A DNA stretch of 64,000 nt, taken from NCBI RefSeq assembly GCF_005771495.1, contig NZ_VAUW01000014.1, forward strand, positions 1 through 64,000, given 5' to 3'. The translations under genes were made by a program, and so were the position numbers. Source of the DNA: Maribacter sp. ACAM166. Its GTDB lineage: Bacteria; Bacteroidota; Bacteroidia; Flavobacteriales; Flavobacteriaceae. Under the pieces are notes generated by a model, which was given only the letters and a program-made list of their open reading frames with translations, made no database searches and was not told the origin of the DNA. Of this stretch, positions 1 to 64,000 are shown piece after piece. Numbering within the stretch: position 1 is the first letter of the stretch; every line of letters begins with the position of its first letter.

Positions 1-120
1 ATTACTGAAAAAAGAATAAAGGAAGTAGAAAGATTATTAAATTACAGACCTATTAGAAAGTTTAATTATAATAACCCAATTGAAGTCCTAAAAAATAAGT
101 GTGTTGCACTTATGGGTTGA
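1..120 (+). mobile_element. IS30-family transposase, C-terminal end (partial)
   Basis: The reading frame is open from base 1 to a TGA at 118-120 and encodes about 39 residues. It contains LLNYRPIRKFNYNNPIEVL, which matches the typical IS30-family transposase tail (LNxRPRKxLxxxTPxEV). The gene begins upstream of the window, so completeness cannot be judged. The 143 bases between this stop and the next gene probably hold the right end of the element, but I could not define the inverted repeat or target duplication without the left end. Confidence 0.7.
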
Positions 121-263
121 ACTCAGCATTAGTAAGTTTTAAAGAATACGCAGAAAACTAAATAGCACTGTTGAAATAGCTATCGAAAGGATTGCACCGC
201 AGGGCATTAAATTTTTACGTCACTGCCGACTTACACTGCTTTACATGCAACTGCAAACAAGAG

Positions 264-1268
264 TTAATTCAATTCCTTCATAATCTCCCCAAATAACTCA
301 TAAGATCGTATTCTGTCTTTTATGTCATAAATATTAGTGACGGCAATAAGTTCATCCGCTTTGGTTTGCTCCATAAACTCTTTTACCTGCGCCTTAACAG
401 TAGCTTTACTACCTATAAAGGAATACTTAAGCATTTGATGTACTTGAGGGTTTTGCATTAGCTCCTTAAACTCATTAGTCATGGCTGTTGGCGGTTGTAC
501 ATAATCTCGTTTGCCTGTGAATATACCCACAATCATACGGATTAAGGACGTGGATAAACGTTCGGCTTCTTTGTCAGTATCTGCAATTATAATATTTAAA
601 CCTGCCATCACATAAGGCTGTTTTAAGTGCTTTGATGGTTGAAACTCTTCACGGTATATGTCTAATGCCTCCCATAAATGGGTGGTCGCAAAGTGACTCG
701 CAAAAGCGTAAGGCAATCCTTTTTTCGCCGCCAAATGCGCACTATCTGTACTAGAACCTAATATATAGATGGGTACATCGACCCCTTCTGCTACCGTGGC
801 ACGTACCTTTGAATTCGAATTTTCCTTAGAAAAGTATATTTGTATTTTCTCAAGTTCGTTAGGAAAAGATTGTGCGGCTTGCATAAAATCTGATCGAATA
901 GCTTGTGCTGTTTCCCGGTCCGTTCCGGGTGCTCTACCCAAGCCCAAATCAATTCGGTTTGGATATAGAGATGCTAAAGTGCCAAATTGTTCCGCAACAA
1001 TCAATGGCGAATGGTTGGGTAGCATAATGCCACCAGAACCGATGCGAAGCGTGTTTGTACCTTCTGCAACATAGCCGATCAAAATCGAGGTGGCGCTACT
1101 GCCAATATTAGGCGCATTATGGTGCTCTGCCAACCAATAGCGTGTGTAGCCAAATGTTTCGGCATGTTGCGCCAATTCACGAGCGTTAGTATAGGTTTGT
1201 TTAAGTGTATGACCCTCAGAAACTAAAGCAAGGTCTAATATTGAATATGATGTATGTTGAATTTTCAT
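264..1268 (-). CDS. LLM-class flavin-dependent oxidoreductase (luciferase-like monooxygenase)
   Basis: A 334-residue cytoplasmic TIM-barrel flavoprotein of the bacterial-luciferase superfamily. Family marks are YWLAEHHN near residue 45, the RIGSGGIMLPNHSPLIVAEQFGTL stretch around 75-97 and RIDLGLGRAPGTD around 105-117. It resembles the single-component YhbW/MsnO8 subgroup, whose members use FMNH2 or F420-like reduced flavin on unknown substrates. Length is normal for the subgroup and the ATG is the only good start. It stands alone; the next gene upstream is 770 bases away and divergent. The substrate cannot be inferred. Confidence 0.88.
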   Translation of the reverse strand: MKIQHTSYSILDLALVSEGHTLKQTYTNARELAQHAETFGYTRYWLAEHHNAPNIGSSATSILIGYVAEGTNTLRIGSGGIMLPNHSPLIVAEQFGTLASLYPNRIDLGLGRAPGTDRETAQAIRSDFMQAAQSFPNELEKIQIYFSKENSNSKVRATVAEGVDVPIYILGSSTDSAHLAAKKGLPYAFASHFATTHLWEALDIYREEFQPSKHLKQPYVMAGLNIIIADTDKEAERLSTSLIRMIVGIFTGKRDYVQPPTAMTNEFKELMQNPQVHQMLKYSFIGSKATVKAQVKEFMEQTKADELIAVTNIYDIKDRIRSYELFGEIMKELN

Positions 1269-2039
1269 AATTATGAATAATCAGTTGAAAAGTTTGTGTC
1301 TAAAAACGAATAACAATAGTACTCATATAGACTCTTTTTTTATCTGGTTTTGTAAAATAAAGTATGTGAGCTTAGTCGACGCTTGTATGAAAAATTAACA
1401 TAAACATTTACCATTCTATCACTATCACTATTACTACATTTTTTCTATCGCGCTTTTTGACCAAGTGTTTATAATTATCTTTTCGGTAGCGTATTTTTTA
1501 GAAGACGTCTAAAATTTCAAAAATCGAGTATTTTTAAATTTTTGGAAGTGAAGCGATAGTGGCAAAAATAGAGGTTCTGCAAGACCTACTGTTTATAAGC
1601 CACACAAAAAAATACATCTGCCTTACGAGCGGTAACGCGGAACAGTATAGAATACAACTATTCTCAAATGAAAGGTTGAAAAAATGTAGTTAGGTATTCG
1701 ATATTCTAGGGAATACCACACATAGAGCTACCACAGAAATAGCGGGACTATGAAAGACATATGACAATAAATTGATGTGAATTTGTTGTCATATGCCTCT
1801 TGTCGCCACCATTATGACATCTTGTACGCCAGTATTTTCTAGCTTTTACAGTTCTTTAATAACAAATTAATACTTCTTGTTTCATTAATTTAAGCTCGGC
1901 CAAATAAACCAAAAAAAATATTCCATTTTATTAAAGCAATTTGCAAATACTATCTCTACCAATATAACATAGAATTTTTTCTGCAAAAAAACTAATTGGT
2001 GAAAATTATCACTATTATTGTAGGAAAATACATATATCA
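1269..2039. other. Intergenic region, 771 bases, between divergent genes
   Basis: No convincing gene is seen on either strand. The only clear structure is a hairpin at 1758-1795, listed separately. The stretch just before 2040 is very AT-rich and probably carries the promoter of the histidine kinase gene, but no clean TANNTTTG box stands out. Confidence 0.5.
1758..1795. repeat. Perfect 10-bp inverted repeat (hairpin)
   Basis: CATATGACAA at 1758-1767 is repeated inverted as TTGTCATATG at 1786-1795, with an 18-base loop. It lies about 245 bases upstream of the histidine kinase start. No T-run follows on either strand, so it is not a standard terminator; it could be an operator or a chance hairpin. 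Confidence 0.4.
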
Positions 2040-4676
2040 ATGATATTGTTATATCAAATAATATATATTTTACTAGTTACTTCTTGTATTCTTCTTTTGT
2101 TTAATCTAAGGAAAAAAGTAGGTCTAGCTCCGCTTTATATTTTTCTTGGTTGTCTACAATATTTTATGAGTAACATGGAAAACGTAGTACCTTATAATAT
2201 TTTAGGGAAATTTCCAATACATCTTGGAAGTACGGTCATATTTGGTGCTTTTTTATTTGCTGTTTTATTGATTTATATTAGAGAGGGCGTACTGAGTGCT
2301 AGAGTGTTGATTTTAGGAATTCTTATTTCAGGTATTTCTATAATAGTATTTTCTGAGATTTTTACTGCTCAAAATTATTTTATGCTAAATCAATCGAATG
2401 ATATTGATTTAAATGCCTCCTACTATTCCCCTATAGATTATCGGGTTTATTTTATTGGAACGACCATTTTAGTTTTCGATTTCATAGTCTTGGTAAGTAC
2501 GTATCAACTTTTGATTTCTAAAATGAATCAAAAATATTATTTTTTAATTCTTTTTATTTCTCTCTGGTTAGCGCTTTTATTTGATGCACTCTTATATAAT
2601 ACTTCGCTATTATATGACACTTCATATTATATGAATTCTTTAATAGGGAATTTTATTGGAAAAACTCTAGCAGCGTTTTTGTTTTCAATACTACTCTATA
2701 TGTATTTGACCTACATAGATAAAGCAGTAAAAACTAATACTTTTATTGCTAACCAAAGGCGAGATGTTTTTTCTATATTAAGCTATCAACAAAGGTATAT
2801 TGACCTTCAACTTGAAAAAGAAACTAGTGAAGAAAAACTTAACCTCCAGTTTGAAAAAACCTTAACCAGTATTTCTGATGGTATTGTTACTTTAGACAAG
2901 AATTGGCGGTATACCTACGTTAAAAAAAAAGCAGCTGAATTTTTAGATAGAACTCCTGATAACTTGATAGGTGCTAATATATGGACTGAATTTCCAGACG
3001 AGGTAGGCGGTTCATTTTATTGTGCCTATTACAAAGCTTTTAAAACCCAAGAAACACAGATTTTACAAGAATACTATGCCCCTACTGATAAGTACTTTGA
3101 AAATAGAATTTTCCCTACCGTTGACGGGTTGACCATTTATTTAACAGATATTACTGATAAAAAACAAATTGAGAATGCATTAAATGAAAGTGAAGCTTTT
3201 AAAATAGGTATTCTATCTTCTTTAAGTTCTCATATTGCAGTGATAGACGAAACCGGCTTGCTCATAGCAACAAATAAAGCTTGGGATGATTTCTCATTAA
3301 ACAATGGAGAAATAAATTTGACAAGCACTGGAGTAGGGAGTAATTATTTTGAAATATGTAATAAGGCTATTACTGAGGGTAATCTAACAGCAAAAAAGGT
3401 TCTAAATGGTTTAACCTCAATATTACAGCATAAAACGACCGATTTTACTATTGAATACCTTTTTGAATATGAGGGGGGTGAAAGAAGCTGGTTTTTGCTA
3501 CAGGCTAAACCTTTCGGAGAAAAATCTAATAAATTGGTGCTCTCGCATATTGATATAACTGCCGTTAAAATTGCCGATGAAGAGCGAATATATACTAATT
3601 TAAAATTAAAAGAAGCCCAGAGAATAAGCAAAGTTGGAAGCTGGGAATTTAACCCATTGACAAAAGAATTTATTCTTTCAGATGAAATGTATCATATTTT
3701 AGAATTAAATAAAGTGTACAATGCAGATTTATATGACACCTTTATATCTAAACTTTTGCCCGAAGACGGGAAGGCTCATAAGCTATTAATAAATAATGCT
3801 CTAAATAATGAAAAGGGGTACTTTTATGAATACTATATAAAAGTCGATGCCAATAAAACTAAATATATTCACGAGATAGGAGAAATTGTTAAAGGCGAAA
3901 ATAACGAAGTATTAAAACTAAAAGGCACCATACAGGATATTACCAATGATAAATTGGCGCATGATGAATTAATGAAATATAATGAAGAATTACAAAAAGC
4001 CAATAAAGAACTTGATCGCTTTGTATATAGTGCATCTCACGATTTAAGATCTCCGCTAACTTCATTACGAGGGTTAATACAAGTACTTGAGATGAATATA
4101 GATCCTTCTCATCAAGTTAATAAAGAACCTATTAACTTGATGACTAAAACCATTAATAAAATGGATGATTTTATTACTGATATTTTAGATTATTCATTAA
4201 ACACACGAACAGATGTGATTCAAGAGGAAATTAATATTGAAGAACTCATAAAATCTGTTTGGGAAGATTTAGAATATATGGATATTAATTACAAACCAAA
4301 ACGTATTTTAGATGTTACCCAAACTGCAGATTTCTTCTCTGACCCCAAACGAATAACTATTATCATAAATAACCTTATATCTAATGCTTTTAAATATCAC
4401 GACGAAAATAAAATAGCTCATTTTATAAAAATAAGCATCGCTGTGAACGACATAAAAGCGGTTATTACTATTGAAGATAATGGTATTGGTATCAGTAAAG
4501 ACAACATCCATAAAATATTTGAAATGTTTCAACGCGTTACTAAATTATCTAAGGGTTCGGGAATGGGCCTCTATATTGTAAAAGAAACTATAGAAAAACT
4601 CCAAGGTTCTATACATGTTGAATCAGAATTGGAAAAAGGCACTAAATTCAGTATCGAGATACCAAATTTATTATAA
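2040..4676 (+). CDS. Membrane-bound multi-PAS sensor histidine kinase
   Basis: An 878-residue sensor kinase. Residues 1-230 form about seven hydrophobic segments with little extracellular loop, resembling the transporter-like VUPS type of predicted sensor domain (inference). A short coiled coil leads into three PAS-like domains at about 270-375, 390-505 and 525-640. The HisKA H-box is SHDLRSPL with phospho-acceptor His667. The ATPase domain shows N-box NNLISNAFKYH, G1 box DNGIGIS and G2 box GSGMGLYIVKE. Only 12 bases separate it from the single-domain response regulator at 4689, so the two form a two-component phosphorelay. The signal is unknown. Confidence 0.93.
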   Translation: MILLYQIIYILLVTSCILLLFNLRKKVGLAPLYIFLGCLQYFMSNMENVVPYNILGKFPIHLGSTVIFGAFLFAVLLIYIREGVLSARVLILGILISGISIIVFSEIFTAQNYFMLNQSNDIDLNASYYSPIDYRVYFIGTTILVFDFIVLVSTYQLLISKMNQKYYFLILFISLWLALLFDALLYNTSLLYDTSYYMNSLIGNFIGKTLAAFLFSILLYMYLTYIDKAVKTNTFIANQRRDVFSILSYQQRYIDLQLEKETSEEKLNLQFEKTLTSISDGIVTLDKNWRYTYVKKKAAEFLDRTPDNLIGANIWTEFPDEVGGSFYCAYYKAFKTQETQILQEYYAPTDKYFENRIFPTVDGLTIYLTDITDKKQIENALNESEAFKIGILSSLSSHIAVIDETGLLIATNKAWDDFSLNNGEINLTSTGVGSNYFEICNKAITEGNLTAKKVLNGLTSILQHKTTDFTIEYLFEYEGGERSWFLLQAKPFGEKSNKLVLSHIDITAVKIADEERIYTNLKLKEAQRISKVGSWEFNPLTKEFILSDEMYHILELNKVYNADLYDTFISKLLPEDGKAHKLLINNALNNEKGYFYEYYIKVDANKTKYIHEIGEIVKGENNEVLKLKGTIQDITNDKLAHDELMKYNEELQKANKELDRFVYSASHDLRSPLTSLRGLIQVLEMNIDPSHQVNKEPINLMTKTINKMDDFITDILDYSLNTRTDVIQEEINIEELIKSVWEDLEYMDINYKPKRILDVTQTADFFSDPKRITIIINNLISNAFKYHDENKIAHFIKISIAVNDIKAVITIEDNGIGISKDNIHKIFEMFQRVTKLSKGSGMGLYIVKETIEKLQGSIHVESELEKGTKFSIEIPNLL

Positions 4677-4688
4677 ACAAATCTTACT

Positions 4689-5093
4689 ATGAAGCTTAAG
4701 GAAATTATGTTGATTGATGATAATTATATAGATAATTATTGTACTAAAATTGTGATTGCAAAAGAAAACATAGCAGAGGCCATTACAATACAATCATCAC
4801 CAATTGATGCTTTAGATTATTTAAAAAATAAAAAAGACGAATTTCCAGAGCTTATTTTTTTAGATATTCAAATGCCTGTAATGAATGGTTTTGAATTTTT
4901 AGATGAATTTTCAAAATTTACAGATTTTAAAAAGACGAATTGTACTATTGTAATGCTCAGCTCCTCTAATTGTAGTGATGATTTGAAAGCTGCTGAGAAT
5001 AATCCAAATGTCATAACATATGTCTCAAAACCGTTGACTAATTCGAAATTAATAAATGTCTTAGCGCTGAGAAATCAAACAAAAGCAGAATAA
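4689..5093 (+). CDS. CheY-like single-domain response regulator
   Basis: A 134-residue receiver domain with no output domain. The acidic pocket is Asp10-Asp11, the phospho-acceptor is Asp59 in FLDIQMPVMNG, the switch residue is Ser91 and the conserved lysine is Lys114 in VSKP. It follows the histidine kinase in the same operon and is the obvious partner. Lacking an effector domain, it probably passes phosphate or a protein-protein signal to a third component encoded elsewhere; this small 'rcp1-like' class is common beside PAS-kinases in Bacteroidota. A strong terminator follows. Confidence 0.92.
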   Translation: MKLKEIMLIDDNYIDNYCTKIVIAKENIAEAITIQSSPIDALDYLKNKKDEFPELIFLDIQMPVMNGFEFLDEFSKFTDFKKTNCTIVMLSSSNCSDDLKAAENNPNVITYVSKPLTNSKLINVLALRNQTKAE

Positions 5094-5111
5094 GGCTCCC
5101 TTTTTTATTGC

Positions 5112-5148
5112 AAGACTAAAAATATAACATAATTTTTAGTCTTTTTTT
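5112..5148 (+). terminator. Rho-independent terminator after kinase/receiver operon
   Basis: AAGACTAAAAAT (5112-5123) pairs with ATTTTTAGTCTT (5132-5143) around an 8-base loop and is followed by a run of T. It ends the two-component operon. Confidence 0.85.
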
Positions 5149-5285
5149 AATTGAGAATATAGGGTTGTCTCCATCTTCTTCGTCACTAACCGCTAAACCC
5201 AGTCTAAACCTAATATTAATGAATTTCGTATAATCGATGCTATAATTGCCCTCATTAAGGCTACTTATATTTAATACTGTAGTAT

Positions 5286-6320
5286 TTATAGCGCTCCTAC
5301 AGCTTCTTTTTCACCTAACATACGAAGCATTTTCGTGTGGTCCCATATCGCATGACCGATTGATTTTTTAACGTTATATGGCATGCCAAATTCAAGCGCA
5401 GTTTCCGACACAATCTTTGTTAAATTTTTATAATGTACGTGACAAACGTCTGGTAATACATGGTGTTCTACTTGATAATTTAGGCCACCAATAAGCCAAA
5501 ACAAGAGCTTACTGTTTGGAGAGAAATTACTAGTTGTAGCAAATTGATGTCCGTACCAATCGTCTTTCATCATGCCCTTATCATTGGGAAGTGGAAACTC
5601 ATTCACAGGCATTATATGCGCTATCTGAAAAACAATACTCACCAACATACCCGTTACAAAATGCATGGATAAAAATGCTAATAAAATGACCCACCATGAA
5701 AATGGCAGTATAATCATGGGTAATATAAGTGCATAGGAATAATACAACAGTTTCCATGCCGCCATGCTAATAAGTGTTTTTTCATATTCATGTTTCTTGT
5801 CTAAAAAACCCATATCTCGAAAGCGTTTTAAACGCACAAAATCTTTGGTTGTAATCCAGGATAGCGTAGATATGCCGTAAAAAAACCAGATATAGATATG
5901 CTGGTATTGGTGTATCCAATAGTGTTTGGCATGAGGAGAGAACCGCAAGAAAAATGGAGCATTAAGATCATCGTCAGCATGGTCGATATTCGTAAATGTA
6001 TGATGCAATACATTATGCTGTATTCTCCAAATAGTTGAATTTGCTCCAATAAGATTGAATGAATAGCCTAAAAGTGTATTGATTTTTTTATTTTTTGAAT
6101 AGGAACCATGAATGGCATCATGCATTACACCCATACCTATACCGGCCATTCCTAGGCCACTTAAAATATAGAGTAAAAATAACACCGCACCAGAGGTTAC
6201 CAAACCTGATGAAAGCAGTACTAAAGGCACAAAAAATAAGGCCAACATAATTACCGTTTTAACAACCATAGTTGCATTGGCATTTCGACTCTTTTTATTT
6301 GTTTTAAAATAGGAATTCAC
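5286..6320 (-). CDS. Fatty acid (acyl-lipid/acyl-CoA) desaturase
   Basis: A 344-residue integral membrane di-iron desaturase. The three histidine boxes are HDAIH (67-71), HNVLHH (102-107) and QVEHH (283-287); the QxxHH form of the third box is typical of front-end or linoleoyl-type desaturases, though here there is no cytochrome b5 domain. Hydrophobic segments lie at about 20-65 and 190-235. It probably introduces double bonds into membrane lipids for fluidity control in the cold (inference from family). It is monocistronic and convergent with the two-component operon. Confidence 0.93.
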   Translation of the reverse strand: MNSYFKTNKKSRNANATMVVKTVIMLALFFVPLVLLSSGLVTSGAVLFLLYILSGLGMAGIGMGVMHDAIHGSYSKNKKINTLLGYSFNLIGANSTIWRIQHNVLHHTFTNIDHADDDLNAPFFLRFSPHAKHYWIHQYQHIYIWFFYGISTLSWITTKDFVRLKRFRDMGFLDKKHEYEKTLISMAAWKLLYYSYALILPMIILPFSWWVILLAFLSMHFVTGMLVSIVFQIAHIMPVNEFPLPNDKGMMKDDWYGHQFATTSNFSPNSKLLFWLIGGLNYQVEHHVLPDVCHVHYKNLTKIVSETALEFGMPYNVKKSIGHAIWDHTKMLRMLGEKEAVGAL

Positions 6321-7558
6321 TCTTTTTCGTAACGTCTTTGAAAAATCGGCATTTACGTCTCTTGAGAATTTTGGATTTGCGATACTTTTATTTTTTAGGG
6401 GATTTTTTTACTTCAATATCAGCAAGTTATATCAACTAGGCGATGTTCTTTTTTTATTTTTAATAGTTATTATTACATTGAATGAGTTTTGTACTGTACC
6501 AGACCATTTCAACTAAATACGACTATAAAAAAAAGGAGAGCTGTCTAAATAATTTACAAAGTAAAGGTAGGTTAAATTAGTGTTGTGAAGTAAAAGTGAT
6601 TTAAATAATTGATAATCAATCTCATATTACACACCAAACTCGAAGCCTTCGTTACACTTCTTCGATTAGTTCTGGAATCTATATCTGTGGGTTAACAAAA
6701 TCTAAACTAGGTAATTCTCAATTCATTCTTACAATTACGAACGTATCCACCTATCCATCCTATTTTATTACTATGTATTGCCTAGTAAAAATAATAAATC
6801 ACTCGTTCTTTTCCTCTTTTAACTGTCTGGGCTGGTTCTATAGCTTTCTGGTCTGTCAAGCTTTAAAAATTGCTAAGAAGGAGGTTCTATCTTCATCTTT
6901 GGCTACATCCATATTCAACATATGTAATTTTTAAGTGAGCGGTAGTACATCTTTTGAATTATGTATCTAAATGTATTTATAGTATTAACAGAATTACTAT
7001 GATTAAGTGATAAACCTGTTATGGCTTTAAGAAACATCTTGACGATGCAATTGGCAGCATCGGTTGATTGGTATAGTATTGTTTTGGCTTGGATCAAATC
7101 CTTGCCGTATAAAACTTAAACTGAGATCTAAATTTTGAAAGCGTTAATTTTTTCCAACGATACTACAGAGCAATTTTTTTCTAATTCTACAACTTTTTTT
7201 GCGTTCAAAGACATTAGCGTGTTACGTTTCCTGAGAGATACAATTTTTTAATTTTAGGCCTACTCCTAGTTATAGTTATGTATAACTCTGACTAAAATAG
7301 AGTTGAATCTGCCGAAAGCAGCACCCCATAAATCATAAAAGAGGTGGCTTTCATTCCTGTTATAGAGAGAGGTAAAAGCAAATAGTGTGCCGGTGCATTT
7401 GTTGAACCATTGCTTGCCAAAGTTAGTTTTATAGCATCATCTCGGAGGACGAGTTCGTTAAGACATGTAGTTTGCTCAATTACATTTCACTAGAAATGTG
7501 AAAGGACTATAGGGCCTGTATCCAAAAAATGTTCAATTAAAGTTGTGTTAATAAAAAG
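6321..7558. other. Long intergenic region, about 1.24 kb, no supported gene
   Basis: Both strands carry many stops. A minus-strand frame of about 65 codons (7292-7486) has no start near its beginning and a composition that could be coding, but I could not assign it to a family; another short minus-strand frame at 6915-7097 looks random. The region may be decayed DNA. The right edge holds the control region of the TetR operon. Confidence 0.45.
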
Positions 7559-7585
7559 AATGAACGTTCATTTTCCATACCTTTG
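7559..7585 (+). promoter_or_regulatory. TetR operator and promoter of the aldehyde/electrophile operon
   Basis: AATGAACGTTCATT at 7559-7572 is a perfect 14-bp palindrome, the usual form of a TetR-family operator. Five bases later comes TACCTTTG (7578-7585), a textbook Bacteroidota -7 box. No TTG -33 element is visible at the expected place. A repressor bound here would cover the promoter, so autorepression by the TetR gene just downstream is the simplest reading. Confidence 0.75.
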
Positions 7586-7603
7586 CGTCCCAATTATAAT
7601 GCT

Positions 7604-8188
7604 ATGGCAAAACTTCAGAAAAGTATAGATAAACGAAACGCATTAATAAAGGCAACCATTGAGTTGGTTAACAATGATGGTTTTCATGCAACACCCATGA
7701 GTAAGATTGCCAAAATGGCAAGCGTATCTCCTGCCACTATTTATCTTTATTTTGATAACAAACAAGATTTAGTAAATAAAACGTACATAGAAGTTAAGGC
7801 GAGCTATACAGCATATGCTTTTGAAACGTATACAGAAACAATGCCTGTAGAAGTTGGTTTTGAAGTGATTTGGAAACGTATTGCAGATTTTAAACTCAAG
7901 GAGGGCGCAAACGCCATGTTTTTGGCACAATGTGATAATACACCCATAATCGATGAAGCGAGCAGACAAGAAGGTATTAAGCATTTACAACCCCTACTCG
8001 ACCTTTGGGCACGCGGTAAAGAAGAAGGTATTATTAAATCGATATCAGATTACTTACTATATGCCTATGCTATAAATCCGCTATCATTTTTAATGATGGC
8101 TCAAAATCGTGGTGCCTTTAAGTTAGATGACCAGCATATAGAGGAAGCTTATCAAGCTGCTTGGAGTAGCATAAAATATTGTAAATAA
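7604..8188 (+). CDS. TetR/AcrR-family transcriptional regulator
   Basis: A 194-residue repressor. The N-terminal helix-turn-helix spans about residues 12-58 (ALIKATIELVNNDGF, then PMSKIAKMASVSPATIYLYF, the TetR signature). The rest is a helical ligand-binding domain. An in-frame TTG at 7583 would extend it by seven residues, but that codon lies inside the -7 box, so the ATG at 7604 is the start. It is the first gene of a four-gene operon with redox enzymes, and a palindrome at its own promoter suggests autorepression with release by a reactive aldehyde or electrophile (inference). Confidence 0.93.
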   Translation: MAKLQKSIDKRNALIKATIELVNNDGFHATPMSKIAKMASVSPATIYLYFDNKQDLVNKTYIEVKASYTAYAFETYTETMPVEVGFEVIWKRIADFKLKEGANAMFLAQCDNTPIIDEASRQEGIKHLQPLLDLWARGKEEGIIKSISDYLLYAYAINPLSFLMMAQNRGAFKLDDQHIEEAYQAAWSSIKYCK

Positions 8189-8189
8189 T

Positions 8190-8855
8190 ATGAGTAAAAC
8201 AGCAATAGTATTAGGGGCTACAGGTTTAACCGGTGGTATTTTGCTTCAAAAATTAATTAAAGACAATAGATATGACATCATAAAACTGTTTTCGAGGTCA
8301 ATTATAAATGATATGCCCAATAAGGTAGAACAGTTTATTGGCGACTTGTTAGAATTAGAAAAATTTAAAGACGATTTCACTGCAGATGAAGTGTATTGTT
8401 GTATTGGTACGACTACTAAGAAAACACCGAATAAGGATGTATACACGCAAATAGATTATGGTATTCCCGTTACTGCTGCCAAGCTTGCAAAAGAAAATGG
8501 CATAGCTACTTTTTTAGTTATTTCAGCAATGGGTGCCAATATAAAAAGCAGCATTTTTTATAACAGAACAAAAGGTGAAATGGAGCGTGATGTGTTGCTA
8601 CAAGGAATAAAAAATACTTTTATTTTGAGACCTTCCTTGATTGGAGGTAAACGTAATGAGCGCAGAATAGTTGAAAAAATAGGATTGGTTGTGTTTAAAA
8701 TAATCGAACCCTTATTCATAGGGTCCTTAGAAAAATATAAACTAATTAATGCAGAATGTATCGCTCAAGCGATGGTGAATTTAGCAAATAGTGCACGTAA
8801 CGCAGAAGTGATAATTACTTCAAACGACATAAAACAAGTAGCAAAAAACAAATAA
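8190..8855 (+). CDS. NAD(P)-binding atypical SDR protein (HTATIP2-like)
   Basis: A 221-residue Rossmann-fold protein. The dinucleotide motif is GATGLTGG near residues 9-16, followed by a basic residue region (FSRS) at the end of strand 2 that favours NADP. The later NRTKGEME segment holds the lysine expected in atypical SDRs, and LRPSLIGG is typical of the HTATIP2/Tip30-like group. It begins one base after the TetR stop codon and is therefore co-transcribed. Its exact reaction is unknown; the operon suggests reduction or sensing of reactive carbonyls. Confidence 0.87.
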   Translation: MSKTAIVLGATGLTGGILLQKLIKDNRYDIIKLFSRSIINDMPNKVEQFIGDLLELEKFKDDFTADEVYCCIGTTTKKTPNKDVYTQIDYGIPVTAAKLAKENGIATFLVISAMGANIKSSIFYNRTKGEMERDVLLQGIKNTFILRPSLIGGKRNERRIVEKIGLVVFKIIEPLFIGSLEKYKLINAECIAQAMVNLANSARNAEVIITSNDIKQVAKNK

Positions 8856-8871
8856 AAATAAGATTGAATTT

Positions 8872-9504
8872 ATGGAATTATTAGACAAATTGAAGTGGAG
8901 GTATGCTGCTAAAGCAATGAATGGAGAGAATGTAGCTGAAGATAAAATTGAGCGCATATTAGAAGCAGCACGTTTAGCCCCTACCTCAAGTGGTTTACAA
9001 CCTTTTGAGATTATTGTAGTTAAAAATCAAGACATAAAAGAGCAAATTAAACCAGTAGCTTGGAACCAAACAGTTATAACAGATTGCTCTCACCTACTTG
9101 TGTTCGCTGCTTGGGACACCTATACCGCTGATAGAATTAATTACATGTTCGATTTAACAAACGAAATTCGTGGATTTAAAAACGAAGGATGGGAAAATTA
9201 CCGTCAAATGTTATTGGGCTCTTATCCGCAAAAAAGTGAAGAAGAAAACTTTAATCACGCTGCTAAACAAGCCTATATTGCTTTTGCTAACGCTATTACT
9301 GCAGCAGCTTTTGAAGGGGTCGATACTACGCCTTTAGAGGGTTTTGAGTCAGATGCTGTTGATGAAATTTTAGGATTGCGTGAAAAGGGTTTACGCAGTG
9401 CTGTGCTACTTCCAATTGGTTATAGGCAAGAAGATAAAGATTGGTTAGTAAGCCTTAAAAAAGTTAGAAGGCCTATGAATGAATTGGTAACAGTATTAGA
9501 ATAA
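8872..9504 (+). CDS. Nitroreductase-family NAD(P)H-dependent FMN oxidoreductase
   Basis: A 210-residue flavoprotein of the NfsB-like nitroreductase family. The N-terminus has the FMN phosphate motif (RYAAKAM, residues 10-16) and the LAPTSSGLQPFEI segment near 35-47; the C-terminus has GLRSAVLLPIGY, the usual FMN-binding loop. Such enzymes reduce quinones, nitro compounds and sometimes enals using NAD(P)H. It lies 16 bases after the SDR gene and 47 before the alcohol dehydrogenase, so it belongs to the TetR-controlled operon. Confidence 0.91.
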   Translation: MELLDKLKWRYAAKAMNGENVAEDKIERILEAARLAPTSSGLQPFEIIVVKNQDIKEQIKPVAWNQTVITDCSHLLVFAAWDTYTADRINYMFDLTNEIRGFKNEGWENYRQMLLGSYPQKSEEENFNHAAKQAYIAFANAITAAAFEGVDTTPLEGFESDAVDEILGLREKGLRSAVLLPIGYRQEDKDWLVSLKKVRRPMNELVTVLE

Positions 9505-9551
9505 GTTACTGAATAGAAAATTGCAAATAGTACATAAAAAAGAAAAAGAAG

Positions 9552-10712
9552 ATGAACAATTTTGAATTTAAAAATCCGACTAAAATTATATTTGGGAAGG
9601 ATACAATAGAAAAATTAGAAAGTGAAATTACCAGTGATGCAAAGGTATTACTGCTTTATGGTGGAGGAAGCATCAAGAAAAACGGAATTTATGAGCAAGT
9701 AACAAAAGCACTCTCAAAAGTAAAGGTGGTTGAATTTGGCGGAATTCCTGCGAATCCGGAGTATTCCATATTAATGGAAGCTTTAAAAGTTATTAAAGAC
9801 GAGAAAATAACCTATTTATTAGCTGTAGGCGGTGGTTCTGTTATTGACGGAACAAAATTCTTATCCGCAGCTGCAGTTTATAATGGTGATACTCCTTGGG
9901 ATATTTTAACCAAAAAGATTAGAACAGAAAAAGGGATGCCTTTTGGTACTGTTTTAACCTTACCTGCTACAGGCTCTGAAATGAACTCTGGCGCAGTAAT
10001 CACAAGAGCCGAAACGAAAGAAAAATTATCTATGGGCGGACCAGGTTTATTTCCTGAATTCTCAATACTAGACCCGCAGGTGATTCGTTCTATTCCAGAA
10101 CGTCAATTAGCAAATGGTCTTGCAGATGCTTTTACACATGTGTTAGAGCAATATATGACCTACCCTATCGGTGCATTATTACAAGATAGGTTTGCAGAAA
10201 GTATTTTACAAACCCTTATTGAGGTTACACCAAAAGTATTGAAAGACCCAACAGATTATAAATCTGCGGCCGACTTTATGTGGAGTTGTACAATGGCATT
10301 GAACGGATTAATACAAAAAGGTGTTCCTGGAGATTGGGCAGTACACATGATGGGTCATGAGCTAACAGCTTTATTTGGTATCGATCACGCACGTACATTA
10401 GCAGTAATTACCCCAAGTCATTACAAATATAATTTTGAAGCAAAAAAAGAAAAATTAGCCCAGTACGGTGAACGTGTTTGGAATATTACGGAAGGTAGCA
10501 TCGATGATAAAGCCTATGCCGCTATTGAAAGAACAGAAGCTTTTTTCCATGAATTAGGAATAGATACGAAACTTTCTGATTATACAAAGGACTACGAAGG
10601 TACAGCGGAAGAAATCGCAAAACGATTTACAGACCGTGGATGGAAAGGATTAGGTGAGCATCAAAATCTTTCACCCGATAAGGTTGAAAAGATTGTAAAA
10701 ATGGCATACTAA
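9552..10712 (+). CDS. Iron-containing alcohol dehydrogenase (YqhD-like aldehyde reductase)
   Basis: A 386-residue group III metal-dependent alcohol dehydrogenase. The cofactor motif is GGGSVIDG (93-100). Metal ligands read off by analogy with E. coli YqhD are Asp192, His196, His265 and His279. YqhD-type enzymes reduce a broad range of toxic aldehydes with NADPH. As the last gene of the TetR-SDR-nitroreductase operon it would supply the aldehyde-reducing step. A strong terminator follows. The E. coli counterpart is also regulated by an adjacent aldehyde-responsive factor, though of another family. Confidence 0.93.
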   Translation: MNNFEFKNPTKIIFGKDTIEKLESEITSDAKVLLLYGGGSIKKNGIYEQVTKALSKVKVVEFGGIPANPEYSILMEALKVIKDEKITYLLAVGGGSVIDGTKFLSAAAVYNGDTPWDILTKKIRTEKGMPFGTVLTLPATGSEMNSGAVITRAETKEKLSMGGPGLFPEFSILDPQVIRSIPERQLANGLADAFTHVLEQYMTYPIGALLQDRFAESILQTLIEVTPKVLKDPTDYKSAADFMWSCTMALNGLIQKGVPGDWAVHMMGHELTALFGIDHARTLAVITPSHYKYNFEAKKEKLAQYGERVWNITEGSIDDKAYAAIERTEAFFHELGIDTKLSDYTKDYEGTAEEIAKRFTDRGWKGLGEHQNLSPDKVEKIVKMAY

Positions 10713-10730
10713 ATTTAAGTAGTTATAGAG

Positions 10731-10762
10731 AAGGGTTGCCTGAAATGGACAACCCTTTTTTT
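10731..10762 (+). terminator. Rho-independent terminator after alcohol dehydrogenase
   Basis: AAGGGTTG (10731-10738) pairs with CAACCCTT (10750-10757), followed by a T-run. The same stem sequence is used at 58463-58499. Confidence 0.85.
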
Positions 10763-10932
10763 GGTGATTGCAACTAGTGACCTTAGGTATTTACCAGCTT
10801 TCATAACTAAACACTGCCTTAGCTTTTGTTTTCTATTTTAGAAATAAAGTGAAAACTATTGAAACTTATACCGTTATTAGTTTCAATAGTCTTGTAGCTG
10901 AACTTTAGAAAACCAATATCTTCGCGCGCATT

Positions 10933-11835
10933 ATGTGGATGTACCTCGGACTTTTAGCTGCCTTATTTTTAGGCTTACATAACTTATGTAAGAAACACGC
11001 CGTACAAGGCAATGAAGTTTTTCCTGTACTCTTAGGTACAATTTCTTCGGGATTTTTATTGCTCCTCCCCTTTTATATTGGGTCTGTATTTTTCAAAGAG
11101 TACATGATTGATATCCAATTTTATATTACTGATATTCCTTTAAAAACACATGGGTATATTTTAATCAAGTCGGCAATAATGGCTGCTTCGTGGGTGTTAG
11201 CGTATCAGGCGTTAAAGCACTTGCCTATTACAATTGTAACACCGATACGATCTGCTGGTCCGTTTTTTACATTTATTGGTGCGATTACTATATACCACGA
11301 AAAACCAAATTTCTATCAGTGGATAGGCTTTTTCCTTATCATTTTTTCAGTACTACTCTATTCAAGAATTGGAAAGAAAGAAGGGATACATTTTAAACGG
11401 AACAAATGGATATTTGCTATTATCGGAGCCACTTTTTTAGGAGCCTCAAGCGGGTTATATGATAAGTTTTTGATTCAGAGTTTAGCTTTAAATCCGCAAA
11501 CATTACAGTTTTGGTTTTGCTTCTATACGGTACTTATTTTACTCGTTATATTAACGATAACCTGGTTTCCGAATCCTGAAAAAAGAAAAGCATTTCAATG
11601 GCGTTGGTCCATACCCTTAGTTGGTGTTTTACTGGTTGTGGCTGATTATTTTTATTTTAAAGCTTTACAAGACCCTGATGCGTTGATTATGTTGCTATCG
11701 GCGATAAAACGTAGCCAGATACTAATTGCGGTGGTTATTGGTGGAGTACTATTTAAGGAACAGAATAAGCGAAAAAAATTAGTGCCTTTAGCGGGAATCA
11801 TGGCTGGTGTTTTTTTGATTCTTTATTCACAGTAA
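10933..11835 (+). CDS. DMT-superfamily (EamA-like) transporter
   Basis: A 300-residue inner-membrane protein with about ten transmembrane helices arranged as two EamA-like halves. The half-repeat signature is visible twice: PITIVTPIRSAGPFFTFIGA (about 97-116) and ALIMLLSAIKRSQILIAVVIGG in the C-terminal half. The substrate cannot be told from sequence; family members export amino acids, metabolites or drugs. It is monocistronic, lying 220 bases after the alcohol dehydrogenase operon terminator. Confidence 0.87.
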   Translation: MWMYLGLLAALFLGLHNLCKKHAVQGNEVFPVLLGTISSGFLLLLPFYIGSVFFKEYMIDIQFYITDIPLKTHGYILIKSAIMAASWVLAYQALKHLPITIVTPIRSAGPFFTFIGAITIYHEKPNFYQWIGFFLIIFSVLLYSRIGKKEGIHFKRNKWIFAIIGATFLGASSGLYDKFLIQSLALNPQTLQFWFCFYTVLILLVILTITWFPNPEKRKAFQWRWSIPLVGVLLVVADYFYFKALQDPDALIMLLSAIKRSQILIAVVIGGVLFKEQNKRKKLVPLAGIMAGVFLILYSQ

Positions 11836-11903
11836 ATTCTAATGTTTTCTAAGTCTGTCAAGGAAATACCGTGGGATATTCAGATTACTCCGCTCCTTGT
11901 CTG

Positions 11904-11911
11904 TATATTTG
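11904..11911 (+). promoter_or_regulatory. -7 box TATATTTG for the DEAD-like gene
   Basis: TATATTTG fits the Bacteroidota -7 consensus TANNTTTG and lies 50 bases upstream of the ATG at 11962. No TTG is seen at the ideal -33 distance. Confidence 0.55.
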
Positions 11912-11961
11912 CCGAATAAAATAGCCTTACTATTATAAGGTATTTTGATTAGATAAAATTT

Positions 11962-12573
11962 ATGTCATTCAAAAAATTGCACCCAGACCTATTAGAGGCT
12001 TTAGAACGTTTTTCTATTGAAAACCCTACTCCTTTTCAAAAAAGCAGTATTCCGATAATTAAAAGTGGTTCTAATGTCTACTGTACTGCTCCTAAAGACA
12101 GTGGTAAAACGACAACATTAATACTTACTACACTCCAAAAGCTAAAATGTGAAGCAGTAGGCAATGCACCTAGAGCAGTTGTAATCGTTGAAAATAAAGA
12201 GAATGCACTAGAACTGTATGATGCCTTTTTAGCATATACGAAGTACACAGAGGTTCGGGTATATGTGGGCTATAAAGAGTTGCATATTGATATTCAAAAG
12301 TCTGAAATATTTGAGGGTATAGACATTCTTATCACAACCCCTACCAACTTACATAAATTGTTTTTATTAAACGGAGTAAGTACTTCTCAATTACTACTAT
12401 GTAGTATAGATGATGGTGTGTTTTTAAAGCAAAAATCTGAGTACAACGCCATGATTTCGATTACTCAAAGTATTATAAAATGTCAATATGTGCTGTATTC
12501 TGAAAGTCTACACCCAATGCTTAAACGTTTTGAGGAACACTTTATGGAACGCGCTCGATTTATTCAGAAGTAG
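11962..12573 (+). CDS. DEAD-box-like protein with only the first RecA domain
   Basis: A 203-residue protein matching only the N-terminal RecA-like half of DEAD-box RNA helicases. It keeps a Q-motif-like segment (TPFQKSSIPII, 23-33), a Walker A (APKDSGKT, 43-50) and a motif Ib-like TTPTNL (125-130). The DEAD motif is degraded to IDDG (149-152) and SAT to SES (180-182). The reading frame then stops cleanly, and no second RecA domain follows downstream. Without domain 2 it cannot be a normal helicase; it may bind RNA or regulate a full-length helicase. It has its own -7 box, which argues against a fresh truncation. Confidence 0.8.
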   Translation: MSFKKLHPDLLEALERFSIENPTPFQKSSIPIIKSGSNVYCTAPKDSGKTTTLILTTLQKLKCEAVGNAPRAVVIVENKENALELYDAFLAYTKYTEVRVYVGYKELHIDIQKSEIFEGIDILITTPTNLHKLFLLNGVSTSQLLLCSIDDGVFLKQKSEYNAMISITQSIIKCQYVLYSESLHPMLKRFEEHFMERARFIQK

Positions 12574-12616
12574 AAATCTAGTATTTTTTAAACGAAGGTA
12601 ACGTGTTCCCTATTTC

Positions 12617-12739
12617 TTAATTACCCAATGAATTGTTGGATGGTAAATCTTCTGTAAAATCAATGCTTTTGGCACAAGAGGTGACTACTAATACCAAGAT
12701 ACTTGTAAGTAGATGTATTCTTTTCGTAATAATTTTCAT
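12617..12739 (-). CDS. Small predicted lipoprotein, 40 residues
   Basis: A minus-strand frame starting MKIITKRIHLL, with a positively charged N-terminus, a hydrophobic core and a lipobox (VVTSC, Cys22) typical of Bacteroidota lipoproteins. The mature part is only about 19 residues and acidic. Such tiny lipoproteins are common in Flavobacteriaceae. It may instead be the surviving N-terminus of a longer gene, since the following DNA is not coding. No family recognised. Confidence 0.5.
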   Translation of the reverse strand: MKIITKRIHLLTSILVLVVTSCAKSIDFTEDLPSNNSLGN

Positions 12740-13433
12740 TCTTAAGCCATTTTATATGAATATACATAACGGTACTTACTACCTACCTCGTATTTAAAGC
12801 ATACAACTTAAGATGAATGACCTTAGTTTATCAAACTACTATTCTTGGCTATAGTCTGGTTTGGTAATTAATCTAGTTTTTAAGAATTAGTATTGTTGCG
12901 CGTCTTCTTCAATGTTTGACGAATGCGCTCGCTATCTTAGTGGTTATCAAACTCAACAATTCCTCTTTTGAAATCCTCATTAAATAATTTTTATTGGTCT
13001 TCTAATTCCTTTCTAGCTATAAAAATAGAGTTATCCGTTTTGCTTTTCCTCTGCCGATAACCGTAGTAAACTAGACTCATCATATGCGATAAAGATTTGA
13101 ACTTGTGAGTTTGGGTACATAACTTAAAACCCAATTTGCTGAGCACATTTTTTTCGAGTAGCATCAAAGTGTCCAACGATGCACGATAAATGTTCTCAAT
13201 ACGCCTGTTCAATAGGCCATGGGCATCATACCTATTTTGGTGCCAAACATCAATTGTACATGCGGATATTTCTCCTTGACCATTTTAGTAACCTACTTGG
13301 TCACAGCTGGTTTTTGATAATCACATATCACTATTTTTACCTATATAATACCCGCAGAATCTAATAAATCTACTAGGTAGTATCGCTGTAATACATTTCA
13401 AATCCCATTTTTGGTATAAAATATACTAGGACG
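12740..13433. other. Intergenic region with possible decayed coding DNA
   Basis: About 690 bases without an intact gene. On the minus strand, frames around 12991-13300 read as fragments (for example RRIENIYRASLDTLMLLEKN followed by LVYYGYRQRKSK) broken by stops and frame changes. This looks like an old gene or transposase remnant, but I could not match it to a family. Nothing else is visible. Confidence 0.35.
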
Positions 13434-14048
13434 TTATAAATTAAAGGAAATTTTAATCCCTTCTACAATCATTCCTGTACCTATTATAGCAATAATTAAC
13501 CCCATTATCTTACCAATTACAGAGATAACATTATAACCGACTATATTAACAATATGGTTACTTAATCTAAAAGTTAAATAGGTTAGTAAACTTATAAACC
13601 CAAAAATAGCTAGAACTAAAAATATATGAATGGGTTGAACCTTAGACACAAAATTCATTGCAGTAACAATTGTTCCAGGGCCAGCCAAAATTGGAATTGC
13701 TAGTGGCGAGACAGCAATGTTTTCATCGATATGTACATGTTTAATGCTTTTAACACTAGATTGTTTTGATTGTAGCATATCAAAACCAATATAAAATATC
13801 AAGATACCTCCTGTAATTTTAAATGCAGGAATACTAATATTAAACAATTCAAAAATAAATTTACCTAAAAGAACAAACACAGTCACTATAATAAACGCAA
13901 TAATATTTGCTCTTTTATTTATATCCCTTTTTGTTTTTTCGTCTGCGCCTTGCGTTAAGGATAAAAAAACTGTCATGTTTGATATAGGATTAGTAATCGC
14001 AAAAAAACCTGTAAATACGGTAATTGAAAAGGTAAGTAAGTTATCCAT
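13434..14048 (-). CDS. MarC-family integral membrane protein
   Basis: A 204-residue protein with six predicted transmembrane helices, of the MarC/UPF0056 family. Diagnostic stretches are the N-terminal FFAITNPISNMTVFLSLT, the central ITGGILIFYIGFDMLQ near 78-93 and the conserved PLAIPILAGPGTIVTAM near 114-130. Despite the name, E. coli MarC has no proven role in antibiotic resistance, and its transport substrate is unknown. It stands alone. Confidence 0.9.
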   Translation of the reverse strand: MDNLLTFSITVFTGFFAITNPISNMTVFLSLTQGADEKTKRDINKRANIIAFIIVTVFVLLGKFIFELFNISIPAFKITGGILIFYIGFDMLQSKQSSVKSIKHVHIDENIAVSPLAIPILAGPGTIVTAMNFVSKVQPIHIFLVLAIFGFISLLTYLTFRLSNHIVNIVGYNVISVIGKIMGLIIAIIGTGMIVEGIKISFNL

Positions 14049-14139
14049 TGGTTGTGATAATTTTAATCTTGTAATAAATTGAATTACTTCCTTATTTCCA
14101 AAGTAATATTGATTTTTTTTTGGATATATATTATGTAAG

Positions 14140-14177
14140 TAATGCGAAGGTTAATTTTAAAATTAACCTTCGCATTA
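14140..14177. repeat. Perfect 38-bp palindrome without loop
   Basis: The half-site AATGCGAAGGTTAATTTT (14141-14158) is followed immediately by its exact reverse complement (14159-14176), with one more complementary base on each side. It lies 92 bases upstream of the marC start, on the far side of its promoter region. No clear T-run follows on either strand. It could be a cruciform, a large operator or a relic of a mobile element end. Confidence 0.7.
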
Positions 14178-14198
14178 AAAAATGGTCTCTAGAAAGTT

Positions 14199-14649
14199 TT
14201 AATCAACAGAATTCCTCGAGGTTTTCTTCGGGGTAGCGTACTGATAGGTGTTTTTGTGATTATACGTAATCACATTCACAAGTGGCATAACAAGAGCCTG
14301 TTGCTTTATCATTTTGTTTGTCCCATCAAATATCGGAGAACCGTACTTAACGATAAGGTTTCTGCGACCTTCAAAGGGATTTGTCTTGGTATAGAGGAAC
14401 GGTATTAGATTCATTTTTGGGAGATAGGTATTAGATGGTAAATACGTTCATTTTTTGATTCAGATTGTTCCGTTGAACACTCCGAAAAAGATAATCGGTG
14501 CAGTCAAGAGCATCATGACCAAGGAAATAGTCAGGTTCCATCCCGAAGTGAAAAAGCTGCTTTTGGGTAGTAAATTTTGGACAAGCGGATATTATGTGAA
14601 TACTGTTTGACAGTACACAAATGAAAAGGTAATAAAGAAGTAATTCCAA
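14199..14649 (-). pseudogene. Possible decayed minus-strand gene, unrecognised
   Basis: Two short minus-strand frames (14431-14649 and 14199-14414) sit end to end. In the +1-shifted frame the first region encodes a strong membrane-like segment (NLTISLVMMLLTAPIIFFGV), and the second encodes a soluble-looking stretch with TNPFEGRRNLIVKYGSPIF. The picture suits a frameshifted old gene, but I recognise no family and the frames could be chance. The rest of 14049-14835 shows nothing else except the palindrome. Confidence 0.3.
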
Positions 14650-14835
14650 AACCAGGGAAAATTAGACTGTAAAGAACTACATAAAAATCAATTACGTTTG
14701 TTTTGATACCTCGATGGCTCTACCTCGTGCTAGTTCATTCTAAACTTTGTTCCCTCTATTTAAATCGCTATTTTCTCATATCGTTAAAAGCGAATACCTT
14801 TATTAAAAGTGCTTATTTTGTAAACCTTTGTTAAA

Positions 14836-14869
14836 AATGAATATTCATTCTTTTTTATATGTACCTTTG
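14836..14869 (+). promoter_or_regulatory. Second TetR-type operator and promoter, upstream of the CurA-like gene
   Basis: AATGAATATTCATT at 14836-14849 is a perfect 14-bp palindrome differing from the TetR-operon site (7559-7572) only in its central four bases. TACCTTTG (14862-14869) follows 12 bases later, the same -7 box as at the TetR operon. The first gene downstream starts at 14995, leaving a leader of about 120 bases that contains a 10-codon frame at 14914. This suggests shared control by the TetR protein at 7604. Confidence 0.65.
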
Positions 14870-14994
14870 AATCAGCATAAAGATAACCGATAAACCTCGA
14901 AGATTTTTAGCATATGGAACAGTCTGAAAATCTAATTTGTAATTAATTAAATGTGTAGTAAAGTAAGTATTAATAAGATATACTATATAAGCAT

Positions 14995-15993
14995 ATGAAT
15001 ACGTCAATAACTTTAAAACAGCGTCCGGTAGGCACTCCTACCCTAGCGGATTTTGAAATGAAAGAACAGGAAGGTAATCTAACAATCTCTGATGGAGAAC
15101 TTCTTTTAAAATCAATATATATATCGGTAGACCCATACTTACGGGGTCGTATGAGTGCAGCAAAATCATACATACCACCTTTTGAAGTAGGTAAACCTAT
15201 TAGTTCTGGGATAGTTGCAGAGGTATTAGATTCCAAAAATAAAAAATTCAACAAAGGAGATTTTGTTGCTGGATCCTTAGAATGGAAAACACAACAAGTT
15301 TCTAACGGAGTAGGATTGCAAAAAGTAGATAAGGATAAAGCACCTTTAAGCGCATATCTGGGTATTATAGGTATGACAGGCTTGACCGCTTTTTTAGGAC
15401 TTCATGAAATAGGAAAACCTAAAAAAGGAGAAACGATGGTAGTTTCTGGTGCAGCCGGTGCTGTTGGTACTGTTGTTGGTCAAATTGGTAAAATATTAGG
15501 CCTTACCGTAATCGGTATTGCCGGATCTGATGAAAAAGTAGCTATGTTGAAGTCAGAATTAGGTTTTGACCATGGCATTAATTACAAAACCACTAAAGAT
15601 ATGAAGGCGGCGATTCAAGAGGCTGCTCCCAATGGCGTTGATATTTATTACGATAATGTCGGCGGACCCATATCCGATGCCGTATTGTTCAATATCAACA
15701 AATTCGCTCGAATGATTATTTGTGGTGCAATATCCGTTTATAATAAAACCGAAATACCAACGGGTATTAGCGTACAACCATTTTTAGTAAAAAATAGTGC
15801 ACTTATGCAAGGTTTTATTGTTTCGAATTATGCCGATAAATTCCCCGATGCGATGAAGCATTTATCAACGTGGTTAACTGAAGGAAAATTAACCTATAAA
15901 GAAACGATTGTAGAAGGGTTTGAAAATACTCCGCAAGCATTTTTAGACATGATGGCGGGAAAAAATAAAGGAAAAATGATAGTTAAAGCGTAA
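14995..15993 (+). CDS. NADP-dependent MDR oxidoreductase (CurA / alkenal reductase-like)
   Basis: A 332-residue zinc-independent medium-chain reductase of the prostaglandin-reductase/CurA type. The N-terminal DPYLRGRM motif (46-53) and the cofactor loop SGAAGAVGTVVGQI (151-164) are diagnostic, followed by DIYYDNVGG. These enzymes reduce the C=C bond of alpha,beta-unsaturated aldehydes and ketones with NADPH. The palindrome at its promoter links it to the TetR operon at 7.6-10.7 kb. It is followed 41 bases later by a DJ-1/PfpI gene, probably in one operon. Confidence 0.93.
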   Translation: MNTSITLKQRPVGTPTLADFEMKEQEGNLTISDGELLLKSIYISVDPYLRGRMSAAKSYIPPFEVGKPISSGIVAEVLDSKNKKFNKGDFVAGSLEWKTQQVSNGVGLQKVDKDKAPLSAYLGIIGMTGLTAFLGLHEIGKPKKGETMVVSGAAGAVGTVVGQIGKILGLTVIGIAGSDEKVAMLKSELGFDHGINYKTTKDMKAAIQEAAPNGVDIYYDNVGGPISDAVLFNINKFARMIICGAISVYNKTEIPTGISVQPFLVKNSALMQGFIVSNYADKFPDAMKHLSTWLTEGKLTYKETIVEGFENTPQAFLDMMAGKNKGKMIVKA

Positions 15994-16034
15994 TTGGGTT
16001 ACTATCGATTAATCAATAAATTAAAAAAGAGAAA

Positions 16035-16712
16035 ATGAAAATATTATTTGTACTAACCTCTCATGACACATTGGGAGACACAGGAAAGAAGACAGGGTTT
16101 TGGATTGAAGAATTTGCTAGTCCGTACTATACATTATTGGATAAAGGTATTGATATCACAGTGGCTACACCTAAAGGAGGAAAAGCACCTATAGACCCTA
16201 GTAGTGATACAGAAGATGCACAGACTAAGGATACTAAACGTTTCAAAGAAGATAAAGCAGCACAAGATATTATTGCCAACACTAAAGTTTTGGCAGATAT
16301 AAATGCTTCTGATTATGATGCAGTGTTTTACCCAGGTGGTCACGGACCTTTGTGGGATTTAGCAAACGATGCTATTTCAATAAAATTAATTGAGACCTTT
16401 AACGAGCAAGAAAAGCCAATTGGTTTTGTATGTCATGCTCCAGCTGCGTTGAAAAATGTAAAAGGGACTGATGGAAATCCGTTAGTAAAAGGTAAAAAAG
16501 TTACGGGATTCACCAATACAGAGGAAGAGGCTGTTCAATTGACAGAGGTAGTACCTTTCTTAGTAGAAGATATGTTGAAAGAAAATGGCGGAATCTATTC
16601 TAAAAAAGAGGATTGGGCTGCTTATGCCATACAAGAAGGTAATTTGATAACCGGACAAAATCCGGCATCATCTGAATTGGTTGCAGAGAAATTATTGGCA
16701 TCGTTGAAGTAA
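16035..16712 (+). CDS. DJ-1/PfpI-family protein (Hsp31-like, type 1 glutamine amidotransferase fold)
   Basis: A 225-residue member of the DJ-1/PfpI superfamily, closest in layout to the Hsp31/HchA-like group. The nucleophile elbow is GFVCHAPAAL with Cys133-His134, and the acidic residue region GFWIEE lies near 21-26. Family members act as glyoxalase III-like methylglyoxal detoxifiers or redox-controlled chaperones. Position after the alkenal reductase supports a role in reactive carbonyl stress. A terminator follows. Confidence 0.9.
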   Translation: MKILFVLTSHDTLGDTGKKTGFWIEEFASPYYTLLDKGIDITVATPKGGKAPIDPSSDTEDAQTKDTKRFKEDKAAQDIIANTKVLADINASDYDAVFYPGGHGPLWDLANDAISIKLIETFNEQEKPIGFVCHAPAALKNVKGTDGNPLVKGKKVTGFTNTEEEAVQLTEVVPFLVEDMLKENGGIYSKKEDWAAYAIQEGNLITGQNPASSELVAEKLLASLK

Positions 16713-16734
16713 AATGGTAGTATTTAAAATAGTA

Positions 16735-16768
16735 AAAGCCTGTAGACTATTGTTTACAGGCTTTTTTT
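16735..16768 (+). terminator. Rho-independent terminator after DJ-1 gene
   Basis: AAAGCCTGTA (16735-16744) pairs with TACAGGCTTT (16755-16764), followed by a T-run. Confidence 0.85.
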
Positions 16769-16788
16769 GTTAGTCACTATTCTATTGC

Positions 16789-16968
16789 TTATTTATAGTA
16801 CTGATAAATTATTACATAGGTTTTTCGCCCCATAATTACAGGTTCATACTCCTTTAAGTCGTCTAGGCAGGTTGTAACACCGTTACCTTTGTCTACTAAT
16901 CCGTTAATATCACCATCGACCCCACAGATAAACCCATCAATAGAAATGGCTACATAATACACCACTTT
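16789..16968 (-). pseudogene. Truncated dihydrofolate reductase-family protein (RibD C-terminal-like)
   Basis: The minus strand encodes VVYYVAISIDGFIC, GDINGLVDKGNG and EYEPVIMGRKTY in one frame, which is the N-terminal part of the DHFR/RibD-like reductase family common in Bacteroidota (usually about 180 residues). The frame is closed upstream by TAA at 16969-16971 with no ATG, and it ends at TAA 16789 shortly after the MGRKTY motif. So both the start and the C-terminal two thirds are missing. A remnant. Confidence 0.8.
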
Positions 16969-16999
16969 TTATATTGTGCTTTTTTTTGATTTCCTCAAG

Positions 17000-18391
17000 T
17001 TACGATTTGGGAATAATATTTTGGTTTACCCTGAAAAAGTTGGTTGGGTCATACTGATGTTTTATACTTGCCAATCGCGTATAATTTTGTTTGTAGCTTG
17101 CTTGAACCCGTTCTTGACCTTCATCCATTAAAAAATTAGAATACGCACCGCCTGCAGAATATGGATGTAAGGCTTCATAATAGTCTTTACACCACTTCGT
17201 GATTTTAGCTGCATTTTTCGGGTCTGGGTCAACGCCAATATACACACCACAATAATCTGCATCACGGTAGGCCCAAGGGGTATCTGTAGCTCCTACCCTA
17301 CTTGCCGCACCAGAAATTGGGTATAAATGCATCTGCGACAACGGCGTTGGTATTTGAGATCCATACTTTAAATGTTGAGTGGTAATTTCTGGGGTTAATG
17401 TATTGAAAAAATCAGCACGCCAGTACCACTGTAAACCAGTAGGTAATAGACCGTCGAACATGGTCTGAATTGTAGGATAAGGTATTTCTCCAACATGGGA
17501 AAACATGGGTTTCATGGCCAAAATTGGTGCAAAGGCTTTCTCTGCTTTATCCATATCACCTACATAACACCAAACAATGCCACAGAACTTTTTGTTGTGT
17601 AAATGTGCTGGAAATGGTGATTCTGGAATAATCATTGTAGCGATAAATCCATTGATATCTTCAGAAGCTGTACGTATAAAACCATCAAACCATTCCATAA
17701 TTTCTTCAACTTGTTCAATAGGCCATAATGTTGGACCGCCATACACGGTTTTTAAGGAATGTGCTTGAAAAATAAATTCGGTAACCACCCCAAAATTTCC
17801 ACCACCACCACGAATGGCCCAAAACAAATCTGAATGTTCATTTTCATTAACGGTAACAATAGCGCCATCTGCCAACACCATTTCGGCTCCCAAGAGATTA
17901 TCAATGGTGAGTCCGTATTTACGAGCTAAATACCCAACGCCACCACCAAGGGTAAGTCCGCCAACACCCGTAGTCGATACCATACCTGAAGGTATTGCTA
18001 GTCCGAATTCATGAGTAGCCTTATCAACATCCGCCCAAATACAACCACCACCAACTTTCACGGTATTAGTTTTAGCATCGACTGCTATCGAATTAACCCC
18101 AGATAAATCTATGACCAATCCGCCATCGCACAATCCTAATCCGCCTCCATTATGGCCTCCACCTCTAATAGAAACCAGTAGATTATTATTCCGACCAAAA
18201 TCTATGGAGGTTTTTACATCTTCAATATTTGTACACATAGCAAACGCGCCTGGGTGTTTATCAATCATGGCATTATAGACCTTTCTGGTTTCATTATATA
18301 CAGCATCATTAGGTGTAATTATTTTACCTTTTAATTGATTTCGCAAACGTTCTATTAATTCTGGAGTGATGGATTGATTTTCGGTTTTCAT
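17000..18391 (-). CDS. FAD-binding oxidoreductase, berberine-bridge-enzyme type
   Basis: A 463-residue flavoprotein with an N-terminal FAD_binding_4 domain (about 40-210) and a C-terminal BBE domain ending YDPTNFFRVNQNI. His80 in IRGGGHNGGG is the expected 8-alpha covalent FAD site. The second covalent residue of true BBE enzymes, Cys in the GxCPTVGVGG-type motif, is replaced here (PSGMVSTTGVGG), so FAD should be attached by a single bond. Bacterial homologues oxidise sugars or secondary metabolites. It has no signal peptide. It follows a methyltransferase and an AraC gene on the same strand. Confidence 0.9.
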   Translation of the reverse strand: MKTENQSITPELIERLRNQLKGKIITPNDAVYNETRKVYNAMIDKHPGAFAMCTNIEDVKTSIDFGRNNNLLVSIRGGGHNGGGLGLCDGGLVIDLSGVNSIAVDAKTNTVKVGGGCIWADVDKATHEFGLAIPSGMVSTTGVGGLTLGGGVGYLARKYGLTIDNLLGAEMVLADGAIVTVNENEHSDLFWAIRGGGGNFGVVTEFIFQAHSLKTVYGGPTLWPIEQVEEIMEWFDGFIRTASEDINGFIATMIIPESPFPAHLHNKKFCGIVWCYVGDMDKAEKAFAPILAMKPMFSHVGEIPYPTIQTMFDGLLPTGLQWYWRADFFNTLTPEITTQHLKYGSQIPTPLSQMHLYPISGAASRVGATDTPWAYRDADYCGVYIGVDPDPKNAAKITKWCKDYYEALHPYSAGGAYSNFLMDEGQERVQASYKQNYTRLASIKHQYDPTNFFRVNQNIIPKS

Positions 18392-18514
18392 GATTGTATT
18401 TATATTTATATCAAGTGGATTTTAAATTGATAAATTGCAGACAATGATTCTGTATGACGGTTAAAAGCAATGATATTAAATAGTCATATTTTCATACTTA
18501 AATATGCTTCTTGA

Positions 18515-19255
18515 TTATTCTTTAGATAGTTTTGTAAATGGAATAAGCATAGGTACCTTTTTTTGATAGTCTGTATATGTCTTGCCTAATGCCTTTTCAA
18601 GGTCCTTTTCTTCTAAGAACTTTACGGCAACTAGAATATAAGTTGAGGTAACTATGGCGAATACTAAATGCCCTAAAGTCATGGTTGGTGTTGCCCAAAA
18701 AGCGATTAAAAAGCCTAACATAATTGGATGCCGTACCAAGCCATAGAAAAGGTTAGTCTGAAATGATGGAAATCGTGTTACCTTGTTTTTAAGGTTATCG
18801 ACAATTTGGGTAAGACCGAAGAGTTCAAAATGACTAATCATAAAAGTAGATAATAGTACAATTGTCCATCCTATAAAATAGAGAACTTGTATGCTGATTT
18901 CCATTACGCTATTTTCAACAGTCCAAATTGTATCGGTCATTGGTTGCCATTTCCAAAATATAAGTAACAGGGCGAGGCTGGTTAATAGAATATAGGTGCT
19001 TCTTTCTGCCGGTTTACCTATAATTTTTATCCACCAATTTTTAAAGGTTGGCCTTGCCATAACACTATGCTGAACGGCGAATAAGCTTAACAAACCTATA
19101 TTAGTGAGCAATGAGGTCATCATATCAATTTCTGCTCCTGAATCTATTCCTTTGGGTACCCAAATAGTATTTACAAAACCAATAGCATATACGAATGAAA
19201 CCAGAAAAATAATATAGGCTAGGATTCCATAAATGAGAATAATAATTTTTTTCAT
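18515..19255 (-). CDS. MddA-like methanethiol S-methyltransferase (NnrU/ICMT-type membrane protein)
   Basis: A 246-residue membrane protein with about six transmembrane helices. The sequence FAVQHSVMARPTFKNWW (about 59-75), ERSTYILLTSLALLL and the ICMT-like C-terminal YGLVRHPIMLGF followed by EEKDL match the methanethiol S-methyltransferase (MddA) subgroup. MddA uses S-adenosylmethionine to convert methanethiol to dimethyl sulfide. The assignment rests on motif resemblance; NnrU-type relatives of unknown role are the alternative. It lies between the AraC-fusion regulator and the BBE flavoenzyme, all on the minus strand. Confidence 0.78.
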   Translation of the reverse strand: MKKIIILIYGILAYIIFLVSFVYAIGFVNTIWVPKGIDSGAEIDMMTSLLTNIGLLSLFAVQHSVMARPTFKNWWIKIIGKPAERSTYILLTSLALLLIFWKWQPMTDTIWTVENSVMEISIQVLYFIGWTIVLLSTFMISHFELFGLTQIVDNLKNKVTRFPSFQTNLFYGLVRHPIMLGFLIAFWATPTMTLGHLVFAIVTSTYILVAVKFLEEKDLEKALGKTYTDYQKKVPMLIPFTKLSKE

Positions 19256-19375
19256 GATGTTAATAGTTTAGGTTATATATTCCAAAACTAACCATGATTT
19301 TTTATAGCAAACTCCACATTTCAACCAAACACTAACACTTTTCGTTCAGAGCATAATGTCCTTTATCTTAGATTC

Positions 19376-20446
19376 TTATGTATGCTTAGCTAAGGAAGAA
19401 GGAGAAAAACCATATTTTTTTTGAAAACATTTTGTAAAATAGGCAGCACTATTGAACCCTGTTTCAAAAGCTATTTCAGAGATATTTATTTCCTTTTTGA
19501 GCAATAACTTAAATGCTTTATCTAATCGATATTTTTGAATTAGATTATTGGTTGAGGTCTGTAATAGTCCTTTTGTTTTACGGTATAATTGAGAGGTACT
19601 CAATCCTAAATGTGAGCAAAAATCATCTACACCTAAATCAGGATTTTGCCATTCATTTTCAAGATAATTCATCAAATCATTTAAAAACTGCTCTTCTTGA
19701 AATGGTAGTGTTATAAATTCCTCAGTATTTAATTTATGGTTTCGGTTTTCACTTTCATAGAGTTCTTTTACCTCTGTAGTAATAATAATTTGCTGCTGAT
19801 GCATTATAGTTAAACGCATAGCAGTTTTAATAGTTTCTTCGAAAAAGCCATGTTGTTTCGTAACAGGCACGCCTGCACTAATACCTATTCGTATTTGTTT
19901 AGCATCAATTTTTGAAGCTGAAAATAATTTTTTTAAAACTAAAGTGGCATCTAAGGCTTTGGTAGTCGAAGTAAATGAAATTAATAGATGGTTGTTATGG
20001 CTATCAATTAGACGGCCATCAAAGTTTTCAATGGTGGTTTTGATTTGCGTTAAATGTGCATCCGTAGGTAAAATAGTCTGTCCATCCTCAATAAATTTAA
20101 GTACTGCTAAGACGCGAAAAGCCGGATTATTGATAATGTTCAACTCTTTTTTCTGGGATTTCGCAGGATCCTCTATTCGACCTAAAAAAGATTCTACAAT
20201 ACTGGTATCAACTTCAATAATGCTATTGGGTACTTCGCCATGTGCCTTGGCATGCATTTCTATAATAGCCTCTTTATTAGGAGCTTCAACCAGACAAAAA
20301 GCTGTATTACGATTCTCATCGAACCAATAACTAAGGCCTTTACAGCAAAATTTATGTTGAATTAAAAGATCTTCGTTATGAAGAGCGGCCACATCTTCAG
20401 CGGTAACTCCTTCCGACACATCGTGGCGATCCATGTATATAGGCAT
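19376..20446 (-). CDS. DUF4242 / degenerate nucleotide-cyclase / AraC three-part regulator
   Basis: A 356-residue protein with an unusual architecture. Residues 1-85 match the DUF4242 (SCO4226-like, nickel-binding) family: MPIYMDRHDV, then YWFDENRNTAFCLVEAP and AHGEV. Residues about 110-232 resemble a class III adenylate/guanylate cyclase domain (DGRLIDSHNNHLLISF, RIGISAGVPV, ETIKTAMRLTIMHQQQIIIT), but the metal-binding aspartates are not evident, so it is probably a sensor only. Residues 255-356 are a complete AraC DNA-binding domain (two helix-turn-helix motifs, ending FGFSPSSLAKH). It probably regulates the downstream methyltransferase and flavoenzyme (inference). Confidence 0.85.
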   Translation of the reverse strand: MPIYMDRHDVSEGVTAEDVAALHNEDLLIQHKFCCKGLSYWFDENRNTAFCLVEAPNKEAIIEMHAKAHGEVPNSIIEVDTSIVESFLGRIEDPAKSQKKELNIINNPAFRVLAVLKFIEDGQTILPTDAHLTQIKTTIENFDGRLIDSHNNHLLISFTSTTKALDATLVLKKLFSASKIDAKQIRIGISAGVPVTKQHGFFEETIKTAMRLTIMHQQQIIITTEVKELYESENRNHKLNTEEFITLPFQEEQFLNDLMNYLENEWQNPDLGVDDFCSHLGLSTSQLYRKTKGLLQTSTNNLIQKYRLDKAFKLLLKKEINISEIAFETGFNSAAYFTKCFQKKYGFSPSSLAKHT

Positions 20447-20598
20447 GTGGTATAATTTACAAGGTTATTGCTTGTATAAACCGGGGAAGAATGTTCGTAA
20501 GCTTGTTAAAAGTATGAATTTTTTATTTAAGACGTAGTGTATGTGTACTGACTGAAAACAAGTTAGGAGTAATTGGAAGTTTGCTGATACTTTAGCAA

Positions 20599-21273
20599 TT
20601 AACCTTCTTTCAATAAAGCATTCGCATCGGTAATTAATTGTGCGATTGAAGCTCTGTTTAGCCCATTATAAATACCACGAATATGTTTGTTCTTGTCTAT
20701 GAGTAGAAAGTTCTCAGTATGCAAAAAATCGTTGATGTCTTTAGAAATTCCTAAATCATTCTCTACAAAATATTGGTTTCTACCTAGGTTATAGATTTCA
20801 GTTTTATCACCTGTAACCAAATGCCATTTAGAATCGATAATACCATTTTTATCAGCGTATGTTTTAAGCACAGAAACAGAATCTATAGAAGGTGTTACTG
20901 AATGTGACAATATGGAAACTTCAGGATTATCTAAAAATTCTTCTTGTACCTTGGTCATATTATTCGTCATCTTTAGACAGATACCTGGGCAACTAGTAAA
21001 GAAGAAATCTGTAATATAAATTTTATTTTCAAATGATTTTTGGGTCAAAGTATCGCCCAACTGGTCTACAAGTTTAAAATCGGGAATCTTATGAAACTCT
21101 TTTTCTTCTTTAGTATTCGGCGTTAACCAATTAGGGGTAAAAGATTCGTCATTATAATACGGAAGGTATTCTACCCTACTGGTCTCAGTAACTTGTATAT
21201 TATTTTTCTTTACCGTTTTTTCACAACTGGCAAAAGCTACTAAAATGAGTATTAAAACTACGGATTTATTCAT
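20599..21273 (-). CDS. SCO1/SenC-family lipoprotein
   Basis: A 224-residue lipoprotein with lipobox AFASC (Cys17) and a thioredoxin-fold SCO domain. The copper-binding cysteines are Cys95 and Cys99 in TSCPGIC, and the distal histidine is His185 in LHTENFLLID. SCO proteins deliver copper to the CuA centre of cytochrome oxidase or act as thiol reductants. The gene overlaps the end of the MORN-repeat gene by eight bases and is the last of a three-gene unit (YHYH, MORN, SCO), so it may serve an exported copper protein rather than an oxidase (inference). Confidence 0.92.
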   Translation of the reverse strand: MNKSVVLILILVAFASCEKTVKKNNIQVTETSRVEYLPYYNDESFTPNWLTPNTKEEKEFHKIPDFKLVDQLGDTLTQKSFENKIYITDFFFTSCPGICLKMTNNMTKVQEEFLDNPEVSILSHSVTPSIDSVSVLKTYADKNGIIDSKWHLVTGDKTEIYNLGRNQYFVENDLGISKDINDFLHTENFLLIDKNKHIRGIYNGLNRASIAQLITDANALLKEG

Positions 21274-21877
21274 CTCTAACTACTTTTTCGTTTTCTAATT
21301 GATAACACGAATTCGCTCTTCGTAAACCGAAAATACGTCCGTTTTTAGCTTCATAATTAACATATAACGTTCCATTTTCTAACCATGCTTTTTGAAGACC
21401 TTCTTCCTTGCCGCTTACTAATTGGCGTTGTTTTGCCAGTTGACCGTCTGAGTACCATTTTTTTTCTACACCATTCATGTTTCCATTGGTATAGTTGGCT
21501 TCTTGAGCTAATTCGCCATTTTCCCACCAGCTTTTATAACTACCTTCTAAACGGTTATTTTTATAATGATATTCAACGCGTAATACTCCGGCTTTAGACC
21601 ATTTTTCGGCTACTCCTTCTCTTTTTCCTTTAAAAAAACCCACCTTTTCTGCTAAGGTTCCATTCTCATGTAAGGTTAAAGCATAACCATCATAAGGTGA
21701 GTTTTTGTAATACCAAGTTCCTTCTAGTTGGTTTAATGTCAACTCTTCTTTAAATTTAGTTTCTTGACTAATTTCTATAATTTTTTCGATTGCCATTTTT
21801 GGTTCAGATGTGTTTTTACAACCAACTTGAAATAAGAACACAATCAGAATTATATGAAAGAGAAGATTTTTTTTCAT
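21266..21877 (-). CDS. MORN-repeat (YwqK-like) lipoprotein
   Basis: A 203-residue lipoprotein with lipobox FQVGC (Cys20). From about residue 50 it consists of repeated units of the MORN_2 type: YDGYALTLHENGTLAEKVGF, GVAEKWSKAGVLRVEYHY, GSYKSWWENGELAQEANY, GVEKKWYSDGQLAKQRQL and GLQKAWLENGTLYVNYE. These beta-hairpin repeats bind lipids or proteins. The 'YwqK antitoxin' label used for such proteins does not apply here, as there is no toxin neighbour. It overlaps the SCO gene and lies three bases after the YHYH gene. Confidence 0.88.
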   Translation of the reverse strand: MKKNLLFHIILIVFLFQVGCKNTSEPKMAIEKIIEISQETKFKEELTLNQLEGTWYYKNSPYDGYALTLHENGTLAEKVGFFKGKREGVAEKWSKAGVLRVEYHYKNNRLEGSYKSWWENGELAQEANYTNGNMNGVEKKWYSDGQLAKQRQLVSGKEEGLQKAWLENGTLYVNYEAKNGRIFGLRRANSCYQLENEKVVRDE

Positions 21878-21880
21878 CTT

Positions 21881-22663
21881 TTAATATCCTTGGTAAGGTC
21901 CTGCAAAAGCAAGAAAAGAACCTGTTGTTGAGTAAATCTCATTAATGATTTGGTAATGGTATTCTTCTGCACCATCGGTATATTGAGTAGCAGATGTATG
22001 CCCACCAGAAGCATCTAAATCTGTTGGATAAGCTCCTGTAGTATTACATTTTCTTCCATAAAGAAAAACGCCATCCAACAAAATACCAACCAATTTTTCA
22101 TCATCATCAGTAAATGCTTTTGGCTCTAAATGATAGTGATATACTCCAGGACCTATATGAGCGCCTGTCCAATCTAAACTAGCAGCTGCTTGATCTAGAG
22201 CTCCACCACCTTCTTGATCATTAAATATTGAAGAACCACTTACAGCTATACCAATTGTATTAAAGTCTGTTGATGTGGTATTACCAGTAAGATTTGGTGT
22301 TGCATCTACTCGTATCGTAGTTGCGTTGTTATTACTCGACATAATACTTGGTGTAACATCTACATCGGGCTCTTTTCGATAAAGATCATTTCCCTCACCC
22401 CAATATACAGTTTCGTGATTTGGTAAACCTGTCGTTTCAATAACTACCTCATATCCATCTAAATAGATAGTTACCGCATCTGTATTAAAGGCTGCGTAGG
22501 CAGCATGTAGTTCAGTTACTATCGTTTCATCTGAATCATCATTCATATCTTCTTCAAGGGTTGCATCACTTATACTATCACTGCTACATGCAATAAAGGT
22601 TATAAACAATAGCCCTAAAATAAGGGTGAATGATGCAATTCTATGTACTATTTTATTTTTCAT
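21881..22663 (-). CDS. YHYH-domain lipoprotein
   Basis: A lipoprotein of 260 residues when started at the ATG at 22663 (an in-frame ATG six codons upstream gives no better signal peptide). Lipobox FIACS, then an acidic linker (EEDMNDDSDE), then a YHYH domain with the motif GVYHYHLEP about two thirds along and the usual LVGILLDGVFLYGR. The domain is widespread in marine bacteria and is thought to bind metal through its histidines, but its function is unknown. First gene of the YHYH-MORN-SCO unit. Confidence 0.9.
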   Translation of the reverse strand: MKNKIVHRIASFTLILGLLFITFIACSSDSISDATLEEDMNDDSDETIVTELHAAYAAFNTDAVTIYLDGYEVVIETTGLPNHETVYWGEGNDLYRKEPDVDVTPSIMSSNNNATTIRVDATPNLTGNTTSTDFNTIGIAVSGSSIFNDQEGGGALDQAAASLDWTGAHIGPGVYHYHLEPKAFTDDDEKLVGILLDGVFLYGRKCNTTGAYPTDLDASGGHTSATQYTDGAEEYHYQIINEIYSTTGSFLAFAGPYQGY

Positions 22664-22947
22664 ACTATGATATTTAAGCATTTGTTTATCTGCTATTTGA
22701 CTACAAGAATAGTAACTAAATCCACATCAGAATTTACTATTAAGTGAATGGAGCTTGCTTTTCAGTGAATGACCAATTTGAAATGGTAAATAAATTTGTG
22801 ACTTTGAATTTTGGGAGGTTTTATAGGTATTATACCATCATTGCAGCATTTATTTTTAGGTAAATATTTAGATGAGTATTTATTCGATATGTTTTTTAGG
22901 TGATAAATCGTATTTGTCTGGAATAGTTTGGATTTAAATATTGGATT

Positions 22948-23700
22948 TTATGGTTGGCTCAATTCTTTATTCAGTTTAATAGTAATAGTTTTGGTTTTTT
23001 GCCTTAAATTCTTTGCAATGGTCAATTGTTCTTTAGTATGCAGTAATCTAGCAATAACACTATTTTGATATTCTCTACTATCCAATAAATCTGAATAATT
23101 TGATTGCTTACCAAAATTTTTAACTCTCCTGTAGTTGTAACTATTCTGTGGAAGAATATCTATTAAGGAAATATGTTTTTCAATTATTGGTTTTAAACGA
23201 GATGTTATGATGTTTTCAATCTTTGCTTGTTCATTATCAAAACTATCTAGTTCATTAGGGTATGCTGCAATTAGTTGCTTTAGTGAATCACTTTGAATAA
23301 ACTCAAATTTGTTGGTGACATTAATCGAATTAATTGCTTCGTTTCGCACTGTAGTTTTTCTATAGTCAATGCTAACAATTAATTCTTTGGCCTCATGTGT
23401 TAATTCATTTGGCTGTACCCCTAAATAGTTGAGTGTATTTTGAAGTTTTTGAATGCTATTGGAATAACCAATTATCGCACTATCCAAAACAATTAAATTG
23501 GTATCTAATTCTTGACTTAAACTCTTATATATTTTTAACTCTACAATCCTATTTTTTTTAATATCATTTAAAGTATTGATTTTCCACGCAATTAATATCC
23601 CGACAACAATCAATAGAATTTCACCAAGTGCATAAATGAAATAGCTTTTAAACTTATTTAAAGACACTAATTTTGTTCTAATTTTTCTGAATAACATCAT
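22948..23700 (-). CDS. DUF6090-family membrane-anchored protein
   Basis: A 250-residue protein with the typical DUF6090 start: a basic amphipathic lead (FRKIRTKLVSLNKFKSYF), one transmembrane helix (YALGEILLIVVGILIAWKIN, about 24-43) and a long alpha-helical, probably coiled-coil, periplasmic part. Function unknown. Paralogues are numerous in Flavobacteriaceae genomes and usually lie alone or in tandem. Here it sits between the CotH gene and the YHYH unit, all on the minus strand, but a strong terminator separates it from CotH. Confidence 0.85.
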   Translation of the reverse strand: MMLFRKIRTKLVSLNKFKSYFIYALGEILLIVVGILIAWKINTLNDIKKNRIVELKIYKSLSQELDTNLIVLDSAIIGYSNSIQKLQNTLNYLGVQPNELTHEAKELIVSIDYRKTTVRNEAINSINVTNKFEFIQSDSLKQLIAAYPNELDSFDNEQAKIENIITSRLKPIIEKHISLIDILPQNSYNYRRVKNFGKQSNYSDLLDSREYQNSVIARLLHTKEQLTIAKNLRQKTKTITIKLNKELSQP

Positions 23701-23742
23701 TACAGTTTCCCTTGTTTTTATCGATTTTAAAATTTCGTGTTG

Positions 23743-23779
23743 AAAAATAAAGCTTCATGATTTTACTCATGAAGCTTTA
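23743..23779 (-). terminator. Rho-independent terminator of the CotH gene
   Basis: TAAAGCTTCATGA (23748-23760) pairs perfectly with TCATGAAGCTTTA (23767-23779) around a six-base loop; on the minus strand it is followed by TTTTT. Confidence 0.88.
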
Positions 23780-23802
23780 CAAACTAAACACAACACAATG
23801 TA

Positions 23803-25263
23803 TTAATTCAAATAATTATTTACTGCTGATGCCCTACTGGTAACATGAACGTTCAGTTCGTTTACAGCGTTTTGAAAATCAGCACTAGAATTTAAAAATG
23901 TATGACCTTCAATTTCAGAAGTTGCATACGGTTCAATCAATGCTGCGTAGTTTGCATATAATGCTTGCATTGTAGCTTCATTAAATGCACCATCTACAAC
24001 TTCTTGAACGTATGTATCATATTTAGCCCTGTATTGCTCATCTGCATATAAATATGAGATTAATGGCCATTGGGCAGCAGTTACATCAGAAAAGTCAAGT
24101 TCTGGAGAACCACCCCTTTTACCCTCTTGAAGGGCTTCATTATTATCCCAAGGTATCCAGGTCAATTTGCCAGTGTCTAGATTGTTGTACAAGTAGTAGT
24201 TATGAGACATTCTACCATATGTATCCCAATTTTGAATAACTGTATTGGTTGCCAAATATTTCAAAAATCCATCCGTATCAAAAACAGCATCTAAATTTGT
24301 TCTCCAGCTAGCAACATCTGTACTTCTGCTACCATCGTTTAGCGTATTTAATAATGCTTCTATGTCTGAAAAATCGGCATCATCCTCATTAGTTTTCTTA
24401 ACGTATTCATCTTCATCATAAGTTCCGGCTGCAAAAGTTGCTGCATCACCATCTGGTTTGTATAAATTTCCATCGTTGTCTGAAAATTGCTCGTCTATAA
24501 CAGTATCATCAACTTCTTCGACTAAGGTGTACACTCCAAAATAAACAGGTCCGTCGCCATGGTCAACATACACTGTGTAAAAAGCAGTGTGAGAAGCCGC
24601 AAGACCGACGTTGCGAAAAATATCAGTTGCTACCTTTTCTCGCAGCATCGATTTATCATCAAAATTATTTTTAAGACTTAATTTTTTAAATCCATAAAAA
24701 CGTTGGTTGTCTATTTGAGGATAATCATCTTCAAACTCGTCAAAATCAAGTTTAAATGATAGTTTTAAATTACCTGCTTGCCAAGCTGACTGAAGACTAG
24801 AATTGCCTTTAAAACGAACCCCTACCCTATACCACTCTTTACCTTCATAAAAGACTTCGGCGGGTACAAAAATAGGATCTTCTTCAGTGGTGGTTGCAAC
24901 AGGGCCTCCACCGCCTGGGCCACCTTGACTAGAAGTCCCAAAAGATCCGTATAGGTTGGTCATATCTTCTAACATACTAGCCCAACGTGTTTCGGTAATC
25001 ACAATATCTAATCGTTTTACCGCATTATCTTCAAATACCTGCTCGAAATCTGGGTCTGCATCTTTACTATGTGATTCAACAGTCCAATCCATTGCTTCGA
25101 AATCTGTATCATCAACAACAGTTGTAACTTCTTCCTCTATTATTTCTTGTTCAACATCCTTTACAACTTCATCTTCACTACAAGCCATGAAAATGGTAAT
25201 GAACATGAAAAACATCATTGTTTTTAAGGTTGAAGCTGAGGCAATTCTGTTTTTAAATTTCAT
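23803..25263 (-). CDS. CotH-kinase-family lipoprotein
   Basis: A 486-residue lipoprotein (lipobox FMACS, Cys28) with an acidic linker and a CotH domain at about 75-450. Core motifs are KKLSLKNNFDD with SMLREKVATDIFRNVG, YFGVYTLVEEVD, and NWDTYGRMSHNYYLYN followed by IPWDNNEAL, which carries the catalytic-site Asp/Asn set of this atypical kinase fold. Spore-coat CotH phosphorylates surface proteins in Bacillus; in Bacteroidota the exported homologues have no known substrate. It follows an EF-hand gene on the same strand, and a LytS/LytT pair is divergent next to them. Confidence 0.92.
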   Translation of the reverse strand: MKFKNRIASASTLKTMMFFMFITIFMACSEDEVVKDVEQEIIEEEVTTVVDDTDFEAMDWTVESHSKDADPDFEQVFEDNAVKRLDIVITETRWASMLEDMTNLYGSFGTSSQGGPGGGGPVATTTEEDPIFVPAEVFYEGKEWYRVGVRFKGNSSLQSAWQAGNLKLSFKLDFDEFEDDYPQIDNQRFYGFKKLSLKNNFDDKSMLREKVATDIFRNVGLAASHTAFYTVYVDHGDGPVYFGVYTLVEEVDDTVIDEQFSDNDGNLYKPDGDAATFAAGTYDEDEYVKKTNEDDADFSDIEALLNTLNDGSRSTDVASWRTNLDAVFDTDGFLKYLATNTVIQNWDTYGRMSHNYYLYNNLDTGKLTWIPWDNNEALQEGKRGGSPELDFSDVTAAQWPLISYLYADEQYRAKYDTYVQEVVDGAFNEATMQALYANYAALIEPYATSEIEGHTFLNSSADFQNAVNELNVHVTSRASAVNNYLN

Positions 25264-25310
25264 CTATTTTTGAATTATGATTTATGATTTATGAATGAAC
25301 TGATCTAGTA

Positions 25311-25592
25311 TTAATTTTTTGGTCTCCCTTTTGGCTTAGGTGCATTTTCCAACTCTTTTTTTGAAATAAAACCGTTTTTATCGGTGTCTATCTTAGCGAA
25401 ATCATTTTTTAGTGGTCCTTTTACTTCGTTTTTAGAAAGTTTACCATCCTCGTTTTTATCCATCTGCTTTAAAAGTTCAGTGAATGAAGGCGGTTCTTTT
25501 CTGTCACTTTTAGACTGAGCGTTCATACTTACTGTTCCCAGCAAGGCTATCAATCCAATTAAAATTCCTTTTTTTAGTGTAGTACGTTTCAT
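25311..25592 (-). CDS. Secreted EF-hand calcium-binding protein
   Basis: A 93-residue exported protein with a cleavable signal peptide (GLIALLGTVSMNAQ) and two canonical EF-hand loops: DKNEDGKLSKNE (about 45-56) and DTDKNGFISKKE (about 68-79). The rest is basic and proline-rich. It should bind two calcium ions in the periplasm or at the surface. It lies 47 bases upstream of the CotH gene, likely in the same operon, so it could sense calcium for, or be phosphorylated by, the CotH kinase (inference). Confidence 0.9.
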   Translation of the reverse strand: MKRTTLKKGILIGLIALLGTVSMNAQSKSDRKEPPSFTELLKQMDKNEDGKLSKNEVKGPLKNDFAKIDTDKNGFISKKELENAPKPKGRPKN

Positions 25593-25783
25593 CTATTTAT
25601 TATTTTAAATTCAATATTATACTGACAAAGATGTACATATGTTCAATGCAGAATGGGAGTTTTAAGAGTATGCGGACTAGTATTAAGTGAACATTGCTTA
25701 TTGGCTGGTGAACACCTATTTCACCATTGGTAAGAGCAATATTTTTAAGGTTGGATTGATTTTTAATTCCTTTAATTTGTAGT

Positions 25784-26800
25784 ATGAATTCACACAAACG
25801 TTTTATTTTTCATATTGTACTGTGGTTGATTATTTGGTCTACCGCATGGTTTTTTATTGGATTGGATTTTGGCTTTCTGAGGGATAATGGCCTGTCTTTT
25901 ATAGTTCAAATTTTGACCGTAGCCGCATTGATTTATTACACTTCACCGTTCTTATTATTGAAAAAAAAATATGTGACATTTATACTAGTATCCCTAGTGT
26001 TGGTGTTAGTTGGTACATTTATGTTAACTAACATATTTCCAAAACCCGGACCAGGAATAGAAATGGGACCTCCAATTGGAATGGAGCGTAGACCGCCTTC
26101 TAAGTTTTTCATAAACCTATTATTGATTACAATAGCCTATATCATAGCCACGTTTGTGGAAACATTTTTGTTCGCCCAGCGTAAGGAAGAAGAAATAATT
26201 ATCAATAAAAATGAATCGCTACAGACCGAACTGAAGCTGCTGAAATCACAAATAAATCCGCATTTTCTATTCAATGCATTGAACAATATTTATGCGTTAT
26301 CTGCTATTGATTCTGGAAAAACTCAACAAAGTATTAGTTACCTCTCAGATATGTTACGGTATGTATTATATGAATGTGAGCAGGAAATTGTTCCACTTCA
26401 TAAAGAAATGGATTACATAGGAAACTATATCAAATTATTTTCTTTAAAAAGTAGTAAAGCTTATCCTATAACAACTTCGTTTGTTGTCGGTAACGAGAAT
26501 ATTCAAATAGTACCTATGTTGTTGATTCCGTTCTTGGAAAATGCATTGAAGCATAGTAATATTGAAAAAATAACAGATACTTTCATTCGGTTAAAAATTA
26601 ATGCCAACAATAATAGCATAGATTTTGAAATTGAAAATAGCAAACCAAATACACCATTGGTGACAGATGCAGTTGGTGGAATCGGAATTGATAATGTAAA
26701 AAAACGTTTAGCTATCTTATACCCAAAAAGACATCAATTGGTTATCGATGAAACTTCTAAAACATTCAAAGTAAACCTAAAACTTGAACTACATGGCTAA
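25784..26800 (+). CDS. LytS/YehU-family sensor histidine kinase
   Basis: A 338-residue membrane kinase. Four transmembrane helices lie at about 8-25, 38-56, 64-82 and 108-130, with a proline/glycine/methionine-rich loop between helices 3 and 4 (KPGPGIEMGPPIGMERRPP) that faces the periplasm. The His_kinase domain has the signature LKSQINPHFLFNALNNIYAL with His160, then an ATPase domain (LIPFLENALKHS; GIGIDNVKKRL). It pairs with the LytTR regulator, whose gene overlaps its end by eight bases. The pair is divergent from the EF-hand/CotH genes, making those likely targets (inference). Confidence 0.93.
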   Translation: MNSHKRFIFHIVLWLIIWSTAWFFIGLDFGFLRDNGLSFIVQILTVAALIYYTSPFLLLKKKYVTFILVSLVLVLVGTFMLTNIFPKPGPGIEMGPPIGMERRPPSKFFINLLLITIAYIIATFVETFLFAQRKEEEIIINKNESLQTELKLLKSQINPHFLFNALNNIYALSAIDSGKTQQSISYLSDMLRYVLYECEQEIVPLHKEMDYIGNYIKLFSLKSSKAYPITTSFVVGNENIQIVPMLLIPFLENALKHSNIEKITDTFIRLKINANNNSIDFEIENSKPNTPLVTDAVGGIGIDNVKKRLAILYPKRHQLVIDETSKTFKVNLKLELHG

Positions 26801-27467
26801 AATTAATTGTATGGTGGTCGATGATGAGGAATTGGCACGTACACTACTTGCTACTTACATTGAGAAATTAGACTTTTTGAACCTTGTAGGTTCGGCTGAA
26901 AACCCTATAAGAGCTTTAGAAATAATGAAGCAGCAGCCTGTAGACCTTTTGTTTCTAGACATTCAAATGCCAGAATTAAAAGGAACAACTTTTGCTAAAA
27001 TGATAGGTTCTGAAACCAGCATCATATTCACTACTGCATACTCTGAATATGCACTTGAAGGATATGAATTGAATGCCGTAGATTATCTTTTAAAACCAAT
27101 TACTTTTGAACGTTTTGTTACCGCTGTCAATAAAGTAAAAACGAGTACTGTTATCGATGCGACGGATTCTTTCACAATAAAATCTGGCTACGACTTACAT
27201 AAGGTGAACTATGATGATATTCTATATATCGAAAGTGATAGTGAATATGTGACCTTTCAAATGGCCGCCAAGAAAATTATAAGTAACCAACGATTAAAAA
27301 CAGTAGAACAAGAATTACCGAGTACCCTATTTATGCGTGTACACCGATCATATATCGTTAATAAAACAAAGGTGACAGGTTTAAAAGGCAGAGACTTATT
27401 GCTAACCAAAATAAACATACCCGTTAGTGATTCATATTTTGAACAGGTCAAGCAAGAATTATTCTAA
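26793..27467 (+). CDS. LytTR-family response regulator
   Basis: A 224-residue regulator when begun at the ATG at 26793 (MAKINCMVVDDEE), which overlaps the kinase stop; an ATG three codons earlier is less likely. Receiver domain: acidic pair in VVDDEE, phospho-acceptor Asp56 in LFLDIQMPELKGT, Lys in LLKPITFERF. The LytTR DNA-binding domain covers about 125-224 (YIESDSEYVTF, MRVHRSYIVN). Partner of the LytS-type kinase. Confidence 0.94.
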   Translation: MAKINCMVVDDEELARTLLATYIEKLDFLNLVGSAENPIRALEIMKQQPVDLLFLDIQMPELKGTTFAKMIGSETSIIFTTAYSEYALEGYELNAVDYLLKPITFERFVTAVNKVKTSTVIDATDSFTIKSGYDLHKVNYDDILYIESDSEYVTFQMAAKKIISNQRLKTVEQELPSTLFMRVHRSYIVNKTKVTGLKGRDLLLTKINIPVSDSYFEQVKQELF

Positions 27468-27622
27468 GTCCACAGATTAAGGGTATAATTCAATTTGTTT
27501 TATTGATTTAAAATTCCATTCTTAAAATCGCTAAGTACCTCACATTAAATACACTATACATCTTACTGCAAAATTGTGAATATCTATTCCTGTTTTTATC
27601 CAAGCAAACTAGGGCTAAAACC

Positions 27623-27630
27623 TATATTTG
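27623..27630 (+). promoter_or_regulatory. -7 box TATATTTG for the DUF4494 gene
   Basis: TATATTTG lies 22 bases upstream of the ATG at 27652 and overlaps a false in-frame TTG start at 27628, which supports the ATG as the real start. Confidence 0.65.
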
Positions 27631-27651
27631 ACACCCCTAAAACAACATAAT

Positions 27652-28200
27652 ATGAGTGCAACATGGTACGAGTGTAAAGTAAAATATAGAAAACTAGACG
27701 AAGCTTCTGGTATGCAAAAGGTAAAGACCGAACCTTTTTTGGTGGATGCAATTTCTTATACTGAAGCAGAAAGCAGAATTACTGAAGAAATGTCAGCCTA
27801 TTTAAGCGATAGTGAAGAAATTAAGATTACCAATATCAAAGTTGCCAACTATGCAGAAATTCACCCTTTTGAGAATTCTGATCGTTGGTTTAAATCTAGA
27901 GTGTCGTTAATAGCCTTTGATGAAGAAAGCGGCAAAGAGCGTAAGACCAATATGTATTTATTGATTCAGGCGAATGATGTTAAAGAAGCCTATGACAATA
28001 CCATTAGCGTGATGAAAGATACCATGGGTGAATATACCGTTCCTGCAATATCTGAATCTCCTATTATGGATGTATTCCCTTATTTTTCTGGTGAAGAAGA
28101 TGATATGAAACGTGTTGAAAAATTTAATATTTTGAAAGATTCTGTACCAGAAGCTGAGATTGAAATCGATTCAGTTAAGGAAACAGAGGTGGAAGTTTAA
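27652..28200 (+). CDS. DUF4494 protein
   Basis: A 182-residue cytoplasmic protein beginning MSATWYECKVKYRK, the hallmark of DUF4494, followed by PFLVDAISYTEAESRITEEM and SDRWFKSRVSLIAFDEESGKE. The family is confined to Bacteroidota, is highly conserved and often lies near DNA-repair or translation genes, but its role is unknown. The C-terminal 40 residues are acidic and probably disordered. The start is set by the -7 box just upstream. Monocistronic. Confidence 0.9.
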   Translation: MSATWYECKVKYRKLDEASGMQKVKTEPFLVDAISYTEAESRITEEMSAYLSDSEEIKITNIKVANYAEIHPFENSDRWFKSRVSLIAFDEESGKERKTNMYLLIQANDVKEAYDNTISVMKDTMGEYTVPAISESPIMDVFPYFSGEEDDMKRVEKFNILKDSVPEAEIEIDSVKETEVEV

Positions 28201-28219
28201 TTTTGTTAATATAGTACAC

Positions 28220-29050
28220 TTATGCTCTGAATTCCCTCGGGCTTTTTCCTTTCAGTTTTTTGAAAGTACGATTAAAGTGAGAGAGGCTTTCAAAGCCACA
28301 GTCATAAGCAATGGCCTGTATTGGTTTATCTGAAGTTAGTAAGAACATACAGGCTTGTTCTATTCTTGATGTGTTTAAAAATGTGACAAATGAATGCCCC
28401 ACAGCTTTTTTGAACCATCTGCAAAAAGATTGTTCTACCATACTTGTTCGCTCTGCCATTTCCTTCACCGTAAGCTTTTTGTTTAAATTTTCGAGAATAT
28501 ACGTAGTAATGGTTTTTATTTTACCCTGAGATTTAGCACTTACTCTTTGATAGAAATACGATGGTGAAGAAAGATATTTTCTATCCTTGTGTTCGTATAA
28601 TTGATGTAGTACTTGAAGTAAAACGGCTACCTGTTCTGTTTTGGGAACCGATTCAAAATTCTGTAACATTTTAAGAGTCCGTATAGTAGGTTTGATAAAA
28701 TGTATTCCTCTTTCCGCTTCTTGGTATAAGTTATGCAATAATTCACATTCCTTAAATGAATTAAATATATGTGAAGGAAATTGGAGCACTATAGCTCCTT
28801 GCTGGTCTTGCTGATGATGTACAGAGCTATAATTATGAGGAAGATTGGCGCCTATAAGAACCAAATCGTTTTTGGTATAGGGAAGAATACTATTTCCAAT
28901 AAACCGTGTACCATGCCCTTCGGTAATCAGGGTGAGTTCTAGCTCAGGATGATAATGCCAAAAGGGTTTAAACTGGTTTACTTCAAGTTTAAAGAAGTGA
29001 AAGGAATTTTCAGATTCTTGGAGACCGATTTTTTCAATAACAGGATTCAT
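28220..29050 (-). CDS. AraC-family regulator with N-terminal cupin
   Basis: A 276-residue regulator when begun at the ATG at 29050 (MNPVIEKIGLQ); six extra residues are possible upstream. The N-terminal half has a cupin-like sugar-binding pattern (FWHYHPELELTLITEGHG, then DLVLIGANLPHNY), and the C-terminal 100 residues form the AraC DNA-binding domain (KLTVKEMAERTSMVEQSF; AYDCGFESLSHFNRTFKK). It is divergent from the PhyH dioxygenase and sugar isomerase genes, with 130 bases between starts, so it probably controls them. Confidence 0.92.
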   Translation of the reverse strand: MNPVIEKIGLQESENSFHFFKLEVNQFKPFWHYHPELELTLITEGHGTRFIGNSILPYTKNDLVLIGANLPHNYSSVHHQQDQQGAIVLQFPSHIFNSFKECELLHNLYQEAERGIHFIKPTIRTLKMLQNFESVPKTEQVAVLLQVLHQLYEHKDRKYLSSPSYFYQRVSAKSQGKIKTITTYILENLNKKLTVKEMAERTSMVEQSFCRWFKKAVGHSFVTFLNTSRIEQACMFLLTSDKPIQAIAYDCGFESLSHFNRTFKKLKGKSPREFRA

Positions 29051-29181
29051 AAAAACTAATATAAACAATAGTTCTTAGTAAGCTAAGAGTTATAGGTTTA
29101 GATATGCATAGTTTTGGTTAAAATCGAAAAACTTTATACGTAGTCTACTGCTTAATTTAGCAACTATACAGACAACATATT

Positions 29182-29988
29182 ATGAAAAAAGACGTCTTAT
29201 TGAATAGTCACTATACCCTTACCCAAGGTCAGATTGATTTTTATACCACGTATCGTTATATAAAATTAAAGGATGTTTTTGATGCAGAAACCCTTGGATA
29301 TTTCAACAGTGTTATTTCAAAAAAAGTAGCAGAGATAAATGCAGAGCAAAAACCATTAGAAAAAAGGGATACCTATGGAAAAGCCTTTGTGCAGTTGTTC
29401 AATTTGTGGAAAGAAGATGAAACAATCAAAACCCTAATATTCTCAAAGAGGATGGCACAAATAGCCACAGAACTTATGCAAGTTGAAGGTGTGAGACTAT
29501 ACCATGATCAAGCGTTATTTAAGGAAGCTGCTGGAGGGATAACACCTTGGCATGCTGATCAATACTATTGGCCATTACAAACCGATAAAACTATTACAGC
29601 TTGGATTCCTTTGCAAGAGACACCATTAGCTATGGGTCCTTTAGAATTCAGTGCTGGAAGCCATGAAATTATGGATGGTAGAGAACTTTCTATAAGTGAT
29701 GAAAGTGAAAAGGCTATACAAAACAGATTGAAATTAACCGATTTTAAACATGTCATAGAGCCTTTTGATGTAGGTGAGGTCAGTTTCCATTCTGGTTGGG
29801 TTTTTCATCGTGCAGGCGCAAATACTACTACTAAAATGCGTAAAGTAATGACCGTTATTTATATGGATAAAGACATGAAGTTGAAAAAACCGAGTAATGA
29901 TGGCCAACAGAACGATTGGGATACCTGGTGTCCTGGGGCACAAATTGGGAAGACCATTAATTCACCCTTGAATCCTGTGTTATACTAA
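29182..29988 (+). CDS. Phytanoyl-CoA dioxygenase (PhyH)-family Fe(II)/2-oxoglutarate oxygenase
   Basis: A 268-residue cytoplasmic oxygenase of the PhyH family. The iron triad is His124-x-Asp126 (TPWHADQYYW) with distal His209 (SGWVFHRAGAN), and Arg220 is the likely 2-oxoglutarate salt-bridge residue. Bacterial members hydroxylate a wide range of small molecules. Its stop codon is directly followed by the ATG of a sugar isomerase, so the two are translationally coupled, pointing to a sugar or polyol substrate (inference). Confidence 0.9.
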   Translation: MKKDVLLNSHYTLTQGQIDFYTTYRYIKLKDVFDAETLGYFNSVISKKVAEINAEQKPLEKRDTYGKAFVQLFNLWKEDETIKTLIFSKRMAQIATELMQVEGVRLYHDQALFKEAAGGITPWHADQYYWPLQTDKTITAWIPLQETPLAMGPLEFSAGSHEIMDGRELSISDESEKAIQNRLKLTDFKHVIEPFDVGEVSFHSGWVFHRAGANTTTKMRKVMTVIYMDKDMKLKKPSNDGQQNDWDTWCPGAQIGKTINSPLNPVLY

Positions 29989-30822
29989 ATGGAGCATATC
30001 AACTATTTGTACCCCTATTGGGGCAGTGAACATTTATCGGCTACAGCATTTATAGCACTTGCCAGAGACCAAGGTTTTCAAGGAATCGAAATCAATATCA
30101 CAAACGATAAGGATTATGAAAAGCAATTTTTAGAAGTCTTAAATACTACAAGAAAAAGTGACCCGAATTTTATTTGCGTACTCCAACAGGTTCTGGAAGT
30201 AAAATCAGAAACGGTTAATGATTATATTACTACTGTTTTGAAACGTTTGGAACGGATGTTGCCATTTGAACCGGACTTTATAAATTCTCATACCGGTAAG
30301 GACTACTATTCATTTGATGATAACTGCAGAGTCATAGATGCTATTGAAACGTTTTCTGAAACAAATAATATTCCTGTTTATCACGAAATTCATAGAGGTC
30401 GATTTACTTTTCATTCCGGCACTACCCTTTCCTATTTGGAGCTCTACCCCCAATTAAAATTAGTAGGAGATTTGTCTCATTGGTGCGTGGTTTCAGAAAG
30501 TATGTTACAAGATCAGCAACACATTCTTAAAAAAATAATTCCACACATTCAACACATTCATGCCCGGGTAGGTTTTGAACAGGCGCCACAGGTAAACCAT
30601 CCGTTTGCGCCAGAATGGGAAAACTATCTAAAACACTATCTAGATTGGTGGCAGCGTATAATCAACGAACATAAAGTTGTGGACGCTTTTACCATAACCA
30701 CAGAGTTTGGACCTTATCCTTATATGCCTCAAGCACCATTTACCAAAGAACCGTTAGCGAATCAACATGAAATAAATATGGCTATGAAAACCTATTTAGA
30801 AAATCATTTGAGTATTTCATAA
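29989..30822 (+). CDS. Sugar phosphate isomerase/epimerase-family TIM barrel
   Basis: A 277-residue xylose-isomerase-like TIM barrel with no signal peptide. Metal-site positions are suggested by NSHTGKDYYSFDD, PVYHEIHRGRFTFH, LVGDLSHWCVVSE and HIHARVGFEQAPQ, and by a glutamate near ITTEFGPYPYMPQ. It starts immediately after the PhyH stop codon. The reaction is probably an aldose/ketose or epimer interconversion of the compound handled by the dioxygenase; the substrate is unknown. Confidence 0.88.
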   Translation: MEHINYLYPYWGSEHLSATAFIALARDQGFQGIEINITNDKDYEKQFLEVLNTTRKSDPNFICVLQQVLEVKSETVNDYITTVLKRLERMLPFEPDFINSHTGKDYYSFDDNCRVIDAIETFSETNNIPVYHEIHRGRFTFHSGTTLSYLELYPQLKLVGDLSHWCVVSESMLQDQQHILKKIIPHIQHIHARVGFEQAPQVNHPFAPEWENYLKHYLDWWQRIINEHKVVDAFTITTEFGPYPYMPQAPFTKEPLANQHEINMAMKTYLENHLSIS

Positions 30823-30830
30823 GAAAGAAA

Positions 30831-31559
30831 TCAACCCTTTACAAATACCATACAATGTTGCCAAGGAAGGTTGTCTATATTTTGTTTTAATAGTAAGCCT
30901 GCAGCTTTCATTTCACTAACGGCTTGGGCTTCGGTCATCTTGTGCAGTTCCTTGATTGGAACAGAGGCATCTTCCCCACGATATTCAATGAGGTATAGTT
31001 GTGCATCAGGCCGCATTGCTCTTTTAATGGATTGAATCATTTCAAACGGAAAATTAAATTCATGATACACGTCTACCAGCAATACCTTATCAATAGAATT
31101 TTCGGTTAAATTGACCGATTGCTCAGTACCCTGTATCAATATGATATTTTTTTGCTGATTATTTTCTTTTTTTACAGCCATCGCGGCCAACATTTCTGGT
31201 TGTAAATCCACTGCATAAAGTTGTCCTTTCTCAACTATTGGCGCCATTTTAAAAACATGATAACCGGAACCTGCACCAATATCAGCGATGGTATCTCCGG
31301 GTTGTATATTCATATTTTGAAGTAATTTTAAGGTCTGCTCTTCCTCTTCACGTTCAGTTCGTTCTAACCAACCCATACCTTGAAAGCCCATTACGTGTGC
31401 TATTTCTCTTCCCTTATACCATTTTCCGATTCCATTAGAATCTCCGTTTTTATAGGAATAGATGTTATGATTCTCTATTTTTTCTACGGTTTGGCCTTTA
31501 CAGTGCGAATTGAAAAGCATAATTGTAATCAATAAAAATGTTTGAATAGTTCGTTTCAT
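30831..31559 (-). CDS. Exported class I SAM-methyltransferase-like lipoprotein
   Basis: A 242-residue protein with a methyltransferase domain (ADIGAGSGYHVFKMAP, AVDLQPEM, then GTEQSVNLTENSIDKVLLVD) preceded by an N-terminal lipoprotein signal: MKRTIQTFLLITIMLFNSHC, with Cys20 in a plausible lipobox. A domain needing S-adenosylmethionine is not expected outside the cytoplasm. Either the cofactor is absent and the fold serves another use, or the signal is a false positive. It follows a GreA-like gene by 26 bases on the same strand. Confidence 0.82.
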   Translation of the reverse strand: MKRTIQTFLLITIMLFNSHCKGQTVEKIENHNIYSYKNGDSNGIGKWYKGREIAHVMGFQGMGWLERTEREEEEQTLKLLQNMNIQPGDTIADIGAGSGYHVFKMAPIVEKGQLYAVDLQPEMLAAMAVKKENNQQKNIILIQGTEQSVNLTENSIDKVLLVDVYHEFNFPFEMIQSIKRAMRPDAQLYLIEYRGEDASVPIKELHKMTEAQAVSEMKAAGLLLKQNIDNLPWQHCMVFVKG

Positions 31560-31585
31560 CATGTTATAATAATTTAGTTTTAGGT

Positions 31586-32092
31586 TTATCCCCCATAACT
31601 AATTCCCTTAATTTCAAAAATTCGTTCTTCTTTTCCGAGTTGTAAAACAGCTATGTCCCCTACCCTTTTTGAAATTAAAATTTTGGCAATTGGTGAAAGA
31701 AATGATAGTTTCTGCTTTGCAATATTCGCTTCGTCAACGCCTACAATCTGAAATTTTTGTAGGGATTTAGCATTACCAATACGTAATGAAACACAAGCAC
31801 CAAATCGTATTTCATCAGAAGGTTGTTCTTTTAATGTTACTACTTTAGCACTGTTGATACGCCCATTTAATAATTGTAGTTTGGCACTAATAAGGTTGCT
31901 TGCAATTCGCCGCTCTTTCTCATTTTCCTTTGGTAACTGTTCTTTTTCGGTATGCAATGTCTTCTTTTCTGCCAATAATTCATCTAGTCCTTGTGGTGTG
32001 ACATAATTAGTGACTCCGACAGGTAAGTCTGCCCTTGGGGGTACCATGGGGATTTCCTCTTGATCATCTTCATTAACGAATCCTCTGCTCAT
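31586..32092 (-). CDS. GreA/GreB-family transcription elongation factor-like protein
   Basis: A 168-residue protein. The N-terminal half forms a predicted coiled coil (GLDELLAEKKTLHTEKEQLP to ISAKLQLLNGRINSA), and the C-terminal half is the FKBP-like GreA/B domain (RFGACVSLRIGN; QIVGVDEANIAKQKLSFLSPIAKILIS). It is of the variant type seen in Bacteroidota in addition to true GreA. It should bind RNA polymerase through the secondary channel and may relieve pausing or compete with GreA. Confidence 0.88.
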   Translation of the reverse strand: MSRGFVNEDDQEEIPMVPPRADLPVGVTNYVTPQGLDELLAEKKTLHTEKEQLPKENEKERRIASNLISAKLQLLNGRINSAKVVTLKEQPSDEIRFGACVSLRIGNAKSLQKFQIVGVDEANIAKQKLSFLSPIAKILISKRVGDIAVLQLGKEERIFEIKGISYGG

Positions 32093-32281
32093 GGTATTTA
32101 ATTTAAATTCTAACTTACCTATTCTTATCGATATTTAGTAATCGTATCCATACTTTTTTTGGCATTTTTACGTGAATGACCAATAGTATACTGAGTAACG
32201 TTAAGGTATAGTTCGAATGTGTATTACGTACTAAGATTACTTATATTTAGGTTTGAAAAAATTAACCAAACATATAATCCT

Positions 32282-33388
32282 ATGACTACTAGAAGAAAAT
32301 TTTTGGAAAAACTATCGGTAACCTCCGTTGCTTTACCCCTATTATACAGTCCCGTTAACCTATTTGCTGCATCAAACGAGCCTTATGATGGTCCTATTCT
32401 AAAAGTGGCGATTATGGGCTTGGGTAGTTATGGTACACGTGTGGCAGAAGCTATGCAATCCTGTTCGAGAGCAAAGTTGGTGGGTGTAATTAGCGGTACA
32501 CCCTCTAAAATAAAGAAGTGGCAATCCAAATATGATATTCCGGAAAAGAATTGTTACAACTACGATAATTTTGATGCGATAAAAGATAATCCAGATGTTG
32601 ATGCCGTTTATATTATTACCCCTAACGGATTACATAAAGACCAGACTATTCGGGTTGCCAAAGCAGGTAAACATGTCATAAGCGAAAAACCAATGGGCAT
32701 CAATGCCCTAGAAGGGCAGGAAATGGTAGATGCCTGTAAAGCGGCTAACGTAAAGCTATTGATTGGGTATCGGATGCATTTTGAGCCGAAAACAGTTGCC
32801 GTAATAAAAATGCGAAAAGAAGGTAAATTCGGAGAGACTAAATTCTTTCAGGGTCAATCTGGATTTACTATCGGTGATCCTACACAATGGCGTTTAAACA
32901 AAGAACTATCAGGTGGTGGTGCTATGATGGACATCGGAATTTATTCCATCAACGGAGCACGCTATATGTTGGGTGAAGAGCCTATTTGGGTTTCTGCGCA
33001 AGAAACCAAGACAGATCCCGTAAAATTTAAGGAAGGAATCGACGAGACCATTCAATTTCAAATGGGTTTCCCAAGTGGTGCCGTTGCAAATTGCCTTTCT
33101 ACTTATAGCATGAATAATTTGGATAGGTTTTATATGACAGGTTCCAAAGGATTTGTGGAAATGCAACCTTCGACCGGTTACGGACCCATAGAAGGACGTA
33201 CGCATAAAGGACCATTAACGCAACCGCATGTTACGCATCAAACGTTACAGATGGATGGAATGGCAGCACTTATATTTGATGGTGTACAACCCATTGTTCC
33301 TGTAGATGGTGAAGAAGGTGTAAAAGACCTGAAAATAATAGACGCTATATTTTTAGCAGCTAAAACCGGAGAAAAGGTTACCTTATAG
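32282..33388 (+). CDS. Tat-exported Gfo/Idh/MocA-family oxidoreductase
   Basis: A 368-residue protein starting at the ATG at 32282, which places the twin-arginine signal TTRRKFLEKLSVTSVAL at the N-terminus; an upstream extension from 32219 would bury it. The Rossmann domain has KVAIMGLGSYGTRVA, and the catalytic EKP motif is in HVISEKPMGI. The C-terminal domain has GGGAMMDIGIYSINGARYM. It resembles glucose-fructose oxidoreductase, with tightly bound NADP carried out by Tat. Convergent with a DUF1080 gene; together they suggest periplasmic 3-keto sugar chemistry (inference). Confidence 0.92.
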   Translation: MTTRRKFLEKLSVTSVALPLLYSPVNLFAASNEPYDGPILKVAIMGLGSYGTRVAEAMQSCSRAKLVGVISGTPSKIKKWQSKYDIPEKNCYNYDNFDAIKDNPDVDAVYIITPNGLHKDQTIRVAKAGKHVISEKPMGINALEGQEMVDACKAANVKLLIGYRMHFEPKTVAVIKMRKEGKFGETKFFQGQSGFTIGDPTQWRLNKELSGGGAMMDIGIYSINGARYMLGEEPIWVSAQETKTDPVKFKEGIDETIQFQMGFPSGAVANCLSTYSMNNLDRFYMTGSKGFVEMQPSTGYGPIEGRTHKGPLTQPHVTHQTLQMDGMAALIFDGVQPIVPVDGEEGVKDLKIIDAIFLAAKTGEKVTL

Positions 33389-33420
33389 GTTACTGTGTAT
33401 ATAGAAAAACTAATGGATTC

Positions 33421-34254
33421 TTAATATTCCATTAGTTCGATTTTACGAAAATCAATTGGGTGGCTGTTGGACTGTAAGGAAATAAAGCCGCCCTTTACTT
33501 TTGTGTCTTTATTAGTCATCAACATAGCCGCCGTTTCATTTTCTAAGTCATATGTAGGGTTGGCATAACTTAAAATTTCTTCTCCATTTACGTAATGTGT
33601 GATTTTACCATCTTTCACATCAATTTCAGCAGTAACCCATTGATCACCATGAAACGTTTTAGGAACATCTGCAGTAATACAAGTCGTAGTGTTCTTTTCG
33701 CCATTATATTCTATAAACATTCCATTGGTGCAGGCCGCTCCTAAGGGTCGATTATCAAAACCATTGCCTCCATGAAAATTATATTCCAAGCACACAGGAA
33801 AACCTTGATTCAGTTTTTGAGTAGTTGGCGGCTGACCGTGAAATTGAATACCACTATCGCGATAACCCCATTTAGGAGCACCTTGAGCGGTTTCGCCCAC
33901 AAAACGATACTCTACCTTAAGACGATACTCCGTTAAGTAGGCATCAAAATAGACCGTTCCAAAACGATTTATGAATTCAGGACCATAAGCATCGTATCGT
34001 ATTTTAAGAATACTATCTTCTACCCGTATGGTATTGCCAAAATTCTCCCCTAAAGGATAGCCATTGATTTTTATGCTCCAACCCGTTAAGTCGGTTCCAT
34101 TAAAAATAGAAACCCATTTTGGCGACGTAGTTAATTCAGAATAGTGAATAGCGATTTCCTTCTTAACTTCTGATTTCTTCACCCCACAAGAAATCAATCC
34201 TATAAACAATGTAGACACTAGAAATATGGACCAAATAATTCGACTCAATTTCAT
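33421..34254 (-). CDS. DUF1080 (3-keto-disaccharide hydrolase-type) lipoprotein
   Basis: A 277-residue lipoprotein when begun at the ATG at 34254 (MKLSRIIWSIF, lipobox GLISC). The DUF1080 jelly-roll covers most of the protein: WVSIFNGTDLTGWSIKI, EYRLKVEYRF, RDSGIQFHG and the terminal IDFRKIELMEY. Characterised members of this family hydrolyse 3-keto-glycosides or act on other glucans; others only bind. The adjacent Tat-exported Gfo/Idh/MocA protein on the other strand supports the 3-keto-glycoside reading. Confidence 0.9.
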   Translation of the reverse strand: MKLSRIIWSIFLVSTLFIGLISCGVKKSEVKKEIAIHYSELTTSPKWVSIFNGTDLTGWSIKINGYPLGENFGNTIRVEDSILKIRYDAYGPEFINRFGTVYFDAYLTEYRLKVEYRFVGETAQGAPKWGYRDSGIQFHGQPPTTQKLNQGFPVCLEYNFHGGNGFDNRPLGAACTNGMFIEYNGEKNTTTCITADVPKTFHGDQWVTAEIDVKDGKITHYVNGEEILSYANPTYDLENETAAMLMTNKDTKVKGGFISLQSNSHPIDFRKIELMEY

Positions 34255-34365
34255 TTTAATGGATTTAGGTATCTGTATTTTAAAAGTAACAAAAAAAGGT
34301 GTGCCAATCAGCACACCCTCAAATTTGAAATTTCTTTAGACTTGTAAACTACGAAACAATTAATT

Positions 34366-37300
34366 TTAAAGCGCTACTTGAGATTTTAGTTTGTTGAACT
34401 GAGAAACCAGAGTGGTATATCTTTCCTTTGCATCGTTGCCTATTACTTTGTCAGCATCACCCACGATGTACGATAAATAGGATATTTGGGCAACCAGCAT
34501 TTGCTGAGGATATGCACCTTCATCATTTTTAAGGGCTTTCAAAACTTTTTCTAGTGTATCTTTCTTTTCTGCACTTTTGGCCTTCTTAAGTTCAATCTCC
34601 AAATCTGCCTGCAATTTTCGTACTTCTGATAAAAGGCTGATGACTTTATTTTCAAACACAAGTTGTTCATTGATTGTCGTATTGGAAACTCCCTCCATTT
34701 CAAGTCTTGGGTCTATAAGTACCTCAAAAGTTTGCTCTTTAGTTTCTTTTCCTACGGTTAATTTAACAGTATAAACACCGGGGGATACCATTGGGCCATT
34801 TTTAAAACTTCGTGATTTCTTATCGCTCCATGCTCCTTTTTGACGCATATCCCATTGAAAACGATTTAGACCTTTCTTGGTTTCTAATTTAGCATCAAAA
34901 TAGCTAAAAATCATGCTTAGACCCATATCTTCAACTTCTTCTGATGTGGATTTTAATTGAGTAGAATCACTAACTATGGTTGCAATCGAATTCTTATTCG
35001 CATCCAAAATTTCCAATTGTACTCCTTTTTTTAATTCCTTAGGTAAGTAATAATCTATAAGTACACTCGTGGCTGGGTAATTTGGAAAATCACCTGATGC
35101 TCTCGGAGTTCTATATCTAATCGTATTATCTGGTTTAAAAAGTATGGGAGTATCATTTAAATCAACAATTTTCGGATTACGAAGCGAGGTAATATTATCT
35201 AATATCCAAAAGCCACGGCCCATCGTACTCACTACCAAATCACCACGGTTAATTACAATATCGGTAATCGGTGTAACGGGTAGGTTCTGTTGAAATGCTT
35301 TCCAATTTTTTCCGTCGTCAAAAGATACAAACATACCAAATTCAGTACCCGCATATAATAAACCTGGTATTTTAGGGTCTTCTCGTAATACTTTACTCGT
35401 ATAATCTGAAGGAATTCCATTGGTAGCCGTACTTATCAACTCCCATGTTATACCATAATCTGTAGTTTTATAAAAATAGGGAGTAGTATCTCCTAATAAG
35501 TGCCTATCTACTGAAATATATGCCTTAGCGGGGTCGTACTGCGATGGCTCTATAGATTCTACCCTACCTCCTTTTAAAAGTTTTTTGGGTGTAACGTTTT
35601 CCCATGTTTGCCCTCCATCTCGTGTTATCGATAGTATTCCGTCATTAGAACCTGTCCAAATCAATCCCTTTTCAAGTTTAGATTCTCTTATGGCATATAA
35701 CGTACTATAATACTCTTCCCCAGTAATATCTCGTGTTATCGGATTTCCAGAAATGACTTGTTTATCTTCTTCAAATGCAGTTAAATCTGGAGAAATTGTT
35801 TCCCAAATAACTCCGTCATTTCTAGTCTTGTGAAGATATTGAGAGCCCATATATACAACGTTCGGGTCATGTGGTGAAACATGAATTGGTGCAATACGCT
35901 GAAATCTATACTTTAAATCTTTAGGATTATGACCATAAATGTTAGATGCTCCAATTGAATACTCACGATTAGCTCCGGTTATCTTATTGAAAACACTAAA
36001 GCGACCCTTACAATTATTATAGACAACGTTATGGTCGCCTGGTTTCGGAATTGACGGTCCGGTTTCGCAACCACCAACTTCTATCATAACTTGTGTGCCA
36101 TGGGGTGATGTGCCACTTGGCGATGAGCTTGGTATTGCAATTGTACTATTGTCTTGTTGGGCGCCATAAATCCAATAAGGATATTGGTCATCTACTGCTA
36201 CTTGGTAAATTTCTGCCGTAGGTTGATTGAATTGTGAAGACCAGGTTTTTCCACCATTATGCGATACATTGGCACCACCATCATTACACTGAATTAGTAA
36301 ATCTGGATTATTCGGATTGAGCCATATATCATGATTATCTCCATGAGGAACTGACATGAGTTCCCAATTTTTACCACCATCTTTTGATTTCAATAATGGA
36401 TTGGCGTTAGAGAATACAATATCAGGATTAGTTGGGTCTACTTCGATATTCGTATAATAAAAGGGTCTGTTTACAAGGCCTTTTTTACTCGAAGTCTGTG
36501 TGAACGACTTTCCTTGATCAACTGATTTATAAACCCCGCCTTCTTTTCCAGGAGCCTCTATCACGGCATATAAAATGCTAGAGTCAGTTGCTGAAACGGC
36601 TAAATCTATTTTACCAATTAACCCTTTTGGTAAACCGTCTTCAAGCTTTATCCAATCCTTACCTCCATTAACAGATTTATAGATACCACCTTCTTTATTC
36701 TCTCCTCCTGAATCTATTGTCCACGGGGTTCGTTGCGCTTTCCATGCAGCTGCATAAACCACATTAGGGTTGCCTGGCAATAGTTCAAGGTCTGCGAAAC
36801 CGGTTTTGTTAGAAACAAATAAAACCTTCTCCCAAGTTATACCACCATCTATAGTTTTATAAATACCACGTTCTTCGTTTGGTTTAAATGCATTACCGAT
36901 AGCTGCTACCCAAACAATATTACTGTTGGTAGGGTCAATTTCGACGGCACCAATCTGCCCGATTTTTTCAAGGCCGATATGACTCCATGTTTTACCTGCA
37001 TCAATCGATTTATAAACACCTTTTCCACTGATAACATTACTACGAAGTCCGTCAGAACCCGTACCTACATAAACAATATTTGGGTCGTTAACAGCTACTT
37101 CAATAGCTCCGATGGAAGGAGTGTCGAAAAATCCGTCAGAAATATTGTTCCAATTAGTTCCATAATCATCAGATTTCCATACTCCCGCACCCGAGGCACC
37201 TAAATAAAATGTACCAGGCATCATCGGAGTACCTGTTACGGTAGTTACCCGGCCACCTCTTGAGGGACCGATAGTACGGTACTCAAAAGCTGAGAAATCT

Positions 37301-37368
37301 TGGGGTAGTACCGTTGTTGAAATAAATAAGAATGTAGAAATCGAAAGGATACGAAATAAGGTCTTCAT
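34366..37368 (-). CDS. VPS10/BNR-repeat beta-propeller exported protein
   Basis: A 1000-residue exported protein with a cleavable signal (LFISTTVLPQ). It contains many BNR/sortilin-type Asp-box repeats (for example SDDYGTNWNNIS, SIDAGKTWSHIG, SVNGGKDWIKLE, TRDGGQTWENVT), forming a large ten-bladed VPS10-like or double propeller over about 20-740. The C-terminal 250 residues hold a beta domain and a helical region. Bacteroidota homologues are annotated as glycosyl hydrolases, but no sialidase active site is visible, so a binding or protein-sorting role is as likely. Confidence 0.9.
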   Translation of the reverse strand: MKTLFRILSISTFLFISTTVLPQDFSAFEYRTIGPSRGGRVTTVTGTPMMPGTFYLGASGAGVWKSDDYGTNWNNISDGFFDTPSIGAIEVAVNDPNIVYVGTGSDGLRSNVISGKGVYKSIDAGKTWSHIGLEKIGQIGAVEIDPTNSNIVWVAAIGNAFKPNEERGIYKTIDGGITWEKVLFVSNKTGFADLELLPGNPNVVYAAAWKAQRTPWTIDSGGENKEGGIYKSVNGGKDWIKLEDGLPKGLIGKIDLAVSATDSSILYAVIEAPGKEGGVYKSVDQGKSFTQTSSKKGLVNRPFYYTNIEVDPTNPDIVFSNANPLLKSKDGGKNWELMSVPHGDNHDIWLNPNNPDLLIQCNDGGANVSHNGGKTWSSQFNQPTAEIYQVAVDDQYPYWIYGAQQDNSTIAIPSSSPSGTSPHGTQVMIEVGGCETGPSIPKPGDHNVVYNNCKGRFSVFNKITGANREYSIGASNIYGHNPKDLKYRFQRIAPIHVSPHDPNVVYMGSQYLHKTRNDGVIWETISPDLTAFEEDKQVISGNPITRDITGEEYYSTLYAIRESKLEKGLIWTGSNDGILSITRDGGQTWENVTPKKLLKGGRVESIEPSQYDPAKAYISVDRHLLGDTTPYFYKTTDYGITWELISTATNGIPSDYTSKVLREDPKIPGLLYAGTEFGMFVSFDDGKNWKAFQQNLPVTPITDIVINRGDLVVSTMGRGFWILDNITSLRNPKIVDLNDTPILFKPDNTIRYRTPRASGDFPNYPATSVLIDYYLPKELKKGVQLEILDANKNSIATIVSDSTQLKSTSEEVEDMGLSMIFSYFDAKLETKKGLNRFQWDMRQKGAWSDKKSRSFKNGPMVSPGVYTVKLTVGKETKEQTFEVLIDPRLEMEGVSNTTINEQLVFENKVISLLSEVRKLQADLEIELKKAKSAEKKDTLEKVLKALKNDEGAYPQQMLVAQISYLSYIVGDADKVIGNDAKERYTTLVSQFNKLKSQVAL

Positions 37369-37576
37369 TTAGCTTAAATAATAGATTGGTTAAAATCTAA
37401 AGTTACTTAAACTGATACGCAAAACATAGACGAGTCATCATTTTTACGATTTTTTTAATCTTGTTGAATTAAATATAGTATTAACTTAAAATAGAAATTC
37501 GAATTTAGGATGTATTGTAGCCTTAGCAAAATTTAAGTTAAATCGCTCTTTTTCATATAAGCGTGCAGTAATATAT

Positions 37577-39127
37577 CTACCAATCAATCGGAAAATAGTC
37601 TTTTAAGAACTTACCACACCAATGTTTACCAGTATTGATTCCATCGAATAAAGGATCTAATACCCTTGCGGCTCCGTCAACAATATCTAATGGAGGTTGA
37701 AAATCATGAACTTCCTGTTTCATTTTAGCAAGCTCAGCGGGGTCTTCATCAGTAACCCATCCTGTGTCTACAGCATTCATAAAGATGCCATCTTTAGCCA
37801 ATTCACCAGAAGCGGTATGCGTAAGCATGTTTAATGCTGCTTTTGCCATATTGGTGTGTGGATGGCGCGATTCTTTGAAAAAACGGTGGAATTTACCTTC
37901 CATGGCTGTAACATTAATAATATGCTTTTTTCCGGTTTTTTCTTTTTTCATAAGGTCTGCCAAACGGTTGCAAAGCACAAACGGAGCTACGGAATTTACT
38001 AACTGAACTTCAATCATTTCGGTGGTTTCTATTTCACCTAATTTTAATCGCCAGCTATTTGTTTTACGTAAATCTACTTGTTGTAAATCTGCATCTAGTT
38101 CTCCTGTCGGGAATACTTCTTGTGCGACCAAGGCATTATCAAAACTATATGGAATTTGAGAAAGCTTGGCAGATGCACGTAAACCAATACCTGGCTCAGG
38201 TCCGTGCCAAGTAACCGGCATATTTTGATTTGGGGAAGCTTTTGTACTAAACGCTTTTAGTTCATCAATACATTCTTGATGATCACTCAATACCATTTGG
38301 GCAAATTTTGGTAACGCTGAAACTGGGCGTTCCTCATTTTCCATTAAATGGTGGTAAAATCCAGCGGGCCTACGTACCGTTTGTGCCGCATTATTGATTA
38401 AGATATCTAACGTGTCATATTGTTGCTCTATAAAGTTGCAAAAGATTTCAACGCTAGGAATATGGCGCAAATCAAGACCATGTATTTTTAACCGATGGCC
38501 CCACTCCATAAAATCTTCTTCTTTTGAAAAACGAAGCGCAGAATCTACGGGAAAACGCGTTGTTGCAATAACAGTTGCTCCACCACGTAAAAGCATTAAG
38601 GTAATATGATAACCAATCTTTAAGCGAGAGCCAGTAATAATGGCTACTTGGCCTTTTACTTTAGCGTTTTGGAACCGTTTGGCATAATTGAAATCCCCAC
38701 AGTCCGTGCACATCGTATCATAAAAATGATGGAGCTTCGTAAACTCCGTCTTACAGACATAACAATTACGAGGTGTTGCGAGCTCTGGTAATTCTTTATT
38801 TTCAAGTTCGGCAGTAGGCAATAATTTTGGAGCAACAAAAACGTGGGCTTCTCGTGCACTTCGTATTCCTGTTTCTTTTCGTGCATGTTTATCACGGACC
38901 GCCTGTTTACGTTTAGCATTCTTCTTAGCATCCTTCACCCTTCTAGAAAACTCTTGCCTACTAGGCCTTGAAAGTTGCCCTGCTGCTTTAATGAGCTCAA
39001 TTCTTCTATCTTCTGGAATTTCGAAAATTTGATTTGTATCCGTAACTAACCTATTTAAAATAGCTATACAATTTTCAATCTCCGATAAATCGATATCAGA
39101 TTCGTTTTCGTGCTGGTTTTCCTTCAT
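37577..39127 (-). CDS. SDR oxidoreductase-like protein with N-terminal zinc ribbon
   Basis: A 516-residue protein with three parts. Residues 1-95 are helical and basic. Residues 122-143 form a zinc-ribbon with Cys122, Cys125, Cys140 and Cys143 (CYVC ... CTDC). From 158 there is an SDR domain: [11 protein letters not shown] cofactor loop and NNAAQT (245-250). The SDR catalytic Tyr of YxxxK is replaced by Thr (Thr425-N-M-A-Lys429), so classical hydride transfer is doubtful. Last gene of a unit with the DbpA-like helicase and a J-domain/KTSC protein, suggesting an RNA or protein quality-control role (inference). Confidence 0.88.
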
Positions 39128-39163
39128 TTTACTACCTATAAAAGGGATAAAATACTTTTTTGA

Positions 39164-40465
39164 TTAAAGTATGGTAATGCGGACTTTTTTCTTTTTTAAC
39201 CTGGAATTATTCAACTGCGCCGATAGTTGACTTGCCTTAGCTTTCGGTACGGCAACAAATGCACAATCTTGCTTTAATTCTATGGTACCTAATTGATCTT
39301 TGTTTAACCCACCTTGTTTGAAAAATAAGCCTGCAATATCTCCCTTGGAAATCTTATCTTTTCGTCCACCAGATATAAATAAAGTATCCCAGTAAGGTTC
39401 TCCAATAACTGTTTTTTTAGTGATATCAATTCCTCTAGATTTCGGAATGAATTCTGGTAATGATTCTTTATCCCATCTCAAAACGTAGGCAGTGCCAGAT
39501 TCATTGACACGAGCCGTTCTTCCATTACGATGCGTAAATTCTTCTGTGTGATGTGGTAGCTCAAAATGAATAATAAACTTTAATTCGGGTATATCGATAC
39601 CCCTAGCGGCCAAATCGGTAGCTACCAATATTCTACTACTACCATTTCTAAATTTTATCAGCGCGCGTTCTCGGTCTTTTTGTTCCATGCCGCCAGAAAA
39701 GCATTCGTGCTGTAAACGTTGTTTAGCTAAATAAGTGCTTATTAGCTCAATACTATCTTTGTAATTACAGAAAATAATACCAGGTTCTTCCCCTATAAAC
39801 CTTAGTAACTGTTCTAAGGTTTTTAGTTTATCCTTATCTGGGGAGACTACAGTTTTAATAGTTAATTGAGAAGGTGTTTCCGTTTTTAGGTAATTAATTC
39901 GCCGAGGATTTTCCATCCCAACAAATTTTGGAATTTTTACACCTTCGGTAGCCGACGTTAAAATCCGTTTGCTTAGATGAGCCAGATCGCTCAAAATCTC
40001 GGTCATTTCCTCTTCAAAACCAACTTCTAAAGATTTATCGAACTCATCTAATACTAAAGTGGTGATACTATTTTTTGTAAAACGGTCTGCAATAAAATGG
40101 TCTAATATTCTTCCTGGAGTACCTATAAGTATGGCAGGGGTATGTTTTAGTTCAATCTTATCTTTAGATATGGGTCGCCCGCCATAAATAGCATTGACCT
40201 TAAAACCTGAACCTAAATTACGAATAACCTGTTCGATTTGAATCGCCAATTCTCGGGAAGGCACCAATATCAAAACTTGAACTTCTGGATTATCATGGTC
40301 CAAAAGTTCTATAATAGGTAATAGGAAAGCTAAAGTTTTCCCAGTACCAGTTGGTGATAAAATGATTGTATTTGCCGTACTAGTAATCACACTAATCGCT
40401 TCCTCCTGCATAGGATTCAACGCATCAATATTCAATTTTGATAAAATCTCTTGTTGATTTTTCAT
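39164..40465 (-). CDS. DEAD-box RNA helicase, DbpA-like
   Basis: A 433-residue helicase with all core motifs: Walker A SPTGTGKT (37-44), PSRELA, GTPGR, DEFD in place of DEAD, SAT, VATDLAARGID and HRNGRTAR. The C-terminal 75 residues (FISGGRKDKISKGDIAGLFF to VRITIL) match the DbpA RNA-binding domain, which in E. coli targets helix 92 of 23S rRNA during 50S assembly. It lies 34 bases after the J-domain gene and 36 before the SDR gene, in one probable operon. Confidence 0.92.
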   Translation of the reverse strand: MKNQQEILSKLNIDALNPMQEEAISVITSTANTIILSPTGTGKTLAFLLPIIELLDHDNPEVQVLILVPSRELAIQIEQVIRNLGSGFKVNAIYGGRPISKDKIELKHTPAILIGTPGRILDHFIADRFTKNSITTLVLDEFDKSLEVGFEEEMTEILSDLAHLSKRILTSATEGVKIPKFVGMENPRRINYLKTETPSQLTIKTVVSPDKDKLKTLEQLLRFIGEEPGIIFCNYKDSIELISTYLAKQRLQHECFSGGMEQKDRERALIKFRNGSSRILVATDLAARGIDIPELKFIIHFELPHHTEEFTHRNGRTARVNESGTAYVLRWDKESLPEFIPKSRGIDITKKTVIGEPYWDTLFISGGRKDKISKGDIAGLFFKQGGLNKDQLGTIELKQDCAFVAVPKAKASQLSAQLNNSRLKKKKVRITIL

Positions 40466-40499
40466 GCGATTTCTCTGGCTATTTACGTGTATTTAAATA

Positions 40500-40949
40500 C
40501 TAGGCCTCTTGAAGGTCACGTTTAGATTTTCTGAAAATATAATTAGGATAAATACTTCGTTTAGCAAAACGATTTAACTTATTGGAATTAATCATTTTCT
40601 GAAAAATAGGTTTTGTTACTCCGAAATACTCGTACGTAGAACCATCTAAATAGGTGATTTCCAATACAAGTCCGCTATGTTGGTAGTCTGCTATACCAGA
40701 GTTGTTTATGGTCTCTTGATAAACATCATTGTTGGCTTCTATAGTTTCTGGAGCTATACTGACCAAAAAATGATAACCATCAATAATACGACGACTCTCT
40801 ACTTCGGCTTCTTCACGTTTCTCATCACCTTCTTGAAACTTGTCTGGATGCCATTCTTTAACTAAATTTCTATAGGTGGACTTAAGGGCTTTAAGTTCAA
40901 TTTCCTTTTCAACTCCAAAGAGTTTTTTGTATTCATTAATACGCTTCAT
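40500..40949 (-). CDS. J-domain protein fused to a KTSC domain
   Basis: A 149-residue protein from the ATG at 40949 (MKRINEYKKLFGV); eight more residues are possible upstream. The N-terminal J-domain keeps the HPD tripeptide (EWHPDKF, residues 34-36), needed to stimulate DnaK. The C-terminal half is a KTSC-type domain (LEITYLDGSTYEYFGVTKPIFQKMINSN), which is found in lysyl-tRNA synthetase-linked and RNA-related proteins. First gene of the unit with DbpA-like helicase and zinc-ribbon SDR. Confidence 0.88.
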   Translation of the reverse strand: MKRINEYKKLFGVEKEIELKALKSTYRNLVKEWHPDKFQEGDEKREEAEVESRRIIDGYHFLVSIAPETIEANNDVYQETINNSGIADYQHSGLVLEITYLDGSTYEYFGVTKPIFQKMINSNKLNRFAKRSIYPNYIFRKSKRDLQEA

Positions 40950-41015
40950 AATACGATTTTTTTGCGGCTGCAAAACTACATCTTTATTTTAGACCGAAGG
41001 GTGAAATTTGGTAAT

Positions 41016-41046
41016 AAAAAAGCCCTTCGCGATGGAAGGGCTTTTT
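41016..41046 (-). terminator. Rho-independent terminator of the cold shock gene (symmetric)
   Basis: AGCCCTTC (41021-41028) pairs with GAAGGGCT (41035-41042), flanked by A-run and T-run so that it works in both directions; it lies just downstream of the cold shock gene on the minus strand. Confidence 0.9.
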
Positions 41047-41069
41047 CTTAAACTAGAAAGTATGTATGT

Positions 41070-41261
41070 TTAAATAACTTTTACGTTCACTGCGTTTAAT
41101 CCTTTGTTACCTTCTTGAAGATCGAACTCAACTTCATCGCCTTCGCGAATTTCATCTACTAATCCAGAAATGTGTACAAAGTGGTCTTTTTCAACACCTT
41201 CTTCAGTGATAAAACCAAAGCCTTTTGTGTCGTTGAAAAATTTTACTGTTCCTTTACTCAT
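41070..41261 (-). CDS. Cold shock protein, CspA family
   Basis: A 63-residue single cold-shock domain with RNP1 (KGFGFI) and RNP2 (HFVHI) motifs. It binds single-stranded RNA/DNA and acts as an RNA chaperone. It has its own promoter with a short leader and its own terminator. It stands next to the DbpA-helicase unit, and a second, extended cold-shock-domain gene is at 61774. Confidence 0.96.
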   Translation of the reverse strand: MSKGTVKFFNDTKGFGFITEEGVEKDHFVHISGLVDEIREGDEVEFDLQEGNKGLNAVNVKVI

Positions 41262-41297
41262 TGTAATGTATTTTAATTTATTATACTATTATAAGTG

Positions 41298-41326
41298 CAA
41301 AGATGACTCCAAAACTTGACATACAA
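41298..41326 (-). promoter_or_regulatory. Promoter of the cold shock gene
   Basis: Read on the minus strand: TTG (41326-41324), 18 bases, then CATCTTTG (41305-41298), close to the Bacteroidota consensus TTG-N19-TANNTTTG. The leader would be only about 30 bases. Confidence 0.6.
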
Positions 41327-41383
41327 GGTTTAAAGTGTATTTAAATTCTTTTTTTGGCAAATATTTAAGATTTACACCAATTC

Positions 41384-42694
41384 TTACTTCTTTTGGTCAG
41401 CCAACCACTCCATAATAGTTACCCTTCTACCGTTTAAAACTATAGGTTTCTGGTTGAAATCAAAATCAGCATCATTTGCATGCGAATAAATCCAAGACCA
41501 ATGACCAGGAAAGTAATAGTCCTTTCCACCATAAAAACCGGTTAAATCAATTACATGGTTATAGAAAGAGAAATGCACATTAGGCGCACCAGCAGCAATC
41601 AGTCTTTTATATAGTGGCACTACGGTTTCATCTGGTAGTGTTGTGGTATCGTCTTTTGAATGTATAAACCAAATAGGTACCTCTTTAATTAGATTAATTT
41701 GTTCATCAGTAATATATTGATTTTGAAATGCCAATGCACTGATATAACCTGCAGCAAAGTAATCGGGATGCTCAAATAGTAATTTTAAACTCATATAACC
41801 TCCATTTGAACAACCGCCTATATAAATTCTATTGCTATCGATTTGTGGGTGTTCAGCAGCATAATTTTTAATTAAATCAAATAACGCTTTATAATAGATA
41901 TCGTCTTTATCTCCCCTAGTATGCTCCCCCGATGAACTTTGCATCCAAAATGTAGGTGATTGTGGAACTAAAACATAAGCGCCACCAAAAATAGACTGTA
42001 TCTCATTGGTAGCATAATTGGTCGCTTTGTTTGCAATTAAAGCAATGCTTGGGTCAGTGCCACCTTCTCCACCACCATGAAGCCAAATAATTAAAGGTGA
42101 TTTTTTAGCAGTGACTTTAGGTGTAAATGACCCATAGGTTAATGATATTCCATTTTTGGTATATGTTCCTTTTAAATCAAACCTATCCAGATCTGGATAA
42201 ATTCGAGCAGTTTCGTTGTCCCAAACCATTGATGATGGTGAATGGGTAACTTTCAAGTTGTACTGAATCCATTGATTACTGCCCCTACCATCTTTAAATA
42301 CATATTTGATTGGAGAATCTAATGGATTATTAGGATGTACCAGTAAAACCAAACTCACATGATTACCTTCCGCAATTCTATTTCCCCTTTCATCAGATAC
42401 GTAGGCAAATAAGATTTCCCTTTTACCCTTTGCTTCTGCCGGTTTCATTTCCACGCCTTCAGCACTTCTTTTCACCGCAACTGTAAAGTCTGATGCAGCT
42501 ATTTCAGAAAACATTTTAGACATTGGTATCACTACTTTTTTCACTGCAGGTCCCCAGTCGTGCCCTTCTAAAATCAATGTATAATTTCCCGCTATATAAT
42601 TAGTTGATTTTAAGGTCTGTGGTTGACTAGCTAAAAGTGGAGGGTGTTGAAAAATTAATAAAAGGAATAAAAAGGATACGAGGCTTTTTTTCAT
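41384..42694 (-). CDS. Secreted alpha/beta hydrolase (esterase/PHB-depolymerase-like)
   Basis: A 436-residue exported hydrolase. Signal peptide at 1-22 (LLLIFQHPPLLAS). Residues about 30-190 are a beta-rich N-terminal domain. The alpha/beta hydrolase domain has an oxyanion loop LHGGGEGG (206-212), nucleophile Ser296 in GGCSNGGYMS, acid Asp348/349 in HSKDDT and catalytic His398 in PGHWSW. It resembles prolyl-oligopeptidase-type carboxylesterases and feruloyl-esterase/PHB-depolymerase relatives. Substrate unknown. Monocistronic. Confidence 0.9.
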   Translation of the reverse strand: MKKSLVSFLFLLLIFQHPPLLASQPQTLKSTNYIAGNYTLILEGHDWGPAVKKVVIPMSKMFSEIAASDFTVAVKRSAEGVEMKPAEAKGKREILFAYVSDERGNRIAEGNHVSLVLLVHPNNPLDSPIKYVFKDGRGSNQWIQYNLKVTHSPSSMVWDNETARIYPDLDRFDLKGTYTKNGISLTYGSFTPKVTAKKSPLIIWLHGGGEGGTDPSIALIANKATNYATNEIQSIFGGAYVLVPQSPTFWMQSSSGEHTRGDKDDIYYKALFDLIKNYAAEHPQIDSNRIYIGGCSNGGYMSLKLLFEHPDYFAAGYISALAFQNQYITDEQINLIKEVPIWFIHSKDDTTTLPDETVVPLYKRLIAAGAPNVHFSFYNHVIDLTGFYGGKDYYFPGHWSWIYSHANDADFDFNQKPIVLNGRRVTIMEWLADQKK

Positions 42695-42827
42695 GATTTG
42701 AAGTATTTACTATAGTTATAGTAAGGTACTATTTTTAGGGTAAAACTTGAAATGTATTCTTGCCTCATTATTATAGAAAAATATACCCTCAAGGACCATA
42801 AAAATGATTAACTTGAAAATAAAAACT

Positions 42828-42995
42828 ATGTTCGGTCTATTTAAAAAGAAATCAGAAAAAGAGAAATTACAGGAACTACATAAAAAGCTACTAAAAGAAG
42901 CCTACGAATTATCTACGCAAAATAGGTCAAAGAGCGATGATAAAGCTGCAGAGGCGGATAAAATAATGAAACAGATTGAAGCTTTGGATAGCTAG
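42828..42995 (+). CDS. Lacal_2735-family small protein
   Basis: A 55-residue basic, helical protein starting MFGLFKKKSEKEKLQELHKKLL at 42828; an in-frame ATG eight codons upstream (42804) is less typical. It matches the Lacal_2735 family, a small conserved Flavobacteriaceae protein of unknown function. Strongly charged coiled-coil pattern, no membrane segment. Confidence 0.82.
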   Translation: MFGLFKKKSEKEKLQELHKKLLKEAYELSTQNRSKSDDKAAEADKIMKQIEALDS

Positions 42996-43085
42996 CCTGT
43001 TTACGAATTATTTGAATATTCATAGGTAATTAATATTTTGATAAATTCGGGTACTCTACAAATACACCTATATATCAAAATACTC

Positions 43086-43913
43086 ATGATTAAATTTTCT
43101 ATGCTTAAGTGTGGCATGTTTACTATTAACCAGTACGCATACGAATGCGCAAGAACCAAAACTTAATTTAGCCAAAGATATATTACTGGTCCAGTTTGAT
43201 TCGAAGACCGATGTTGATGATCTTCATTCAATAGCTAATTTTGTGACACTTTTAGAATATTCTAATTATAGTGACTTGAACTATCATGTCATTGCAGGTG
43301 CTTACGGTATACAAGAAGGGTTATAATTACCCTCTAACGAGTTGATGAAATTGGTTTTTAATAAAAATTGGTCAGATGCCCATAACAAAAGGGGTAAGGT
43401 AGTTAATACAATAGTAAAAAAAGCTCATGAAATTATTAAAATTGGAAGTTGAGTATGGGTTTCCGAAGCAGGACAATCTGACTTTACAACAGCATGGGTT
43501 AAGAAAGTAGCAAATATAAATCTAACACTAAACATAAAAGCAAAAAACATGTAGTTCAGCATAGTGATTGGAACGAATCAGTTACAGAACTAAGTTAGTT
43601 TACTTTTGTTCAGAATAATATGGATTATCATAAGATACCTGAGGGCAATGCGGTAGGTAACGGTACACCTTGGTTTAGATCTGAAAGAAAGGTGAGTTAG
43701 GAAAGCGTATTAAATAATGAACAGCTCACTCTATTATGGAATACAGCTATACGTTTAGGAAATGTATACAACGAAAAAAATGGTCATTACTTAAATGAAT
43801 CAATTGCTAAAGGTGGATTAGATTTTTCTGATTTACCGAAAGTATGCTACATCTTAAACCTTACTGATTCTAAAGATGGCTATGCATTTTTTGAGTACTT
43901 CAAAGTACACTAG
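43086..43913 (+). pseudogene. Decayed secreted nucleoside-hydrolase-like protein
   Basis: A once-exported protein of about 275 residues, now broken. The frame changes by one base within the signal peptide (ATG at 43086 versus VACLLLTSTHTNAQE from 43111). In-frame stops occur at 43324, 43450, 43596 and 43698, and another frameshift lies at about 43530-43545. Readable pieces include ILLVQFDSKTDVDDLHSIA (Asp cluster like nucleoside hydrolases), VWVSEAGQSDFTTAW, HVVQHSDWNESVT, IPEGNAVGNGTPWF and KGGLDFSDLPKVCYIL. The frame after each stop stays coding, so the decay is recent. Confidence 0.85.
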
Positions 43914-43934
43914 TAATCCAAAAATATATGCTAC

Positions 43935-44789
43935 TTAATTCGAGTTTCTATTTTTAAGCTTCAAAAAAGCTTCTTGTAATCTATGCGTTACCGCTCCTAT
44001 GTTATGATCGGTGTATAACGCATGGTCATCTATTTTTTGGATAGATACAATTTGCGTGCTCGTTCCGGCTAAAAATGCTTCATCAATAGTATGAATATGG
44101 TTTTTTGAAACAGGAGTTTCCTTAACTTCTATATTCAAGGATTGACAAAGTTCTAGAACTACCTGTCGAGTAATACCATTCAAAATGAACTCATTGGCCG
44201 GATGGGTATAAACCACATCCTTTTTTACAAAAAAGACATTACAGTGCGAAGCCTCTGTAAATACACCTTGTCGATGTAAAATAGTTTCAAAACAATCATG
44301 TTGCATTGCTTCCTCATTAAGCATGACATTTCCTAAAAGTGATGTCATTTTAATATCGCAGCGTGACCATCTAAAATCATCTCTTGAAATAACCCTCGCA
44401 TTTACTTTATTGATGTCTGGCAGTACTTTAGGTACAGCATACATCATTACCGTTGGTGTGATATCAGCAGGGTAGGAATGCTGTCTTGGAGCCACACCTC
44501 TAGTAATTTGAATATATAACATACAATCTTTACCCGTCAATTCTGTGGCGCTTAATACTTGGTTAATCGCAGGTGATAATTTATTGGTATCGTAATCTAT
44601 ATTTATTTTATTAAGTCCTTCCTGTAAACGATTAAGGTGGGCCTCTTCGTAAAAGAATTCACCCCCTATTTGCACCATGACTTCATAAATACCGTCACCA
44701 AAAATAAAACCACGATCAAAAACCGATACTTTAGCATCTTCCGGATTTACGATGTTACCGTTTAAATAAACTTTTTTAGGATAATTCAT
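43935..44789 (-). CDS. Class IV aminotransferase, D-amino-acid transaminase-like
   Basis: A 284-residue PLP enzyme of fold type IV. The N-terminus YLNGNIVNPEDAKVSVFDRGFIFGDGIYE, the motif RGVAPRQHSYP (97-107) and the PLP lysine Lys147 in RCDIKMTSLLGNV match D-amino-acid aminotransferases rather than branched-chain or ADC lyase members. It converts D-amino acids such as D-alanine and D-glutamate with 2-oxo acids. It ends the minus-strand run that begins with the Tat-exported isomerase three bases upstream, but a functional link is not clear. Confidence 0.9.
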   Translation of the reverse strand: MNYPKKVYLNGNIVNPEDAKVSVFDRGFIFGDGIYEVMVQIGGEFFYEEAHLNRLQEGLNKINIDYDTNKLSPAINQVLSATELTGKDCMLYIQITRGVAPRQHSYPADITPTVMMYAVPKVLPDINKVNARVISRDDFRWSRCDIKMTSLLGNVMLNEEAMQHDCFETILHRQGVFTEASHCNVFFVKKDVVYTHPANEFILNGITRQVVLELCQSLNIEVKETPVSKNHIHTIDEAFLAGTSTQIVSIQKIDDHALYTDHNIGAVTHRLQEAFLKLKNRNSN

Positions 44790-44792
44790 ATA

Positions 44793-45695
44793 TTACAGAT
44801 ATTGTTGAAGGTGTTTCTTAAAATATGTTGCGCTTTCAGCTATACTTTTCATAGAATTTGTAGCGAAATTACCCCCTTGCTCTATATAGTAATACTGTAA
44901 GGCATCTTTATCAATCGAAGAAAGAAGACTTACATAATCGATTGACCCATTGCCCATTTCAGAATAGTCTCTAGTAACTTTATCCATATCCTTAATATGC
45001 CACATCACATAACGTCCAGGATTTTCAGCAATCAATTGTTTAATACGCTTCTCTGAAGAATGTTCTACCCAATACATATCCATTTGTAATTTAACCAAAC
45101 TTGGTTCTGTGCCCGATAAAATAATATCATAACCTTGCTCACCGTTATGGTCGGTAAATTCAAAATCATGGTTATGATAGGCAAATTCTAATCCTGCCTG
45201 GTTTACCTGCTCCCCTATCTTGTTTAATTTATCGGTTAGTAACTTAAAGTTTTCTATATCTCGATATTCTGGAGCCAACCATGGCCATGTGATATACTTG
45301 CTTCCAATGGTATGCGAACCTTCTATACATTGATCAACATAACGTTCAAGTTCATCCATGGGTTTCATAAATTGACTTGAAAAATCATAATGTCCACTAG
45401 AAATAGTAAAATCTAAGTCCTCCAATACTTTTTTAAATTCTTTTGATTTTATTCCGTAGTACGTATCATTGTCTCCATCATACCCATATATTTCTCCGTC
45501 TTCATACCCTAAACCTCTGGCATATTTAATACTTTCAATTGGGTTTTTTGCCATTGCATCACGAATGGTAAATAACTGCAATCCCATTTTAAATTTAGAT
45601 TTCAAAGGAAATATGGATAGTGGTAACATTGCGCTAGCAGTTAATGCACCTGTCTGTTTTAAAAATGTTCTACGAGTCGTGGGATTTATCATCAT
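44793..45695 (-). CDS. Tat-exported sugar phosphate isomerase/epimerase-family protein
   Basis: A 300-residue TIM-barrel protein begun at the ATG at 45695 so that the twin-arginine signal NPTTRRTFLKQTGALTASA is N-terminal. The barrel has FAYHNHDFEF, LQMDMYWVEH and VMWHIKDMDKV, which are metal-site segments of the xylose isomerase-like family. Export by Tat implies a folded, metal-loaded enzyme acting on a periplasmic sugar, in line with the Tat-exported oxidoreductase at 32.3 kb. A terminator separates it from the PQQ-type dehydrogenase upstream. Confidence 0.9.
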   Translation of the reverse strand: MMINPTTRRTFLKQTGALTASAMLPLSIFPLKSKFKMGLQLFTIRDAMAKNPIESIKYARGLGYEDGEIYGYDGDNDTYYGIKSKEFKKVLEDLDFTISSGHYDFSSQFMKPMDELERYVDQCIEGSHTIGSKYITWPWLAPEYRDIENFKLLTDKLNKIGEQVNQAGLEFAYHNHDFEFTDHNGEQGYDIILSGTEPSLVKLQMDMYWVEHSSEKRIKQLIAENPGRYVMWHIKDMDKVTRDYSEMGNGSIDYVSLLSSIDKDALQYYYIEQGGNFATNSMKSIAESATYFKKHLQQYL

Positions 45696-45770
45696 TATAT
45701 GAAGTGAAATTGAATAGTTCAATACTATCAAATATAAGGTTTGAAAGTGAACTATAGAATTTTGAAACTA

Positions 45771-45800
45771 AAAAAAGCAGCTCCTTTGAGCTGCTTTTTT
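45771..45800 (-). terminator. Symmetric Rho-independent terminator
   Basis: AAAAAAGCAGCTC (45771-45783) pairs with GAGCTGCTTTTTT (45788-45800). It lies after the sugar dehydrogenase gene (minus strand) and before the isomerase gene. Confidence 0.9.
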
Positions 45801-45818
45801 GGTTATATGAAATTGAAT

Positions 45819-47012
45819 TTATTGGATACTTGCAACCCTCGTATCGCTATAGGATACACGATAAATTGCATCACCGTAGTCATCTGATATGAGCATCGAA
45901 CCATCTTTCAACAAAAGCATATCAACTGGTCTCCCAGAGGCTTCTTGAGTAGATTCATTCAGCCAACCATCTATGAATGGCTCACTGCTTTCAACAGTAC
46001 CATCTTTAATAGCTAGCATCATAATTCTATACCCAACCTTTTTACTTCGGTTCCAAGAACCATGTTCTGCGATAAATGCCTTTCCTTGATATTCGGAAGG
46101 GAACATAGTAGCTGTATAAAATTTAATACCTAATGGAGCAACATGCGCGCCTAATTGCAATGCGGGAGACACAAAATCGGAACAAGGATGCTCTTCACCA
46201 AACTCAGGGTCTTTTACAATGCCACCATGGCAATAGGGATAGCCAAAATGCTGACCTATTTCAGTTACATGATTTAATTCACAAGGTGGAATATCATCAC
46301 CAAGCATGTCACGGCCATTGTCAGTAAACCACATTTCTTTAGTTTCAGGGTGCCAAGTAAAACCTACAGAATTTCGTACACCTTTTGCATAAATTTCACG
46401 GTTGCTACCATCTGGGTCCATTCTAGTAATTGTTGAAAAACGCTCATCTTCATCAGTACGATTGCAAATATTACAGGGTGCTCCTACAGGTATATACAAC
46501 TTATCATCAGGGCCAAAAGCAATATATTTCCATCCGTGGTGAAATTCCGTTGGATAGTCATCGTATATCAATTCTTTATTCAGCGTTTTACCCAACTGTT
46601 TCTCAATATTTGGATATTTCCATAAGCTACCAACTTGAGCAACATATAAATCACCGTTTCTCATAGCAATCCCGTTTGGTACTTCCATAGTATCAAGAAC
46701 GATTACATTATCTGCCTTAAAATCACCATCTGTATCTTGAATAGCATAAACAGTGTTTTCTGTTCGGGTACCAACGAATAGCGTTCCATTATCACCCATA
46801 GCCATAGAACGAGCACCATCTACTCCTCTAGCATAAACTTCAATTTTAAAACCTTCGGGCAAATTAAGCTCCAATAAAGCAAGATCAGTACTGTCCATGG
46901 GCACCTTCTCTTCCATATTTTCAGCTGCCTTATTTTTTTGATTCTCTTTACAGGATATAATTGAAATAGCCATAGCAAAAATCATGGATAATTTATAAAA
47001 TGAAATTTTCAT
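45819..47012 (-). CDS. PQQ-dependent sugar dehydrogenase (sorbosone-dehydrogenase-like) lipoprotein
   Basis: A 397-residue lipoprotein from the ATG at 47012 (MKISFYKLSMIF; lipobox SIISC). The six-bladed propeller of the soluble glucose/sorbosone dehydrogenase family is shown by LPEGFKIEVYARGVDGARSM, EFHHGWKYIAFGPDDKLYIPVGAPCNIC, GVRNSVGFTWHPETKEMWFTDNG and HVAPLGIKFY. It would oxidise an aldose or sorbosone in the periplasm if PQQ is present; many Bacteroidota members have no proven cofactor. Confidence 0.9.
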   Translation of the reverse strand: MKISFYKLSMIFAMAISIISCKENQKNKAAENMEEKVPMDSTDLALLELNLPEGFKIEVYARGVDGARSMAMGDNGTLFVGTRTENTVYAIQDTDGDFKADNVIVLDTMEVPNGIAMRNGDLYVAQVGSLWKYPNIEKQLGKTLNKELIYDDYPTEFHHGWKYIAFGPDDKLYIPVGAPCNICNRTDEDERFSTITRMDPDGSNREIYAKGVRNSVGFTWHPETKEMWFTDNGRDMLGDDIPPCELNHVTEIGQHFGYPYCHGGIVKDPEFGEEHPCSDFVSPALQLGAHVAPLGIKFYTATMFPSEYQGKAFIAEHGSWNRSKKVGYRIMMLAIKDGTVESSEPFIDGWLNESTQEASGRPVDMLLLKDGSMLISDDYGDAIYRVSYSDTRVASIQ

Positions 47013-47134
47013 ATTCAATATATTAAATTTTTCACGAAGATACACAAGAACGGTTAGTCTTAAACTTTCAAAACCTGTGATTTAGTAACCAAGTAATGGG
47101 CTTTACTAAAGTTGGAAGGCAAAATCAATATCAA

Positions 47135-47170
47135 AAAAGCCAAATACTAGCTTTAATAGATTTGGCTTTT
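47135..47170 (-). terminator. Rho-independent terminator of the SDR gene
   Basis: AAAAGCCAAAT (47135-47145) pairs with ATTTGGCTTTT (47160-47170); on the minus strand a run of six T follows. Confidence 0.8.
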
Positions 47171-47232
47171 AATTTTACGAATTTAATCTAATCTTTGATT
47201 TCAAAGTATAGTTAAAACTAGTGCAAGCATTA

Positions 47233-47865
47233 TTATGCTGAAACTTCATCCATAGCCTTACCTATAAGCATTTCACCTTGTATTATTTCAAAAGTCTTAT
47301 TTTTCGCAGTATCGTCGTGTAGAGCGCGCACCAAAGTTTGGGCTACATCATCTCGTGTAATCGATCCTTGTTCCCCCAATTTCGATTGTAGTTTTATTTT
47401 CCCAGTTCCTGCATCATTGGTTAACGTTCCTGGTCTTACAATGGCATATGTTAAACCTGATGATTTTAAATATTCATCCGCATTGTGTTTAGCCTCCATA
47501 TAGTCCTCTAAATCCTCCACAGCTTTCGGATTATCAGCTCCCATTGAACTAAGCATCACAAATTTTTTAATCATTGCTTTATTAGCTGCATCCATTAGCC
47601 TTTTGGCACCTTCTTGGTCTACTTCTACTACTTTTTCACCTCCTGAGCCTGCGGCAAAAATTAACTTGTCTATATTTTCTACAGCATGTGACAAATCTTT
47701 CTCCAAATCACCTAATACCGTACGAATATTATCCTTTTTAAATTGTTCCTGTTGTTCTTTAGTACGAACCATGGCTACAGGAGTGAAATATTGTGAAGCC
47801 TTTAGAAGATTAATAATTTTTTTTCCTGTGGTACCATTTGCACCAGCTACTAATACATTTTCCAT
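47233..47865 (-). CDS. NAD(P)-binding SDR-like protein (YwnB/NmrA-like)
   Basis: A 210-residue atypical SDR with dinucleotide motif VLVAGANGTTGKKI (4-17), the middle motif FVMLSSMGADNP and the tail GSITRDDVAQTLVRAL found in the YwnB/BVR-B group. Such proteins are NADP(H)-dependent reductases or redox sensors. It is the first of three nearby minus-strand genes for redox-stress functions (this, OsmC, Old Yellow Enzyme), each with its own leader. Confidence 0.89.
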   Translation of the reverse strand: MENVLVAGANGTTGKKIINLLKASQYFTPVAMVRTKEQQEQFKKDNIRTVLGDLEKDLSHAVENIDKLIFAAGSGGEKVVEVDQEGAKRLMDAANKAMIKKFVMLSSMGADNPKAVEDLEDYMEAKHNADEYLKSSGLTYAIVRPGTLTNDAGTGKIKLQSKLGEQGSITRDDVAQTLVRALHDDTAKNKTFEIIQGEMLIGKAMDEVSA

Positions 47866-48044
47866 TGTCTTATAATTTTAATACAAGGTCTTACTAAAGT
47901 ACGCTTCTATTTAATGCGTATCCTTTATTTATTGACGTAAAACGTAAACGATGTATACGACATGATTGATTTTCAATTTGTGAAATCAATTCAGCATTAT
48001 AAAGTTGATTTAAGGAGCTATTGTCTACTGTACTTAAAAGTAAA

Positions 48045-48064
48045 AGCGGCCCAATTGGGCCGCT
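48045..48064 (-). terminator. Rho-independent terminator of the OsmC gene
   Basis: AGCGGCCC (48045-48052) pairs with GGGCCGCT (48057-48064) around AATT; on the minus strand TTTT follows. Its GC content is striking against the local background. Confidence 0.85.
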
Positions 48065-48092
48065 AATTATACCAAATACTTATAATAAATTC

Positions 48093-48509
48093 TTAAGAAA
48101 GGCTGGTGTTCAACTCTATTTCAGTGTTCAATAATTTTGAAATCGGACAAACTTCTTTTGCTTTTTGAGCTATTTTTTTAAACTCTTCAACGTCTATATT
48201 AGGCACATCTCCTTTTAAGTTTAAAGTCACCTTTACGATTTCCCCATCCTTAAATGCAACTTCGGCATCGACATCTAAAGTTGTTGGTGTATACCCTTCT
48301 TCCCCTAATAAAAAGCTTAATTGCATTGAAAAACATCCGGCATGTGCTGCCCCAATTAATTCTTCTGGGTTTGTGCCTTTTCCATCCTCAAATCTAGTAT
48401 TGAATGAATATGCAGTGTCTTGTAAAACAGTGCTTTCGGTAGTTAACGTTCCTTTTCCTTCTTTACCACTACCTTTCCATTGTGCTTTTGCATTTCTTGT
48501 AAAATTCAT
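48093..48509 (-). CDS. OsmC-family peroxiredoxin
   Basis: A 138-residue OsmC-type organic hydroperoxide reductase. The redox pair is Cys59 (HAGCFSMQ) and Cys121 (KEVCPISKLL), with Arg39 and Glu49-Glu50 as the expected active-site partners. It reduces organic hydroperoxides in the cytoplasm. Between the SDR and the Old Yellow Enzyme genes. Confidence 0.94.
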   Translation of the reverse strand: MNFTRNAKAQWKGSGKEGKGTLTTESTVLQDTAYSFNTRFEDGKGTNPEELIGAAHAGCFSMQLSFLLGEEGYTPTTLDVDAEVAFKDGEIVKVTLNLKGDVPNIDVEEFKKIAQKAKEVCPISKLLNTEIELNTSLS

Positions 48510-48579
48510 AAGTCTATATTTTTTAATATTAGTATTTAATTATGTTTACTACAGCGATTTTCTACTTCTTCAATTAACC

Positions 48580-49689
48580 CTAAGCAAGTTGCTCTTTTTT
48601 ATTAAAAGTAGGATAATCTAAATAGCCTTCTTTGCCCGGTGTATAAAAGGTGTCATTATCCCATTCTGCTATGTCATAGCCATGTTCAAAGCGCTCCACT
48701 AAATCCGGATTTGAAATATAGAGCTTCCCATAAGCTACCAAATCAGCATCGCCAGATTCAATGACCTTATTACCTGATTCTTGATCAAAGCTTGCATTTA
48801 TCATTAAAGTACCCTTATAAAGAGGTCTAAAATGTTTTGCAATATGTTCTACGGCATAAGGAATAGTGGATACATCTGTAAAAGGCTCCGATAAATGAAT
48901 GTACGCTAAATCATAATCATTCAATTTTTTAATGATGTATTCAAAAGTAGGAATTGTCTTTTCATCCATAGTGATTCCGAATAAACCATCTAAGGATGGA
49001 TTAAATCGTGCACCTATTTTTTGCTGGGGAATAACCTTTTTCATAGCATCTAGAACTTCAAAAAAGAAGCGAGCTCTATTTTCAATGCTTCCACCATACT
49101 CATCAGTTCTTGTGTTTGAAGTACCATTAAAGAATTGATGAAACAAATACCCGTTGGATGAATGTATTTCTACACCGTCAAACCCTGCTTCTACTGCATT
49201 TTTGGCTGCATTTGTGAAATCTTCTATTGTCGTTTTTATTTCGTCCTTGGTCATAGCCTTAGGCGTGACAGTATCCTTAAAACCTTCAGGAGTATACGAT
49301 TGCGCATTAGGATTAATGGCTGATGGTGCCAAAGGCAATTCACCGGCATGAAAATCTGGATGTGACATACGCCCAACATGCCATAATTGAATGAAAATTT
49401 CACCACCTTTTTTATGAACCTCTTTTGTAACTTTCTTCCACCCTTCAACTTGAGCTTTAGAATGAATACCAGGTGTATTCACGTAACCCACTGCGTCATT
49501 TGATACTTGAGAACCTTCGGTTATAATCAATCCTGCCGAAGCTCTTTGACCGTAATATTCGACATGAAGTTCTTCTACTGGTTTGTGTTCAGCATTTACG
49601 GCACGACTACGCGTCATTGGTGCCATAACAACACGATTTTTTAATTGTATATTTTTATGAAACGGAGTTAACAATGCTTGTGTACTCAT
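48580..49689 (-). CDS. Old Yellow Enzyme-family alkene reductase (NemA-like)
   Basis: A 369-residue FMN flavoprotein of the OYE family. Marks are VMAPMTRSRA (21-30), QLWHVGRMSHPDF, and the substrate/FMN motif EIHSSNGYLFHQFFNG followed by DEYGGSIENRARF. It reduces activated C=C bonds, nitro-esters and N-ethylmaleimide-like electrophiles with NAD(P)H. In E. coli nemA is controlled by a TetR-family repressor; here no regulator is adjacent, but a short inverted repeat lies upstream. Confidence 0.94.
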   Translation of the reverse strand: MSTQALLTPFHKNIQLKNRVVMAPMTRSRAVNAEHKPVEELHVEYYGQRASAGLIITEGSQVSNDAVGYVNTPGIHSKAQVEGWKKVTKEVHKKGGEIFIQLWHVGRMSHPDFHAGELPLAPSAINPNAQSYTPEGFKDTVTPKAMTKDEIKTTIEDFTNAAKNAVEAGFDGVEIHSSNGYLFHQFFNGTSNTRTDEYGGSIENRARFFFEVLDAMKKVIPQQKIGARFNPSLDGLFGITMDEKTIPTFEYIIKKLNDYDLAYIHLSEPFTDVSTIPYAVEHIAKHFRPLYKGTLMINASFDQESGNKVIESGDADLVAYGKLYISNPDLVERFEHGYDIAEWDNDTFYTPGKEGYLDYPTFNKKEQLA

Positions 49690-49751
49690 ATATGGTATTT
49701 TTAAACTGTTTTATTATTTAAAACAAAGATTAAACAATTAAAGCTCAATTA

Positions 49752-49768
49752 TTAACTCGTCTAGTTAA
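49752..49768. promoter_or_regulatory. Inverted repeat upstream of the OYE gene, candidate operator
   Basis: TTAACT (49752-49757) and AGTTAA (49763-49768) form an inverted repeat with a five-base spacer, about 63 bases upstream of the OYE ATG. A CTTTG-type -7 element (minus strand, 49730-49724) lies just downstream. This is a plausible repressor site, but the TetR-type palindrome of the other cluster is not present. Confidence 0.35.
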
Positions 49769-49840
49769 AACATTGTTATAAATGCAAAAAGGGTATGAAG
49801 CAAAGTGAATTTTAGTATACCCGAATAAATGGTGAGAATT

Positions 49841-49984
49841 TTAAAGGTACCTTATTATAATAGCTGCGCCAGCAAAGTCAAAATTACAGTCATTTTTAAC
49901 ACTGATAGGGCTAACGCTGATTACACCTCTGTTATTTCCATTGGCATCTGAAATGAAAACTCTTCTTGGAAATATACTAACGTT
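49841..49984 (-). pseudogene. Possible C-terminal remnant of an exported protein
   Basis: On the minus strand a frame without a start codon encodes about 47 residues, including RRVFISDANGNNRGVISVSP and CNFDFAGAAIIIRYL, ending at TAA 49841. It is closed upstream by a stop. The composition looks coding, but I recognise no family. The remainder of the 627-base gap 49690-50316 shows nothing further apart from the OYE control region and the AT-rich leader of the TonB receptor. Confidence 0.35.
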
Positions 49985-50316
49985 TTTATTTTAATGTATA
50001 ACAGTGAATCATGGTCCTACAAGTTGCGAAAGTCTGCCGCTTAAAGGTGTAGAGATATCAATAATTTTTCAATGGCCTAGACATAGATACCTTAGAAATA
50101 TAATTGAAAAGCACCTCTAAATCATGATTGTTGGTCTTAATGTGTTTTTTTAATATAGGGCAACAAATAACATATACTCTATATATTCTGTAGGATGAGT
50201 AATTAATTGTTCAGTGCGAATATTCGTATATTTAATTCTTTTTTATTTTTATAAAACCATCTCTTATTTTTGTCGTAAGTACTATCAAAAACATTCATCA
50301 ACTTAATTTTTATTTT

Positions 50317-52569
50317 ATGTATTATAGCTGTAAGGGTGCTTTAAGACTGCTAACAGGATTTTTTTTGGTCTTCTTTACCCAATCAATAAATGTTCAAAAC
50401 CTGAAAGGTGTTGTGACAGATGAGAGTCTTATTCCTTTAGAAAATGTTGGTATTTTCAATCAAACTACGGGGCAACATAGCCACACCAATTTATCAGGTC
50501 TTTTTTCACTACCCGTTACACAGGTTAACGATTCAATTTATTTCTCCAATTTAGGCTTCAAAACTTTTATTTTAGTTGTTGACGAAAATCACCTCACTGA
50601 TGGCATTAATATTCCGTTACAAGAATCAAGTATTAATCTAGATCAAGTGGTAGTATTATCAAAAGTAGATGCTATGAGTAGAATTGTTAATGTAGATGTT
50701 CAAAGAGACCCTGTTAAATCATCACAAGAAATTTTGCGTAAAGTACCTGGATTACTTATAGGACAACATGCAGGCGGAGGAAAGGCAGAACAGATTTTTT
50801 TAAGAGGCTTTGATGTTGATCATGGAACAGATGTTGCGATTAGTGTAGATGGTATGCCAGTAAACATGGTGTCTCATGCGCATGGGCAAGGCTATGCAGA
50901 TTTACATTTCGTCATTCCGGAGACTATTGATAATATAAATTTTGGAAAAGGTCCCTATTATGCAGATAAAGGGAATTTTAATACTGCTGGATTTGTAGAT
51001 TTACGTCTTAAAAAAAATATTGATAAAAGCATGGTTTCTTATGAAACCGGCCAATTCAATACCAATAGGTTTGTTGGTCTTTTTACTATCTTAGAAACAG
51101 GTAAGAGCAACGCTTATATCGCGTCTGAATTATATTTGACCGATGGTCCATTTGAATCTCCTCAAAATTTCAACCGTATCAACCTTTTAGGTCGTTATCA
51201 TTATAAGGATATTGGTAAAGAGGAGCTGACCCTTACCGCCTCTCATTTTCAAAGTAAGTGGGATGCATCTGGGCAGATACCACAACGGGCAATAGATCAA
51301 AATATAATCGGTCGTTTTGGAGCTATTGACGATACTGAAGGTGGTCAAACTAGTAGAACGAATGTAATGGTAAATCATACGGCATTTTTAGGAAGTGATC
51401 AATTGCTAAAAACTAGAGCATTTATAAGCAAGTATGATTTCGAGTTATTTTCAAATTTCACCTTCTTTTTAGAAGACCCTGTAAATGGCGATCAAATACG
51501 CCAGTTTGAAGATAGAACTGTTATGGGAGCAGAAACTGTTTTTGAGCAAATAGATATATCGGTAGGTACAGATGACCGTTTAAAATATTCTGGAGGTTTT
51601 GGTTTTAGAAATGATAATGTTGATAATATTTCTCTAGCTCATACCTTAAATAGAAAGACAGTATTGGAACAATATGCTTTAGGAAATGTAGATGAAACCA
51701 ATATATATAGTTTTGTGGATGCAGAATATATAACAGGCAATTGGACTTTTAATCCTTCGGTTCGTTTAGATTATTTTAAGTTCGATTATGAAAATCTTTT
51801 GTCGGCAACCTATGACAATAAAAGTGAAAGTAAAACTATCGTTAGCCCAAAACTAAATACACTGTATACCTTAAATAGAAACTGGCAGTTATTTTTGAAA
51901 ACAGGTATAGGGTTTCATTCTAATGATGCCCGTGTAGTTACGGCTAATGAAGGCAGGGATATTTTACCAAAAGCCTATGGTGTTGATGTTGGTACCATTG
52001 TAAAACCGATTGATAAACTTGTGCTTAACGCTACCTTATGGGCGTTGTATTTGGATCAAGAATTTGTTTATGTTGGTGATGCTGGTATCGTAGAGCCAAG
52101 TGGAAAAACCAGAAGATTAGGGGTAGAACTTGGTGCGCGATATCAAGTATGGGATTGGTTGTATGTATATAGTGATATAAACTATACGTACGGTAGAAGT
52201 ACCGAAGAAAATGAAGAGCAAGATTATATTCCACTAGCACCTGATTTTACAGCTGTAGGCGGAATATCGGTAACTGAAATTGGAAATTTTTCAGGAGCAT
52301 TAAATTATAGATACTTAGGTGATAGGGCTGCTAATGAAAATAATAGTATTACGGCAGATGGTTATTTCGTTACAGATTTCAATATTGATTATACGTACAA
52401 AAATTGGACTGTTGGCGTAATCGTTGAAAACCTACTTGACACTAAATGGAATGAAACTCAATTTGCTACTGAAAGTAGATTATTCAATGAAACTGCTTCT
52501 GTAGAAGAAATTCATTTTACACCGGGAACGCCATTTTATTTTAGAGGCAAGATATCCGTTCAATTTTAA
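50317..52569 (+). CDS. TonB-dependent outer membrane receptor
   Basis: A 750-residue outer membrane transporter. Signal peptide at 1-27, then a carboxypeptidase-regulatory-like beta domain (LKGVVTDESLIPLENVGIFN), a plug domain at about 125-235 and a 22-strand barrel ending in FRGKISVQF. The plug has an unusual histidine-rich segment, RGFDVDHGTDVAIS and NMVSHAHGQGYADLHF, conserved in a flavobacterial subgroup and suggestive of metal or metal-chelate handling (inference). The next gene is a DUF5916 outer membrane protein, likely a partner. Confidence 0.93.
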   Translation: MYYSCKGALRLLTGFFLVFFTQSINVQNLKGVVTDESLIPLENVGIFNQTTGQHSHTNLSGLFSLPVTQVNDSIYFSNLGFKTFILVVDENHLTDGINIPLQESSINLDQVVVLSKVDAMSRIVNVDVQRDPVKSSQEILRKVPGLLIGQHAGGGKAEQIFLRGFDVDHGTDVAISVDGMPVNMVSHAHGQGYADLHFVIPETIDNINFGKGPYYADKGNFNTAGFVDLRLKKNIDKSMVSYETGQFNTNRFVGLFTILETGKSNAYIASELYLTDGPFESPQNFNRINLLGRYHYKDIGKEELTLTASHFQSKWDASGQIPQRAIDQNIIGRFGAIDDTEGGQTSRTNVMVNHTAFLGSDQLLKTRAFISKYDFELFSNFTFFLEDPVNGDQIRQFEDRTVMGAETVFEQIDISVGTDDRLKYSGGFGFRNDNVDNISLAHTLNRKTVLEQYALGNVDETNIYSFVDAEYITGNWTFNPSVRLDYFKFDYENLLSATYDNKSESKTIVSPKLNTLYTLNRNWQLFLKTGIGFHSNDARVVTANEGRDILPKAYGVDVGTIVKPIDKLVLNATLWALYLDQEFVYVGDAGIVEPSGKTRRLGVELGARYQVWDWLYVYSDINYTYGRSTEENEEQDYIPLAPDFTAVGGISVTEIGNFSGALNYRYLGDRAANENNSITADGYFVTDFNIDYTYKNWTVGVIVENLLDTKWNETQFATESRLFNETASVEEIHFTPGTPFYFRGKISVQF

Positions 52570-52692
52570 CTGTTAAATTTATTTAATTAGACATAAAGAA
52601 AAGGTTACATCATATTCTTTGGATTAAAGTGTAGGTGATGATTAGTATTAATTACTTTTTAAGTAAGTTGCATCTTTTTAAATTTAAAACAG

Positions 52693-54870
52693 ATGAGATT
52701 CTCCGCCCTACTTTTTATATTTATTTTGCTATTGGTATTTAAGGTAAACTCCCAAAAGAAAAATCAAGATTACAAATTACATATTTATAAAGCCACAAGT
52801 TCCATAGTAATAGATGGCATTGGTAATGACGAAGCTTGGAGCAGTGCTGAAGAAGCCAATGATTTTTTTATGGTTCTACCAATGGATGACCGTAAAGCAA
52901 CTGAGCCCACAACTATTAAAATGACTTATGATGAGAAGAATATATACCTATTGGCAACATTTTATAATGCGACCAAAGCAGACTACTTTGTAGAATCATT
53001 ACGTCGCGATTTTTCATTTGGAAAAAATGACAACTTCCTTCTTTTTTTAGACCCTTTCAATAACCAAACTACCGGCTTTTCCTTTGGTTCTAACGCTTAC
53101 GGAGCTCAATGGGATGGTACCATGTATGACGGTTCTAAAATAGATTTAAATTGGGATAGTAAGTGGATTTCTAAAGTTACCCGTGATGAAAAGAAATGGG
53201 TCTTTGAAATGGCAGTGCCCTTTAAATCTATTCGATATGAAGAAGGGGTTAAGGAATGGGGAATAAATTTTAGCCGACTAGATTTAAAATCGAGTGAAAA
53301 ATCAAGTTGGACACCTATTCCACGTCAATTTCCCACAGCTTCCCTGGCCTATACAGGTACTTTAGTCTGGGATACTCCACCGCCTGCTCCAGGAACAAAT
53401 TTTTCTATTATTCCCTATGTATTGGGAGATGTCAAACAAAACTTAGAAGTTGGCGGCGACGTTAAGACCACCGGAAAAATTGGTGGTGATGTAAAATTTA
53501 GTCTTACCTCTTCCTTAAACCTAGATTTAACGGTGAATCCTGATTTCTCACAGGTTGAAGTGGATCGCCAAGTAACCAACCTAGACCGTTTCGAATTATT
53601 TTTTCCAGAGCGTAGACAGTTCTTTTTAGAAAATGGAGATTTATTTGCCAATTTTGGATATGAGACCATTAGACCATTTTTCTCCCGAAGAATTGGACTG
53701 AATGTACCTATTCAAGCTGGTGCGCGTATAAGCGGTAACCTTAACGATAAGTGGCGATTGGGCGTTATGGATATGCAAACAGCACCTATTGAAGAATCTG
53801 GGCAGCCTAGTCAGAATTTTGCAGTAATGTCTTTACAGCGAAAAATATTTGGCCGTAGTAGTATTGGTATGATGTTCGTGAACAAACAATCCATTAACTA
53901 TCCAATGGAGAATGATTCATTGGTTGATATATACGCCAAATATAATAGAAATCTTGGTGTAGAGTACAATCTGGCTTCTGCAAATAATGCCTGGAATGGT
54001 AAGGCATTTTTTCTAAAATCCTTTGCCCCTACCGATGAGGATAGCGGATTTACCCAAGGTGCACACATAGGATATACCAACCGTAAATGGAACTGGCGCA
54101 TACAAGAGGAATGGGTTAGCAATGATTACTCTGCGGAAGTTGGTTTTGTTAGGCGAAGAGGCTATAGAAATATATCAGGAAAAGTAGGGCATTTGTTTTT
54201 TCCAAAAGCAGGTCCAATACTTAGTCATGGCCCGGAAGTAAACGGATTCTATTATTTCAACGAACAATTTAACGAGACCGATCACACTGCTTACGTAACT
54301 TACAAATTGGATTTTCGAAAGCGAAGCAGCCTACTCTTCTTTTTGGGGGATGATTATGTAGAATTACTTTCACCGTTCGACCCTAGCGGACTTGGTATTT
54401 CGACGTTAGCCACGGGCACCAAACATAGCTGGAATTCTTTTGGATGGGAATATCAATCCAAACCTCAAAGTTTACTGACCTATGCTTTTGAAGGTCGATT
54501 AGGAGGCTATTACCAAGATGGAAATAGAACAAGTTTAACTGGAGAAGTCGGCTATAGATTTCAACCGTATGTGAGCTTGAAGGCTAATTTAAATTACAAC
54601 CATATCAACTTACCCGCACCATGGAATACGAATAAATTTTGGTTAATTGGTTCAGAAATAGATATCACGTTGACCAATAAACTCTTCTTTGCCAATTTGC
54701 TCCAGTACAATGAACAGAGCAATAATTTTAATATCAATTCGCGTTTTCAATGGCGCTATAGTCCAGCTTCCGATTTGTTCATAGTCTATACCAATAATTA
54801 TTTAATAGAACCCTATGCGAGTCGTAATTGGGGGTTAACTTTAAAATTCACCTATTGGTTAAATAATTGA
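52693..54870 (+). CDS. CBM9-like / DUF5916 outer membrane protein
   Basis: A 725-residue exported protein. Signal peptide about 1-20, an N-terminal CBM9-like beta sandwich (IVIDGIGNDEAWSSAEEAN to MAVPFKSIRY, about 30-190), then the DUF5916 region with NPDFSQVEVDRQVTNLDRFE and FFPERRQFFLENG, and a C-terminal beta barrel ending LTLKFTYWLNN. DUF5916 proteins are predicted outer membrane barrels of unknown function in Bacteroidota. It follows the TonB receptor by 123 bases. Confidence 0.88.
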   Translation: MRFSALLFIFILLLVFKVNSQKKNQDYKLHIYKATSSIVIDGIGNDEAWSSAEEANDFFMVLPMDDRKATEPTTIKMTYDEKNIYLLATFYNATKADYFVESLRRDFSFGKNDNFLLFLDPFNNQTTGFSFGSNAYGAQWDGTMYDGSKIDLNWDSKWISKVTRDEKKWVFEMAVPFKSIRYEEGVKEWGINFSRLDLKSSEKSSWTPIPRQFPTASLAYTGTLVWDTPPPAPGTNFSIIPYVLGDVKQNLEVGGDVKTTGKIGGDVKFSLTSSLNLDLTVNPDFSQVEVDRQVTNLDRFELFFPERRQFFLENGDLFANFGYETIRPFFSRRIGLNVPIQAGARISGNLNDKWRLGVMDMQTAPIEESGQPSQNFAVMSLQRKIFGRSSIGMMFVNKQSINYPMENDSLVDIYAKYNRNLGVEYNLASANNAWNGKAFFLKSFAPTDEDSGFTQGAHIGYTNRKWNWRIQEEWVSNDYSAEVGFVRRRGYRNISGKVGHLFFPKAGPILSHGPEVNGFYYFNEQFNETDHTAYVTYKLDFRKRSSLLFFLGDDYVELLSPFDPSGLGISTLATGTKHSWNSFGWEYQSKPQSLLTYAFEGRLGGYYQDGNRTSLTGEVGYRFQPYVSLKANLNYNHINLPAPWNTNKFWLIGSEIDITLTNKLFFANLLQYNEQSNNFNINSRFQWRYSPASDLFIVYTNNYLIEPYASRNWGLTLKFTYWLNN

Positions 54871-54874
54871 TTAA

Positions 54875-56122
54875 TCATGACTTTTCTATAGCATCAATTA
54901 CACCTAAGGCGGCCATTTCGCCTGAAAGCATAGCGGCATTTAAAGATCCATTAAGCAAATAATCTCCCGCCAGAAAAGTTCGTTCAGTAAGTCTGGTTTC
55001 AGAAGGTATCAAGCTATATCTTAAGTCATTCAATTTAGGTAATGCCATTTTAATAGGATAATGTTTTAAGTAACGTTCTGTCGTAATTCCACAGTAGGTT
55101 TTTAAATCATCTTTCACTTTTTGAATGAGATCGTACTCCGTAAGATTATGTTCTTTAACTATCGTAACCGATAGTAATTCGTCAGTACCTCGCTGTGATG
55201 TAACCAATGATGTATGATAGAAAACATTATTGATTAAAGCATCTTTATCTGAAATTAAACCGATTAATGGGTCTTCTATTTTCCTTATTTTAGTGGTGAA
55301 GTATAAGGTGTCGGATGATTGCCAATTTAATTGTTGGTTTCTAAGGTTGGGTATCAAAGGCGAAGCATCGGTAGCGATTATGGTATAATCAGGTGCTACG
55401 TTATGACCATCGGAAAATACGATAGAATTATCAGAGCAACTTTCTACCGAACGATTGAATGTGATTTTAGTCTGTTCAAGTTTATTAAATAATTGTGTGG
55501 GAATTGCCCCTATGCCTGCCTTAGGTAAAACGGCATAGCCAGTACCGAACATTTTGTATACAAATTGAAACATACGTGACGAGGTTTCCAAATTTGGTTC
55601 TAAAAAAATACCTGAAAAGAAAGGTTTAAAAAATTGTTCGATAATTTCAGTTGAGAATCCACTAGATTTTAAAAAAGTATGCGTGGAAGTTTCCTCTTCA
55701 TTAAAAATTTCGTTCAACGATTTTTTTTTAACGGTACTATTTAATCTGAGAATATTCCATTTATCAGAAAAACTACCAATAGTAGAAAATAGTGTAGGAA
55801 ATAAAAATTGGATACTTCGTAATGGATCACCGAGAACCGAGCTTTTACCTTGATTAAAAATTTGAGCACCAGGAAGAAATTTTTGAAGCTCTAAAGCGGA
55901 GTAATCAAGGTATTTTCGAGCCAAGGGATATGCATCTAACAATACTTGAAATCCATGGTCTAGTTGATACCCATCAACCATATCTGTTTTCACACGACCT
56001 CCTACGCTGTCTGTCTTTTCATAAATAATTGGGGAATATCCTTCTTTTTCTAGTGCTAAGGCCGCAGTTAGCCCACTGATTCCTGCTCCTATAATTGCAA
56101 TTTTAGTTGTCTTCTTTTCCAT
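54875..56122 (-). CDS. FAD-dependent oxidoreductase (amine-oxidase/protoporphyrinogen-oxidase-like)
   Basis: A 415-residue flavoprotein begun at the ATG at 56122 (MEKKTTKIAIIGAGISGLT). The FAD Rossmann motif IGAGISGLTAALALEKEG is at 9-26, followed by VGGRVKTDMVDGYQLDHGFQVL, a form typical of the PPO/phytoene-desaturase-like group; the C-terminal FAD motif is TFLAGDYLLNGSLNAAMLSGEMAA. A 40-residue upstream extension is possible but non-conserved and overlaps the promoter of the divergent AraC gene. Substrate unknown. Confidence 0.9.
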   Translation of the reverse strand: MEKKTTKIAIIGAGISGLTAALALEKEGYSPIIYEKTDSVGGRVKTDMVDGYQLDHGFQVLLDAYPLARKYLDYSALELQKFLPGAQIFNQGKSSVLGDPLRSIQFLFPTLFSTIGSFSDKWNILRLNSTVKKKSLNEIFNEEETSTHTFLKSSGFSTEIIEQFFKPFFSGIFLEPNLETSSRMFQFVYKMFGTGYAVLPKAGIGAIPTQLFNKLEQTKITFNRSVESCSDNSIVFSDGHNVAPDYTIIATDASPLIPNLRNQQLNWQSSDTLYFTTKIRKIEDPLIGLISDKDALINNVFYHTSLVTSQRGTDELLSVTIVKEHNLTEYDLIQKVKDDLKTYCGITTERYLKHYPIKMALPKLNDLRYSLIPSETRLTERTFLAGDYLLNGSLNAAMLSGEMAALGVIDAIEKS

Positions 56123-56152
56123 TGGTATAAAATTAATCAATTGATATCTTTG
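56123..56152 (+). promoter_or_regulatory. Promoter of the AraC-type gene
   Basis: TTG (56123-56125), 19 bases, TATCTTTG (56145-56152): an exact match to the Bacteroidota sigma-A consensus TTG-N19-TANNTTTG. It reads toward the AraC gene at 56245, leaving a leader of about 85 bases. Confidence 0.7.
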
Positions 56153-56244
56153 AATAAGATAATTAAGGAATACAAAATTTACTAATCGAGTATTTGGTTT
56201 GTTTAGATATGTAATGATTGGGTTTGTATTGAGACGAATCATCT

Positions 56245-57078
56245 ATGCATAAATTTTTTAAAGATTTTAATACCGGTGGTTTACTTAAAATTGGCAACGA
56301 ATCACTTTTGCAACCTTACCAAAAGGTTAAACAGCCAGATTTATATACATTTATTAGAACAACTGATTCTCAAGCTAAGGTTGTTATTGATGGAATACCT
56401 TACACTATTACAGCCAATAGTGTAATTGCATTAACTATGGTTCAATTTTTACAATTTTTAGAAGGAAAGGATTTAATTGTATACCAATTCAATAGAGAAT
56501 TTTATTGTATCAAAGACCATGACAAGGAAGTAAGTTGTGCCGGACTATTATTTTTTGGAAATGCGCATATTCCTTTAATTTATTTACAACCGCAAGAGCA
56601 ACGAAAATTTGATACACTTCATGAAGTATTTATAGATGAATTAGAAACTACAGACACTATTCAAGCAGAAATGTTACGTATGCTAATGGCTCGATTCATT
56701 ATTATGAGTACACGATTATTAAAAACTAAAATGGGCTTTTATGAAACGCCAAATAATACGAAGATTGATTTATTACGAAATTTTAATATGTTGGTAGAAA
56801 CCTATTATAGGAACGAGCATACCGTATCTTTTTATGCTGATAAATTGTCTAAATCACCAAAAACACTTTCCAATACGTTTGCCAAACTCAATACAAGTCC
56901 GTTACAAATTATTCATGAACGAATTACACTGGAAGCAAAACGACTATTAACCTATTCTGATAAAACAGTAAAAGAAATTGCTTACGAAATTGGTTTCGAC
57001 GATGCTTCTCATTTAAGTCGCTTATTCAAAAAACAAACGCATCTATCACCTTCCAAATTTAAAAAACAGTTTGATTAA
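56245..57078 (+). CDS. AraC-family transcriptional regulator
   Basis: A 277-residue regulator. The N-terminal 180 residues form a cupin-like sensing domain with no recognisable ligand motif. The C-terminal 100 residues are the AraC DNA-binding domain (HTVSFYADKLSKSPKTLSNTF and VKEIAYEIGFDDASHLSRLFKK). It precedes an AhpD-like gene on the same strand, a common pairing of an AraC repressor/activator with a carboxymuconolactone decarboxylase-type peroxidase, and is divergent from the FAD oxidoreductase. Confidence 0.93.
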   Translation: MHKFFKDFNTGGLLKIGNESLLQPYQKVKQPDLYTFIRTTDSQAKVVIDGIPYTITANSVIALTMVQFLQFLEGKDLIVYQFNREFYCIKDHDKEVSCAGLLFFGNAHIPLIYLQPQEQRKFDTLHEVFIDELETTDTIQAEMLRMLMARFIIMSTRLLKTKMGFYETPNNTKIDLLRNFNMLVETYYRNEHTVSFYADKLSKSPKTLSNTFAKLNTSPLQIIHERITLEAKRLLTYSDKTVKEIAYEIGFDDASHLSRLFKKQTHLSPSKFKKQFD

Positions 57079-57177
57079 GCATGTTAGGGGAAAATTGACA
57101 ACATCTTGGATAATCTAACCCGTTTTAGGATTCCCTTTAATTTCATCTTTGTACCGAAGAAATAATACTACAAAGTC

Positions 57178-57345
57178 ATGAATCTAAAAAATAAATCCAT
57201 TTTTAACCGAATTGAAATCTTCAAAGGAAAAAGCGCATCTAGTGCAAACTCTCTTAGTACTGCAAAACATAGTGAGGAAAATCAGTTATTTGATTATTAC
57301 TTTGATGCGGAAAAGCCTTCTAGCTTGGTTAAACAATGGGTTTGA
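57178..57345 (+). CDS. Small hypothetical protein, 55 residues
   Basis: An ATG frame encoding MNLKNKSIFNRIEIFKGKSA and ending SSLVKQWV at a TGA. It is preceded by CATCTTTG, close to the -7 consensus, about 27 bases upstream of the ATG. Soluble, no signal peptide. I do not recognise it; the regular distribution of polar residues suggests a real peptide, possibly a fragment of a larger ancestral protein. Confidence 0.45.
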   Translation: MNLKNKSIFNRIEIFKGKSASSANSLSTAKHSEENQLFDYYFDAEKPSSLVKQWV

Positions 57346-57460
57346 ACCAATAAAGGAATAATCGACAAGCTTAAAGGAATTACCTACATGGTTTAACCTT
57401 TGCAATGATTGCACCTTTGTACTAAGAATTACACACAACAAAATTAAAATAAATAGAATT

Positions 57461-58009
57461 ATGAGCACATTTAATGTACCTACAAGAAATCAGGTAAGTA
57501 AAAAGAACCAAGTTATTTTTGATAGCCTAAAGAAAGCAGTTGGGTTTGTTCCCAATCTATACGCTACTTATGCACATAGTGAAACAGCCTTAGAAAATTA
57601 TTTAAATTTTTCTAATGCAAAAACATCTCTATCTGCAAAAGAAAAAGAAGTTGTAAACTTAGCAGTAAGCCAAGTAAATAACTGTCTTTATTGTTTGTCT
57701 GCACATACTGCTATTGGAAAAATGAATGGTTTTACCGACGAACAGATTTTAGAATTAAGAGCTGGTAAAGCTTCTTTTGACTCAAAATTAGATGCATTAG
57801 CAATATTGGCTAAAAATGTAACGGAGAATAGAGGGCAGACCGATGCAGATATTTTGGAAAATTACTTTAAAGCAGGCTATACAAAAGCCAACCTAATTGA
57901 TGCTATTTCATTAATAGGGGATAAAACAATTTCTAACTATGTACATAGTACAACTCAAGTTCCAATAGATTTTCCAATAGCTGAGCCATTAGATAGAGTA
58001 ACCGTATAG
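57461..58009 (+). CDS. AhpD-like carboxymuconolactone decarboxylase-family peroxidase
   Basis: A 182-residue helical protein with the AhpD redox motif NNCLYCLSAHT: Cys75, Cys78 and His82. Such proteins reduce peroxides or act as alkylhydroperoxidase partners. The preceding AraC gene (56245) is probably its regulator. The broken cupredoxin gene follows after 42 bases, probably in the same transcript. Confidence 0.92.
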   Translation: MSTFNVPTRNQVSKKNQVIFDSLKKAVGFVPNLYATYAHSETALENYLNFSNAKTSLSAKEKEVVNLAVSQVNNCLYCLSAHTAIGKMNGFTDEQILELRAGKASFDSKLDALAILAKNVTENRGQTDADILENYFKAGYTKANLIDAISLIGDKTISNYVHSTTQVPIDFPIAEPLDRVTV

Positions 58010-58051
58010 TTAATAATAATTAAGAGCATCATGCTAATAAAACGTATAATA

Positions 58052-58438
58052 ATGAAAAAAGTAGTATTAATTGTAATAATAATATTGGCATTTACCTTTA
58101 ATTCAAATGCACAAAACAGAAAGATGAATCAAGTTGTTAAAACTATTTCTTTATAACAAACAACAGGCGAGTTTACCCAAAAATCATTAACTGTTGGTGA
58201 GGGTACTTATATTTTTGAAGTTTCAAATAATCATGTAGGTAAGGATGTGGGTTTGGTAATAGTACCTAAAGGAAAAGACGTTAGTAAGCCAGAAAATCAT
58301 ATTCAAACAGCATACGTAACTTCAACTGTTAAAGATGGTAGTGTAGAACAATCCAAGGAAACACTATTAAAAAAAGGGGAATATGTGTATTTTTGTCCTT
58401 TAAATCCGACACCTCAGTATACTCTAACAGTGGAGTAG
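58052..58438 (+). pseudogene. Exported cupredoxin-like protein interrupted by one in-frame TAA
   Basis: One frame runs from ATG 58052 to TAG 58436-58438 (128 codons) with a single in-frame TAA at 58154-58156, codon 35. The N-terminal part is a good signal peptide (IVIIILAFTFNSNAQ). After the stop the frame gives QTTGEFTQKSLTVGEGTYIF, VGKDVGLVIVPKGKDVSK and the C-terminal YVYFCPLNPTPQYTLTVE, a cupredoxin-like beta sandwich with the Cys of a type I copper loop. One base change (for example GAA to TAA) would explain it. No other damage is visible. Confidence 0.8.
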
Positions 58439-58462
58439 TTTTAAGCGATAATCTTATATAAG

Positions 58463-58499
58463 AAAAAGGGTTGTTCGAATTTGATGAACAACCCTTTTT
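58463..58499 (+). terminator. Symmetric Rho-independent terminator
   Basis: AAAAAGGGTTGTTC (58463-58476) pairs with GAACAACCCTTTTT (58486-58499). It lies between the convergent cupredoxin and helicase genes and can serve both. Confidence 0.9.
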
Positions 58500-58566
58500 A
58501 GGTATTTTAATTTCCTTTGAAAATACTTAAATAGTGTAGCCTATTTAAAGATACATTAGTTATCCA

Positions 58567-60120
58567 TTAATCCTCCGGCGGATGTCCATGAATATCTTCA
58601 AAAACAGTATCAAAATTTTCTCGTAAATAGGCATTCAATTTCTTCTGATAATCATCTCTGAGCCAGCTTAAAAAGTTGTATGTACTTTTGCTGATGCATT
58701 TACCGTACACATGTATACGGTTGTCAATATCTTCTTTCAGTAATTTAGCCAATGCCAACGCATCATATACATCTTCACTGTTTTCAATACAGATATACCC
58801 ATGATGTGCAATTGAACGTTCTAAAACAACCTTAGATGATTCACCAGCAAAAGTTGCGGTTTCATACGTATCCTTAATATCAAAAAAGGTTTCATCAGAA
58901 TTTTTAAATTCTTCTTTTATCTCATCCGAAAGATCCATTTTGAAATCACTTTCAATATCCTCGTCATCACGGATACGGTCCATGTAGAAATTTGGCGACT
59001 TAAATATAGCGCCCCAATCTAAATCTGCACCCCAAGGTCCAAATCGGTATAGGTTGTTACCTAGGTCAATAACCGTAAATCGCGATTTATTGTTCAAAAT
59101 CCTTGATCCCCTACCAATCATTTGGTAATAAAGGGTAAGTGATTTTGTTGCTCTATTCAGGATAATCGTATCTATAGTAGGTTCATCAAAACCTGTAGTC
59201 AATATGCTTACCGAGGTTAAAATAGCATCTGGAGTTTCTCTAAACCATTTCAAAATTTGTTTTCGCTGTTTTTTTGTAGCGGTATTGTCTAAGTGCATTA
59301 TAGGTAGACCGACAGCTTGAAATGTATGATAAACTTGTATCGATGTTTCGATACCATTATTAAAGATTAACGTTTTTTTACCTTTAGAGTGTTTTGTATA
59401 CGCTTCTAAAAGTTTGCTCAGCATAGCTGGACTCGTATACAGGTCAGCTGAAGATTTTACAGTATAATCACCGTTAGAACCTATTTCTAATGAGGTTAGG
59501 CCCATATCGTATTGAAAAACCTCTGCCTTTGCCAAGAACTCATTTGCAATTAAATTTTCTATGGATTCCCCTGGTATGAGTTCAGCATAGTTTTTATTCA
59601 TTGGCAGGTCTTTGTTCGAACTTAACGGAGTTGCCGTTACTCCTAAAACAAAGGAATTTTCAAAAAATTTAAAGAGTTTGGTAAAAGAATTATAATGCGC
59701 TTCATCAATAATCACAAGACCAACATCGGAAATATCTAACTGGCCATCATTCAATCTATTGTTCAAGGTTTCAACCATAGCCACATAACAACTATAGCGT
59801 TCTTGGTCGTCTAGATTGGCTTTGCTATTAACAACTTTATTTACAACCCCAAAGCTAGTAAGCATTTTTGAGGTTTGGTTGCAAAGCTCAATACGGTGGG
59901 TCATTACCAGAACTTTTTTGCTGTGGTTCTTTAGGTATTGGCGTACCATTTCAGAAAAAATCACTGTTTTACCACCACCTGTTGGTAACTGGTATAAAAG
60001 GTGGTAATCTTCACGTTCAGAATCGAACTTGTCGAAAATTTGTTGAATGGCTCCTTGCTGGTAGCTATAAAGTTCTTTTTCGGTTTTTTTATCCTGTAGT
60101 TCAAAAACAGTCTCTTGCAT
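58567..60120 (-). CDS. SF2 DEAD/DEAH helicase, type III restriction/UvrB-like
   Basis: A 517-residue SF2 ATPase. Motifs: Walker A LPTGGGKTVIF, Walker B DEAH (IIDEAHYNSF), GVTATP, and motif VI QMIGRGSRI, with TGFDEPTIDTIIL between. The last 120 residues are a family-specific acidic and helical tail. No nuclease domain or methylase neighbour is present, so it is a house-type helicase of the Bacteroidota 'DEAD/DEAH box helicase family' rather than a restriction enzyme. Start at 60120 (MQETVFELQDKK) is preferred over 60159, because a TACCTTTG box (minus strand 60148-60141) lies between them. Confidence 0.88.
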   Translation of the reverse strand: MQETVFELQDKKTEKELYSYQQGAIQQIFDKFDSEREDYHLLYQLPTGGGKTVIFSEMVRQYLKNHSKKVLVMTHRIELCNQTSKMLTSFGVVNKVVNSKANLDDQERYSCYVAMVETLNNRLNDGQLDISDVGLVIIDEAHYNSFTKLFKFFENSFVLGVTATPLSSNKDLPMNKNYAELIPGESIENLIANEFLAKAEVFQYDMGLTSLEIGSNGDYTVKSSADLYTSPAMLSKLLEAYTKHSKGKKTLIFNNGIETSIQVYHTFQAVGLPIMHLDNTATKKQRKQILKWFRETPDAILTSVSILTTGFDEPTIDTIILNRATKSLTLYYQMIGRGSRILNNKSRFTVIDLGNNLYRFGPWGADLDWGAIFKSPNFYMDRIRDDEDIESDFKMDLSDEIKEEFKNSDETFFDIKDTYETATFAGESSKVVLERSIAHHGYICIENSEDVYDALALAKLLKEDIDNRIHVYGKCISKSTYNFLSWLRDDYQKKLNAYLRENFDTVFEDIHGHPPED

Positions 60121-60219
60121 AAAATCTTCTCTGGAAGTTGCAAAGGTAACATTCTCCATAATGGATTACTAATTCACGGGTTAAAAAGGGTATCTTTTGC
60201 GACCATAGGTAACCGATTG

Positions 60220-60819
60220 ATGATAGATGCCAGTATTAAAATAAAACATTACCATTTTAAAGTATATAAACCCTTTGGTTTGTTGAGCCAGATGTCTTCT
60301 GGTGAGGATCGTCAACTACGTAAAAAGCGCTTTCTGAGTGAGCTTTACGATTTCCCGGAAGGAATAATGCCAGTTGGGCGGTTAGATGAAAAATCAGAAG
60401 GTCTTTTGTTGATGACTACAGATGGTAAATTGAGCGATACGATAAACAGTGCAGGAATTGAAAAGGAATATTTGGTCCAACTCGATGGACTGATTACTTC
60501 TCATGGGATAGAACAATTATCCAAAGGTGTTAGTATAGGGGTTTTTGGTAAAAAGTATACCACTAAACCATGTTTAGTCAAACCATTAGAAAACGCTCCT
60601 GCCCTACCCAAAGCAGATACATCCTTACGTATAGGTAGGCATAGGCCAACCTCATGGATAAGTATAACGGTAACGGAAGGGAAATTCAGACAAATTCGGA
60701 AAATGACTGCTGCTGTGGGTTTTCCAACGTTGCGACTGGTACGTATTCGTGTAGGAGAAATCAAATTAGATAAATTAATACCTGGAGTAGTTGAGCCAAC
60801 CCAACTTAATCGAGAATAA
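60220..60819 (+). CDS. rRNA pseudouridine synthase, RluE/RsuA family
   Basis: A 199-residue pseudouridine synthase with no S4 domain, as in RluE. The catalytic aspartate is in PVGRLDEKSEGLLL, and KYTTKPC and FRQIRKMTAAVGFPTLRLVRIRVG are family motifs. The start at 60220 (MIDASIKIKHYHFKVYKPFG) is fixed by a TATCTTTTG box at 60191-60199; a longer upstream frame into the helicase gene is not real. In E. coli RluE modifies U2457 of 23S rRNA. Confidence 0.93.
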   Translation: MIDASIKIKHYHFKVYKPFGLLSQMSSGEDRQLRKKRFLSELYDFPEGIMPVGRLDEKSEGLLLMTTDGKLSDTINSAGIEKEYLVQLDGLITSHGIEQLSKGVSIGVFGKKYTTKPCLVKPLENAPALPKADTSLRIGRHRPTSWISITVTEGKFRQIRKMTAAVGFPTLRLVRIRVGEIKLDKLIPGVVEPTQLNRE

Positions 60820-60820
60820 T

Positions 60821-61756
60821 CTATTTAGGTATTCTTTTCCCAGTGAAGCGGGAAAATATGGTTAGCCTCTTTTTTGTGTTAATAAAATAGACCCCCATTA
60901 AGAGCATACACGAGGCGAAAGCTGATTGTAATGTTATATTCTCATTTAAAAAATACCATCCTAATACCATAGCTATAATGGGATTTACATAGGAAGAGGT
61001 AGCTACTTTTTCTGGCGATACTATTCGTAATAAATAATTGAAAGCGGTGAAGGTTACAATACTTCCAAAAATTATTAATAGTACCATTGCCCAAACCACC
61101 TGTGTACTCCATTGATTTGGCGCTGACCATGTTTCACCAAATAGGGTGCTTATCAGAAGCAGTGAAAAACCACTTGTAAGCATCTGATAGCCTGTGTTTA
61201 CAAAGAAGTTCTTCGGTAAATCTGCCTTACCAACAAAAAGACTGCCGTATGACCAGCTCAGCATACACAGGAATATTAATACCATTCCTAGTACGGCACC
61301 CTCTTGTGCAATAATCTCTTTTTGACCTACCAATAGAAAGATACCCGTGATGCCAAAGATGACACCAATTACAGACATGGGCTGTATTTTTTTTCCTTGA
61401 AGCACACGCATCATTAACAATACGACTAAGGGCTGTGCAGAAACTTCAAGGGCTGCAAAACTACTATCCACATATTTCAATGCCCAAACAATAACACCAT
61501 TACCAAAAGTCAAAAATAGAAATCCGGCAAAAAATGTATTTTTAAATTGGGCCTTACTAATTTTTAAGGGTAACCCTAAAAGCTTGGATATTAGGAAAAT
61601 TAAACTACCAGCTACAGCAAAACGAATACCCGCCAACATAAAGGCAGGTAATTCGGTAACTGCAATTTTATTTAACAAATAGGTTGAGCCCCAAATGAAA
61701 TAAATGGCAAAAAATGACAATACGACCAAAACGGTATTGCGTTTCATTTTTGCCAT
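60821..61756 (-). CDS. EamA-family (DMT) transporter, YedA/RhaT-like
   Basis: A 311-residue inner-membrane protein with ten predicted transmembrane helices. The N-terminal FAIYFIWGSTYLLNKIA and LPAFMLAGIRFAVAG are typical of EamA exporters, and the second repeat ends VATSSYVNPIIAMVLGWYFLNE. Substrate unknown. It lies 17 bases after the extended cold-shock gene and may be co-transcribed with it. Confidence 0.9.
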   Translation of the reverse strand: MAKMKRNTVLVVLSFFAIYFIWGSTYLLNKIAVTELPAFMLAGIRFAVAGSLIFLISKLLGLPLKISKAQFKNTFFAGFLFLTFGNGVIVWALKYVDSSFAALEVSAQPLVVLLMMRVLQGKKIQPMSVIGVIFGITGIFLLVGQKEIIAQEGAVLGMVLIFLCMLSWSYGSLFVGKADLPKNFFVNTGYQMLTSGFSLLLISTLFGETWSAPNQWSTQVVWAMVLLIIFGSIVTFTAFNYLLRIVSPEKVATSSYVNPIIAMVLGWYFLNENITLQSAFASCMLLMGVYFINTKKRLTIFSRFTGKRIPK

Positions 61757-61773
61757 AGGAGATTTATTAGATA

Positions 61774-62232
61774 CTATATCTTCTTAACACGAACGGCGTT
61801 CATACCTTTCATGCCTCTTTCCAGCTCGTAAGAAACTTTGTCATTTTCCATAATCTCATCAATAAGACCACTTACATGAACAAAATATTTCTCGTTATTT
61901 TCGGTGTCAATAATAAAACCAAAACCTTTTGAAGTGTCAAAAAATGAGACTTTACCATTTCTTACCGGGTCAAATTCTTCAACATCTCCTTCTTCCTTTT
62001 TAGGAATACCAAGAATGATATCCTCGGCTTCAACTTCAACTTTCAATGAAGGGTCTGGCGGAGTGTCTACTAAATTACCGTTATAATCAACATAAGCAAG
62101 TGGTATCCCAGAGGTTCCGCCTTCTTTTGTTGCAGCTTTACGAGCAAGCATCTTTTTCTTTTTCTCTTCACGCTTCTTTAAGCGTTTTTTTTCTTTTTCA
62201 GTTTTATTAAATGTCTGTTGTGATTTTGCCAT
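61774..62232 (-). CDS. Cold-shock-domain protein with charged N-terminal extension
   Basis: A 152-residue protein. Residues 1-35 are extremely basic (TEKEKKRLKKREEKKKKMLA), followed by a flexible acidic linker (40-85) and a C-terminal cold-shock domain (about 90-152) with RNP1 KGFGFI and RNP2 YFVHV. The domain is close to the short Csp at 41070. The long basic tail should add nonspecific RNA binding. The type is common in Flavobacteriaceae. Its transcript has a leader of about 145 bases, in contrast to the other Csp gene. Confidence 0.93.
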   Translation of the reverse strand: MAKSQQTFNKTEKEKKRLKKREEKKKKMLARKAATKEGGTSGIPLAYVDYNGNLVDTPPDPSLKVEVEAEDIILGIPKKEEGDVEEFDPVRNGKVSFFDTSKGFGFIIDTENNEKYFVHVSGLIDEIMENDKVSYELERGMKGMNAVRVKKI

Positions 62233-62382
62233 TCGAAATTTTAATGATAATACTTGATTTTATTGTATAGGAACTGAAATACGTGGTGACGTGTATAACG
62301 AATGGTAGGTTTCTTGATTAAACTATGACGTCATTCGTTGTAAGGTCATTGCAAGAATCATCTGCATCCCTATAAAGTTTGG

Positions 62383-62412
62383 CAAAGATACAAGTTGTAT
62401 TCGGATTACAAA
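62383..62412 (-). promoter_or_regulatory. Promoter of the extended cold-shock gene
   Basis: Read on the minus strand: TTTG (62412-62409), 18 bases, TATCTTTG (62390-62383). A near-perfect Bacteroidota promoter located about 150 bases upstream of the ATG at 62232, so the mRNA has a long 5' leader. Confidence 0.72.
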
Positions 62413-62656
62413 GCATATAAAGAGCTCAAACTATTAAACTTTTAAAAGAATTCGTATTTATCAGAATAGAAATTTAAGTACGGACTATAATTTGATGCTA
62501 AAAGTGAATCTAATTTCAGATTAGGATCGATATCATTGCGTAATTTTCAGGCTTTTGTCCTAATTATAATTCACCTTCATTTAAAATAATCTTAAAATCA
62601 TTAAATTAAAACGCCCACGTAACTGACAGTATTATAGTATTTTATGTTTATTTCAA
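62413..62656. other. Intergenic stretch with no visible gene
   Basis: About 240 bases between the two divergent promoters; AT-rich, no frame of interest on either strand. Confidence 0.4.
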
Positions 62657-62698
62657 TTTTCCCAAATAATCTATTTGGGAAAATTAGTACCTTTTTAT
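62657..62698 (+). promoter_or_regulatory. 24-bp inverted repeat and promoter of the small-peptide unit
   Basis: TTTTCCCAAATA (62657-62668) and TATTTGGGAAAA (62672-62683) form a perfect inverted repeat with a three-base centre. TACCTTTTT (62688-62696), a relaxed -7 box, follows within five bases. The position fits an operator that controls the small-peptide genes. It could also form an RNA hairpin only if transcription started further upstream. Confidence 0.55.
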
Positions 62699-62780
62699 GC
62701 CTAGTACTGTAACAAATAACTTTAGTAGTCGTCTACTTTGTATAACAAAACAATTAATCATCAATTTAAAAATGAACATC

Positions 62781-62894
62781 ATGAGAACTTTCATCAGAAA
62801 CACACCAACGGAATCTAGAAGAAATACATTCTTTTCAAATTTTAAGAACAGTAAACGAGTACAGTGGGCATCCTCTAGAAACCATACGCATTAA
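62781..62894 (+). CDS. Basic 37-residue peptide, copy 1
   Basis: Encodes MRTFIRNTPTESRRNTFFSN followed by FKNSKRVQWASSRNHTH, rich in Arg, Lys, Asn and Ser, with no signal peptide or membrane segment. The ATG at 62781 is shared with the second copy; an ATG at 62772 is unique to this copy. The two nucleotide differences from copy 2 within the gene are both synonymous (Phe4 TTC/TTT, Thr10 ACG/ACA), which favours a selected peptide. I do not recognise the family; candidates include an RNA/DNA-binding peptide, a regulatory small protein or a peptide precursor. Confidence 0.65.
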   Translation: MRTFIRNTPTESRRNTFFSNFKNSKRVQWASSRNHTH

Positions 62895-62956
62895 TAAAAA
62901 CATCAATCAAAATAAATTAATCATCATCGGCTCATCATCGATATAAAACGAACATC

Positions 62957-63070
62957 ATGAGAACTTTTATCAGAAACACACCAACAGAATCTAGAAGAAA
63001 TACATTCTTTTCAAATTTTAAGAACAGTAAACGAGTACAGTGGGCATCCTCTAGAAACCATACGCATTAA
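62957..63070 (+). CDS. Basic 37-residue peptide, copy 2
   Basis: Amino-acid identical to copy 1 and displaced by exactly 176 bases. Its leader (62895-62956) includes AACATCATG at the start codon, as in the other copies. Same transcript as copy 1, with no terminator between. Doubling a short gene inside one transcript raises dosage, as seen for some toxin, antitoxin and stress peptides, but no such role can be assigned here. Confidence 0.65.
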   Translation: MRTFIRNTPTESRRNTFFSNFKNSKRVQWASSRNHTH

Positions 63071-63132
63071 TAAAAACATCAATCAAAATAAATTAATCAT
63101 TATCGGCTCATCATCGATATAAAACGAACATC

Positions 63133-63204
63133 ATGAGATATAGTAGACCCAAATTGGTGTATAGCTTCATCAAATTGGAATATGTGAATGGCAATTATAG
63201 ATAA
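63133..63204 (+). CDS. Third small frame after the repeated leader, 23 residues
   Basis: The repeated leader continues to ATGAGA at 63133, then the sequence departs and encodes MRYSRPKLVYSFIKLEYVNG-NYR before TAA at 63202-63204. It has an identical translation start context to copies 1 and 2, so it is probably translated, but the peptide is unrelated. It may be a recombination scar or the original downstream gene. A terminator follows at 63262. Confidence 0.4.
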   Translation: MRYSRPKLVYSFIKLEYVNGNYR

Positions 63205-63261
63205 ACAACAATCGATTTTTTCTCAGATGCACTGTTAAAACTTCAATTTATACGAAGTTGT

Positions 63262-63295
63262 AAGGATATGAACTCATCACTCATATCCTTTTTTA
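63262..63295 (+). terminator. Rho-independent terminator of the small-peptide unit
   Basis: AAGGATATGA (63262-63271) pairs with TCATATCCTT (63281-63290), followed by T-run. It closes a transcript of about 560-600 bases that starts near 62700. Confidence 0.88.
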
Positions 63296-63342
63296 TTGCT
63301 AAACTATTTGGGTTTTGGTTACGAATAGATGCTTGATATTTA

Positions 63343-63391
63343 ATAAAATAGAGTGGATTATTTTATATTCATATACGATATATTATATTTG
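63343..63391 (+). promoter_or_regulatory. Promoter and candidate operator of the GntR gene
   Basis: ATAAAATA (63343-63350) and TATTTTAT (63359-63366) form an inverted repeat with an eight-base spacer, and TATATTTG (63384-63391) is a consensus -7 box. The ATG lies only four bases after it, so the transcript is probably leaderless or starts in the first codons. The repeat could be an autoregulatory site, though AT-rich repeats arise easily by chance. Confidence 0.5.
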
Positions 63392-63395
63392 ATTT

Positions 63396-64000
63396 ATGTT
63401 GGTTAAAATAAATTTAAGGGATCAAGTACGAGATTATCTATTATCTGAAATGATTACGGGCAATCTACGCACAGGTAAAACAATTAACTTAGCAGCACTA
63501 TCAAGAGATTTAAATGTGAGTGTTACCCCTATTCGAGAAGCATTGGCACAATTACAACAGGCACATATTATAAAAGCAGTTCCAAACAGAGGATTTATTA
63601 TTTCAGAATTAGATGTGAACGAGGCAGAAGATCTTTACGGATTAGCAGCTAATTTAGAAGTTATGGCCATTGAGAATTCTGAATTCACCGAAGAAGATAT
63701 TAGACATCTCCGTAACCAACAGGAGGTTTTTGAAAACGCTAATAATGCAATTTCTAGAATTCAGGCTGATCTCGAATTTCATAGATTACTTACGAAAGGC
63801 TACGAAAATGATTTAGCGTTACAAATTCTCAATGATTTGAAAACGCGTATCTTCTTTTACGAACGAGCCTTTACAAATGATGATTCATTCTATAACAAAT
63901 CAGACAATCAACATGAATCTATAATTGCAGCCATAGCAGATGATAATATACCCACAGCTTCCCTCCTATTAAAGATGAATTGGATGTTGATATTGAATTA
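63396..64000 (+). CDS. GntR-family regulator with FCD domain (partial, window end)
   Basis: At least 201 residues, cut by the right edge. The winged helix-turn-helix covers about 8-72 (LRDQVRDYLLSEMITGNL, LAALSRDLNVSVTPIREAL, VPNRGFIIS), and residues from about 80 belong to an FCD-type ligand-binding domain (DLEFHRLLTK; HESIIAAI), whose metal-binding histidines are typical of sugar-acid or carboxylate sensors such as the UxuR/FadR group. The start at 63396 follows its -7 box directly. Targets are unknown; the neighbouring small-peptide unit is one candidate. Confidence 0.9.
   Translation, partial: MLVKINLRDQVRDYLLSEMITGNLRTGKTINLAALSRDLNVSVTPIREALAQLQQAHIIKAVPNRGFIISELDVNEAEDLYGLAANLEVMAIENSEFTEEDIRHLRNQQEVFENANNAISRIQADLEFHRLLTKGYENDLALQILNDLKTRIFFYERAFTNDDSFYNKSDNQHESIIAAIADDNIPTASLLLKMNWMLILN

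Follow-up and report, generated by a model that had tools for sequence, protein, structure and literature searches.

Tandem microprotein genes behind an ECF-sigma-type promoter in Maribacter and other Flavobacteriaceae

The phenol-soluble modulin alpha operon of Staphylococcus aureus consists of several very short, signal-less ORFs arranged in tandem on one regulated transcript, and its products, the phenol-soluble modulins (PSMs), are amphipathic, membrane-active peptides that are exported from the cell. The arginine-rich peptides of lambdoid phages (N) are short, strongly basic and helical; they carry a tryptophan near the basic face and bind RNA. Sra is an example of the stress-induced small basic proteins that associate with the ribosome or the polymerase. 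Promoters of the ECF sigma factors have an AAC-containing -35 box and a CGT-containing -10 box, with 15-17 nt between them. In Flavobacterium psychrophilum, the SM6 motif with its conserved CGT box at -10 was attributed to ECF sigma factors, and the SM6 genes covered in the available part of that description include an ECF sigma/anti-sigma pair, T9SS genes and genes for membrane proteins (PMC9723704).

In this work, a comparative genomic analysis was applied to a small array of short ORFs in Maribacter sp. ACAM166, located near the end of a 64,000-nt stretch of contig NZ_VAUW01000014.1 (the window). The units of the array, its promoter and its relatives in the genus, the family and the class were compared, and candidate regulators and a phage-borne copy are reported together with a proposed mode of action.

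The array and its promoter in Maribacter

An earlier note on this DNA had described two units of exactly 176 bases carrying the same gene for a 37-residue peptide, and this is confirmed: two direct repeats of 176 nt each, 98% identical, occupy positions 62769-62944 and 62945-63120 of the window and encode identical proteins (Table 1). The 18-nt leader AAAAYGAACATCATGAGA occurs in three copies at a spacing of exactly 176 nt. Over the register 62769-63120 the units differ at four positions (62773/62949, 62792/62968, 62810/62986 and 62925/63101); the claim of three base differences, both of the in-gene ones synonymous, holds when the count runs from ATG to ATG, the fourth entering with the first leader. 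As called mechanically, the first-copy ORF begins earlier, at 62697. The window lies on contig 22 of the 4.92-Mb genome of the strain, in which the array is present once and the sole other DNA match is 25 nt long. The different 23-residue frame that had been seen joined to the third leader is a real ORF and a shortened version of the last unit of relatives: it aligns with the divergent 37-codon last unit of L074, L075, L077 and L078, but stops after 23 codons. A divergent last unit (32-45 aa) is frequent in other lineages too. In a comparison of 15 Maribacter arrays, five (L071, L073, L076, L079 and L088) were without one; this unit may have a role of its own or may be dispensable. The terminator that had been proposed after the array is found as a hairpin with a T tract, probably an intrinsic terminator, which the consensus terminator scan left unlisted because its loop of 9 nt exceeds the limit of 8.

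Table 1. Features of the array locus and of the phage-borne copy (positions in the window unless a contig or locus is named)
Feature	Position	Strand	Basis or remark
Cold-shock-domain protein, long N-terminal extension	61774-62232	-	divergent from the array
Palindrome of the earlier note	62655..62685	.	this genome only among those compared
GTAC pair GTACCTTTTTATGCCTAGTAC, abutting the -35 box; putative factor-binding site	62687..62707	+	GTAC-N12-AGTACTGTAAC spans 62687-62713
ECF-sigma-type promoter: -35 TGTAAC (62708-62713), 16-nt spacer, -10 CGTCT (62730-62734)	62708..62734	+	conserved boxes
A-rich leader / translation start context	62769..62786; other copies 62945-62962, 63121-63138	+	repeat; many units of relatives have a similar context
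Microprotein gene copy 1, 37 aa	62781..62894	+	ORF and homologues
Microprotein gene copy 2, 37 aa, protein identical to copy 1	62957..63070	+	ORF and homologues
Third ORF, 23 aa / 23 codons, early-stopping last unit	63133..63204	+	alignment with relatives
Hairpin and T tract, probable intrinsic terminator	~63261..63294	+	sequence and RNA fold
GntR/FCD regulator downstream of the array	63396 to past the window end (L001:2240-2869)		syntenic in Maribacter
Promoter of the arrays with 19-aa minimal peptide	L206 10158-10204	-	promoter pattern search

In 25 aligned upstream regions of the genus (the window included), a near-invariant block TAGTACCTTTTTATGCATAGTACTGTAACAAA is followed by CGTCT 16 nt past TGTAAC. 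In other genera, too, most of the examined arrays have this block in front of them; it is missing at L056, L057 and L112. The conserved switch (62687-62734) consists of two GTAC words 17 nt apart and an abutting TGTAAC-N16-CGTC, and the spacer between TGTAAC and CGTC is 16 nt long at 119 of 122 sites and 17 nt long at the other three. The array promoter thus has the AAC-containing -35 box, the CGT-containing -10 box and the 15-17 nt gap of an ECF promoter, and we take TGTAAC-N16-CGTC to be a form of it. Since GTAC is self-complementary, two readings of the pair are possible, an imperfect inverted repeat of the form GTACYWTKT-N3-RCAWAGTAC and a direct repeat; neither is preferred, because in the largest site class (71 of 130 sites) the two halves have little in common outside GTAC. 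If transcription is assumed to start about 7 nt past CGTCT, the pair would be centred near -44, and we infer that it is a candidate binding site of a regulatory factor. The operator suggested in the earlier note was a different element, a perfect palindrome with 14-bp arms that also scores as a terminator-like hairpin. Its sequence is absent from the 24 other aligned upstream regions, whose longest inverted arms in the same stretch are 4-10 bp, and it is probably not an operator.

The Maribacter array keeps one chromosomal place: among 19 loci with enough flank (window included), a cold-shock-domain gene lies upstream in 17, and a GntR/FCD gene is found at most three genes downstream in all 19. 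Across lineages, no conserved operon partner was found; the neighbours, which were clustered and of which few are annotated, are common only within a lineage, and such a partner was rejected. In six Maribacter genomes the second array (L124, L126-L130) has a divergent gene about 235 nt away that encodes a protein of 683-687 aa; these proteins belong to one family and look AraC-type-like by eye.

Conservation of the peptides and the promoter word

A search with the 37-aa peptide at E up to 1 found relatives in 35 of the 36 Maribacter genomes (three of them, G003, G016 and G029, counted only via a distant type of about 50% identity) and in all 30 near-complete ones; the best E per matching genome was at most 1.9e-5, and four of the matches listed contain an internal stop. 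The 22 arrays counted in the genus have two to five units each, and at least 12 of the 36 genomes carry an additional, more distant array elsewhere. Within the family Flavobacteriaceae, 72 of 395 genomes match at E up to 0.01 and 61 at 1e-5, and the matching genomes span 43 of 203 genera, Eudoraea, Muriicola, Poritiphilus and Cerina among the named ones. Outside the family, 296 genomes of the class gave only nine weak peptide hits (E 0.002-0.009), three of them with stops; these were taken as chance, and homologues beyond Flavobacteriaceae were rejected.

Between species, pooled pN/pS is 0.26 (231 pairs of first units from 22 loci that we selected ourselves), and within arrays it is 0.13 (80 pairs), while the spacers between units diverge in length and sequence across relatives. 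Copies of one array differ on average by 9.6% and units of different arrays by 21%, so the copies appear to be partly homogenised or recently duplicated; the nearest relative lies in the unit's own array for only 39 of 66 units. Judged from these comparisons, selection acts at the protein level and the protein of the arrays is conserved. The homologue check proposed in the earlier note therefore came out in its favour, as relatives keep the frame, copy number varies and synonymous change exceeds nonsynonymous change. Its picture of short basic peptides duplicated behind one promoter likewise stands, with the peptides conserved in relatives and the array lying behind a conserved promoter.

The promoter word GTAC-N12-AGTACTGTAAC can itself be used as a search key. 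It is present in 33 of 36 genus genomes (none in the reversed control) and at 94 sites in 79 of 395 family genomes (two sites in the reversed control); among 346 genomes of the class, it occurred outside the family once only, in G436, without CGTC or a motif ORF. The element and the 37-aa peptide overlap incompletely: the 37-aa profile finds nothing at E 0.01 in 29 of the 79 element-bearing genomes, and of the 61 genomes that the peptide search hits at E up to 1e-5, 14 are without the exact element. In six of these 14 the right half occurs together with the -10 box, either exactly or with one mismatch; the other eight have no such version. Downstream of the element, other tandem short ORFs are found, namely 28-aa (ending in KAYAWNSKRRFR), 27-aa (RVWNNNRRYS), 44-aa (STRDTWYGRRRFGA) and 24-aa (SKRVRWSAHRNYAIKS) types.

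These types, 19-44 aa long, are united by an ending like [ST]-K-x3-W-x3-R-[RN]-[YF], which was drafted after inspection of about 30 loci and was then used to score ORFs. An ORF with such an ending lies within 700 nt downstream at 88 of 89 distinct family sites for which at least 500 nt were available; in the promoter-only count, 94 distinct sites including G436 were considered, four that were too short were dropped, and 88 of the remaining 90 hit, with L232 and G436 as the misses. When the sites of all loci were pooled, mixing those reached through the peptide with those reached through the promoter (131 distinct sites, less six under 500 nt), 122 of 125 had a motif ORF, as against 166 of 1989 random background windows. 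The three pooled misses are L030, whose array lies behind a run of N, L204, which is the site in the out-of-family genome G436, and L232, where the motif residues are present in an ORF that runs on. Anchoring on the tryptophan was possible in 254 of 256 distinct peptides and places S or T at -5 in 95%, K at -4 in 86%, R at +4 in 98%, and Y, F or H at +6 in 253 of 254, frequencies that are partly circular because the ending itself served to pick the ORFs.

The 256 peptides, collected under a stricter ORF rule by which five of 124 sites yielded no chain, have a median pI of 11.5, a median net charge of +6 and a median GRAVY of -1.23, with a maximum GRAVY of -0.39. For the 37-aa peptide, AlphaFold2 modelled helices at residues 9-22 and 25-36 (mean pLDDT 72, pTM 0.30); in the second of these, K25, W29 and R33 would share one face. 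Representatives of the peptide types have no hit in Pfam, NCBIfam or PHROGs. Sequence searches of PDB chains returned none for A1 and three chance-level hits (E 1.9-6) for A3, and Rfam gave no family at the gathering threshold, with chance-level matches only below it. By tblastn, the type A peptide was not found in plasmid records, nor the 28-aa type in phage records. A published description of the peptides or of the GTAC element was not found in the open-licence PMC literature, covered mostly through titles and abstract openings. With clear selection and no protein or RNA family match, the arrays look like a conserved, regulated and, as far as searched, undescribed small-protein system; the earlier suggestion of an undescribed system is thus borne out to the extent that Pfam, NCBIfam, PHROGs, Rfam, PDB and the literature reach.

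Regulator candidates and a phage-borne copy

The pattern TGTAACA-N14/16-CGTCT occurs at six places in the genome of the strain (two in the reversed control). One is the array, one lies at an ECF sigma gene and one at a DUF4870 gene, and the remaining three have no clear gene. The ECF sigma gene (L118, contig 25) encodes a protein with Sigma70_r2 and r4_2 domains behind TGTAACA-N15-CGTCT; two further genes follow it, one for a protein of 144 aa that has no match in Pfam and one for a DUF4252 protein. Promoter boxes are therefore common to the array and an ECF sigma gene of the same genome. The closest ECF homologue is near universal: 40 genomes with the element and 40 without it were tried, and 39 of each have it (E up to 2e-57). 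The L118-type sigma factor was rejected as the cause of the patchy distribution, since a close homologue is present in 78 of these 80 genomes. The adjacent GntR/FCD gene was likewise rejected as a general regulator: homologues above 140 bits were found in 11 of the 40 genomes with the element and in 5 of the 40 without it (p 0.16). Neither gene thus explains why only about a fifth of the genomes carry the element.

A wider search with the right half of the element and CGTC, one mismatch allowed, was run in 58 genomes, and 15 of the further places were read; with the reversed pattern, these genomes yielded 18 hits, and several one-mismatch sites may be due to chance. Four of the 15 (L332, L333, L336 and L337) have a full or nearly full GTAC pair and precede peptides. 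Among the 11 without the pair, Pfam identified the proteins encoded behind three: a head-GIN (DUF2807) protein at L338, one that is CarboxypepD_reg-like at L339 and an ABC ATPase at L343; L340, L341, L342 and L344 resemble L339 by eye, L334 precedes a 207-aa protein, and L335, L345 and L346 show no clear target. The GTAC pair would thus mark the arrays within an apparently wider, envelope-type ECF set.

A viral contig of 13.5 kb (L206) carries the GTAC pair, the -35 box and CGTC, followed by a 19-aa ORF, MLRTSTKSSIWNSRRRYSL, and also encodes a family A DNA polymerase and a DnaB-like helicase. In the viral contigs searched, the first promoter pattern gave 26 hits with the CGTC box in L206 only, the second gave 11 hits with the peptide in L206 only, the third gave L206 alone, and the 37-aa profile gave no match. 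At another place of this contig (L206:1144-2975), six small ORFs of 83-102 aa with the tails YEVW, YQLW, YESW, YEIW, YDIW and YNIW form a tandem family of their own.

Proposed role, alternatives and relation to known systems

The reading that we prefer, with a probability of about 0.6, is that the arrays produce cationic, helical, cytoplasmic microproteins in multiple copies, are switched on jointly by an ECF sigma factor and a factor bound at the GTAC pair, and act on an anionic target inside the cell. The array would be turned on by an envelope-type ECF sigma factor and a candidate factor seated just upstream of the -35 box, presumably as a single transcript on which as many as five ORFs stand in tandem, frequently with a divergent ORF at the end. 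The tandem copies would raise the dose, so that the products are made in bulk, and these would remain in the cytoplasm, a location suggested by the fact that no signal or hydrophobic segment is visible. They would fold into short helices; in a model of moderate confidence, the last helix presents K, W and R on a common face (K-x3-W-x3-R), followed by an aromatic end. This face might dock on RNA, the ribosome or RNA polymerase, the anionic target being a guess from charge and helix geometry.

Other readings have to be weighed against this. The short, basic, multi-copy peptides behind an ECF-type promoter, in tandem ORFs that resemble the phenol-soluble modulin alpha operon, could be secreted as antimicrobials or signals, and antimicrobial peptides were among the possibilities raised in the earlier note. 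We regard this as unlikely, since no leader or hydrophobic segment is visible in peptides that are very hydrophilic (median GRAVY -1.23) and no exporter, transporter, protease or immunity gene recurs among the neighbours across lineages (neighbours clustered, few annotated); of the features of class II bacteriocins, neither a double-glycine leader nor a hydrophobic signal was seen by eye, and the neighbours are lineage-specific. The other suggestions of the earlier note, a peptide effector or a regulatory small protein, may hold. The phage contig, with its full promoter and 19-aa minimal copy, would suit a family of toxin or takeover peptides, either part of a toxin-antitoxin system or a phage-derived modulator of host transcription or translation. 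That reading is rather doubtful in view of the viral searches, in which three promoter patterns led to a single contig and the 37-aa profile to none, of the fixed chromosomal place in Maribacter (same upstream gene in 17/19 loci, GntR downstream in 19/19), and of the composition of the 256 peptides, whose maximum GRAVY of -0.39 is unlike the hydrophobic, membrane-spanning peptides of type I toxins.

A standalone unit with its own promoter and terminator and without a partner gene common across lineages might also function as RNA, such as a tandem sRNA or sponge, with the ORFs incidental. The purifying selection on the protein (pN/pS 0.26 and 0.13) makes this very improbable, as do the spacers, which diverge and are between 23 nt and 130 nt long, the latter being the most that the script allowed, the predicted folding of the transcript, which is no better than that of shuffles (z -0.10), and the outcome of the Rfam search, with chance-level matches only below the gathering threshold. 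A conserved RNA hairpin between units was considered and rejected, being present in many Maribacter spacers and mostly missing elsewhere; neither a conserved RNA structure nor an Rfam family, the marks of a small regulatory RNA, was thus found. Leader or arrest peptides, which would control a downstream gene through ribosome stalling near the conserved C-terminal motif, would account for the position of this motif and for ORFs of leader-peptide size, but there are several consecutive copies with a probable terminator past the last one, and the downstream genes vary between lineages, so that the arrays do not lead into a conserved regulated gene; we give this reading very little credence.

Going back to the cytoplasmic microproteins, a bolder form of this proposal can be outlined as a speculation to which we attach a low probability. 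The arrays would be a lineage-wide, dosage-tuned switch, in which a minimal docking motif, [ST]-K-x3-W-x3-R-[RN]-[YF], sits on N-terminal extensions that change fast, attaches to RNA polymerase or the ribosome in envelope stress and reprograms it; the divergent last copy would provide a second specificity or an antagonist, and phages would have captured the bare 19-residue version with its promoter for the same control point.

In the flavobacteria, a major group among marine polymer degraders, a conserved and tightly controlled gene system has apparently been overlooked, probably as its ORFs of 19-44 codons fall under the usual gene-calling limits. A single promoter word locates the system in 79 of 395 Flavobacteriaceae genomes, and existing RNA-seq and proteomics data can therefore be used at once. 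The arrays offer a handle on two questions, the role of flavobacterial ECF sigma regulons and why bacteria tandem-amplify tiny genes.

The architecture, an operon of tiny ORFs behind an alternative-sigma promoter, has parallels. Like the phenol-soluble modulin alpha operon, the arrays consist of tandem short ORFs without signals; compared by composition, their peptides are very hydrophilic (median GRAVY -1.23), unlike the amphipathic PSMs. The array peptides share with the N-type peptides of lambdoid phages their shortness, basic character, modelled helices and a tryptophan near the basic face, whereas no sequence relation is shown and the array peptides have no domain hit. Unlike Sra-like proteins, they are encoded in unusually tandem-amplified form and have no sequence match in Pfam, NCBIfam or the PDB, but as small, basic and presumably abundant, cytoplasmic products they resemble this group. 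Although the available part of the SM6 description makes no mention of a GTAC pair or of peptide arrays, the CGT box at -10, to which the comparison was confined, makes the SM6 promoters of Flavobacterium psychrophilum the nearest published frame for the array promoter (PMC9723704).
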